From assembly GCA_001779595.1 (NCBI GenBank), contig MFKO01000008.1, forward strand, positions 48,236 through 85,190: a stretch of DNA of 36,955 bases, given 5' to 3'. This DNA comes from Candidatus Kaiserbacteria bacterium RIFCSPHIGHO2_01_FULL_46_22. GTDB lineage: Bacteria > Patescibacteriota > Minisyncoccia > Phycocordibacterales > UBA918. A program made the translations under genes and the position numbers. Positions 1-36,955 of the stretch are shown piece by piece; position 1 is the first letter of the stretch; each line of letters begins with the position of its first letter. The notes below the pieces were generated by a model, which was not told the DNA's origin, searched no databases, and saw only the letters and a program-made list of their open reading frames with translations.

Positions 1-408
1 TCCTCGCCAATGGTCAATAACGGTTCGTATGTGTGAAATTGTGTTTTCAGGAATATTGTCGAGGTCAAACCAGGCCAAATCATCATGTTTATCTAGTTCA
101 TTGATTTTCGGACTTCCTTTCCAATCTTTTGACTCTAAGAAAAAATCAAAGTATTCGCGCTCACCGGAGTTTCTATGAAGTACATGCACAATCTTCAACG
201 AGCCAGGATCTATATCTAGATCTACTTCCTCTTTAGCCTCACGAATAACTGCATCCTCTACTGTTTCGTTACCCTCCAGATGACCAGCGGGCAAATCGTA
301 CATTCCATCTTGCCATCCGGTATTAAATCTGCGGATCAGCAGGATTTTATTATCCTGACTAATGATCAAATAGGCCGCCGAGAAAAATTGGAATCGGGGT
401 TTGGACAT
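1..408 (-). CDS. Nudix hydrolase, 3' end cut by the window edge
   Basis: Reading from an ATG at 408 the frame stays open for 136 codons to the first base of the window, so the C-terminus is missing. A Nudix box is visible at residues 42-64: G42, E48 and then R56-E57-A-K-E60-E61, the metal-binding helix. The usual glycine of the box is replaced by Asp63. It is preceded by the beta-strand region YLIISQDNKILLIRR. Nudix enzymes hydrolyse nucleoside diphosphates linked to another moiety; the substrate cannot be read from this fragment. The start lies 28 nt after the stop of the phosphatase-fold gene upstream, so the two are probably co-transcribed. No clear Shine-Dalgarno is present. Confidence 0.85.
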   Translation of the reverse strand, partial: MSKPRFQFFSAAYLIISQDNKILLIRRFNTGWQDGMYDLPAGHLEGNETVEDAVIREAKEEVDLDIDPGSLKIVHVLHRNSGEREYFDFFLESKDWKGSPKINELDKHDDLAWFDLDNIPENTISHIRTVIDHWRG

Positions 409-436
409 AGAGTTATTCTACTCCCCATTTTAAAAA

Positions 437-1168
437 TTAGAATTCTATGGTTAAAGCCTTGTGATCGGAAGCAATGTCATCCAGCACCTGAAAATTCTTC
501 ACTTCGATATCTGGATTGGTAAAGATGTAGTCACAAGCTTCAGTCTTGTGCGTTAATGGAGTACGGGTAGTCAAAACTCCCTTTTCCTTAACGTGATTGA
601 CCAATATTTCATTGATTAGTTCTATAGATGGGCTATCCGGCACTAGGTTAAAATCTCCACACAACACAACCTGACCTTCTAACTTACGCACATAATCAGC
701 AATCAGACCGCATTGGCGTAATGTCTCGTCGTCACCATTTTTATGTGAGCCAATGTGGTAGCCGTGATGGTTGAGAATGTGTAACAAACCATCTTTTGTG
801 TCTACCGCAACATGCTGCAAAGCACGGCCAAGGTTGTAATCTGTCTCTTCCAGGTAGTCAAAATCTACTGTGGCTTCTTTGTAGGTGTAAACATTGTGGG
901 TTTCGAGAAACGGCAGACGACTTATGATGGCGTTACCCCACTTTGCCTCGCGCTTCATATATTTGAAGTTATGAGAAGCGGTGTGATAGGCGTAGTCGTA
1001 ACCGGTATGCTTCTGTAACTCTTCTAGATCCTCAAAGAAAAAGCTTGAACCACCACCAACGGCGACCACCTCCTGCATACATACAATGTCTGCTTGTTCA
1101 CGCACCAACAGATTTACCAGTTGTTTATCTAACTTACCGCCCCAGATATTGAGTTGTAGAATTTTCAT
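437..1168 (-). CDS. Endonuclease/exonuclease/phosphatase-family protein
   Basis: This 243-residue protein has the metal-dependent phosphodiesterase fold shared by ExoIII, DNase I and sphingomyelinases. Visible landmarks are N7 in LQLNIWGG, the metal ligand E33 in CMQEVV, a His in HHGYHIGSHKN, the GDFNLVPDS motif near residue 172 and the closing SDHKAL motif near 234. It has no signal peptide, so it is probably cytoplasmic. The substrate (DNA, RNA or a phosphoester) is not decided by the motifs. It lies downstream of nrdBA and immediately upstream of a Nudix gene on the same strand; the palindromic element at 1195-1317 separates it from nrdA. No Shine-Dalgarno is seen before the ATG. Confidence 0.85.
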   Translation of the reverse strand: MKILQLNIWGGKLDKQLVNLLVREQADIVCMQEVVAVGGGSSFFFEDLEELQKHTGYDYAYHTASHNFKYMKREAKWGNAIISRLPFLETHNVYTYKEATVDFDYLEETDYNLGRALQHVAVDTKDGLLHILNHHGYHIGSHKNGDDETLRQCGLIADYVRKLEGQVVLCGDFNLVPDSPSIELINEILVNHVKEKGVLTTRTPLTHKTEACDYIFTNPDIEVKNFQVLDDIASDHKALTIEF

Positions 1169-1194
1169 TGGTAGCGCTTTATTTTCTATACTTC

Positions 1195-1317
1195 AAAACT
1201 TACAAAATGAGATGAAGTTGTGTTCGCTGGAGGGATGGCTGCGCTGGAGCCGTATATAACATACGGTGACAAGTAGTCAGACTGAAGCGAATACAAATTC
1301 GCTCATTTTGTAAGTTT
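1195..1317. repeat. 123-bp palindromic (MITE-like) element overlapping the nrdA stop
   Basis: A perfect 16-bp terminal inverted repeat (1196-1211 against 1302-1317, AAACTTACAAAATGAG) encloses further paired segments. 1218-1228 pairs with 1286-1296 with one G-T wobble, and CCGTAT/ATACGG (1250-1255 / 1261-1266) forms an inner hairpin. The right arm encodes the last four residues and the stop codon of nrdA. As RNA it would fold into one long branched hairpin between nrdA and the next gene. It could be a small mobile palindrome or an mRNA-stabilising structure. Confidence 0.7.
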
Positions 1318-2982
1318 CTGTCGGGTGAGCGCCTGTGCCGCATTCATCGAGTGCTGGTAATAGAGTGCTTTAACTCCCTGCTTCCAGGCATTTAGATAAA
1401 GCTGATTGATGTCCTTAGCTGACACGCCAGGCGGCACCATTATATTGAGTGACTGACCCTGATCTATATACGCTTGGCGCGCTGCTGCCTGCTCAATAAT
1501 GATAGCCTGATCCATCTCTGGAAAAGTTCGGAAAACTTTTTTCTCTTGATCACTTAGGAAATCGAGATGCTGTACAGAACCATCGTGATCACGGATCGAA
1601 CTCCATACCTCCTTAGTATTCTTATCTTTTTCCACTAAGATCTCTTCCAAAAATGTATTCTTAATGGTCACCTTGAGTTTAGCCACATCCTTAACATAAG
1701 CATTGCTCCAAACCGGCTCAATCGATTGTGACACCTGTCCCAAAATGAAAGCGGAGGAAGTAGTCGGGGCAATTGCGAAGATTGTGGTATTACGACGGCC
1801 GTAACCCTTCAATACTTCTGGTTCACCAAACTCCTTGGCCAAATCCTTCGAAGCGGACTCTCCTTTTTCTTTTAGACCTTTCCAAATATCCACGTTCATC
1901 TTGGTAGCTTCTTCACTTTCGAGAGCAATACGCTTGGACTGGAGATATGAGTGCCAACCTAGAACACCCAAACCTAAAGCTCGATGATTCTTAGCAAAGT
2001 TGTAAGTACGCTCCATAAACTGGAAAGCTTGTTTGTCGGACTGCTTTTCGGAATCACGTAATGTCTCTAGTCGAGTACAGAAGTCACTTATCACCGCATC
2101 TAATAAGGCAACCATAGTCTCCACAAGATCAGTGTCTTTCCATTCATCATAGTGAAGAAGATTCATTGAAGAAAGACAGCAAACGAACGAGTTGTTCTCA
2201 TCAGACGGCAACATAATCTCCGAACAAAGATTGGAAGCATAGATCTTCATATCCTTATCCTTGTACACATCTGGTTTGTTGTTGTTGGCATTATCGGTAA
2301 AAAGAATGTACGGATAGCCAATCTCGCCGCGACGCTGAATCACTTTGGCCCAGACTTTCCGCTTATCCTGATCACCTTCAACCATCGATTTCATCCACTC
2401 ATCCCCCACTGTGACAGCGTGGGTCATATTTTGAATCGGGTTTCCCTCAGTTCCTATGTCGAGAAATTCCATCACGTCTGGATGTTCCAACGGTAAATAC
2501 GGAGAAAAAGAACCGCGGCGTACTTTGCCTTGTGACACCACATGGATCAAAGTTTCAAACATCTGCATAAAGTGTACTGGACCGTTTGAGGAACCGTTGT
2601 TTTTGATCTCAGCGCCACGGGCCCGGAGGGCGCCAAAGTAGCCAGATGTACCTCCTCCATATTTAGACATCATTCCATTCTCCGCATGGGTGTACATGAT
2701 GCTCGACATATCATCAGCAATATAAGAACCGAAACAACTGATCGGGAAGCCGCGACCTAGTCCAAAGTTGGCCCAAACTGGTGTTGAGAACGATATCCAC
2801 CCGCGCGAGACATATTCATAGAGTTTATCGGCATAACCGGGTCGCTTTAAAATACTTTCTGCTGTATCAGCAATTTGTCGCACACGTTCCTCCGGGGTCT
2901 GTCCCTCAAGGGTATAGCCACGCGACATAAATTGACGCGAACTTTCGTTAAGCCAGTACCAGGGTTGCTTCCTGTCGATCAT
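1303..2982 (-). CDS. nrdA: Ribonucleotide reductase class I catalytic subunit, lacking ATP-cone and C-terminal Cys pair
   Basis: This 559-residue R1 subunit reduces ribonucleotides to deoxyribonucleotides. Active-site elements are all visible: C83 in ISCFGSYIAD, N251/C253/E255 in NLCSEI, the partner cysteine C268 in FVCCLSSMNL, and the radical-transfer pair Y541-Y542 in ALYYQHS. The protein begins directly in the catalytic fold and has no N-terminal ATP-cone; that domain sits on NrdB instead. It ends NAAQALTRQKLTK, exactly where class I enzymes normally continue into a tail with two redox-active cysteines, and no Cys pair is present. The end coincides with a 16-bp inverted-repeat arm. The gene follows nrdB by 36 nt. 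No Shine-Dalgarno is seen at the ATG. Confidence 0.95.
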   Translation of the reverse strand: MIDRKQPWYWLNESSRQFMSRGYTLEGQTPEERVRQIADTAESILKRPGYADKLYEYVSRGWISFSTPVWANFGLGRGFPISCFGSYIADDMSSIMYTHAENGMMSKYGGGTSGYFGALRARGAEIKNNGSSNGPVHFMQMFETLIHVVSQGKVRRGSFSPYLPLEHPDVMEFLDIGTEGNPIQNMTHAVTVGDEWMKSMVEGDQDKRKVWAKVIQRRGEIGYPYILFTDNANNNKPDVYKDKDMKIYASNLCSEIMLPSDENNSFVCCLSSMNLLHYDEWKDTDLVETMVALLDAVISDFCTRLETLRDSEKQSDKQAFQFMERTYNFAKNHRALGLGVLGWHSYLQSKRIALESEEATKMNVDIWKGLKEKGESASKDLAKEFGEPEVLKGYGRRNTTIFAIAPTTSSAFILGQVSQSIEPVWSNAYVKDVAKLKVTIKNTFLEEILVEKDKNTKEVWSSIRDHDGSVQHLDFLSDQEKKVFRTFPEMDQAIIIEQAAARQAYIDQGQSLNIMVPPGVSAKDINQLYLNAWKQGVKALYYQHSMNAAQALTRQKLTK

Positions 2983-3018
2983 AGGATAGTAAATAGGGAT
3001 TAGTAAGAAGTGTAACGT

Positions 3019-4332
3019 TTAGAACAAGTCATCCGATGTAACCGAGCTTTGTCGTTTGCTGTAGTTGATGGATCGTTTATCGAAGAAATCAACGTGCTTA
3101 GTGGCAATCACTTCGTCGTTAAACCATTCGGTTTTGTCTAGTAATGCCTCGTCAACTGAAAAGACAGCTGACATACCGATCGATTGGAGTGAATTGTTAA
3201 GACGATGCTTAACAAATTCCTTCACTTGATCCTTTGGCAAAAATTCCAACTCGCCGGTTTCAAAAATCCAATCAATGATAGCGCTCTCAGCCTGATAAGC
3301 TTCTACACACATCATTCGAACCGTCTCACGATGAGACTGATCGAACCATTCCGGATGTTCATCACGGATAATATTGATGAGGTCGATACCAAACATTCCA
3401 TGAATCTGCTCCTCCTTAGAGGTAGCCTCAACGGCATTTGAAATACCCTTAAACAGGTTCTTATGCTTGTTGAAGGACATCATTATAAGAAACTGTGAGA
3501 ACAAAGACACGTGTTCAATAAAGAGTGAGAACAACAGAATTGCCTGCGAATACTCTCGCATTTCGCCAGTTTTAGAAAAAGTAATCACTTTTTCCAGATA
3601 CTCCACACGTTTCTTGATAACTGGTATATCCGTTAGTTTTTTGAATTCATCATTCAAACCAAGAATATCAAGGAGGTGGGCGTAAGCGTCCATATGTCGC
3701 ACTTCTGACTCAGCAAAAGTGAATCCAACAGCGCCAATTTCAGGTTTTGGGATTCGGCCATAAATGTTGCCCCAAAAACTTTTCACAGCAACCTCAATCT
3801 GCGCAATTGCTAACATCGTCTTCTTAATTGCGTCGCGTTCATGATCAGCTACACGAGTCTTGAAATCATCAATATCACGCGTGAAATTAAATTCGGTATG
3901 TAGCCAGTAGGAGTGACGGATTGCAGTTACGTATTCGAGTAATTCTGGATACTCATAAGGCTTCAAGTTGGTGCGCTTGCGGAAAATATCTCGCTGACGA
4001 AGTCGCTTTCTTTCAGCTCGATAGATAATGTAGGCCTTTGCCGTCTCAAAAAAACTGAGCTCCATCAGCGCTGCCTCTACCAAGTCCTGTATTTCCTCGA
4101 CCGTAGGATAACCATCGACACATTTGCCGTAGTGATGGTCGCCCGGTTCAGCGGAACCCGCGGCGTCGCACATCGCCAATATTTTTTCGTTGACCAACGT
4201 AGCGACTTTCGCAGCGTCCTGTGCAGAACCTTCGCCAGTTTCACCAAAGGCCTTCAGCACTGCTGCTTCTATCTTCGCTACCTTGAAATCAACGACCGAA
4301 CCGTCTCTTTTTCGGATCTGTGTGATCTCCAT
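3019..4332 (-). CDS. nrdB: Ribonucleotide reductase class I radical subunit with N-terminal ATP-cone
   Basis: The first ~105 residues form an ATP-cone (IRKRDGSVVDF ... YPTVEEIQDLVE ... AYIIYRAER), an allosteric dATP/ATP sensor normally found on NrdA. The diiron/dimanganese fold follows, with likely ligands E180, E210, H213, E273, E308 and H311 and a tyrosine, Y217, seven residues after E210 at the radical position. The C-terminus SSVTSDDLF is a typical R1-docking tail. ATP-cones on NrdB are known from a few bacteria such as Leeuwenhoekiella (established). The ATG at 4332 is preferred; an in-frame GTG at 4338 would add two residues. The gene heads the nrdB-nrdA pair. The metal (Fe or Mn) cannot be decided here. 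Confidence 0.95.
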   Translation of the reverse strand: MEITQIRKRDGSVVDFKVAKIEAAVLKAFGETGEGSAQDAAKVATLVNEKILAMCDAAGSAEPGDHHYGKCVDGYPTVEEIQDLVEAALMELSFFETAKAYIIYRAERKRLRQRDIFRKRTNLKPYEYPELLEYVTAIRHSYWLHTEFNFTRDIDDFKTRVADHERDAIKKTMLAIAQIEVAVKSFWGNIYGRIPKPEIGAVGFTFAESEVRHMDAYAHLLDILGLNDEFKKLTDIPVIKKRVEYLEKVITFSKTGEMREYSQAILLFSLFIEHVSLFSQFLIMMSFNKHKNLFKGISNAVEATSKEEQIHGMFGIDLINIIRDEHPEWFDQSHRETVRMMCVEAYQAESAIIDWIFETGELEFLPKDQVKEFVKHRLNNSLQSIGMSAVFSVDEALLDKTEWFNDEVIATKHVDFFDKRSINYSKRQSSVTSDDLF

Positions 4333-4490
4333 AAGCACAAAATTACCTAGCTAATAAAGGAGCCCGTTTACCTACGGAAAAAACAAACCGATCTCACGCA
4401 AAATTGATCGTCGAATATGCAATCAGTTCTGCAAAAGATCGGACAAAGTTGACCTCCAGCGCGATGCTCTCCTTGCCGTCGCGTAGATAC

Positions 4491-4517
4491 ATAATAACAC
4501 TTCAGAAAATATGTAAA
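4491..4517 (-). promoter_or_regulatory. Candidate promoter for nrdBA
   Basis: On the minus strand TTTACA (4512-4517) and TATTAT (4491-4496) are separated by 15 bp, slightly short. A transcript would carry a leader of about 150 nt before nrdB. No repeated NrdR-box pair was recognised. The stretch 4333-4670 otherwise holds only this candidate and the hairpin at 4563-4591. Confidence 0.3.
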
Positions 4518-4562
4518 TTATGTCCATAACAGCACAGACATACAGAAAACGAGACAAATAAA

Positions 4563-4591
4563 GGGCGGTTTGGCCTCCGGCCAAACCGCCC
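4563..4591 (-). terminator. Second of two tandem hairpins after the membrane-protein gene
   Basis: A perfect 13-bp stem GGGCGGTTTGGCC with a 3-nt loop, followed on the minus strand by TTTATTTG. It lies 80 bp beyond the first terminator and would isolate nrdBA from read-through. Confidence 0.65.
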
Positions 4592-4670
4592 TCCTTCCAG
4601 TTATCCACAACTGCCAAATTCGCAATCATTTTCGCGACCTACGCAACACTACCTCTCATGATTTCTAAAT

Positions 4671-4698
4671 GAAAACCCGTGCCCAAAGCAGGCACGGG
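4671..4698 (-). terminator. Intrinsic terminator of the 4720-5355 gene
   Basis: An 8-bp stem CCCGTGCC/GGCACGGG with a 7-nt loop is followed on the minus strand by TTTTCATTT. Confidence 0.75.
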
Positions 4699-4719
4699 AG
4701 TGTTCAACAGCTTTGCAGA

Positions 4720-5355
4720 TCAGACCTCTACTCTACCAGCAGAACGTTGGCCGAGATGTATTGGCGTGAACAGTGGGTCTAAAGTAACAACTACCTCCTC
4801 TTCGTCGATCAATCCTAGGTACTCGCAAGCGCGGCGCAAACGCCAATACTCGACCGTTTCCGTATACAACACTTTCATGTGGTCGACAGAAGGGACCTGC
4901 GCTTCCTCGCATACAGAAGTGTGATGTTTGAGTTTGTAGCGAATTTCGTCTCTTTGTCTCACCAGACGTTTATTCGCCCAATTGACGATGTCAGACAAGG
5001 AAGTGCTTGCGCTCTTAATGCACAACTCCTTAACCAAATAGTCGTGATGGCGCTTAAACTCTTCCCATATTACGAACCATTGTTTATGCGCTGGTGTGAC
5101 ACCGCCAGCAACAAAGTACAACCCCGCGGCCAGAGTCATAAGGACCACCAAAGGTATAGCGGTGTCCATATGCAACGGGACGTCAGTCACTATCATAATT
5201 CCTAGAAGTGCCAGTGCCAGAATGACAGCAGACACTAGGAGGAAAATTATCCGTTTTCGTTGATAGTGCTCGACTCGCCGACCGATATCAAACGGCGATT
5301 CTCTGGACAGATTTTTTCTCTGCCAAGCTTCTCCCAAAGACTGAACTTGTACCAT
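4720..5355 (-). CDS. Two-TM membrane protein of unknown function
   Basis: About 211 residues. The ATG at 5355 is preferred over the upstream in-frame ATG at 5385 because AGGGAGTGG lies just before it. A basic N-terminal segment (HYQRKR) leads into two hydrophobic helices around residues 37-56 and 66-85. A charged cytoplasmic-looking domain of about 120 residues follows, with several Lys/Arg-rich helices, two Cys and several His. No family was recognised. The gene is a single-gene unit with its own promoter (5402-5429), Shine-Dalgarno and tandem terminators. It lies between nrdB and mscL, and nothing in the context points to a function. Confidence 0.7.
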   Translation of the reverse strand: MVQVQSLGEAWQRKNLSRESPFDIGRRVEHYQRKRIIFLLVSAVILALALLGIMIVTDVPLHMDTAIPLVVLMTLAAGLYFVAGGVTPAHKQWFVIWEEFKRHHDYLVKELCIKSASTSLSDIVNWANKRLVRQRDEIRYKLKHHTSVCEEAQVPSVDHMKVLYTETVEYWRLRRACEYLGLIDEEEVVVTLDPLFTPIHLGQRSAGRVEV

Positions 5356-5401
5356 CGAACCACTCCCTGTTCCATCATCCATCATGGATGAACCAAATAA
5401 A

Positions 5402-5429
5402 ACAATACACCGCCACCGTGGAGCGTCAA
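5402..5429 (-). promoter_or_regulatory. Promoter of the 4720-5355 gene
   Basis: TTGACG (5424-5429), a 16-bp spacer and TATTGT (5402-5407) on the minus strand. The transcript passes through the palindrome CATCCATGATGGATG around 5376-5391 before the start codon. Confidence 0.6.
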
Positions 5430-5459
5430 GAAATGGAGGTTCAAAACTATGTGCTGCTA

Positions 5460-5864
5460 CTATTTTTTAAGTGAATCGCGAATTTCGCGCAACAGTTTTA
5501 CCTCCTCTGTTGGCTCAATCTCCTTTTGAGACTCAGGCTTCTCGTCTTCAGTGCGTTGAAGACGACGCAAAACCTTTATCGCTACAAAGATCGAGAAAGC
5601 AATGAGGATGAAGTCAATCACTGACTGTAAAAAGATTCCGTAAGAGATAGTGGCTCCGTCTACTCGCACAGACCAGTCGCGGAAATCTATGCCACCGAGA
5701 AGAATACTAAGCGCGGGCATAATAATATTTTCAACCAAAGATGAGACAATCTTGTTGAAAGCGGCTCCGACAACTACTGCTACGGCCAAGTCAATAACAT
5801 TACCTTTCAGCGCGAAGGCTTTAAATTCCTGTAACAACCCTTTGGCCTTTTTTTGATAGCTCAT
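5460..5864 (-). CDS. mscL: Large-conductance mechanosensitive channel
   Basis: A 134-residue inner-membrane channel that opens under hypo-osmotic stress. The N-terminal amphipathic helix and first transmembrane helix (FALKGNVIDLAVAVVVGAA) match MscL, including the pore-lining LAVAVVVGAAF and KIVSSLVE segments. TM2 covers roughly residues 72-95. The acidic and basic C-terminal helix (EVKLLREIRDSLKK) is the usual cytoplasmic bundle. Length is typical. No Shine-Dalgarno is seen. The gene sits 20 nt after the YibE/F permease gene and may be transcribed with it. Confidence 0.95.
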   Translation of the reverse strand: MSYQKKAKGLLQEFKAFALKGNVIDLAVAVVVGAAFNKIVSSLVENIIMPALSILLGGIDFRDWSVRVDGATISYGIFLQSVIDFILIAFSIFVAIKVLRRLQRTEDEKPESQKEIEPTEEVKLLREIRDSLKK

Positions 5865-5884
5865 AAGATAAAATTAAAAATATT

Positions 5885-7006
5885 TTAATGATGATGGTGA
5901 CTGTGTCCATTACTTTCCGTGTCTAAAACCACTCTTTGTCCGAACCACCAAGCAGCGATGGCGGTTGTGGTCGGTACAGCTAGAATGAGACCAATTGAAC
6001 CAATCAAGATACGCGCCAGCTCCGCCGCAATTACTTCCTGATTAAGGGTGAAATATAAGGGAGCGTTACTGGTAGAGAACAACAGTACAAGTGGCAACGC
6101 AGCACCGACGTATGCGAACGCCAAAGTGTTCACCAAACTACCCACATGATCGCGACCGACTCGAAGCGCACGTTGATACAACTCGAAGGCAACCAAACTG
6201 TTGTTGGCGGCGCGCAATTCCCGCACTACCGAAGCCTGTGTGATAGAAATGTCATCCAAAACACCGAGTACACCAATAATGATACTGCCAAGCAATAGTC
6301 CTGCTAGATCAAGCTGACCTTCGGTTGCGAAATTAAGATAGACAGAAGCATCGCTTCCGTAACCAGAGAGTCGCAGACCTGAAACGAACAGCCAAGCGAT
6401 GCTGCTTGTGGCCAGCACGGCCAAAATCGTGCCGCTGAAAGCGATGGTAGACAACGCATTAAAGCCATGAGTACCAAACAGTGCCAGCGCCAATATGACA
6501 GCCGAGACCAAGAGACTCATCAAGATCGGATCATAACCAGCCAGAAGCGCTGGCAGAAGCACAAAGACTATACCAAGAATACTCAGGAGCAATGAGCCGA
6601 GCGCTCTGAGCCCTTGCTTTCCTGCCAGCCACAAAAGTAGACCGACGAAAAGTCCAAACAAAATAAGGAGACCGTGTCCGCGATCAACATCCTTAAGGAT
6701 AAAAATTTCACGGCCATCAATATCACGTAAATGACTAAGGTAGATACGATCGCCGCTTTCTAACATCACTAAATCATTCTCGAAAGTGATCACATCATCA
6801 GTCCTTTCTCCTTCAAGCAAACGTGCTTGCACTGTTTGTACAGTAGTGAAAGCCTCGGTGCCCATAATGCGTTCGCTTCGTTCGTCCGTCACCTCTATTA
6901 CTTCAGCACGCAGTATGGCCTGAAGTTCTTCGTAAGCAGTTTGCGCACTAACTACCGGTACCACGAACAAAGACGCTATTAATGTCCAGATGATTCTTTT
7001 GCGCAT
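5885..7006 (-). CDS. YibE/F-like membrane protein
   Basis: The start at 7006 is chosen because the protein then begins with a good signal peptide (MRKRIIWTLIASLFVVPVVSAQ) and a -10-like TACACT (7014-7019) lies 7 nt upstream. An extracytoplasmic domain of ~95 residues is followed by about eight hydrophobic helices. The GVLDDISITQAS segment is the signature of the YibE/F family (PF07907), whose transported substrate is not established. The protein ends in a histidine cluster, HSHHHH, that could bind a divalent metal. About 373 residues. The gene runs into mscL. Confidence 0.85.
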   Translation of the reverse strand: MRKRIIWTLIASLFVVPVVSAQTAYEELQAILRAEVIEVTDERSERIMGTEAFTTVQTVQARLLEGERTDDVITFENDLVMLESGDRIYLSHLRDIDGREIFILKDVDRGHGLLILFGLFVGLLLWLAGKQGLRALGSLLLSILGIVFVLLPALLAGYDPILMSLLVSAVILALALFGTHGFNALSTIAFSGTILAVLATSSIAWLFVSGLRLSGYGSDASVYLNFATEGQLDLAGLLLGSIIIGVLGVLDDISITQASVVRELRAANNSLVAFELYQRALRVGRDHVGSLVNTLAFAYVGAALPLVLLFSTSNAPLYFTLNQEVIAAELARILIGSIGLILAVPTTTAIAAWWFGQRVVLDTESNGHSHHHH

Positions 7007-7065
7007 ATTGCCCAGTGTACTTTTTAAGCAAGTAAAAGAAAAGTGCCCTTTTCCCACAATGGTTA

Positions 7066-7095
7066 TTGCATTTATATTGTAGTTGGGTGTATAAC
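7066..7095 (+). promoter_or_regulatory. Promoter of a small plus-strand transcription unit
   Basis: TTGCAT (7066-7071), an 18-bp spacer and TATAAC (7090-7095). The predicted start is near 7102 and the first terminator is at 7290-7318, giving an RNA of about 215 nt. Confidence 0.5.
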
Positions 7096-7158
7096 ACTAA
7101 TAGAGTGGTGAGCGGACGCCACTTTGTTTTTAAGGAATAGTCCGCATGGAGAAGCATA

Positions 7159-7236
7159 ATGAGGATGTACAGGATATTTGGAAGGGTACTTACTGCCTTC
7201 GGATTCCTCCTGAATTTCATCAACCCAGATCCGTGA
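7159..7236 (+). CDS. Possible 25-aa hydrophobic peptide
   Basis: ATG at 7159 follows GGAG with a 7-nt gap and encodes MRMYRIFGRVLTAFGFLLNF followed by INPDP, a basic start and one hydrophobic helix. It has its own promoter and terminator. A competing frame from the ATG at 7146, with AAGGA nine bases before it, gives 42 polar residues, so the frame is unsure. The stop codon lies within a hairpin (GATCCGTGA / TCACGGATC, about 7229-7259), so the unit could equally be a structured small RNA. Confidence 0.35.
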   Translation: MRMYRIFGRVLTAFGFLLNFINPDP

Positions 7237-7289
7237 AGACTACGAGGCTCTCACGGATCCCGCTCGAGCGGTAATCTCGGGAAATATCA

Positions 7290-7318
7290 GCCGGACAGGT
7301 AAAACTGTCCGGCATTTA
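7290..7318 (+). terminator. Terminator of the small plus-strand unit
   Basis: A perfect 9-bp stem GCCGGACAG/CTGTCCGGC with loop GTAAAA, followed by ATTTAT. Confidence 0.7.
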
Positions 7319-7330
7319 TGTACCTGGGAT

Positions 7331-7367
7331 ACAAAAAGCCGCGGGCTAAAGGCCCACGGCTTTTTGT
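7331..7367 (-). terminator. Terminator of tuf-rpsJ
   Basis: A 16-bp stem with A- and T-tracts on its two ends. The single irregular pair is a G-U wobble in minus-strand RNA but a C-A mismatch on the plus strand, which supports the minus orientation. Confidence 0.8.
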
Positions 7368-7380
7368 TTTCAAATGGCAA

Positions 7381-7749
7381 CTAGTTCATTTTAACGTCGA
7401 TCGAGACACCGGACGGTAGAGAGAGGTTAGTCAACGCTTCTACTACCTTCCCGCTCGGATTTAGGATGTCGAGTACGCGCTTATGGAGGCGCATCTCGAA
7501 TTGTTCTCGCGCATCTTTATCGATGAACGTCGAGCGGTTAACGGTGTACTTTTTGATTTCAGTTGGCAGAGGAATCGGTCCAACTACCTTGGCGTCAAAA
7601 CGCAAAGCAGTGTCGATGATCTGTTTTACCGAAGCATCAAGAATCTTGTGCTCGTAAGCACGCACGCGAATACGCAATTTCTGCGCGTCAGCCGGTGTGG
7701 CCTCCTTTTTCGTTGCGCGTTTTACGGTCTTTTTAGTTGCAGTTGCCAT
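7381..7749 (-). CDS. rpsJ: 30S ribosomal protein S10
   Basis: 122 residues. The S10 fold starts at about residue 24 (QKLRIRVRAYEHKILD) and includes VVGPIPLPTEIKKYTVNRSTF and the closing LPSGVSIDVKM. The first 23 residues are a Lys/Thr/Ala-rich extension (MATATKKTVKRATKKEATPA) not present in typical S10 of about 102 residues. S10 binds the 30S head and is the partner of NusB in antitermination. The gene follows tuf by 18 nt, so they are co-transcribed. It is normally the first gene of the S10 operon, but here it ends the unit and a terminator follows. Confidence 0.97.
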   Translation of the reverse strand: MATATKKTVKRATKKEATPADAQKLRIRVRAYEHKILDASVKQIIDTALRFDAKVVGPIPLPTEIKKYTVNRSTFIDKDAREQFEMRLHKRVLDILNPSGKVVEALTNLSLPSGVSIDVKMN

Positions 7750-7767
7750 GTCAATTTACGATTAAGC

Positions 7768-8955
7768 TTAGGCGACGATCTTAGTGACCACGCCGGCACC
7801 TACGGTCTTGCCGCCCTCGCGAATAGCGAAAGACTGCTTTTCCTCAAGTGCTACTGGAGCTACCAACTTCACTTTGAAGGTGGCAGTGTCACCAGGCATA
7901 ACCATCTCTACGCCGTCAGCCAAAGTAACCTCGCCGGTTACGTCAGTAGTACGTACATAGAACTGTGGTTTGTAACCAGTGAAAAATGGTGTGTGACGAC
8001 CTCCTTCGTCCTTAGATAGAACGTATACCTCAGCTTCGAAGTCAGTGTGAGGCTTTACAGAACCCGGAGCAGACAATACCTGACCACGGTGTACATCCTC
8101 CTTCTTGATACCGCGGATAAGGATACCAGCGTTGTCACCAGCTTGTGCAGCATCGAGTGACTTGTTGAACATTTCAACTCCAGTCACTGTTGACTTAGCA
8201 GTGTCCTTGATACCGACAATTTCAATTTCAGAACCAACCTTGATAGCACCACGCTCTACACGACCAGTTACTACCGTACCGCGACCTTCAATTGAGAAGA
8301 TGTCCTCAACTGGCATAAGGAACGGCTTGTCGAGCTCACGCTCAGGCATTGGGAAGTAAGTGTCCATAGTGTCAGCAAGTTCAAGAACTTTTTGACCCCA
8401 TTCGCTTGAAGTGTCTTCAAGAGCCTTAAGACCAGAACCCTTGATGATTGGGGCTTCCTTGTCGAAACCGTTCTTCTCAAGAAGTTCACGGAGCTCTTCT
8501 TCTACGAGCATAAGCATCTCTTCATCTTCAACCATATCGCACTTGTTGAGGAAGACGATGATCTTTGGTACGCCTACCTGCTTAGCAAGAAGAACGTGCT
8601 CACGAGTCTGTGGCATCGCACCGTCGGTAGCAGCTACCACTAGGATAGCGCCGTCCATCTGTGCAGCACCAGTGATCATGTTCTTGATGTAGTCAGCGTG
8701 GCCCGGAGCGTCAATGTGTGCGTAGTGACGATTAGGAGTCCAGTACTCGCTGTGAGAAAGCGAAATAGTAATACCGCGCGCCTTTTCTTCAGGTGCTTTG
8801 TCGATGTCCTCTACAGCCTTTACGTTGGCGCCATAATCGCCGCCCTTAGCATTGAGAACATTTAGGATAGCAGCAGTGAGCGTAGTCTTACCATGGTCCA
8901 CGTGACCGATGGTTCCCACGTTCATGTGCGGCTTGGAACGATCGAAATCTGCCAT
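7768..8955 (-). CDS. tuf: Translation elongation factor EF-Tu
   Basis: 395 residues, the usual length. GTPase motifs are GHVDHGKTT (G1), [12 protein letters not shown] (G3) and NKCDMVE (G4), with domains 2 and 3 intact to the end [12 protein letters not shown]-Tu delivers aminoacyl-tRNA to the ribosome. No Shine-Dalgarno precedes the ATG; instead there is an A/T-rich palindrome AACTAAATTAGTT. Its own promoter lies at 9127-9155, so tuf is not in one transcript with fusA as it is in the classical str operon. Confidence 0.98.
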
Positions 8956-9126
8956 AACTAATTTAGTTAAATAAATTTTTTAATGGCCCGCACACTGCAT
9001 TTAATCCGTGGAAAACGGAACTTGCGCAAAGTGGCAACGGCGCGAGAACATCGCGTTGCCGCTTGGCACACGTCTCCTTTGCAAAGATCGCTTATTCCCA
9101 CGGAAAAACCGTGTACAGGTGGGCGT
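8956..9126 (-). promoter_or_regulatory. Structured ~165-nt tuf leader with possible short ORF
   Basis: Between the tuf promoter and start codon the minus-strand RNA can form CACGG-AAAAA-CCGTG-type (about 9098-9112) and GGCAACG/CGTTGCC (about 9031-9062) hairpins. AAAGGAG occurs before a GTG that opens a 22-codon frame (reading MPSGNAMFSRRC...). No other gene is seen between 8956 and 9237. Confidence 0.4.
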
Positions 9127-9155
9127 ATCGTACAGGAATAAGCCAGTGATTGCAA
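9127..9155 (-). promoter_or_regulatory. tuf promoter
   Basis: TTGCAA (9150-9155), a 17-bp spacer and TACGAT (9127-9132) on the minus strand. Confidence 0.65.
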
Positions 9156-9237
9156 CGCTTCGCAAGGTTGACCACGCACCTAACCTATGGCCTAAAAGGG
9201 CCAAAGTAGGTGCTGGGTTGACACATCCACATATCTA

Positions 9238-9265
9238 TTGAAAAATCTGTGATTTGTGCTATACT
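9238..9265 (+). promoter_or_regulatory. Promoter of the C93 peptidase gene
   Basis: TTGAAA (9238-9243), a 16-bp spacer and TATACT (9260-9265). The start codon is 38 nt further on. Confidence 0.7.
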
Positions 9266-9303
9266 GAAGGTTGGTCAACATCCTGAAAAAGGAGGGGAAC
9301 GAA

Positions 9304-10017
9304 ATGTTCGCAGTTTTTTTGAGAATCGTCGCAACAGTGATGGTAATCGCTGTCATCAGCCCCGTTTCGGCCAGAGCCGAATTCACCCTCAGAGATTTCC
9401 TCTTTGAGCCAACTAAAAAATCTACCCGGGCGCACAATGTGCCCGGTAACACATCGTCTGAATTACAGACTCTGATGGAAGAGCTGACGTTTATGGCTAC
9501 TGGTAAAAAGACAGAAATGCTAGTGGGCCACTACGTGTACTGCAAGACCCATCCGTCTGACTGTAAACCTCATAAGGAAGTGAGGGTTGTGGCTTTGAAT
9601 AACTATACCTGGGGGCTGATAACATCGGTCAATGCTGAGGTCAACCGGACAATTCAATCCATGACCGATCAGGACCAGTACGGCGTCGAGGAGAAGTGGG
9701 TATATCCAGTATCTGGCTACGGCGATTGTGAGGACTACGTCCTTGTAAAACGTCAAAAATTGGCAGCCTTGGGACTTCCGATTTCAGCGTTGCTAATTAC
9801 CAAAGCTGTCAGCAATGGTGAAGGCCATGCCATCTTGACTATAAGAACTAATAAAGGCGACCTCATCCTGGATTCACTCACCTACAAAGTATGGGCCTGG
9901 CATAAGTCGCCATATCTAATACTTGCTCGCCAATCTCCGTTCCACGCCGGAAAATGGGAGAGAGTGAGAGATTTGAGGAAAGAGGAAGCGTTTACTGCAG
10001 TTTCAAATAACCGCTAG
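9304..10017 (+). CDS. LapG-like transglutaminase-fold cysteine peptidase (C93/BTLCP)
   Basis: 237 residues starting at the ATG after AAAGGAGGGG. A signal peptide (about residues 1-25, ending SARA) predicts export. The catalytic triad is visible as C142 in YGDCEDY, H175 in EGHAIL and D190 in LILDSL. D141 and E143 beside the cysteine match the calcium-binding residues described for LapG. The pair of cysteines in YCKTHPSDCK is also typical of the family (PF06035). Known members cleave large adhesins in the periplasm of Proteobacteria; no adhesin partner is in this window. The gene is a self-contained plus-strand unit set between tuf and fusA, and lateral acquisition is likely. Confidence 0.85.
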   Translation: MFAVFLRIVATVMVIAVISPVSARAEFTLRDFLFEPTKKSTRAHNVPGNTSSELQTLMEELTFMATGKKTEMLVGHYVYCKTHPSDCKPHKEVRVVALNNYTWGLITSVNAEVNRTIQSMTDQDQYGVEEKWVYPVSGYGDCEDYVLVKRQKLAALGLPISALLITKAVSNGEGHAILTIRTNKGDLILDSLTYKVWAWHKSPYLILARQSPFHAGKWERVRDLRKEEAFTAVSNNR

Positions 10018-10048
10018 TCAAGGTGATTTGACTCAGTCACACACAGAT

Positions 10049-10087
10049 CGCCTGTTCACACATCGTGGACAGGCGGTTTTCTTTTTC
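10049..10087 (+). terminator. Terminator of the C93 peptidase gene
   Basis: An 11-bp stem CGCCTGTTCAC/GTGGACAGGCG (one G-T pair), 5-nt loop, then TTTTCTTTTT. Confidence 0.85.
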
Positions 10088-10112
10088 CAATATTAAAAAT
10101 TAAAAACACTGT

Positions 10113-10140
10113 GGCCCGGCTTTCTTCTGAAAGCCGGGCC
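10113..10140 (-). terminator. Terminator of the 10148-10648 gene
   Basis: A perfect 12-bp stem GGCCCGGCTTTC with loop TTCT; the minus strand continues into ACAGTGTTTTTAATTTTT. Confidence 0.75.
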
Positions 10141-10147
10141 TTATTCT

Positions 10148-10648
10148 TCAGTGAACAGTGACATTCTCTTTTACTCCTAGCATGGTCAGTTCGACCCATC
10201 TTGCGACAGTATTTTCTTCCGTGCATCCCTTCTTAGCACAATAATCAACTACTCCATACACCAGTTGCATCACGTTAAGTAGATCATTGCATTCTGTTAG
10301 AAATACTTTCATACGCTCCGGAATGAAGTGACCGCTCTTTCTTAAAACATCCGGCAATGTAAGTCCTAAAACTACAGTGTACGGTGGCGCTTGAGTAACA
10401 TGAACATTATGCTCTTCAAGCGCAAATTCCAGCTGACGCAAATATTCTTGCGACAGCTGATGTTCAATCGAAGGGCGGGTAAGTTGCACTTTTACAGACA
10501 TTCCTGCAGCCATTGGTACAGGGGACACTCCGATAGCAACAACCACATCTTCGTCTTCACAATATACGTATTTGGCCGTTTGCCCGCCAGGCTGAACGGT
10601 GAGTTGTGGATAGTACTGTCTGAGACACTTAAGAGCTGGATGCGTCAT
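10148..10648 (-). CDS. Unknown 166-aa soluble protein
   Basis: The ATG at 10648 is chosen because AAGGAG lies six bases before it. The protein has no signal peptide or membrane helix. The N-terminal half is beta-rich (TAKYVYCEDEDVVVAIGV, MSVKVQLTRP) and the C-terminal half is mostly helical, with two Cys in DYCAKKGCTEEN. No family was recognised. It is a single-gene unit with its own promoter (10685-10713), strong Shine-Dalgarno and terminator, lying between fusA and the C93 peptidase gene in the interrupted str locus. Confidence 0.7.
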   Translation of the reverse strand: MTHPALKCLRQYYPQLTVQPGGQTAKYVYCEDEDVVVAIGVSPVPMAAGMSVKVQLTRPSIEHQLSQEYLRQLEFALEEHNVHVTQAPPYTVVLGLTLPDVLRKSGHFIPERMKVFLTECNDLLNVMQLVYGVVDYCAKKGCTEENTVARWVELTMLGVKENVTVH

Positions 10649-10684
10649 CGTTTTCTCCTTCCTTTCAAGGGTGCTCCTGTTTTT

Positions 10685-10713
10685 AGTATGGACCCGAATT
10701 GTCATCTCTGCAA
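10685..10713 (-). promoter_or_regulatory. Promoter of the 10148-10648 gene
   Basis: TTGCAG (10708-10713), a 17-bp spacer and CATACT (10685-10690) on the minus strand. The -35 box abuts the end of the fusA terminator. Confidence 0.55.
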
Positions 10714-10751
10714 ACAAAAAGGGCGGGTCTAACGAGCCGCCCTTTTTGTTT
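10712..10751 (-). terminator. fusA terminator
   Basis: A perfect 15-bp stem AAACAAAAAGGGCGG with a 10-nt loop, beginning 14 bp after the fusA stop; symmetrical A and T flanks. Confidence 0.85.
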
Positions 10752-10764
10752 AATTTCAAAATTC

Positions 10765-12936
10765 CTATTCTTCAACATCCTTCGGTACGAAGCCACGAGC
10801 TTTTTTGATATCTTCCGCAATGTTCGGAGGAACAACTTCGTAGTGATCAAATTCCATTGTCATATTGGCACGACCTTCGGTCATAGAGCGAAGTGTAGTG
10901 GTGTAACCAAAGAGTTCAGATAGCGGAACTTTGGCGCGAATAACCTTCACCAAGTCACGATCTTCAAAACCTTCCACCATACCGCGCTTGGAAGCCAAGT
11001 TGCCGTTGATGTCACCCATAAATTGCTCCGGTGTAGTGATCTCGATACGCATCACCGGCTCAAGGATAACAGCGCCGGCTTTCTTAGCAGCCTCACGGAA
11101 AGCGTTAATAGAAGCGAGTTTGAAGGCGATTTCTGAGGAGTCCACATCGTGGAAGGAACCGTCATAGAGTTCCACTGATATATCTTCCATCTTGTAACCC
11201 GCCACCTGTCCACGAGCCATCGCTTCTTTGGCACCCTTCATGATTGGAGAAATAAATTCACCTGGAATAACACCGCCCTTGATGCTGTTGATGAACTCGA
11301 AGTGCTCATCACGAGTAACGTTCTTCTTAACCTCCTCACCTTCAGCCAAAGGCTGCATTGGTCGGATGCGGATCTTAACGTGACCGTACTGACCACGACC
11401 ACCAGTCTGTTTGATGTATTTGTATTCTGCTTCAGCCTCACGCTGAATAGTTTCACGGTAGGCTACCTGTGGCTTTCCAACATTCGCCTCAACACCGAAT
11501 TCACGCTTCATACGATCCACCAAAATTTCCAAGTGAAGCTCACCCATACCAGCGATAATGGTTTCCATTGTCTCGTCGTCAGTTGAAACACGGAAAGTTG
11601 GGTCCTCGTCAGACAACTTCTTCATTGCGATACCCATTTTCTCCTGGTCGTTCTTGGTCTTCGGCTCAATACGCATTGCCACCACTGGTTCTGGGAAGGT
11701 AATTTGCTCAAGAGTTAGTTGGTGTGTCTCGTCACAAAGAGTGTGGGATGTTTTAACATCCTTAAGACCCACACCAGCAGCAATTTCACCCGCAAATACC
11801 TCTTCAATTTCCGTGCGCTTATCGGCCTGCAAACGAACGATACGGCCTAGACGCTCTTTCTCGCCAGTGTTGGCGTTGTAAATGTAACTACCAGACTTCA
11901 CGGTACCAGAGTAAACACGGAAGAAAGTGAGCGCGCCAACGAATGGGTCGGTCTGGAGTTTGAAGGCGAGCGCGCAGAACGGCTCTGAGTCATCAGCCTT
12001 ACGGAACTCTTCCGCATCAGTTTTTGGATTGATGCCTCTAACTGGAGGTAGGTCAACTGGTGACGGCAAGTAATCCACCACGGCGTCAAGCACGCGTTGT
12101 ACACCAATGTTCTTTAGAGAAGAACCGGTCATCACTGGGAAAATCAGGTTACCGATCACTGCTTTACGCAAAGACGCTTTCAATTCATCAAGAGCAATTT
12201 GTTCACCGCTGAAGAAGCGCTCCATCAAAGTGTCGTCGGTTGAAACGATGCGCTCCACCAATTCGTCATGATACTTCTTGGCCTCTTCGGCGTAGTCAGC
12301 TGGAATATCGACTGGAGTCACGGTCATACCCATCTCACCGGTGAAGGTGTAAGCTTTCATCTCAAGCAAGTCGATAATACCCTGAAGGTTTTCTTCTGCT
12401 CCCCAAGGCAATTGATAACGAACAGCCTTTGGTGAAAGGCGCTTTAAGATAGATTCGTAAGAACGTTCGAAAGATGCACCCGTACGGTCCATCTTGTTGA
12501 TGTAACAAATACGCGGTACCCCGGCTTCGTCAGCGTAACGCCAGTTGGTCTCCGACTGTGGCTCCACACCAGCCACACCGTCGAACACCACAACCGCGCC
12601 GTCGAGTACACGCATCGAACGCTTCACTTCAGCCGTGAAGTCGATGTGGCCTGGAGTGTCGATGATGTTGAAAGTGTACATCTGTGCCTTGTCCTTTCGA
12701 TCCTCAACATCGGTCTTTGACCAGTTACAAGAAATCGCCGCAGCGGTGATGGTGATACCACGCTCTCGCTCCTGCTCCATCCAGTCGGTCACGGTAGCAC
12801 CATCGTGCACCTCACCGATCTTGTGCGACATACCAGTATAGAAAAGCACACGCTCGGAAGTGGTAGTCTTGCCGGCGTCTACGTGGGCGACGATACCGAA
12901 GTTACGCAATTTTGCTAGAGGGAATTCACGGGCCAT
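10765..12936 (-). CDS. fusA: Translation elongation factor G
   Basis: 723 residues, slightly longer than E. coli EF-G. Motifs include AHVDAGKTTTSERVL (G1), DTPGHIDFTAEV (G3), NKMDRTGA (G4) and GSSLKNIGVQ (G5). Domain IV contains TGGRGQYGHVKIRI, and domain V (ILEPVMRIEITTPEQFMG) is complete. EF-G drives translocation and ribosome recycling. There is no Shine-Dalgarno. It has its own promoter (13054-13082) with a ~110-nt leader and its own terminator, so it is separated from rpsG by 1.5 kb of accessory genes. Confidence 0.98.
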   Translation of the reverse strand: MAREFPLAKLRNFGIVAHVDAGKTTTSERVLFYTGMSHKIGEVHDGATVTDWMEQERERGITITAAAISCNWSKTDVEDRKDKAQMYTFNIIDTPGHIDFTAEVKRSMRVLDGAVVVFDGVAGVEPQSETNWRYADEAGVPRICYINKMDRTGASFERSYESILKRLSPKAVRYQLPWGAEENLQGIIDLLEMKAYTFTGEMGMTVTPVDIPADYAEEAKKYHDELVERIVSTDDTLMERFFSGEQIALDELKASLRKAVIGNLIFPVMTGSSLKNIGVQRVLDAVVDYLPSPVDLPPVRGINPKTDAEEFRKADDSEPFCALAFKLQTDPFVGALTFFRVYSGTVKSGSYIYNANTGEKERLGRIVRLQADKRTEIEEVFAGEIAAGVGLKDVKTSHTLCDETHQLTLEQITFPEPVVAMRIEPKTKNDQEKMGIAMKKLSDEDPTFRVSTDDETMETIIAGMGELHLEILVDRMKREFGVEANVGKPQVAYRETIQREAEAEYKYIKQTGGRGQYGHVKIRIRPMQPLAEGEEVKKNVTRDEHFEFINSIKGGVIPGEFISPIMKGAKEAMARGQVAGYKMEDISVELYDGSFHDVDSSEIAFKLASINAFREAAKKAGAVILEPVMRIEITTPEQFMGDINGNLASKRGMVEGFEDRDLVKVIRAKVPLSELFGYTTTLRSMTEGRANMTMEFDHYEVVPPNIAEDIKKARGFVPKDVEE

Positions 12937-13053
12937 ATAAATTTAAGGTAAAGGATTAGGGTTCAGGGACTAGTAAACTTTCTAAATAATAAAAGCGCGC
13001 GGGCGCGAACTAAAACTCATACAGATGGATGAGGCCTAGACGAAAGTGCCGGT

Positions 13054-13082
13054 ACTATACGGTATTTGTGCCAAAACGGCAA
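13054..13082 (-). promoter_or_regulatory. fusA promoter
   Basis: TTGCCG (13077-13082), a 17-bp spacer and TATAGT (13054-13059) on the minus strand. Confidence 0.7.
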
Positions 13083-13086
13083 CCGC

Positions 13087-13121
13087 GAAGGGGCCAAAAA
13101 GTGAAGCTTTTTGGCCCCTTC
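13087..13121. terminator. Terminator-like hairpin between two divergent promoters
   Basis: A perfect 15-bp stem GAAGGGGCCAAAAAG with a 5-nt loop. It lies between the -35 boxes of fusA (minus) and the 13178 gene (plus), so neither unit needs it as a terminator; it may be a barrier or a remnant. Confidence 0.6.
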
Positions 13122-13122
13122 A

Positions 13123-13150
13123 TTGACTTTTCACTAAAATATGCTATTAT
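13123..13150 (+). promoter_or_regulatory. Promoter of the 13178-13465 gene
   Basis: TTGACT (13123-13128), a 16-bp spacer and TATTAT (13145-13150); ACAGGAGGGA precedes the start codon. Confidence 0.75.
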
Positions 13151-13177
13151 TAACAAAGCTAAACACAGGAGGGACTA

Positions 13178-13465
13178 ATGTTCGCCAGAATACTGACTTT
13201 TTTGACTGTCCGAGGAATAGCCATGATACTCGGCACGGCTCTGTACATCTACAGCGCTGTGGAACAGGCTCCAGCTCTTCGCTACATTCAGGCCGGAACC
13301 CGTTGGCTAGCCGACAATTTGGAAGCTGTCCTTACTGACGAATGGGCCGTATGGGTACCACTCTTGAATCTGGAACATTCGTTTGCATATGCACTATTCG
13401 TTGTCGGTGCGTACGCAATCATTGAGGTCTTCGAAGGAATAGTCGGACTATTCTTCCGCAAGTGA
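13178..13465 (+). CDS. Small membrane protein, weakly DUF2127-like
   Basis: 95 residues with a strong Shine-Dalgarno (AGGAGGGA). Hydrophobic helices lie at about residues 10-27 and 70-92, separated by a loop rich in Trp, Glu and Leu. The last helix, YALFVVGAYAIIEVFEGIVG, resembles the closing helix of DUF2127-type membrane proteins, but this is a weak likeness and no function follows from it. It is transcribed from its own promoter and ends at its own terminator. It lies in the gap between fusA and rpsG. Confidence 0.7.
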   Translation: MFARILTFLTVRGIAMILGTALYIYSAVEQAPALRYIQAGTRWLADNLEAVLTDEWAVWVPLLNLEHSFAYALFVVGAYAIIEVFEGIVGLFFRK

Positions 13466-13488
13466 CCCAGCCATCCTATGAGACATCT

Positions 13489-13523
13489 AAGGCCGCGAAT
13501 CAGAAATGATCGCGGCCTTTTTA
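13489..13523 (+). terminator. Terminator of the 13178-13465 gene
   Basis: A 10-bp stem AAGGCCGCGA/TCGCGGCCTT with an 11-nt loop followed by a T-tract. Confidence 0.85.
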
Positions 13524-13579
13524 CGTGTGCTACTATTTTAATTAAGTCACTGGTTCTACAGCGCGAAAGGAGGTATCCG

Positions 13580-13858
13580 ATGCGCATGATCTTCATAGTT
13601 AGTGGACTGCTGGCAGCGACCTTTCAGAATGCACTCAGTGCCGAGCCTTACGACAAATTCAGCACTGAGGCTGATCAATGTATTCGTACCGCGCAGATGG
13701 TACGAAATAGAAAAGTCTTCAGTACAGACGAAGCGAATCCACGAGCGTTTCTGTCGGCCGCAGATGCAAAGTCGTATGTCGAATGGTCAACTCCCTTCGG
13801 CGGCGAAGACAACTCAAGATGTATTGAGACACTCCGCATATACATAATTAAGAAATAA
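13580..13858 (+). CDS. Small secreted protein of unknown function
   Basis: 92 residues from the ATG that follows GAAAGGAGGTATCCG, an almost ideal Shine-Dalgarno. The signal peptide MRMIFIVSGLLAATFQNALS is followed by a mature part of about 70 residues with two cysteines (ADQCIRTAQ and NSRCIETLR) that could form a disulfide after export. No family was recognised. It follows the terminator of the previous small gene. A TACTAT box at 13531-13536 is a possible promoter element, but no good -35 was found. Confidence 0.7.
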   Translation: MRMIFIVSGLLAATFQNALSAEPYDKFSTEADQCIRTAQMVRNRKVFSTDEANPRAFLSAADAKSYVEWSTPFGGEDNSRCIETLRIYIIKK

Positions 13859-13875
13859 TTCGGAGAGGAAACAAT

Positions 13876-13907
13876 AAGGCCGCCACATCAGACGTGGCGG
13901 CCTTTTA
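13876..13907. terminator. Shared terminator of the small secreted protein and the GNAT gene
   Basis: An 11-bp perfect stem AAGGCCGCCAC with a 7-nt loop lies between two convergent genes and has A/T tracts on both sides. Confidence 0.8.
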
Positions 13908-13924
13908 CGTTTGTCATCTTTGAA

Positions 13925-14368
13925 TCAAAGGATGAGGCGCATTAGGTGTTCGTCACCTTTTCGTCCCATTGACTTGAAACCGAACTTGCTCCGATAGAAC
14001 GACACGAGCGAACCTCGCGCTGTTAACAAAGCGAATTTCGCTCTGTCCTGCTCTTTTATGTATGCCAAGGTGTGAGCTACCAACGCCTGACCAATTCCCT
14101 CTCCTTGATACTTTGGCATTACATTTACCCAAAGTATCTCGTAAGCGCCGTAATCCATCCAAGACACTACGCAGCCAGCAAAACCGACTATTCTGCACCT
14201 CCTTTCTGCTACGAAATAAATGGGCCGGAAAGGAGCGCCGTTAAACATAGCCCGCAACTCAACCTTTGATTGGATTTCGTATTTGGTGGAATAGTTTTTC
14301 CCGACAATCTGCGCGGCTTCGGATACCTCACCCACGCGCAGCCTTCTAATTCTTACTTGGCTACTCAT
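13925..14368 (-). CDS. GNAT-family N-acetyltransferase
   Basis: 147 residues. The acetyl-CoA-binding region is VNVMPKYQGEGIGQALVAHT, with the Q-x-x-G-x-G/A type loop as QGEGIG. The following helix and strand (AYIKEQDRAKFALLTA) and the late FYRSKFGFKSMGRK segment are also typical. The acceptor cannot be deduced; it could be a protein amine, a polyamine or a small molecule. AGAGGAGGTT nine bases before the ATG is a strong Shine-Dalgarno. The gene has a candidate promoter at 14402-14430 and lies between rpsG and the small secreted protein. Confidence 0.88.
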   Translation of the reverse strand: MSSQVRIRRLRVGEVSEAAQIVGKNYSTKYEIQSKVELRAMFNGAPFRPIYFVAERRCRIVGFAGCVVSWMDYGAYEILWVNVMPKYQGEGIGQALVAHTLAYIKEQDRAKFALLTARGSLVSFYRSKFGFKSMGRKGDEHLMRLIL

Positions 14369-14401
14369 CTTAAGAACCTCCTCTAAGAAAAGCCTACGTC
14401 A

Positions 14402-14430
14402 TTTAAACCATAACGACTCCACAAACACAA
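14402..14430 (-). promoter_or_regulatory. Candidate promoter of the GNAT gene
   Basis: TTGTGT (14425-14430), a 17-bp spacer and TTTAAA (14402-14407) on the minus strand, starting in the tail of the rpsG terminator. Confidence 0.45.
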
Positions 14431-14460
14431 AGCCTCGGACACGTAGTGTCCGAGGCTTTG
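14428..14460 (-). terminator. Terminator of rpsL-rpsG
   Basis: A perfect 15-bp stem CAAAGCCTCGGACAC with loop GTA, 19 bp after the rpsG stop. Confidence 0.85.
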
Positions 14461-14479
14461 AAAAAATATTTGAATACTC

Positions 14480-14950
14480 CTACCAAGCGAAGTGAGCGAA
14501 GGCACGGTTGGCTTCCGCCATCTTGTGCACATCATCACGCTTCTTCACGGCTGTTCCTTCATTCTTGGCAGCAAGAAGAATTTCAGAAGCGAGCGCTTTG
14601 AACATTGGAATGCCTTTTGCATTACGGGCAGAGCCGATAATCCAACGGAGTGCCAAACTGGTGCGTCGCTCTGGACGAACCTCGCGAGGAACCTGGTAGT
14701 TAGCGCCACCTACGCGGCGACTACGCACTTCCATCAAAGGACCGGCATTCTGGAGAGCAGTTTTGAAAACCTCTACCGGATCACCTCCCTCCTTGTCATT
14801 CTTAATTACATCAAAAGCGGCGTACACGACTTTGCGAGCAGTCTCTTTTTGACCACGTAACATTACGTAGTTAATCAACTTCTCCACCAACACATCGCCG
14901 AACATTACGTCCGGTCCTGGAATATTTCGTTTTTTTACTGGTCTTCGCAT
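14480..14950 (-). CDS. rpsG: 30S ribosomal protein S7
   Basis: 156 residues, the standard length. Typical S7 segments are [39 protein letters not shown], the [19 protein letters not shown] motif and [17 protein letters not shown]7 organises the 30S head and contacts the E-site tRNA. ACAGGA before the ATG is a weak Shine-Dalgarno. It follows rpsL by 50 nt and is co-transcribed with it. In the classical str operon fusA would follow directly, but here a terminator and four other transcription units intervene. Confidence 0.97.
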
Positions 14951-15000
14951 ATGGTTCCTGTCTATTATCTATAGCGATTTATAAATTTGTCTTGTCTTGG

Positions 15001-15408
15001 TTACTTAGGGCGCTTGGCACCGTAGCGAGAACGACCTCGGCGACGCTTGTCCACGCCAGTAGCATCGTACTTACCACGAACCACAGTGTAGTTAACACCG
15101 ATGTCCTTCACACGACCGCCGCGCACAAGCACTACGGAGTGCTCCTGAAGTGAGTGACCAATACCTGGGATATAAGCGGTGATCTCCTGACCGTTAGTAA
15201 GACGGACACGAGCAATCTTACGAATAGCTGAGTTCGGCTTACGAGGAGTCTTAGTAGTAACACGAGTACAAACTCCACGCTTGAACGGAGATTCGTATTC
15301 GTTTGGGCGGTTTTTGATTTTATCAAAACCGGACGCCAAAGCACCCACCTTGCTCTTTCGAACTGGGTTAACGCGCTTCTTCTTAATTAGTTGTCTGATC
15401 GTTGCCAT
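15001..15408 (-). CDS. rpsL: 30S ribosomal protein S12, with natural changes at streptomycin-linked sites
   Basis: 135 residues from [15 protein letters not shown]; an upstream in-frame extension runs into a terminator and is not used. The conserved decoding-centre loops are present ([36 protein letters not shown]). The first loop reads TPRKPNSA, with Arg where most bacteria have Lys43 (E. coli numbering with Met). The second loop reads RVKDIGVNY, one residue shorter than the usual RVKDLPGVRY, so the proline is missing. Both sites affect streptomycin binding and decoding fidelity in other bacteria (established). The gene heads an rpsL-rpsG unit and lacks a Shine-Dalgarno. Confidence 0.97.
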
Positions 15409-15464
15409 AAAGCCCGCACACTCTACTATAGATAGATAATTTTGCAACCGTTTTCTAACGAAAA

Positions 15465-15508
15465 GCGGCCTCGACACTCCTTGGAGGAGGAGAGGGTGTC
15501 GAGGCCGC
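15465..15508 (-). terminator. Terminator of the site-2 protease gene
   Basis: A perfect 13-bp stem GCGGCCTCGACAC with an 18-nt loop, followed on the minus strand by TTTTCGTT. Confidence 0.8.
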
Positions 15509-15514
15509 CTGAAT

Positions 15515-15553
15515 GGGGAGCGTTCTTTTGAAGAACTTGATGCTACGCTCCCC
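15515..15553. repeat. Second hairpin in the rpsL/site-2 protease gap
   Basis: GGGGAGCGT (15515-15523) pairs with ACGCTCCCC (15545-15553), and an alternative inner hairpin GTTCTT/AAGAAC overlaps it. No T-tract follows, so it is unlikely to be a terminator itself. Confidence 0.55.
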
Positions 15554-15596
15554 GCCACTGTTATCGGGCAAGAACTGTTTCGTTAACTTAAATGTA

Positions 15597-16241
15597 TCAC
15601 ATTCCAGGTAAACCAGTAAAGGCAGTGAATACGGACGAAACGACCACAGAGAACGGGCCCCAGAAGAAATTTATGAAGATAAATATAAATAGGAAGGTGC
15701 CGATCAATCCCCAACGTTCAAAACTATGCACGAAATTACGGTAGCCAAGCTGGGCCCGAAGTGGTAAAAACGGCTGGATGATCTTAGAACCATCTAGAGG
15801 TGGGATAGGAATTAGGTTAAAAAACGCCAGTAGCAAGTTGATATAGACCACATAGGCAGCAATATCAGTGAAGGCCATTGGCAAACCGAGTGGCGCCGCA
15901 AACCGGATAAGAAGAGCAAAAAGAAGCGCTAGTGCGACATTGGTAACTGGACCAGCAGCGGCCACCTTGGCTTCACCCCACTTTTGGTCGGAAAGGTTGT
16001 AGGGATTGTATGGCACTGGTTTAGCCCAGCCGAACATCAGGCCAGCGTTGGATAAGAAGAGCAGCGCCGGTACTACAACTGACCCTAATGGATCAATGTG
16101 AACTAATGGGTTAGGTGACAACCTGCCCTGCAAACGGGCTGTAGGGTCTCCCAAACGGTCGGCGGCGAAGCCGTGGGCCATTTCATGCAAAATGATTGAA
16201 ATGATTAAAACGGCGATGGTTGCTATAACTGTGATTTCCAT
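15597..16241 (-). CDS. Site-2 protease family membrane metalloprotease (M50)
   Basis: 214 residues from MEITVIATIAVLIIS; a longer upstream frame is not used because the -10 box at 16251-16256 lies just before this ATG. The zinc motif HEMAHG is at residues 19-24 in the first membrane helix. The third ligand region is NLIPIPPLDGSKI near residue 150. Four to five membrane helices are apparent and no PDZ domain is present, so this is the short family type. Such proteases cleave membrane-embedded substrates, but the substrate is unknown. It is divergent from rpmB with 70 bp between the start codons. Confidence 0.9.
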   Translation of the reverse strand: MEITVIATIAVLIISIILHEMAHGFAADRLGDPTARLQGRLSPNPLVHIDPLGSVVVPALLFLSNAGLMFGWAKPVPYNPYNLSDQKWGEAKVAAAGPVTNVALALLFALLIRFAAPLGLPMAFTDIAAYVVYINLLLAFFNLIPIPPLDGSKIIQPFLPLRAQLGYRNFVHSFERWGLIGTFLFIFIFINFFWGPFSVVVSSVFTAFTGLPGM

Positions 16242-16250
16242 AGATAAGCA

Positions 16251-16300
16251 ATGGTAACGTATTGGCGGATGGTTGCAAAATCTGATTCGTATGATAGTAT
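16251..16300. promoter_or_regulatory. Divergent promoters sharing one palindromic -35 box
   Basis: TTGCAA (16273-16278) is its own reverse complement. A 16-bp spacer to the right gives TAGTAT (16295-16300) for rpmB. A 16-bp spacer to the left gives TACCAT (16251-16256, minus) for the site-2 protease. Start codons lie 11 and 9 bases from the -10 boxes, predicting 5' leaders of only a few nucleotides. Confidence 0.65.
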
Positions 16301-16311
16301 TTCGCGCACAT

Positions 16312-16554
16312 ATGGCTAAGGTTTGCGACATCACAGGAAAAGGCACCCAAGTGGGTGGCCGTTACTCTAACCGCACTCGTGCGACGCAGTTTAACCCTTG
16401 CGGCAAGGTTCGTCGTTCTCCAAACCTACAGAAAAAGCGCATCTTCGTACCAGAGATCGAAACCTACGTAACACTCAATGTTTCAACCAAAGCTTTACGT
16501 ACTATCGCCAAAAACGGCGCCTACAAGACTCTGAAGACTGCGGGACTTATTTAA
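16312..16554 (+). CDS. rpmB: 50S ribosomal protein L28
   Basis: 80 residues from MAKVCDITGKGTQVGGRYS. The L28 core NRTRATQFNPCGKVRRSPNL and the following beta strand (KRIFVPEIETYVTLNVS) and TKALRTIAKNGAYKTL helix are clear. Only C5 and C30 remain of the possible zinc cysteines. The upstream in-frame extension is excluded because the promoter's -10 box lies inside it. No Shine-Dalgarno is present and the predicted 5' leader is about five bases. The gene stands alone with its own terminator, not next to rpmG. Confidence 0.95.
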   Translation: MAKVCDITGKGTQVGGRYSNRTRATQFNPCGKVRRSPNLQKKRIFVPEIETYVTLNVSTKALRTIAKNGAYKTLKTAGLI

Positions 16555-16570
16555 TCTTTTCAGAAGTGAA

Positions 16571-16609
16571 ATACAAAAGACGCGAGGCAGAGCCTCGCGT
16601 CTTTTGTAT
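16571..16609. terminator. Shared terminator of rpmB and the secreted Ig-like gene
   Basis: A perfect 18-bp stem with loop AGA, from ATACAAAAGACGCGAGGC, lies between convergent genes and has A- and T-tracts for both directions. Confidence 0.9.
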
Positions 16610-16627
16610 TTACAAGAATCAACGCAA

Positions 16628-17257
16628 TTACTTCTCTACGGTTGTAAAAACTACTCCGTTCCACTGACACTCCAAAGTATCGCCAGCCTTTATCCCATAT
16701 TGTGCTGTGTCACCGTAAGCCTGGACGCATTTTGCACGCGCTTCCTGCTCACTGATGTCCGCGACAGACAAGACTGTCTTGCCGTTTAGATCAACCTTCA
16801 ATTCCGCGACTGTGAATTCGAACGGAAGTGCAAATTTTTGACGCAAGAAGCCATTTAAGTAGAGCACGAATTCATTTTCACCAAGCGGTAAGGCCGTTGT
16901 CACTTGGTGTGACCAAGGCCCGTCTTCTGTCTTGATTTCAATCGGTCCATAAACTGATTTCCCTTGATTAAAGATGGCGAGCGTAACCTCCTCCACCCCT
17001 TTTGCACGGCCATATATGCGAGGTGTGGCGCTTTTTGATACCGAACTTATGCTTGCCTCTGAATTAGACTGAAATGTTACCACTGCTTTGATGTTGGCCT
17101 GTTGCAACTCTGCAATACGCGCTTCTAACTGATCAATCAATTGCAAAACCTCGGCCCTTTGTACCGTGTCTAAAGTAGTGCCAGTTGATGCGGCTTCTGC
17201 TAGCGGTGTAAACGCTAAAAAAATAAATAACGCGATCAGTAAATGAATTTTCCGCAT
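16628..17257 (-). CDS. Secreted protein with coiled coil and Ig-like domain
   Basis: 209 residues from MRKIHLLIALFIFLAFTPLA, a clear signal peptide; the ATG at 17272 would add five residues. After cleavage near AEA come a short coiled-coil helix (EVLQLIDQLEARIAELQQ) and then a beta-rich segment (PRIYGRAKGVEEVTLAIFNQG, DGPWSHQVTTALPLGENEF) resembling bacterial Ig-like modules. The C-terminal part holds two cysteines (ARAKCVQAY, TLECQWNG). It is probably a cell-surface or envelope protein, and no enzymatic motif is present. It lies 92 bp after the metallo-beta-lactamase gene on the same strand. Confidence 0.75.
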   Translation of the reverse strand: MRKIHLLIALFIFLAFTPLAEAASTGTTLDTVQRAEVLQLIDQLEARIAELQQANIKAVVTFQSNSEASISSVSKSATPRIYGRAKGVEEVTLAIFNQGKSVYGPIEIKTEDGPWSHQVTTALPLGENEFVLYLNGFLRQKFALPFEFTVAELKVDLNGKTVLSVADISEQEARAKCVQAYGDTAQYGIKAGDTLECQWNGVVFTTVEK

Positions 17258-17349
17258 ACCTGAGTTGATCATGAACGAGTGTATTTTATCGAAATAAATG
17301 TTTATTGAAACATTATAACTTAGACAAAAGCGACCGCCGAATTGGCAAT

Positions 17350-18240
17350 CTATCTTAGATTGATTACTTGCCCATCCGACCAAATAACAACCTGGCCGTG
17401 CTCAATTGTACTCAATATTTCCACTCCACTATTAAACAAAAGGTCAGTGACTTCTAAATGCGGGTGTCCGTAGGAATTATCTTTACCGGCTGAAATAACC
17501 GCATAAGTTGGTGCAACATGCTCCAGAAACAATTCCGAAGTTGAGGTACGAGACCCGTGATGTCCCACTTTAAGAACATCGCTTTTTAAGTGCTCTCCTT
17601 CAACCAAAACCAAATACTCTTCGATTGCTTTCGGGGAATCTCCCGTCAACATAAGTGAGGTCTCACCAAAAATCAGATGGGCCACTATGGAAGCAGTATT
17701 ACTTTCCATTTCGCGTGGGTCTGTATCGGGAAACAGAATCTCCAACACAACACCCGCGCCTAAATCGTAGCTTTGACCGCGAGTAGCGTAATAAACTTCT
17801 GACCTCTCAGCTTCGATTGCTTTTTCCACTGATTGCCAAATCGCCGTATCACTTTCATTCTCTGTCCTGATAACTTTGGACACACCATACCGAGCCAAAA
17901 CTTCCGCGAAGCCTCCAATATGATCGGCATCGGGATGGGTAGCGACTATGTAATCTAGGTCTTTATCGGAAAACTCCATAACCTGACTAAGTTCACGTAA
18001 TACGGCATTGTCTCCGCGCCCGGAATCAATCAGCATTTGAACACCGGTCGGTGACTGAATAAAGATTGCGTCGCCCTGGCCAACGTCCAGAAAAACCACA
18101 CAAAGCTGTGACGGATCACACGTGTCAACACCAAACAGCCGGAATTTGCCTCCGGAAAATTCCGGCCACCACACCACCGCTACCGCCAAGAAAAGCGTCC
18201 CGAGTATTACTAAACGTCGTTTAATCAGCGTTTCATCCAT
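17350..18240 (-). CDS. ComEC-type metallo-beta-lactamase-fold protein
   Basis: 296 residues. An N-terminal hydrophobic helix (about 9-25) anchors or exports the protein. The metallo-hydrolase motifs are LDVGQGDAIFIQSP, LIDSGRGDN, ATHPDADHIGG, MLTGDS and KVGHHGSRTS, followed by AVISAGKDNSYGHPH. These match the C-terminal nuclease-like domain of ComEC, thought to degrade the non-imported DNA strand (established for the domain, not shown here). The channel part of ComEC is encoded separately at 18887-20371. Its start codon is only 19 bp from that of the divergent superoxide dismutase gene. A TATGAT box (18255-18260, minus) would give a nearly leaderless mRNA. Confidence 0.9.
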   Translation of the reverse strand: MDETLIKRRLVILGTLFLAVAVVWWPEFSGGKFRLFGVDTCDPSQLCVVFLDVGQGDAIFIQSPTGVQMLIDSGRGDNAVLRELSQVMEFSDKDLDYIVATHPDADHIGGFAEVLARYGVSKVIRTENESDTAIWQSVEKAIEAERSEVYYATRGQSYDLGAGVVLEILFPDTDPREMESNTASIVAHLIFGETSLMLTGDSPKAIEEYLVLVEGEHLKSDVLKVGHHGSRTSTSELFLEHVAPTYAVISAGKDNSYGHPHLEVTDLLFNSGVEILSTIEHGQVVIWSDGQVINLR

Positions 18241-18259
18241 ATCGTTTTATTGTTATCAT

Positions 18260-18826
18260 ATGCCAATGAAATACGAAGCAAAAACGTTTGATATCCCGGA
18301 CCTTAAAGGCATCTCTTCCCTGTCGATAAATGAGCACTTGAAGCTTTACCAGGGCTACGTAAAACACGTCAATCACATTCGTGAGGAACTGGAAAAAGTT
18401 AACGATTCATACGCCAAATCAGAGATGCTGCGTCGCATGGGCTTTGAGTTTGGTGGGATGCGCAATCACGAATACTACTTTGCGCAGTTTGTGGGTGGTG
18501 CCAAAGAATTGTCCGATGGAAAGATGCTCCAAATGATTTTAAAGCAGTGGGGATCGCTAGAAAACTTTATTGAACACTTCAAGAGTGTTGCCATGACTCG
18601 CGGCGTAGGCTGGGCAATGCTTTACCTAGATCGTCAGTCTGACCAACTAGTTTCCGCCTGGGTCGACGAACAACACTTTGGTCACCTAGCCGATCTGGAC
18701 ATAGTTCTAGGCATCGATATGTGGGAGCACTCTTATATGCTCGACTATCCGCCGAGTGAAAAAACTAAGTATATCGAAGCAGTGTTTGAAAATCTAAACT
18801 GGGAAGTGGTCGCGAGTAGAGTTTAA
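18260..18826 (+). CDS. sod: Superoxide dismutase, Fe/Mn family
   Basis: 188 residues from MPMKYEAKTFDIPDL (an alternative ATG lies two codons later). The four metal ligands are recognisable: a His in INEHLKLYQGYV, a His in MRNHEYYFAQF, and Asp and His in GIDMWEHSYMLDY. The N-terminal helices are atypical, with LKLYQGYVKHVN in place of the usual HH-x-K-H pattern. The enzyme converts superoxide to peroxide and oxygen in the cytoplasm. It indicates exposure to oxygen. The gene is divergent from the ComEC-type nuclease and has no Shine-Dalgarno. Confidence 0.93.
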   Translation: MPMKYEAKTFDIPDLKGISSLSINEHLKLYQGYVKHVNHIREELEKVNDSYAKSEMLRRMGFEFGGMRNHEYYFAQFVGGAKELSDGKMLQMILKQWGSLENFIEHFKSVAMTRGVGWAMLYLDRQSDQLVSAWVDEQHFGHLADLDIVLGIDMWEHSYMLDYPPSEKTKYIEAVFENLNWEVVASRV

Positions 18827-18845
18827 AGCTAAAAATAGAAGGTCT

Positions 18846-18882
18846 ATAAAATGGGTGAAGGCAAAGCCTTCACCCATTTTAT
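18846..18882. terminator. Shared terminator of sod and comEC
   Basis: A perfect 17-bp stem ATAAAATGGGTGAAGGC with loop AAA between convergent genes. Confidence 0.9.
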
Positions 18883-18886
18883 GTTT

Positions 18887-20371
18887 TCAGCTGTTAGTTT
18901 CAACAATCGTCCACCCTTTCAAGGAGTTATGAGGCCGGTTCAACTTCCAAACCAAATAACCCAACAGCAAATATCCAATCGGCACGAAGCAAAACGAAAA
19001 CGCTGGGACCATAAACGAAGCAAACGGTAACGCACCAAACCACGCGGCCACTTTTATAATGTAAGCAAGTGAAAGATGCGTAACGTAAGCGATTGGAAGA
19101 GCGGCAGCTGGTGATACAAAAGCGATTACGCCAGTCAGGAAAGTAAGGAGCATTGCCGGAGCGACCATCGGCAATGCAAGTACATTAACTATGATCGCCA
19201 CTGCGGAAAATTCCCCGATCTGGTAAAGGAGGAGTGGTAAAACAAATAGCTGGGTAACTACCGTCGCTACCAAAAATTCGCGTAACTTAAATGCACTCGG
19301 CATCCACTGTAAACGTTCTTCTAGGTGTGGTGTGAGTAATATCAGCCCCAGTGTAGCCAGAAACGACAATTGAAACCCTACGTCAAAAGCTAGCGAATAT
19401 GGATTCCATAGAAGCATCAAAACACCCGCCAGAAGCAATCCGTTTAAGGCCAAATAAATACGTCCAGTCAAACCCACAACGAGTAGGAGTACGGCCATAA
19501 TACTGGCCCGTATTACGGTCGCTCCCATTCCTACCAACACTGCAAACGCGACAATCGCCAAGATGCCAAAGAAAGTACTAATGCGCTTGCTTAAAAAACT
19601 TCGGCATAAATAAAGGATAAAATAAACAACGATCATTATGTTGTAGCCAGACAAAACCACGATGTGAATAATGCCCGTCCTACGAAATGTCTGCTCCAAC
19701 TCTTCACCGAGTGATTGCTTAACCCCTAGCAATAAGCCTTCGCCGAGTCCAGCCGATGGCTCAGGTAAATAAACTTCTATTCTCCGCATAAATGCATGTT
19801 TGAGATCGAACAAGCGGCCGACCAGGGCGCTACCTTGGTCGGCCGCTTTTCGGTTTACTTTCGCATAGCTGATCATATATGAAACCCGCTGCGCCAGAAG
19901 ATACCCTGGGTAATTAAACGTGCGACCAAGATCAGTTTCGAATGATTCTGGACGTTTCAATGTACCCTGCAAAAAAACCAAATCACCATAACGCCAATCA
20001 CCGCCGCTTTCTGTTGTCGCTAATATCAGACCGTGTTCTGTTTTTACATAAAGATGCACCGAATTTGCCCGCACTTCCGGATCACGTGTTACGACACCTT
20101 CTAAAGCTACTTGATCACCAACCAAATCTTCAAGAAAAGGTTTGATTGCGTTATCACTTTCAAGTTGAAGACGGACCGCGCCGAGCGCGAAACACAAAAT
20201 TGCAATTGAAAATAAAACAACGGGCGCAGAATGGGCGGAGCCCATTCTGCGCCCGTTTAGGGCCACTGCCGTTCCAACCAATGCTATCCACAAGATTACC
20301 GAAAGTGACACCTCATAAAACGATCTAACTAAGATACCAAAAGCGAAAGCAGCAACAGCAAGGTACAACAC
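18887..20371 (-). CDS. comEC: ComEC/Rec2 DNA-uptake channel protein, without nuclease domain
   Basis: 494 residues starting at a GTG one base after the rnhA stop. Three N-terminal membrane helices precede an OB-fold region (VALEGVVTRDPEV ... WRYGDLVFLQGTL). The Competence domain follows, with GLGEGLLLGVKQSL and IVVLSGYNIMIV and about eight further membrane helices. It should transport single-stranded DNA into the cytoplasm. The C-terminal metallo-beta-lactamase domain of classical ComEC is missing and is supplied by the gene at 17350-18240. Two long perfect hairpins lie inside the reading frame, in loop or linker regions (20221-20255 and 19812-19848). Confidence 0.93.
   Translation of the reverse strand: MLYLAVAAFAFGILVRSFYEVSLSVILWIALVGTAVALNGRRMGSAHSAPVVLFSIAILCFALGAVRLQLESDNAIKPFLEDLVGDQVALEGVVTRDPEVRANSVHLYVKTEHGLILATTESGGDWRYGDLVFLQGTLKRPESFETDLGRTFNYPGYLLAQRVSYMISYAKVNRKAADQGSALVGRLFDLKHAFMRRIEVYLPEPSAGLGEGLLLGVKQSLGEELEQTFRRTGIIHIVVLSGYNIMIVVYFILYLCRSFLSKRISTFFGILAIVAFAVLVGMGATVIRASIMAVLLLVVGLTGRIYLALNGLLLAGVLMLLWNPYSLAFDVGFQLSFLATLGLILLTPHLEERLQWMPSAFKLREFLVATVVTQLFVLPLLLYQIGEFSAVAIIVNVLALPMVAPAMLLTFLTGVIAFVSPAAALPIAYVTHLSLAYIIKVAAWFGALPFASFMVPAFSFCFVPIGYLLLGYLVWKLNRPHNSLKGWTIVETNS
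19812..19848. repeat. In-frame perfect hairpin in the comEC linker
   Basis: AAGCGGCCGACCA (19812-19824) pairs with 19836-19848 over 13 bp with an 11-nt loop. It encodes the KAADQGSALVGRL stretch between the OB-fold and Competence domains. T-rich bases follow on both strands. Confidence 0.7.
20221..20255 (-). repeat. Terminator-like hairpin inside the comEC coding sequence
   Basis: A perfect 16-bp stem CGGGCGCAGAATGGGC with loop GGA; the minus strand continues TTGTTTTATTTT. It has all marks of an intrinsic terminator but lies at codons 39-50 of comEC, in the RRMGSAHSAP loop between membrane helices 2 and 3. Confidence 0.75.
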
Positions 20372-20372
20372 T

Positions 20373-20786
20373 TTAATCTTTATCTAGAGCTTCGTTCACC
20401 AGTCGATCTGCCTCTTTATTAAATTCACGACGTACATGGACGAAGTTAAGTTGTGGAAAATGCACTCTTAAATCTTGAATCTGCAAATACAACTCGCGTA
20501 GCCCGGGATTTTTGATCTTGTAGGCGCCTGCCAATTGCCTCTCCACGAGCTCACTGTCCAGTTTCCATTCGATTTCCAATTCCTTAGTCTCTGCTCCAAA
20601 GCGCGAGCGCAAAACTTCAAGGCCCCGCAGTACGGCAGTATATTCAGCAATGTTGTTGGTAGCGTCACCAATCGCTTCAGAAATTTCTTCCAACAAATTT
20701 TCACCTTCTTTTATCACAACACCAATCGCGGCTGGACCGGGATTACCCCTAGCTCCACCATCGCTCCATACCGTAATTTTTTTCAT
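20373..20786 (-). CDS. rnhA: Ribonuclease HI
   Basis: 137 residues. The catalytic carboxylates are visible as D9 in VWSDGGARGNPG, E48 in NNIAEYTAV, an Asp in WKLDSELV, and an Asp in KEADRLVNEAL. The enzyme removes RNA from RNA/DNA hybrids. A TAGAAT box (20793-20798) ends six bases before the ATG, suggesting a leaderless mRNA. The stop is one base from the GTG of comEC, so the two genes are translationally adjacent and co-transcribed. Confidence 0.95.
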   Translation of the reverse strand: MKKITVWSDGGARGNPGPAAIGVVIKEGENLLEEISEAIGDATNNIAEYTAVLRGLEVLRSRFGAETKELEIEWKLDSELVERQLAGAYKIKNPGLRELYLQIQDLRVHFPQLNFVHVRREFNKEADRLVNEALDKD

Positions 20787-20803
20787 AGAGATATTCTAGC
20801 AAA

Positions 20804-20829
20804 GAAAAAAGGCCGCCTGTGAGCGACCT
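20804..20829 (-). terminator. Terminator of recJ and the zinc-knuckle gene
   Basis: A 7-bp stem (AGGTCGC/GCGGCCT, one G-U pair) with a 6-nt loop, followed on the minus strand by TTTTTTCTTT. Confidence 0.75.
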
Positions 20830-20851
20830 TTTGTGACGAATCGGAAATGAC

Positions 20852-21019
20852 TTACTTCGGAGGATGGAAAGTGCCTTCGCACCTAGGGCCTCGGGGTGGA
20901 TGGACTGAAACCACCTCCCGATCTCCATAGTATGACAATCTGATTCTCGTGCCACATTTGCGGCAAGTTCCCAATGCTGGGTTAGTAGTGGGAAAGTCCG
21001 GGTATTCCATTAAGAACAT
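20852..21019 (-). CDS. 55-aa zinc-knuckle-like protein
   Basis: ATG at 21019 is preceded by AAGGAG at six bases. The protein contains GTCRKCGTRIRLSYYG (C19, C22), an SVHPP segment (H40) and RCEGTFHPP (C47, H51), so C-x2-C plus a later Cys/His pair could hold one zinc ion. The arrangement resembles a small zinc ribbon, but no family was recognised. It begins 29 bp after the recJ stop and probably shares its transcript, ending at the terminator at 20804-20829. The strong Shine-Dalgarno contrasts with recJ, which has none. Confidence 0.65.
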   Translation of the reverse strand: MFLMEYPDFPTTNPALGTCRKCGTRIRLSYYGDREVVSVHPPRGPRCEGTFHPPK

Positions 21020-21048
21020 TCTTCTCTCCTTGTTGGCCGGCCGAGATA

Positions 21049-22728
21049 TTAGAACGAATTCTCAATAATGTCAACGATACGTAGGCGGGTTTGCGCTCGG
21101 TTCATAAAGAATGACTCCTCGACGTGCGCTATTAGTTGAAGCGGCTGCCCTACCTCTGGAGTAACAGCGTATTGATCGACGGTGGCAAAAAATGCGATAG
21201 CCTCCATTTGCCCACGCGGGGTTTCAAAGATGAGTTTCAGATGCTCCTTGGTTTTACCAAACTGCTCTACCTTAAGTGGTGAAACACCAGCAAAACTGAA
21301 AAGTGGTTTCGAATTGCCGGCACCAAACGGTGCCAACTGACGCAGATGACCAAGTAGTGACGAATTTATATCAGCCAAATTTAAAGTAGCGTCTATTACT
21401 TTTTCGTCATTAGCTAAAGCTGCGGCCCCTAAGTCTTGATGGGCTTGATTTAAGCTTTTAGAAAGAGTGAAAACTGATTCCTCTTTAACTGAGAAGCCGC
21501 CAGAAGCGTGATGTCCTCCGTGTTCCAAAAAATGTTCTGAGATCTTGTCCATTAGTCGCACCACAGAAACACCACCGCCACTTCGACATGAACCTTTTAT
21601 CACACCCTGTCCATCCCGACCCCATAAAAAAACCGGCCTACGATACTCCGAAGAAAGTCCGTTAGCACAAAGCCCGACCAATGCCGGCCGCCATTCCGGA
21701 TTACCCATTACCAATACATCTGGTATCTCCACCATCTCACTCAAGCGACGTTTCAACTCTTTAGTCATTGACGCGACCACTCCTTTTCGTTCGTTATTTA
21801 ATTTTTCCAAGTGATTAACCCGCGCACCAGCTTCTCCTTCATCTTGGAGAGACAACATCAGGAAAGCATCTTCTGGTGTATCCATTCTTGAAGCAGCATT
21901 GATCCGTGGACCGATAGTAAATCCAATATCGTCTTCAGTCAGACGTCTTTGATCCGTGCGCACCTTGCGCAAAAGCTGGTGCAGACCCGGCCGGCGTGAC
22001 TTACGCAAAACCTGCAATCCGAATGAAGCCAACACTCTGTTCTCACCTAAGAGCGGCACCATATCACCGACTGTAGCTATACCGACCATATCGAGCCACC
22101 ACTTCTCTTGGCCAGGTTTCAGAGAAAAATTGCCGCGCTCGATTAACGCTTCAGCTAATTTGAAGGCGACCGCCGCTCCACACAAGTGAGGAAATGGATA
22201 ACTGTCGCCAATTCGAGGGTTAACAATTGCTACTGCTTCTGGTAACACAGAAGGTGGCTCGTGGTGATCAGTGATTATGAGATCGATTTTGAGGGCAGCG
22301 GCCCGCAGACTCGCTGCCCTATCGGACGTGCCGCAATCTATCGTAATGATGAGTTGTACTCCATCTCGATGCATCTCTTCTACTGCACTCTCACTCAAAC
22401 CAAAGCCGTCAAAGTGCCGATGTGGGATCCGAATTATGAAGTTATCAAAACCAATGGCGCGAAAAAAATCATTCAATACGACGGCTCCGGGAATACCGTC
22501 ACAATCGTAGTCAGCATAAACAGCAATTTTTTCACCATCTTTAACAGCTTGAAGTACCCTCTCCACAGCCTTGTCCATATCGTGAAGAAGAAAAGGATCA
22601 TGCCTGTGCTTGTTGTAATCGGGGTAGAGGAAATCCCCAATCGCCTTTTCTTCAGTTAGACCTCGGTTATGTAGGAGTTGCGTCAATAAATCTTCGCTCA
22701 CCCGCTCCGCCAAACGATAAGTTGCCAT
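21049..22728 (-). CDS. recJ: Single-stranded-DNA exonuclease RecJ
   Basis: 559 residues from MATYRLAERVSEDLL; an in-frame upstream extension crosses the divergent HIT promoter and is not used. The DHH motifs are AVYADYDCDGIPGAVV, IIITDHHEPP-type (LIITDHHEP), and the later VNPRIGDSYPFPHLCGAAVAFK. The DHHA1 domain carries SCRSGGGVSVVRLM and HGGHHASGGFSV, and an OB-like C-terminus follows. RecJ degrades single-stranded DNA 5' to 3' in recombination and mismatch repair. Length is typical. The start codon is 28 bp from that of the divergent HIT gene. Confidence 0.95.
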   Translation of the reverse strand: MATYRLAERVSEDLLTQLLHNRGLTEEKAIGDFLYPDYNKHRHDPFLLHDMDKAVERVLQAVKDGEKIAVYADYDCDGIPGAVVLNDFFRAIGFDNFIIRIPHRHFDGFGLSESAVEEMHRDGVQLIITIDCGTSDRAASLRAAALKIDLIITDHHEPPSVLPEAVAIVNPRIGDSYPFPHLCGAAVAFKLAEALIERGNFSLKPGQEKWWLDMVGIATVGDMVPLLGENRVLASFGLQVLRKSRRPGLHQLLRKVRTDQRRLTEDDIGFTIGPRINAASRMDTPEDAFLMLSLQDEGEAGARVNHLEKLNNERKGVVASMTKELKRRLSEMVEIPDVLVMGNPEWRPALVGLCANGLSSEYRRPVFLWGRDGQGVIKGSCRSGGGVSVVRLMDKISEHFLEHGGHHASGGFSVKEESVFTLSKSLNQAHQDLGAAALANDEKVIDATLNLADINSSLLGHLRQLAPFGAGNSKPLFSFAGVSPLKVEQFGKTKEHLKLIFETPRGQMEAIAFFATVDQYAVTPEVGQPLQLIAHVEESFFMNRAQTRLRIVDIIENSF

Positions 22729-22749
22729 ACGTGTTATGGGCAATATAAT
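22722..22749 (+). promoter_or_regulatory. Promoter of the HIT gene (leaderless)
   Basis: TTGCCA (22722-22727), a 16-bp spacer and TATAAT (22744-22749). The ATG at 22757 is at the expected transcription start. The -35 box overlaps the first codons of recJ, and TATTAT on the other strand (22745-22750) overlaps the -10 box. Confidence 0.75.
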
Positions 22750-22756
22750 AGCATTT

Positions 22757-23164
22757 ATGACTAATTCGATTTTTTCTAAAATAATCGCCCGCGAAGTGCC
22801 GGCACACTTCATCTATGAGGATGATATTTGCGTGGCAATACTCGATAAATTTCCAACTGTATCGGGCCAGTCTTTAGTAATTCCAAAGAAAGAGCTTGAT
22901 TATGCTTTTGATTTAGACGACGAGACTTACCTACATCTATTCACGGTAGCCAAGAAAATTGCCCGCGCGTCTGATCTTGCACTACAAACCGCTCGTACCT
23001 GTTTGGTAGTCGAAGGTTTCGAAGTTCCTCATACTCATATCAAGCTTTACCCGATGCCAAAGGACAATCATGATCTAGGCTCTCTACTTTCTGGAGGAAA
23101 AATGGCCGACGATGAAACTCTTGCGGCAATCGCAGAGAAAATAAAGTCCACCCTAGCGTTTTAA
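22757..23164 (+). CDS. HIT-family nucleotide hydrolase/transferase
   Basis: 135 residues from MTNSIFSKIIAREVPAHF. The histidine triad is HTHIKLYP (PHTHIKLYPM), preceded by the usual SLVIPKKELDYAFDLDDETY segment. The family normally has H-x-H-x-H; here the third position is Lys-Leu-Tyr, so the final histidine of the triad is absent and activity may be altered. HIT proteins act on nucleoside phosphoramidates or dinucleoside polyphosphates. The mRNA is predicted to begin at the ATG. Its 3' end overlaps that of the convergent pgk gene by 12 bp. Confidence 0.88.
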   Translation: MTNSIFSKIIAREVPAHFIYEDDICVAILDKFPTVSGQSLVIPKKELDYAFDLDDETYLHLFTVAKKIARASDLALQTARTCLVVEGFEVPHTHIKLYPMPKDNHDLGSLLSGGKMADDETLAAIAEKIKSTLAF

Positions 23165-24325
23165 AACAGCTTCTATCGCCGGTAATGTTCCGGTCTCTAA
23201 GAATGTAAGCATCGCGCCGCCAGCCGTCGACAAGAAACTGAAGTCGTCATCCAAATGAAGTCCATTTATAGAAGCTACAGTATCACCTCCTCCTACAATA
23301 GAGTTGGCCTGACTACGAGCTATCGACTTTGCCAAACCTTCAGTCCCATCTACAAACCCTTGTTCAAAATTGCCAAGCGGACCATTCCACAAAATCGTAC
23401 TGGCGGAAGTGATGTAAGGAGAAAGCATTTCAATAGTCGCTGGTCCAACATCCATTATCATTTCATCTTCTCTTACCTCCTCTGGTTTGACCGTTCGTCG
23501 TCCAGACGGACTACTGGTTATCACATCAACCGGAAGAATGATGTTTGATTTTGTTAAAATATCACTCTTGGTGAGATCGATATCTGAGGTCAGCGACTTT
23601 CCAACCGGAAGACCGCGTGCCTTGAAAACGTCATTGACTAAAGCACCACCGATAAACACCTGCGTGTAACGAGAGGAAAATTTCTCAATTAGTGGCATCT
23701 TAGTTTCAAATTTGGCCCCGCCGATAACAAAAAGAGAAGGTTTGGTTGGTTCCAAGGCACTAGATAAAGCTGTGTATTCTTTTATAAATGATGCGCCAAA
23801 GTAACTTGGTAAATACTTTGGAATGCCGACGATCGAACTGTGATCACGATGCGAATCAGCGAAAGCATCATTGATATAAACCTCAGCCAAGTCCGCTAAT
23901 TCAGCGGACAATGAGTCGTCTCCTTTTACTTCTCGCGGATCGCGGCGGACATTTTCCAGCAAAAGTACTTCACCTTCCCCTAGTCCCTCAGCAAGAAGAG
24001 CTGTCTGGCTTGAAAGCTCTCCACCCCATTTAGCGCCGACTGAATCGCGAAGTACTTCATAAACTGGTTCTAAGGATTCTTCCGGTGCGCGCCCAATGTG
24101 ACCAATAACGATTACCTTTGCTCCCTCGGCTTGTAAGTACTTAATGGTTGGAAGAGCCTGTTCGATACGAAAAAATTCTGCCACCTTTCCATCTTTTACG
24201 GGAACATTGAGGCCAGCACGAAGCAGCACTTTTTTACCTCGTAATTCAGAAATGTCCTCAAAAGACGGAAGCTTGGATATAGACACCGATTGTCCCCGTT
24301 TAAACCAATTAAGCCAATTTTGCAT
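23153..24325 (-). CDS. pgk: Phosphoglycerate kinase
   Basis: 390 residues. It catalyses ATP formation from 1,3-bisphosphoglycerate in glycolysis. Conserved parts are IGHIGRAPE, LLENVRRDPRE, INDAFADSHRDHSSIVG, IGGAKFETKMPLI, LWNGPLGNFEQGF and IVGGGDTVASI. The first substrate motif reads LLRAGLNVPV, with Gly in place of the Asp of the usual R-x-D-x-N-V-P. An N-terminal extension of about 28 residues precedes the fold. The start overlaps the tpiA stop by 17 bp, so the two are translationally coupled. A minus-strand unit gspE-like, tpiA, pgk is likely. Confidence 0.95.
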   Translation of the reverse strand: MQNWLNWFKRGQSVSISKLPSFEDISELRGKKVLLRAGLNVPVKDGKVAEFFRIEQALPTIKYLQAEGAKVIVIGHIGRAPEESLEPVYEVLRDSVGAKWGGELSSQTALLAEGLGEGEVLLLENVRRDPREVKGDDSLSAELADLAEVYINDAFADSHRDHSSIVGIPKYLPSYFGASFIKEYTALSSALEPTKPSLFVIGGAKFETKMPLIEKFSSRYTQVFIGGALVNDVFKARGLPVGKSLTSDIDLTKSDILTKSNIILPVDVITSSPSGRRTVKPEEVREDEMIMDVGPATIEMLSPYITSASTILWNGPLGNFEQGFVDGTEGLAKSIARSQANSIVGGGDTVASINGLHLDDDFSFLSTAGGAMLTFLETGTLPAIEAVLKR

Positions 24326-25091
24326 ACTGATCAGATATCTTCACTATCTCTACAAACTTTTTTGCTTCCAAACTTGCCCCACCAACCAAGAAACCATCTA
24401 TTGCTCCTTGTTTCAGTAATTCTGCGGCATTGTCCGGAGTTACTGAGCCACCATATAAGACACGTATAGCTTCAGCAGTGGCGCGATCATAGAGATCCGT
24501 CAAAACTTTGTTGATAAAGAGACGCATTTCTTCCACATCCTCCGGTCGAGCATTAACTCCGGTGCCAATCGCCCAGACTGGTTCGTAAGCAATGACCATA
24601 CGTTTAACATCATCCATTTTTATATCCAAAAAGGCGCTTCTCAACTGATCCTCAACCACCCCGAAGTAATTCCCGTTACCGTCACGTTCGCTTTCTCCAA
24701 CACACAAAATTGCTACCGACTTAACTGCAAGCAAGGCGTGTAATTTTTTATTTATACTTTCGTCACTCTCACCTGCCGCCCGCATTTCACTATGACCAAC
24801 GATGGCGCATTTGATACCGTGACTGCGCAACATGGCTGCACTAATTTCACCAGTATGTGCACCACTTTCGTGCGTCGACACATCCTGCGCCACAAATTCT
24901 ATCTTTTGCGGACCTGAAAGTTCAGACAGCGCACCAACATAGAGAAGTGGCGGAGCAATCGCCATATCAACTCGTAACGTTTTATTCTTAATAGTTTTCT
25001 CGACGTCTACAAAAAGTTTTTCAGCCCTAGCGAGGGTTGCTGGATTCATTTTCCAGTTTCCTACTACCAGTATCCGACGACGCTTTAGCAT
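24309..25091 (-). CDS. tpiA: Triosephosphate isomerase
   Basis: 260 residues. The active-site residues are visible: Lys in VVGNWKMNP, His in AIVGHSEMR and Glu in AYEPVWAIGTG, with the phosphate-binding VLYGGSVTPDNA and DGFLVGGASL loops. It interconverts glyceraldehyde-3-phosphate and dihydroxyacetone phosphate. A TAAAAT box (25098-25103) lies six bases before the ATG, suggesting a leaderless transcript in addition to any read-through from the ATPase gene 28 bp upstream. It is coupled to pgk downstream by a 17-bp overlap. Confidence 0.96.
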   Translation of the reverse strand: MLKRRRILVVGNWKMNPATLARAEKLFVDVEKTIKNKTLRVDMAIAPPLLYVGALSELSGPQKIEFVAQDVSTHESGAHTGEISAAMLRSHGIKCAIVGHSEMRAAGESDESINKKLHALLAVKSVAILCVGESERDGNGNYFGVVEDQLRSAFLDIKMDDVKRMVIAYEPVWAIGTGVNARPEDVEEMRLFINKVLTDLYDRATAEAIRVLYGGSVTPDNAAELLKQGAIDGFLVGGASLEAKKFVEIVKISDQYAKLA

Positions 25092-25119
25092 GAAACAATT
25101 TTATCACAGCCTCTAGCTT

Positions 25120-26868
25120 CTACATTTCAAAAATCCGTTTCACCTCTTCGATGGAGGTTGCACCCCGAGCGGCTTTATAGAGACCATCCTCAAAAAGCGT
25201 TGGCATTCCCTCTCTTCTGGCTACCGTCAAAATATCAGCAGCCGAACCATTACTCTCGATAGCTGCCAAAACAGCCTTGGAGTTGGACATTATTTCATGC
25301 AAAGCAAACCGCCCCTGATACGCCTCATCCTCGACAACATCAGGTTTTGGCTGATAAAAAGGTACGGAAGTCCAAGTAGCGGCGCCATTCAAAATTCCTT
25401 CTTCTTTTAAATGCATCATTACCAAATCCAAATCAGCCTTTTGAGACAACTCTTCCCGATCGGTGGTTTTTAGTGTGTATGGTTCCTTTTCATTTGTGAG
25501 CGCCCGGCAAAGCCGTTGGCCGATCGCCAAAGTAAAAGCGTTCGCTAGTCGTGCAGGGTCAACAGCTAAAGAAAGTAGCTTCTTGACCGCGTCCGCAGCA
25601 CTAGAAGCATTGACTGTGGCAAGTACCAATGTGCCAGTCTCGGCAGCTTGTACTGCTAACCGAGCCGTTTCTATATCGCTTATTTCTCCAATTGCCACCA
25701 CATCAGCATCACTGCGCAACATCGCCCGTAATCCGGCAGAGTAAGTCAGACCGACATCTTCCCGAACTTCAGTCTGACTGATTCTTGGCATCTGATATTC
25801 AATTGGATTTTCAATCGTAGCCAATGATAAAGATGGTGTATTCAAAAGATCCAATAATGTGTAGAGCGTAGTCGTACGGCCGCTGCCTGCAGGACCACCG
25901 ATTAAAATAAGTCCGCTCTTTTGGCGCAACGCCGTGTAAACCCGTTCAAGCGGCAAGCCGTGGAAACCAATACCTTCCAAGGTAAAGCCGCTTCTATTCT
26001 CCCGAACCAAGCGCAAAGTCACTTTCTCACCCTGAAATACTGGCAAGGTAGAGACCCGAACCGAAATTTTTTGTCCGTCTATCTCCATCTTAAAACGTCC
26101 TTCCTGCGGACCACGACGATTAACTGGATCAATACGTGCCAATGTTTTCAGTCTAGAAATCAAAGCCGCATCAACATACCGCGGTAATGTCAGGCTATTA
26201 CGAAGAATTCCATCAATACGGTAACGGATAAGAATTTCTCTTTCAGGCGCTTCAATATGAACGTCTGTAGCTTCCTGAATGAGCGCGTGTCGCAAGAGAG
26301 CATCTACAATCCGTGCCGAAGAAGGCGCATTACCTAGCTTAAGCAGTACGGCGTCAGTAATCTCTGTGTTGCTGTATTCATTAGAGAATTCCTTAACGGC
26401 ACCGGCGATAACGTCACCAAACTGGTTCTTTAGGGTTTTTTGATATTGAAGCAAAGCTCCTCTGATGCTTTCTGTAGAGGTGAGGCGTGGCAAAAGGCGT
26501 AATCCGTTTTTCTTTCCTACAAATTCCACGGCGGACAAGTCGGCGATACTAAGGAGAGCGACTTCAAGCGTCCCGTCTGTTCTTTTGAACGCAACGATGT
26601 TATGGTCACGAGCAATCGGCTCTGGGATCAGAGATAAAACAGAGAAATCAATTGAATGAGGATCGAGCGTGACGAACGGGATTCCTAAAATGTAAGCCTC
26701 AACGCGACGCATATCGTCCTCATTCAGGTAACCCATAGAAAGAAGCGCTTCGCCCAAAGAGCGACCACTCGATGTTGCCATCTGTTCGGCTGCCATCAGG
26801 TCCTTTTTAGTCACCAAGCCGGCAGACGAGATAAAACGATGTAGTTGTGAATCTTCTATAGCACTCAT
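25120..26868 (-). CDS. Divergent PilB/GspE-family ATPase
   Basis: 582 residues. An N-terminal MshEN-like domain (LHRFISSAGLVTKKDLM ... LGIPFVTLDPHSID) is followed by the GspE/PilB core (ATDVHIEAPEREILIRYRID, RISRLKTL-type region, QEGRFKMEIDGQKISVRVS). The Walker A loop reads GGPAGSGRTTT, with Arg331 in place of the catalytic Lys. The Walker B/Asp box reads AIGEISDIETA (normally GEIRD), and the His box TLHTN is TVNAS. The tetracysteine zinc motif is absent. It may be a regulatory or low-activity paralogue of a type IV pilus motor. No other pilus gene is in the window. Confidence 0.85.
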   Translation of the reverse strand: MSAIEDSQLHRFISSAGLVTKKDLMAAEQMATSSGRSLGEALLSMGYLNEDDMRRVEAYILGIPFVTLDPHSIDFSVLSLIPEPIARDHNIVAFKRTDGTLEVALLSIADLSAVEFVGKKNGLRLLPRLTSTESIRGALLQYQKTLKNQFGDVIAGAVKEFSNEYSNTEITDAVLLKLGNAPSSARIVDALLRHALIQEATDVHIEAPEREILIRYRIDGILRNSLTLPRYVDAALISRLKTLARIDPVNRRGPQEGRFKMEIDGQKISVRVSTLPVFQGEKVTLRLVRENRSGFTLEGIGFHGLPLERVYTALRQKSGLILIGGPAGSGRTTTLYTLLDLLNTPSLSLATIENPIEYQMPRISQTEVREDVGLTYSAGLRAMLRSDADVVAIGEISDIETARLAVQAAETGTLVLATVNASSAADAVKKLLSLAVDPARLANAFTLAIGQRLCRALTNEKEPYTLKTTDREELSQKADLDLVMMHLKEEGILNGAATWTSVPFYQPKPDVVEDEAYQGRFALHEIMSNSKAVLAAIESNGSAADILTVARREGMPTLFEDGLYKAARGATSIEEVKRIFEM

Positions 26869-26930
26869 TGCAAAACTCGAATTTATTGTATCACCTCGAT
26901 ATGGTTAACGACCAAAAGAAAGATGTGGGC

Positions 26931-26936
26931 TATAAT
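26931..26936 (+). promoter_or_regulatory. -10 box of ruvA (leaderless)
   Basis: A perfect TATAAT ends six bases before the ruvA ATG at 26943, so transcription should begin at the start codon. No good -35 box at the usual distance; TTAACG (26905-26910) is 20 bp away. Confidence 0.6.
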
Positions 26937-26942
26937 CATACG

Positions 26943-27536
26943 ATGATACGAACTGTACACGGCCAAGTAACCGAAGTCCGACCACCCGAAGTGGTGATTG
27001 AAGTTGGTGGAATCGGTTATTTGATACACACCAACCGTCCCGCTGATACTATGCCACTCGGCATACCGGCTCTCTTTCACACTTATCTAGCCGTACGAGA
27101 AACCGCGCTTGATCTTTACGGTTTTGAGACTCGTGATGAATTAGAAGTTTTTCAACACCTCATTTCTCTGCCAAAGATCGGTCCTAAGACAGCTCTCCAA
27201 ATAATGCTGCAGGCTGATGTTGGTCTTATTAAGGAGGCGGTAGCCAATGATGATCCGGTTCGACTCTCGAAACTCTCAGGTATTGGCAAGAAAAGCGCAG
27301 AGAAGATAGTTGCCGGTCTGCGTGAAAAATTTGAAGACGAGGCATTGGTTGGCACAAATATGACTGGCAGTAGGTCGGCAGACCATACCTCCGACACGAT
27401 CGATGCCCTAATATCACTCGGTTACCCCGCTACTGACGCTCGGCGCGTGACTATACAGATCACAAGCGACAATCCCCAAGTATCGACTTCAGCCGAAGCT
27501 CTGAAGTTGGCCCTTAAACTCCTGAACACTCTATAG
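26943..27536 (+). CDS. ruvA: Holliday junction protein RuvA
   Basis: 197 residues from MIRTVHGQVTEVRPPEVVIE, the OB-fold start; the in-frame extension upstream is excluded because the -10 box lies in it. Two helix-hairpin-helix motifs follow (LISLPKIGPKTALQI and LSKLSGIGKKSAEKIV), then an acidic linker and domain III (TIDALISLGYPATDARRV), which contacts RuvB. RuvA binds four-way DNA junctions. ruvB and ruvC are not adjacent. The gene is divergent from the PilB/GspE-like gene. Confidence 0.95.
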   Translation: MIRTVHGQVTEVRPPEVVIEVGGIGYLIHTNRPADTMPLGIPALFHTYLAVRETALDLYGFETRDELEVFQHLISLPKIGPKTALQIMLQADVGLIKEAVANDDPVRLSKLSGIGKKSAEKIVAGLREKFEDEALVGTNMTGSRSADHTSDTIDALISLGYPATDARRVTIQITSDNPQVSTSAEALKLALKLLNTL

Positions 27537-27545
27537 ACCCCTAGT

Positions 27546-27573
27546 TTGAATTTATAAGGGCGTGTGTTATAGT
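27546..27573 (+). promoter_or_regulatory. nusA promoter
   Basis: TTGAAT (27546-27551), a 16-bp spacer and TATAGT (27568-27573). The ~65-nt leader contains a small hairpin (CTCGGC...GCCGGG, about 27592-27609). Confidence 0.65.
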
Positions 27574-27645
27574 GTAAACACGATTGAAATGCTCGGCTTC
27601 TGGCCGGGCCTTCATTTTATTTAAAAACCTAGAACCTAGATTATT

Positions 27646-29004
27646 ATGTTTGATTTAAAAGTAATTAACGCAGTACTGGCCGAGATGGAGGAGGAGCGCG
27701 GCATTCCGCGTCAAAAGATGCTTGAGGCAATCGAGCAGGCCTTAGCTACCGCCTACAAAAAAGAATTTGGTAAGCGTGGTCAAATCGTGCGGGCTGTTTT
27801 TGATATTGGAAGCGGCACCACCTCCTTTGAGCAAGTGAAGCTTGTTGTTGATGAGTCTATGTTGAAGGCAGAGACCGACGAAGATGATGAGGAAGAAGCC
27901 CAAGAAGACACTCTGCAGATAACTGCTGACAAGAAGGTACGTTTTGATCCTGAGAAACACATCATGATCGACAATGCCCGTCTTATCAAAAAAGACGTAA
28001 CCGTTGGCGGAGAAATGATCTTCCCTCTCGAGCCTAAGGACGACTTCGGCCGCATTGCTGCTCAGACCGCTAAGCAAGTGATCATCCAAAAGGTACGCGA
28101 AGCAGAAAAAGACGCTGCTCTATCAGAATTCGGACAGAAAGAAGGCGATATCGTTATGGGTCACGTTCAACGCTTTGAACGCGGCAATCTTTATGTAGAT
28201 CTCGGCCGTATCACAGCAGTGATGCCTTACGAAGAACAGATACCCGGCGAACGTTTTCGACCAGGAGAACGCGTACGTGCCCTACTTTTGGAAGTCGACG
28301 AAACGTCTCGCGGTGTGTTTCTAAAACTCTCACGTTCTCATCCTGATTTTCTAGCCGCCTTGTTTGCTATTGAAGCACCCGAACTTCAGAGTGGTGCTGT
28401 CGAGGTTAAGGCAGTGGCTCGTGAAGCTGGTAGCCGATCTAAGATAGCTGTTATGGCACGTGATCAACACCTAGACCCAGTTGGTTCTCTAGTTGGACAA
28501 CGTGGAGTACGTGTCTCAACTGTAATGAGTGAACTTGGAGGTGAAAAAATAGACATCATCGAATGGTCTTCTTTGCCAATTTCATTTATTGAAGATGCTC
28601 TCTCCCCGGCTCGTGTTTTGTCAGTCAAAATAGATCAAGAGCCTAATGACGAAACTGGTGAACACGGACGTGCTACCGTCGAAGTTGCACCTGACCAGCA
28701 ATCTCTAGCCATTGGACGCGGCGGACAAAATGTACGCTTAGCAGCAAAACTGACCGGTTGGAAGCTAGATATCATATCTACTAAGGGTGAAGAATTGGCT
28801 GAGGCCGATGCAGAAAACACCGCGCCAGAGTCTGCTACCGTAGCAGAAACCGAAGAGGAGACCGAGACTTCAGTAGCCATCGACGATACAGTTGAAGCTG
28901 TTGAAACCGAGGCCGATGAACCGACTACTGACCGTGACGCGATCGCCTCCGATGAGGAGGGTGAAATCGACACTCCTGAAGAAGCCGAGAAAGAATTAGG
29001 TTAA
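27646..29004 (+). CDS. nusA: Transcription termination/antitermination factor NusA
   Basis: 452 residues. The N-terminal RNA-polymerase-binding domain (QKMLEAIEQALATAYKKEFG) has a short acidic insertion (DEDDEEEAQED). The S1 domain (VMGHVQRFERGNLYVDLGRITAVMP, shown in parts) and two KH domains follow (VGSLVGQRGVRVSTVMSEL and AIGRGGQNVRLAAKLTG). The C-terminal ~70 residues are a strongly acidic, disordered-looking tail (Glu, Thr, Ala, Asp), and no AR repeats are seen. It is transcribed alone or with ppa, without rimP or infB, its usual neighbours. No Shine-Dalgarno is present. Confidence 0.95.
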   Translation: MFDLKVINAVLAEMEEERGIPRQKMLEAIEQALATAYKKEFGKRGQIVRAVFDIGSGTTSFEQVKLVVDESMLKAETDEDDEEEAQEDTLQITADKKVRFDPEKHIMIDNARLIKKDVTVGGEMIFPLEPKDDFGRIAAQTAKQVIIQKVREAEKDAALSEFGQKEGDIVMGHVQRFERGNLYVDLGRITAVMPYEEQIPGERFRPGERVRALLLEVDETSRGVFLKLSRSHPDFLAALFAIEAPELQSGAVEVKAVAREAGSRSKIAVMARDQHLDPVGSLVGQRGVRVSTVMSELGGEKIDIIEWSSLPISFIEDALSPARVLSVKIDQEPNDETGEHGRATVEVAPDQQSLAIGRGGQNVRLAAKLTGWKLDIISTKGEELAEADAENTAPESATVAETEEETETSVAIDDTVEAVETEADEPTTDRDAIASDEEGEIDTPEEAEKELG

Positions 29005-29041
29005 GATATTCGTAAGTAACTTTAGTATCTAAATTCACACT

Positions 29042-29563
29042 ATGAATCTATTACACGACATTGATCCAGGAAGCGCTGACGAGATGAATGTGATTGTTGA
29101 GATTCCAAAATTCTCAAAAAATAAATACGAAATAGATAAAGAGACTGGCATCATTGCACTTGATCGTGTTATGCATTCGGCCCAGGATTATCCTTTTGAC
29201 TACGGATTTGTGCCACAGACATTATTCGACGATGGTGATGCCCTCGATGTCGTACTAATAACGACTCACCCACTGGCACCAGGTATATTGGTAAAAGCTC
29301 GACCGGTCGCCATTATGGAAATGATTGATGGTGGAGAGCGCGACGATAAGGTGGTGGCTGTACCGGTTGACGATCCTCGTTTCGAAAACGTGCGAGATAT
29401 TGCTGACTTGAATCCACATTTCCAAAAAGAGATGACTCATTTCTTCGAAACATACAAGAAAGTACAGAACAAAGAAGTAACAGTTGGCGCTTGGCATGGC
29501 GCTGCTGAGGCAAAAGCAGCATTCGCAAAGAGTCGCGAAATGTACCAAGCAGCTAAGAACTAA
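29042..29563 (+). CDS. ppa: Inorganic pyrophosphatase
   Basis: 173 residues, the usual family I length. Metal-binding segments are YPFDYGFVPQTLFDDGDALD and MIDGGERDDKVVAVP. Lys/Arg/Tyr residues of the active site lie in FSKNKYEIDKETG and HFFETYKKVQNKE. It hydrolyses pyrophosphate and so drives nucleic-acid and protein synthesis. TTAAGA (29001-29006) and TAGTAT (29023-29028), with a 16-bp spacer, lie just before the ATG and would give a 5' leader of about seven bases. A terminator follows at 29590. Confidence 0.96.
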   Translation: MNLLHDIDPGSADEMNVIVEIPKFSKNKYEIDKETGIIALDRVMHSAQDYPFDYGFVPQTLFDDGDALDVVLITTHPLAPGILVKARPVAIMEMIDGGERDDKVVAVPVDDPRFENVRDIADLNPHFQKEMTHFFETYKKVQNKEVTVGAWHGAAEAKAAFAKSREMYQAAKN

Positions 29564-29589
29564 ACTGCACTGATTGTGACGTTGTGTAT

Positions 29590-29622
29590 AAAACGGCTGG
29601 GAGCTTCGCTCCCAGCCGTTTT
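29590..29622 (+). terminator. ppa terminator
   Basis: A perfect 15-bp stem AAAACGGCTGGGAGC with loop TTC. Its T-tract runs into TATAAT (29622-29627). Confidence 0.9.
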
Positions 29623-29633
29623 ATAATATACAA

Positions 29634-29717
29634 ATGAAACGCGCCGCCTTGCGGTTAGCTTTCGGTATCAAAAATAACATCTCGCTACGCACCTTCAATT
29701 CATTTAGATCCATATAA
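29634..29717 (+). CDS. Possible 27-aa leader peptide
   Basis: The frame begins six bases after TATAAT (29622-29627), as the leaderless genes do, and encodes a basic peptide starting MKRAALRLAFGIKNN. It stops three bases before the ATG of the next gene, so the two could be coupled. The -10 box is built from the tail of the ppa terminator and no good -35 is seen, so it may be chance. Confidence 0.3.
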   Translation: MKRAALRLAFGIKNNISLRTFNSFRSI

Positions 29718-29720
29718 ATT

Positions 29721-30563
29721 ATGTACAAACAACAAAAACCTCTAAGCCTATCGTCGAGCCTCTGGGCAGGCTGCATCACTGCCCTAGTATTAGTGATTGC
29801 TAGCGCTGCCAACGCACAGGACACGAGCACCAGCAGCGACGCTACACAACCGATCATAAAACGTGATGCCGTTGAAGCGCCACGAGCCGCCAGAGCTGCC
29901 GACGCAGAATCTAGACAAGCTGAACTTGATGCGAAAGTAGCCGAGCGAAAAAGTGCTATGGAAGCTAGCCGACTTGAACGCGAAGAAAAAATGGCTGCCC
30001 GTAAGACTGAAATGGAAACCAAGCGAGCTGAATGGGAAACCAAAATAACTGATCGTAAAGCAACGATTGAACAAAAACGTCAGGAAATGGCTAGCAGTAC
30101 TGCTGCCCGAAAAGCCGCTCTCGAAGAACGTGTACAAAAAAAGATCGAGCAGGCTGGAGCACGAGTAACGGAGGCTTTGAATCGGGCAATTGTTAAGATT
30201 GGAGAACTAAACGCCCGTCTACAGGCACGAGCAGATGGACTTGCTGATCGTGGAGTGGACACTAGTGAGGTCAACGCATTGTTAGAAGAAACAGATAGCA
30301 CTCTAGACGCGGCTAAAGCGGCTTTAGCCGGCATTGATGTAAACGTAGAATACGCCGCTACTTCAGATGACCCACGTACTGACTGGCAAGATACCAAAGC
30401 ACAATTCCAAGAAGTGCGTGAGCTTATTCGTACAGCACACTCTTTACTACGCGAGGCTTTAGCAGCTCTTAAAACAGCTGTATCGGAGTCTAATCTTGAA
30501 CGTGGTGTAAGTGAAGCCACTCGACAAAACAATACTGGGAGCACTAGCCCCGAGCAGGAGTAA
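29721..30563 (+). CDS. Secreted coiled-coil protein
   Basis: 280 residues. A signal peptide (hydrophobic at 14-31, ending ANAQ) is followed by a Ser/Thr-rich linker. A long charged helix rich in Ala, Glu, Lys and Arg covers about residues 48-155 (EREEKMAARKTEMETKRAEW), with several repeats of the RKxxxE type. The C-terminal half has further helices (VNALLEETDSTLDAAKAAL, ELIRTAHSLLREALAALK). No cysteine is in the mature part. Its function is unknown; proteins of this kind are common in Patescibacteria surface sets. It is followed 31 bp later by a membrane protein with a related acidic coiled-coil tail. Confidence 0.75.
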   Translation: MYKQQKPLSLSSSLWAGCITALVLVIASAANAQDTSTSSDATQPIIKRDAVEAPRAARAADAESRQAELDAKVAERKSAMEASRLEREEKMAARKTEMETKRAEWETKITDRKATIEQKRQEMASSTAARKAALEERVQKKIEQAGARVTEALNRAIVKIGELNARLQARADGLADRGVDTSEVNALLEETDSTLDAAKAALAGIDVNVEYAATSDDPRTDWQDTKAQFQEVRELIRTAHSLLREALAALKTAVSESNLERGVSEATRQNNTGSTSPEQE

Positions 30564-30594
30564 ATTACCAATCAATCGAAGTGATCATTAAACT

Positions 30595-31008
30595 ATGGAT
30601 AATAATCAAAATCAGCAACAGGCAGCACCTGTACCAGAAATCCCAACTGGCGAACTGAAGATGCCGGCTGAAAGTGTACCCGCAGAAGCAGCTACGATTC
30701 CAGCACCAAAGCGTCACATATCACCACTCTTGGTTATCTTACTTGTGTTTTCACTTGTTCTGCTAGGAGCAGTGATTGTATGGGGTGACAAAATAATTGA
30801 AACTCTAATTCCTATGGAGCAAGTCCCAGCAATGGACGCGGCGATGGATACCAGCACTTCCACTGACAGCGACGGCGCATCCACACAAACAACCGAAGAA
30901 GAACTTGCGGAAATAGAAGCCGAGGCATCAACAACTGAAGAAGAACTTAATGAAGCCGACGCAGAACTAGATGCAATCGAAGCAGAGATTGACGCGGAAT
31001 TGGAATAA
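30595..31008 (+). CDS. Single-TM protein with acidic repeat tail
   Basis: 137 residues. A Pro/Gln/Ala-rich N-terminus of ~42 residues precedes one membrane helix (LLVILLVFSLVLLGAVIVW). A Ser/Thr/Asp linker and an acidic tail follow, with repeated TTEEELxEIEAE / TTEEELNEADAE-type units. It is probably anchored with the tail outside. The function is unknown. It follows the secreted coiled-coil protein gene, whose positively charged helix could pair with this negative tail (inference). Confidence 0.7.
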   Translation: MDNNQNQQQAAPVPEIPTGELKMPAESVPAEAATIPAPKRHISPLLVILLVFSLVLLGAVIVWGDKIIETLIPMEQVPAMDAAMDTSTSTDSDGASTQTTEEELAEIEAEASTTEEELNEADAELDAIEAEIDAELE

Positions 31009-31023
31009 ATTAGTTAGGGTTAT

Positions 31024-31062
31024 AAAGCGGCGGGGCCTATGGCCCCCGCCGCTTTGCTTTTT
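31024..31062 (+). terminator. Terminator after the acidic-tail gene
   Basis: AAAGCGGCGGGGCC pairs with GGCCCCCGCCGCTTT (one bulged base), loop TAT, then GCTTTTT. The T-tract also supplies the -35 box of tig. Confidence 0.85.
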
Positions 31063-31082
31063 CCCGGTCTCAATGCTTTAAT
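31054..31082 (+). promoter_or_regulatory. Promoter of tig (leaderless)
   Basis: TTGCTT (31054-31059), a 17-bp spacer and TTTAAT (31077-31082). The ATG at 31091 is about two bases after the expected transcription start. Confidence 0.55.
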
Positions 31083-31090
31083 GCGGCACT

Positions 31091-32227
31091 ATGTCTAATG
31101 ATTTTGTTAAAAACTTTTCTATTACCAAAGAAGCCGGCTCCCAAATTAAGGTAGCTGGGGAAATACCCGAAACTGAACTTGCAAAACACCGCTCCGCTGC
31201 GCTTAAAAAGCTTGGCGAAAACGTGAAAGCAGATGGTTTCCGCCCCGGACATCTTCCGGAGAGTGTGCTTGTCTCTAAAATTGGTGAGCTCAATATAATG
31301 ACTGAGATGGCCGAGCGAGCCTTGGCCTCTGTGTACCCTCACATCTTGTCTGAACACAAAATTGACGCCATTGGTCATCCACAAATCGAAATCACTAAGA
31401 TAGCCGCCGGCGATCCGCTTGGTTTTATCATCACTATATCTGTGATGCCTGAAATAACTCTGCCTAACTACAAAGCTACTGCGCAAGAACTGAATAAAAA
31501 CAAAACCGAAGTCTTAGTTACCGACGAAGATGTCGATAAGCAAATTCAGGATATCCTACGACAAAAGGCTGCTTATGAACGTTTGCAAAAGAAAGCCGCT
31601 GACGGAGTGAAGGAAACGCATACTCACGACGATGGCACAGTACACGAAGGGCCAGCGCATGACGACGAAGGTAAACCAATTGAAAATATCGAAGACCTAC
31701 CGATACCAGAGTTGACCGATGACTTGGTTAAAACCTTGGGTACGCCGGGACAATTTGAAACCGTAGATGATTTCAAGGCTAAGTTGCGTGAACACCTAGC
31801 TATTGAAAAAACCCGTGACGCCGCGGCCCTACACCGCGCCACCCTGACCGACAAAATCATCGCAGACAGCACTTTTGAATTGCCTCAAATTATGATTGAC
31901 GGAGAACTCAATCAGATGTTTGCGCAAATGGATGAAGATATCAAACGTGCTGGTCTTAAAATGGATGATTATCTGACCCACATTAAGAAAGACCGTGAAG
32001 ACCTGAAGAAAGAATGGACTCCTGCGGCCGAAAAGCGCGCTCGCCTACAATTGGTATTGAACGAGATTGCCAAACAAGAAAAGATTGAACCGGAGAAAGA
32101 AAAACTAGAGGAGGAAGTGAAAAACCTACTCGAACATTACAAGGATGCCGACCAAAATCGCGTCCGCATCTACGTTGCTTCTGTTCTACAAAATGAAGCG
32201 GTGATGAAATTCCTAGAGAGCCAATAG
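31091..32227 (+). CDS. tig: Trigger factor lacking the PPIase domain
   Basis: 378 residues, against about 430 in E. coli. The N-terminal ribosome-binding domain includes the signature GFRPGHLPESVL. The C-terminal helical chaperone domain starts with the arm at TDEDVDKQIQDILRQKAAYE and ends near VASVLQNEAVMKFLE. The FKBP-type PPIase domain is missing. In its place is a short linker with histidine and acidic residues (THTHDDGTVHEGPAHDDEG, about 177-195). Trigger factor shields nascent chains at the ribosome exit. It is often next to clpP, and here clpP is 0.8 kb downstream with an NlpC/P60 gene between. Confidence 0.93.
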   Translation: MSNDFVKNFSITKEAGSQIKVAGEIPETELAKHRSAALKKLGENVKADGFRPGHLPESVLVSKIGELNIMTEMAERALASVYPHILSEHKIDAIGHPQIEITKIAAGDPLGFIITISVMPEITLPNYKATAQELNKNKTEVLVTDEDVDKQIQDILRQKAAYERLQKKAADGVKETHTHDDGTVHEGPAHDDEGKPIENIEDLPIPELTDDLVKTLGTPGQFETVDDFKAKLREHLAIEKTRDAAALHRATLTDKIIADSTFELPQIMIDGELNQMFAQMDEDIKRAGLKMDDYLTHIKKDREDLKKEWTPAAEKRARLQLVLNEIAKQEKIEPEKEKLEEEVKNLLEHYKDADQNRVRIYVASVLQNEAVMKFLESQ

Positions 32228-32253
32228 AAACTCAAAGATAAACTGAACAAAAG

Positions 32254-32287
32254 AAAAGGCGATTGCACATGTGCAATCGCCTTTTTA
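32254..32287. terminator. Shared terminator of tig and the NlpC/P60 gene
   Basis: A 32-bp perfect palindrome (AAAAGGCGATTGCACATG and its complement) between convergent genes. Confidence 0.9.
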
Positions 32288-32305
32288 GAAAGAACTCTGG
32301 CTAAA

Positions 32306-32734
32306 TTAGCCTAGCCTACCCAGACAAACACCAGCACTTTTATAGCTAAAGAACGTAAGTACGTCTGGATCCTCAACTACTCCCTTTTCCTTCGACGGAG
32401 CATGAATTACCGTTAAGTCGCCAGTAACAAAACCAACATGCCCAACAGCAAGAGTTGGATCATCAAGATACTGCGGCTGATGTCCAGTTCTAAAGATCAA
32501 ATCCCCTGCCCTTGCTTCCAAGGGATCGAATACAATTTGGTTACAAAAATGTAACTGCTCAAATGCCAACCTAGGCAAAGCAATTCCTTCCAGAGAAAGC
32601 AGCCATTGTACAAATGACGAGCAATCTACTACTCCTGGAGCTTGTGTAGGATCTGCTTTTAATTTATAGACAGAAACCCCTATGCAAGCTCTGGCCTCGT
32701 TAGTAAGCCGATTGTTATTTATTTTCCTTTTCAT
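32306..32734 (-). CDS. NlpC/P60-fold cysteine hydrolase
   Basis: 142 residues. The catalytic cysteine lies in VDCSSFVQWLL (C38) and the histidine in AVGHVGFV (about H100), with a third polar residue in VIHAPSKEKG. The ARAGDLIFRTGHQ segment is also typical. Family members cleave peptidoglycan stem peptides, but no signal peptide is present, so export or a cytoplasmic role is open. CGAGGGTAAA before the ATG is a moderate Shine-Dalgarno. A short upstream frame (32736-32804) ends one base before the start. The gene sits between tig and clpP in the opposite orientation. Confidence 0.85.
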   Translation of the reverse strand: MKRKINNNRLTNEARACIGVSVYKLKADPTQAPGVVDCSSFVQWLLSLEGIALPRLAFEQLHFCNQIVFDPLEARAGDLIFRTGHQPQYLDDPTLAVGHVGFVTGDLTVIHAPSKEKGVVEDPDVLTFFSYKSAGVCLGRLG

Positions 32735-32735
32735 T

Positions 32736-32804
32736 TTACCCTCGCTTTTTGGTCCTCCCGAGACAGAAAATCCGCCTCAGGAGGCGGATTTTAATTACAA
32801 ACAT
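32736..32804 (-). CDS. Possible 22-aa leader peptide of the NlpC/P60 gene
   Basis: AGGAGG (32814-32819) lies nine bases before an ATG that opens MFVIKIRLLRRIFCLGRTKK plus RG and a stop. The stop is separated from the NlpC/P60 ATG by one base, so translation could be coupled. A terminator-like hairpin (32767-32792) lies inside the frame, an arrangement seen in attenuators. Confidence 0.4.
   Translation of the reverse strand: MFVIKIRLLRRIFCLGRTKKRG
32767..32792 (-). promoter_or_regulatory. Hairpin in the NlpC/P60 leader, possible attenuator
   Basis: AAAATCCGCCTC pairs with GAGGCGGATTTT over 12 bp; on the minus strand the T-tract continues TTTTCTGTCTC. It lies 33 bp before the gene it would control. 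Confidence 0.45.
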
Positions 32805-32927
32805 TAAAAGCTACCTCCTGCTGCGGATTATTTGGTAGTTATTTTGGCAGAAGCTACTCCAAGTGGAGAGGGTGTTACTAAGCAACATGGTGTTCCGATT
32901 ATAAACCTGCCGATTAAATTGGGCAAT

Positions 32928-32956
32928 TTTATTTTCTTTCTCAAACCTGCTACTAT
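32928..32956 (+). promoter_or_regulatory. Candidate promoter of clpP
   Basis: TTTATT (32928-32933), a 17-bp spacer and TACTAT (32951-32956), giving a leader of about 30 nt. The rest of 32820-32992 shows no convincing gene. Confidence 0.4.
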
Positions 32957-32992
32957 GCGCTCGTAGCTAAATTGAAAATTTGAATTTGAAAT

Positions 32993-33595
32993 ATGGAAAT
33001 TAAAAATACAGACATCCAGAACCAACTGGTGCCGATGGTGATTGAGAAGACGATTGGCGGCGAGCGAGCCTATGACATTTACTCTCGCCTGCTCAAGGAA
33101 CGAATCATTTTCGTTACCGGCGGGATTGAGGATCATATGTCTAATCTGGTGGTGGCTCAACTTCTCTTCCTAGAAGCTGAAGATGCGAAGAAGGACATCT
33201 ACCTATATATAAACAGCCCTGGCGGAAGTGTCAGTTCTACACTGGCAATGATCGACACAATGCATCACATCAAGCCTGATGTGGCCACTGTGTGTGTCGG
33301 TATGGCAGCTTCAGGCGGAGCGTTATTGCTTTCACAAGGAGCTAAGGGTAAACGATTTATCCTGCCGAACGCTGAAGTAATGATTCATCAGCCACTTGGC
33401 GGAGCACAGGGACAAGCGACTGACATCGAGATCACTGCACGGCACATCTTGAAAACTCGTGATCGTCTAAACAAGATGCTAGCTAAAGCCACCGGCCAGA
33501 AACTAGCGCAGATCGAAAAAGACGTTGAGCGTGACTTCTTTATGGATGCTGAAGAGGCCAAAGCCTACGGCATCGTCGACGAAGTTTATAAATAA
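32993..33595 (+). CDS. clpP: ATP-dependent Clp protease proteolytic subunit
   Basis: 200 residues, the usual length. The catalytic triad is Ser in [14 protein letters not shown], His in [12 protein letters not shown] and Asp in [14 protein letters not shown]. The [18 protein letters not shown] handle is conserved. The residue after the catalytic Ser is Gly rather than the more common Met. ClpP forms the tetradecameric chamber fed by ClpX or ClpC, neither of which is in this window. No Shine-Dalgarno is seen before the ATG. A perfect terminator follows. Confidence 0.97.
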
Positions 33596-33609
33596 GAGGT
33601 GTTTGAAGT

Positions 33610-33650
33610 AAAACCGACGCCGCGGCCCTTTGGGCCGCGGCGTCGGTTTT
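33610..33650 (+). terminator. clpP terminator
   Basis: A perfect 19-bp stem AAAACCGACGCCGCGGCCC with loop TTT, the longest stem in the window. Confidence 0.92.
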
Positions 33651-33742
33651 CAATTATTTGATTTAATGCTACCCTGAAATGGCTTTTTGGCTGTCACGAT
33701 AGAAACGACTGGAAAGAGGATTATTCATTTAGAAACGACCCT

Positions 33743-35263
33743 ATGCCGATACCGGTATTACTCGGTGCGGCACTCGTAATTGGTCTTATTGTCGGTTACT
33801 ACGTAAGATACCGACACGCCCTGTCCCTGCGCTCCTCCTTGGAGCTGGACCTCAAGGAAAAAGCTCTTGATGCGGAAGAAAAAGCCCTCAAGATCATAGA
33901 AAAAGCAGAGAACAAGGCTGCCGAATTGGAAAAAGAGACTAAGGCCGAATGCCGTGCACTCGAAGAGAAGCTGGATAGTAAGGAAAACCGCCTAAATAAA
34001 CGCGAGGAATTACTTGATCAAAGACAAATCGACGTTGACTCACAGGTTGAAAACGTAAGAACAAAAATCGAGGAGGTAAAAAGCATCAAAGCCCGACTTG
34101 ATGATCATGCGATGGAGCTAGATCGTAAGTTAGAGGCCGTAGCTGGATTGTCTCGCGAGGAGGCTTATGCGCGTTTGACAGACGCTCTCCTGAAAGAGCG
34201 CTCTGAAGACCTTCTTGGTCGCCTGCGCAAACTCGAACAAGGCAACGAAGATCAATATGAAGAAAAGGCTCGCAATCTGTTACTTGCAGCTATTCATCGT
34301 GTCGGTAACTCCATGCCAGGCAACGTTATGACGGCCAGTGTCGAACTAACAAGCGACGACATCAAGGGAAAAGTGATCGGCAAGGAGGGCCGTAACGTTC
34401 GTGCATTTGAGCGATTAACCGGAGTTGATGTGCTCATTGATGATACTCCTGGTTACATCGTGCTCTCCTCTTTCGATCCGATCCGTCGTGAAATTGCCCG
34501 CGTAGCACTTGAGATGTTGCTCAAAGATGGCCGTATCCAACCTGCCAAAATTGAAGAAATGGTTGAAGAAGCCCGTAAGGAAGTCGCTAAAATGGTGCGC
34601 CAGATGGGCGACAAGGCTGCTTACGAAGCCGGAGTACAAGGTCTCCATCCTGACCTTATTACGATTCTTGGACGACTACATTTTAGAACTAGTTACGGGC
34701 AGAATGTGCTTTGGCATTCGGTTGAAATGGCTCATATCTCCGGCATTATTGCTAAGGAAATTGGCGCCGATGAAAGTGTTGCCCGTGCTGGCGCCCTTCT
34801 TCATGACATTGGCAAAACAGTCAGTCACGAAGTACAAGGCACTCACGTTGAGATCGGTATTCGCATCTTAGAAAAGTATGGTGTTGATGAAAAAGTGATC
34901 CTAGCAATGCGCGCTCACCATGAAGAGTATCCGTACGAAACCCCTGAGTCGATTATTGTGCAGGTAGCCGATTCACTTTCTGGTTCTCGTCCGGGAGCAC
35001 GCCGTGATTCAATCGAAAATTACATTAAACGCTTGTCTGAGTTGGAGTCGATTGCTACCCATCTACCTGGGGTTGAGAAAGCCTTCGCTATTGCCGCCGG
35101 CCGCGAGGTGCGTGTGTTAGTCAATCCAGAAAAACTTTCGGATTTAGAAATGCACGAGCTGGCACGCACTATTGCCACAAGCATCGAAGCGCAGTTGCGC
35201 TATCCGGGAGAAATCAAAGTACACGTTATTCGCGAGACACGAGTGATATCGTACGCAAGATAG
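33743..35263 (+). CDS. rny: Ribonuclease Y
   Basis: 506 residues. One N-terminal membrane helix (LLGAALVIGLIVGYYV) anchors the protein. A long coiled coil covers about residues 28-150 (EEKALKIIEKAENKAAELEK). The KH domain (KGKVIGKEGRNVRAFERLTG) and the HD domain (GALLHDIGKTVSHEVQGTHV and AHHEEYP) follow, ending PGEIKVHVIRETRVISYAR. RNase Y starts mRNA decay in bacteria without RNase E. It is a single-gene unit ended by a palindromic terminator shared with the convergent gene. No Shine-Dalgarno is visible. Confidence 0.97.
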   Translation: MPIPVLLGAALVIGLIVGYYVRYRHALSLRSSLELDLKEKALDAEEKALKIIEKAENKAAELEKETKAECRALEEKLDSKENRLNKREELLDQRQIDVDSQVENVRTKIEEVKSIKARLDDHAMELDRKLEAVAGLSREEAYARLTDALLKERSEDLLGRLRKLEQGNEDQYEEKARNLLLAAIHRVGNSMPGNVMTASVELTSDDIKGKVIGKEGRNVRAFERLTGVDVLIDDTPGYIVLSSFDPIRREIARVALEMLLKDGRIQPAKIEEMVEEARKEVAKMVRQMGDKAAYEAGVQGLHPDLITILGRLHFRTSYGQNVLWHSVEMAHISGIIAKEIGADESVARAGALLHDIGKTVSHEVQGTHVEIGIRILEKYGVDEKVILAMRAHHEEYPYETPESIIVQVADSLSGSRPGARRDSIENYIKRLSELESIATHLPGVEKAFAIAAGREVRVLVNPEKLSDLEMHELARTIATSIEAQLRYPGEIKVHVIRETRVISYAR

Positions 35264-35268
35264 CAGAA

Positions 35269-35298
35269 ACAAAAAACCGCCACGTGGCGGTTTTTTGT
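35269..35298. terminator. Shared terminator of rny and the prephenate-dehydratase-like gene
   Basis: A perfect 30-bp palindrome (ACAAAAAACCGCCAC and its complement) between convergent genes. Confidence 0.9.
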
Positions 35299-35299
35299 T

Positions 35300-35872
35300 T
35301 TATTCGGCCAATCGTGTGGCTACTACAAAAGTAGTGTAGTTATACTTAAGATCCTGAATGGACTCTTCTAAAATATCTAGACCATAAAGTTCAGCCGCGC
35401 GACGCGAGGCTATGACAGCAGTAGTATCGGCCAATTCGCCAGCGTGAAGCGCATTAGCAGCTGCTGCAGTGTCTTTAAACGGTAAAATGTCGGCGTTTGG
35501 CCAAACGCGCTTCAAGTACATCCGACATTGTTTCAATGCCTGATCGTGAGAACTGATGCTTTTAATATGCGAGGCGGTAATTCCCTTTTTGACGAGCAAA
35601 TTATGATGAACGTCTAATTCAAACATCTTTTCTATGACGAAACGATGCTTGGCCATAGCGTGCACCGCTTCTATCACAATCCCTCCGTTACTGTTTTCAA
35701 TTGGAAAAATACCTTTACCACACAAGCCTTTTTCAAGACCATCTAACACAGCCTCGGCAGTTACTAGAGTTAGTATTTCTGCATCAGATAAAGACTCTTT
35801 CTTTATATATTGTTCGCCGGCCATTTCCGAAAAACTGCCGCGATCACCCATCACTCCGATCTTGATAGACAT
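35300..35872 (-). CDS. Prephenate dehydratase-like protein without ACT domain
   Basis: 190 residues, against about 280 for monofunctional enzymes. PDT motifs are GDRGSFSEMAGEQY, GIFPIENSNGGIV, ISSHDQALKQCRMYL, FKDTAAAANAL and AVIASRRAAELYGLDILEES. The catalytic T-R-F motif reads NYTTFVVA, so Arg is replaced by Thr. The C-terminal phenylalanine-sensing ACT domain is absent. The enzyme normally makes phenylpyruvate from prephenate, but with the altered motif and no other aromatic-pathway gene nearby the reaction is unsure. A TATGTT box (35885-35890) lies 12 bp before the ATG. The -35 (TCTCTT) is weak. Confidence 0.85.
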   Translation of the reverse strand: MSIKIGVMGDRGSFSEMAGEQYIKKESLSDAEILTLVTAEAVLDGLEKGLCGKGIFPIENSNGGIVIEAVHAMAKHRFVIEKMFELDVHHNLLVKKGITASHIKSISSHDQALKQCRMYLKRVWPNADILPFKDTAAAANALHAGELADTTAVIASRRAAELYGLDILEESIQDLKYNYTTFVVATRLAE

Positions 35873-35947
35873 AGCCGAAAGATTAACATAGGTAGCCCTC
35901 TCACCAAAGAGAGAAATTTCAACACACTTTATTCGTTACACAAGTCG

Positions 35948-35975
35948 TTGCGACCGAAAAAGCTTGCTATATAAT
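35948..35975 (+). promoter_or_regulatory. Promoter of the HU gene
   Basis: TTGCGA (35948-35953), a 16-bp spacer and a perfect TATAAT (35970-35975), giving a ~40-nt leader. Confidence 0.75.
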
Positions 35976-36021
35976 GCTTTGTAAGCCAACGAATAGGCAT
36001 TATCAACTCACATCACATTTT

Positions 36022-36294
36022 ATGAACAAGGCAGACATAATCAATAAAGTGCATGAGAAGATCGGCGTCACTAAAGCCGACGCTGAACGCGCTGTTGAGT
36101 GTATGATCGACTCCGTCGTTGATTCTCTCAAACGAGGACAGGAAGTTTCAATTGCTGGTCTTGGTATTTTCTCAGCCAAGATGCGCGAAGCCCGCACTGC
36201 TCGTAACCCTCGCACCGGCGAGTCTATCGAAGTACCGGCGATGCGCGTGCCAAAATTCCGCGCTGCAAAGGGACTTAAGGATGCGGTGAAGTAG
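36022..36294 (+). CDS. hup: HU-family DNA-binding protein
   Basis: 90 residues from MNKADIINKVHEKIG; an earlier in-frame ATG overlaps the promoter. The helical dimer core (DAERAVECMIDSVVDSLKRG) is followed by VSIAGLGIFSAKMREAR, the DNA-binding arm TARNPRTGESIEVPA with the minor-groove-inserting proline in RNPRTG, and the closing VPKFRAAKGLKDAVK. It is a nucleoid protein that bends DNA. HU and IHF cannot be separated with certainty, but one copy with a standard arm suggests HU. No strong Shine-Dalgarno is seen. Confidence 0.95.
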   Translation: MNKADIINKVHEKIGVTKADAERAVECMIDSVVDSLKRGQEVSIAGLGIFSAKMREARTARNPRTGESIEVPAMRVPKFRAAKGLKDAVK

Positions 36295-36310
36295 ACCATT
36301 ATTCTGCAGA

Positions 36311-36346
36311 ACAAAACCGCCACGACTATAGTCGTGGCGGTTTTGT
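36311..36346. terminator. Shared terminator of HU and the three-TM gene
   Basis: A 36-bp perfect palindrome (ACAAAACCGCCACGAC, centre TATA) between convergent genes. Confidence 0.9.
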
Positions 36347-36355
36347 ATATAAAAT

Positions 36356-36658
36356 CTAAAGAACAAAATAGGCAAGGTTAATAAAAAAGAGGATAAAACC
36401 AATAAATGAGAGGATGGGGAGTCCTATAGCTATCACCGCCAGTCTATTATCTCGTCTATGCTGAGACATGACGATTAAAACGGCCATCAAGAATATAATG
36501 GCGACCCAAAATAGTAATAAGATTGAGGAAAATGAACTAGATGACGGGTTGTTAATAATACTCTTTATAAACAATAAAATTGGAATGGATACGATCAACG
36601 AGATGATATTTAATATCCCAATTAACCACCTGCTACTTTGTTTAATGTTTGGTTCCAT
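36356..36658 (-). CDS. Three-TM membrane protein of unknown function
   Basis: 100 residues. Hydrophobic helices are at about 11-31 (LIGILNIISLIVSIPILLFI), 44-64 and 73-99. A Ser/Asn-rich loop (INNPSSSSFSS) and a basic loop (SQHRRDNR) lie between them. The coding sequence is more A/T-rich than its neighbours, with many ATT/ATA/TTA codons, which may indicate recent acquisition. A TATAGT box (36668-36673, minus) lies about ten bases before the ATG, predicting a very short leader. No family was recognised. Confidence 0.6.
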   Translation of the reverse strand: MEPNIKQSSRWLIGILNIISLIVSIPILLFIKSIINNPSSSSFSSILLLFWVAIIFLMAVLIVMSQHRRDNRLAVIAIGLPILSFIGFILFFINLAYFVL

Positions 36659-36695
36659 GTGAGCCTAACTATATCAGCATAAATACGAAATGGTT

Positions 36696-36931
36696 TATGC
36701 GGGCAGGGGGAATCGTTCACCGCTCGCGATTATGGCTGTTCGCTTCGCTCCAATATTTTGGAATCGACCCAGAATAGCGGCTGTTTTATTTCGCTCCGCT
36801 TATAAAACAGGCTCGCGTTCTTGGTCGGTGTCTCCTCGTTTTTCTCGCAAGGGATGCGAGAAAAACATCGTCCGACGCTTCGATTCCCCACGCAAGAGCC
36901 TCAATGGCTCTTGCTCTGCCCGCACCGCATA
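36696..36931. repeat. 236-bp multi-branched palindromic element
   Basis: GCGGGCAG (36699-36706) pairs with 36916-36923 and GGGGAATCG (36707-36715) with 36881-36889. Enclosed are a CAAGAGCC hairpin (36893-36913), a long stem 36766-36826 built on CTGTTTTAT/ATAAAACAG, a 12-bp stem GTTTTTCTCGCA (36838-36866) and CCAA/TTGG (36750-36761). No coding sequence fits. It could be a structured RNA, a palindromic mobile repeat or a recombination site. Confidence 0.65.
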
Positions 36932-36934
36932 TGC

Positions 36935-36955
36935 AAAAAGCTCCCAGCTGGGAGC
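36935..36955. terminator. Palindrome at the window edge, probable terminator
   Basis: AAAAA followed by the 16-bp perfect palindrome GCTCCCAGCTGGGAGC; the expected T-tract would lie beyond the window. Confidence 0.5.

Follow-up and report, generated by a model that had tools for sequence, protein, structure and literature searches.

Perfect in-frame palindromes recur at a fixed site of comEC and are concentrated in competence genes of a patescibacterial lineage

Why should a long, perfect inverted repeat lie inside the reading frame of comEC, a gene for DNA uptake? The question is raised by a contig (MFKO01000008.1) of Candidatus Kaiserbacteria bacterium RIFCSPHIGHO2_01_FULL_46_22, whose genome of 647 kb is 97% complete and from which a stretch of 36,955 nucleotides, hereafter the window, was analysed. 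The encoded protein is a ComEC by its Pfam matches (Competence, 3e-53; DUF4131, 5.9e-15), and the repeat lies near its N-terminus (Table 1). An initial annotation, made from the sequence alone, had offered two readings of the repeat: a transcription terminator within comEC, or a palindrome inserted in frame. No Rfam family matched anywhere in the entire window.

Table 1 Features of the comEC locus, in positions of the window
Feature	Position	Strand	Remarks
comEC	18887..20371	(-)	DUF4131 and Competence domains; 494 aa; GTG start
Coding palindrome of comEC	20219..20257	(-)	Codons 39-51; 18-bp perfect stem; arms 20219-20236 and 20240-20257; loop TCC (20237-20239)
T-rich stretch 3' of the stem (GTTTTATTTTC...)	20206..20218	(-)	First codons of the next transmembrane helix
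Second coding palindrome of comEC	19812..19848	(-)	About codons 174-187; 16 columns, 94% complementary; 5-nt gap
Imperfect hairpin in metallo-beta-lactamase gene (17350-18240)	18138..18166	(-)	Near codon 30; 13 nt, 92%
RNase H-like gene (rnhA)	20373..20786		comEC starts 1 bp behind it
Intergenic hairpins (examples among others)	16569-16611; 18846-18882; 29587-29625; 33610-33650		

The repeat occupies exactly 13 codons of comEC (AAC to GTT; NGRRMGSAHSAPV), and its loop is codon 45. The perfect pairing, the 3-nt loop, and the position in the stretch that joins two membrane helices of ComEC are all as first annotated, but the stem measures 18 bp and not 16 bp. In RNA folding the hairpin reached -43.3 kcal/mol, compared with -26.2 for shuffled sequences (z -4.6), while synonymous recodings of the same peptide reached -20.8 against -40.8 kcal/mol for the native codons (z -5.3), none of 200 being as good. 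The inverted repeat is therefore real, being perfectly paired and more stable than either shuffles or recodings. Nor is it a product of chance, because codon-shuffled genes amounting to 855 kb contained zero perfect stems of at least 12 bp. The comEC hairpin is a coding palindrome, both arms of which are translated as ComEC in an intact gene. In the metallo-beta-lactamase gene, some relatives (L043 and L081) carry perfect hairpins where that of the window is imperfect.

Some 70 genomes at the level of genus, family, and order supplied comEC genes, and 41 orthologues from the family were examined for a hairpin at the same site. Eleven carry one (the window, G018, G005, G006, G007, G013, G029, G019, G040, G046, and G048), of which eight are perfect, two contain one G-T pair, and one, in G019, has decayed. 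Stems of the comEC hairpins range from 11 to 22 bp. The codon register is identical in all 11 carriers and the triloop is always one codon, though the sequences differ. Presence is close to all-or-none: with synonymous recoding, carriers score z values of -3.3 to -6.7 and most other orthologues about 0, and repeat identity is binary, perfect or absent, apart from one decayed case (L054). Outside the family, three genomes (L100, L117, and L122) show hairpins of other forms at the comEC site. A second hot spot lies in the hydrophilic C-terminal tail; there, a different register is common to nine of ten triloop hairpins.

A fold-back chimera of sequencing or assembly is hardly credible as the source of these repeats. 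Palindromes can arise in amplified DNA, and in one assembly (G020; L005) a run of N stands precisely where the hairpin would be, but independent assemblies agree in placing hairpins at identical codons, with the frame open and the arms covarying. The assembly of G018 (contigs C4 and C6) has its break in comEC between codons 119 and 180, close to where the window has its second palindrome; palindromes may cause such assembly gaps.

The two arms change together. Over 12 inner pairs in each of the 11 site hairpins, 128 of 132 cells are Watson-Crick pairs, two are G-T pairs, and two are mismatched (130 of 132 pair), whereas arms swapped between species pair at only 60% of positions (49% Watson-Crick and 11% G-T). 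Pairwise differences between site hairpins are double-sided in 321 cases and single-sided in 29; for the hairpins of the C-terminal tail, a set chosen beforehand for perfect stems, the counts are 324 and 0. G018, a sister species and the closest relative in comEC, has retained the hairpin, and its stem differs from that of the window by four double changes and not one single change. Between another sister pair (L085 and L086) the arms are identical across 14 bp despite long branches, which could reflect purifying selection or local transfer. The comEC hairpin is thus maintained or re-made at the nucleotide level across species, even though the residues that it encodes do not stay the same.

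Carriers are scattered on the ComEC protein tree, where the 11 of them require at least 8-9 changes (mean of 10.0 when shuffled). The hairpin has therefore often been gained or lost, although its register never varies. It may be an old hairpin that was lost on many occasions, or one repeatedly re-made from near-complementary codons of the protein motif around the loop, in which W-R-R precedes and S-P follows.

The terminator reading holds that the stem and a U-run halt transcription early in comEC whenever no ribosome closely follows the polymerase. Several features resemble intrinsic (Rho-independent) terminators: the hairpin folds stably, in the window species the GC-rich stem is followed by a T-run, intergenic hairpins of the genus are built in the same style, and the best match to a terminator pattern within 16000-23500 is the comEC site itself (18 pairs, 12 of them GC, with the tail GTTTTATTTT 3' of the stem on the coding strand). 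T-rich tails are present in five carriers of the family, but about half of the 11 carriers are without a T-rich tail or U-run, the match to a GC-rich stem with a U-run following it is for the window species only, and the U-run is not conserved together with the stem across orthologues. The hairpin also differs from a terminator in standing in an actively translated frame, directly behind rnhA. Carriers and non-carriers have nearly equal numbers of T in the 12 nt 3' of the site (5.8 and 5.6), since the stretch directly after it codes for a transmembrane helix. Nor do coding palindromes in general have a T-tract: the 10 nt downstream contain a mean of 3.0 T (n = 52), as composition predicts; seven of the 52 have at least 6 T there, mostly at this comEC site. 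The T-run is thus ordinary transmembrane coding, present equally with or without the hairpin, and a terminator or attenuator role is therefore not supported. We regard it as improbable, though such an effect is conceivable in the window species. Terminator finders would label coding palindromes of this kind as attenuators.

The second reading was modelled on the Rickettsia palindromic elements (Ogata et al., cited in PMC6649704), which also place a palindrome in frame within bacterial genes where the protein tolerates it, as the surface loop of ComEC does. Those elements are dispersed repeat families that insert into genes and lose their repeat identity, whereas the comEC palindrome is single-copy, uninserted, and perfect. 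A DNA search found one copy in its own genome and neither dispersed copies nor a family of similar sequence in 40 related genomes; a second, opposite-strand location in the own-genome search was the palindrome matching itself. The initial annotation had proposed an alignment of the loop with orthologues, and this alignment refutes an insertion: between the second and third membrane helices, orthologues without the hairpin have similar residues and the same loop length. Similar residues encoded in the absence of a hairpin were also one half of what the initial annotation had named as its refutation. In addition, the arms are wholly different between carriers. A mobile palindrome is accordingly very unlikely and appears already contradicted by these comparisons, so that of the two original readings the in-frame palindrome was the better one, while its insertion in the manner of Rickettsia falls away.

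Coding palindromes are not confined to this gene. Perfect stems of at least 12 bp were counted, with the background taken from stretches of single contigs. Inside genes, the rate per 100 kb was 5.3 in the own genome, 6.6 in the genus, 11.7 in other genera of the family, and 3.2 in other families of the order, the genus and family rates being raised because those stretches were centred on comEC, which affects the own-genome rate less. E. coli gave 0.8, as did Paenibacillus-type comEC loci, and the sole coding match in E. coli proved to be intergenic, between yccU and hspQ. Genome-wide coding counts contain some spurious short ORFs over intergenic hairpins, and the main comparison uses homologue-backed ORFs. 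Between genes, the rates were 147-236 per 100 kb in the own genome and genus versus 20 in E. coli. In the host, intergenic hairpins are long and perfect and often have a loop of 3 nt, which sets them apart from the hairpins of the E. coli control stretches. Coding palindromes were also seen in the ORFs L112:10505-12193, L112:7513-8775, L113:3728-4603, L312:5792-6610, and L314:10984-11652; judged by eye from their motifs, these ORFs resemble arginyl-tRNA synthetase, serine hydroxymethyltransferase, TatD, MutY, and uracil-DNA glycosylase.

Within coding sequence, the palindromes are far from evenly spread. Densities reach 34.7 per 100 kb in comEC and 29.3 in its metallo-beta-lactamase partner, whereas ten syntenic neighbours hold two in 162 kb. 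In comF, 14 palindromes were found in 18.6 kb. Twelve of the 30 genomes (L155-L184; compare L106:7723-8337) have one at a common site near codon 184, in the same register and with differing sequences; a second site, near codon 150, is occupied in two genomes. Synonymous recoding of comF detected a strong excess of structure at the main site in 12-13 of the 30 species and little elsewhere. Nine palindromes occur in 27 kb of dprA (30 genomes, L245-L274), spread over several sites, with three near codons 9-12. By comparison, 34 kb of trigger factor and 32 kb of the membrane protein YibE contain none. Overall, the four competence genes carry 29-75 palindromes per 100 kb compared with about 1-3 in other genes, counts that are not independent by descent. 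Sequence conservation was rejected as the cause of this enrichment, since the excess persists at a matched identity of 42-50% (31 per 100 kb in comEC versus 1.9 in other genes), in a comparison matched on conservation alone and not on expression level. The comEC palindrome is therefore one member of a larger group, which is concentrated in four competence genes: comEC, that of the lactamase-fold partner, comF, and dprA.

The apices of these hairpins are strongly constrained: 50 of 54 triloops read R-N-A or its complement (25% expected), and 49 of 54 are closed by C-G. C-(GNA)-G triloops form unusually stable DNA mini-hairpins. The R-N-A form lies on the sense strand in 26 cases and on the antisense strand in 24, and since a function in mRNA should prefer one strand, this lack of preference favours a process at the DNA level. 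Two comF palindromes (L160 and L171) share identical 11-nt arms around loops TTC and GAA, which are exact reverse complements, the pattern that would be expected from spacer inversion. In E. coli, SbcD, SbcC, and XseA are nuclease subunits; the enzymes cleave hairpins or keep events of this kind in check. Searches of the host genome for these three proteins returned no match, whereas control proteins matched. SbcD is missing in nearly the whole order, being over the cut-off in 1 of 99; its loss therefore cannot explain differences in palindromes between species or between genes.

Our preferred explanation, to which we give a probability of roughly one half on the sequence comparisons above, is that template switching makes and keeps the palindromes in a lineage without SbcCD or exonuclease VII. 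A nascent strand, folded back on itself at a stable C-(GNA)-G triloop, would copy one arm onto the other, and such copying would both extend short chance repeats into perfect stems and erase later mismatches. Variable loops and tails of the proteins would tolerate the resulting residues, loss of SbcCD and exonuclease VII would let the palindromes persist, and an effect on comEC transcription or translation, if any, would be secondary.

Two known systems offer precedents. Template switching has been described as creating and maintaining the perfect stems of hairpins in RNA genes (Monttinen and Loytynoja 2022, PMC8794818), with multibase compensatory changes and with stable loops that may prime fold-back copying; the hairpins reported here lie in protein-coding sequence, and paired multi-base changes between close relatives are found in them too, as between the window and G018. 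The coding palindromes of nematomorph mitochondria (Mikhailov et al. 2019, PMC6649704) are likewise perfect in-frame inverted repeats with both arms translated, almost all-or-none in their perfection, and gained and lost between species with some shared midpoints. The authors of that study suggest conversion by template switching, by which coding palindromes would be kept perfect. The patescibacterial repeats share with them the perfect in-frame repeat, the binary identity, and gain and loss at shared sites. They differ in size and setting: nematomorph palindromes extend up to 284 bp and lie in mitochondrial respiratory genes, whereas those described here are bacterial and competence-enriched, have triloops, and in comEC, with stems of 11-22 bp, do not reach the tens to hundreds of base pairs of the nematomorph type.

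Template switching alone does not account for the preference for competence genes, an excess that at matched conservation is easier to explain by function, and selection on structure predicts the same covariation. The main rival is thus a selected structural element, in mRNA or single-stranded DNA, that controls the expression, processing, or handling of comEC, the lactamase-fold partner, comF, and dprA, which we consider a tentative possibility. It would fit the density of palindromes in these four genes beside their near absence from trigger factor, YibE, and the syntenic neighbours, the persistence of that enrichment at matched conservation, the fixed sites and registers in comEC and comF, and the compensated changes in both comEC arms. 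However, about 30 of the 41 family orthologues are without the comEC hairpin, its gains and losses are scattered, the sites in dprA vary, and the triloop has no strand preference. In addition, neither the tail nor the loop has a fixed sequence, no binding partner is known, Rfam gives no match, and some hairpins are carried by housekeeping genes (those taken for serine hydroxymethyltransferase and TatD, and one resembling arginyl-tRNA synthetase). Selection for structure could also act together with template switching. It is conceivable, if rather doubtful, that the competence genes share a strand-symmetric element, namely a perfect, in-frame C-(RNA)-G triloop hairpin of free sequence, which is retained because it controls or marks these genes as DNA, for instance while they are single-stranded in uptake or replication.

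Reading frames seldom contain perfect inverted repeats, and the principal case on record is a curiosity of mitochondria. In the present bacterial lineage they recur, at fixed sites and with compensated arms, and their density in DNA-uptake genes is roughly 10-40 times that of the remaining genes. Two questions can thereby be tested: does covariation within a stem always point to a selected RNA, or can template switching alone produce it, and do the competence genes of Patescibacteria share a hidden structural code?

Some palindromes also lie at the beginnings of genes. In L081 and L060, they are found just upstream of and over the start codon of comEC (for example TACACTACTCGGTATGAGTAGTGTG), where they could hide the ribosome binding site. 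In three further loci (L057, L072, and L118), at ORFs whose true start codons are uncertain, perfect palindromes directly precede type IV pilin-like N-termini (FIELLV/LIELI).
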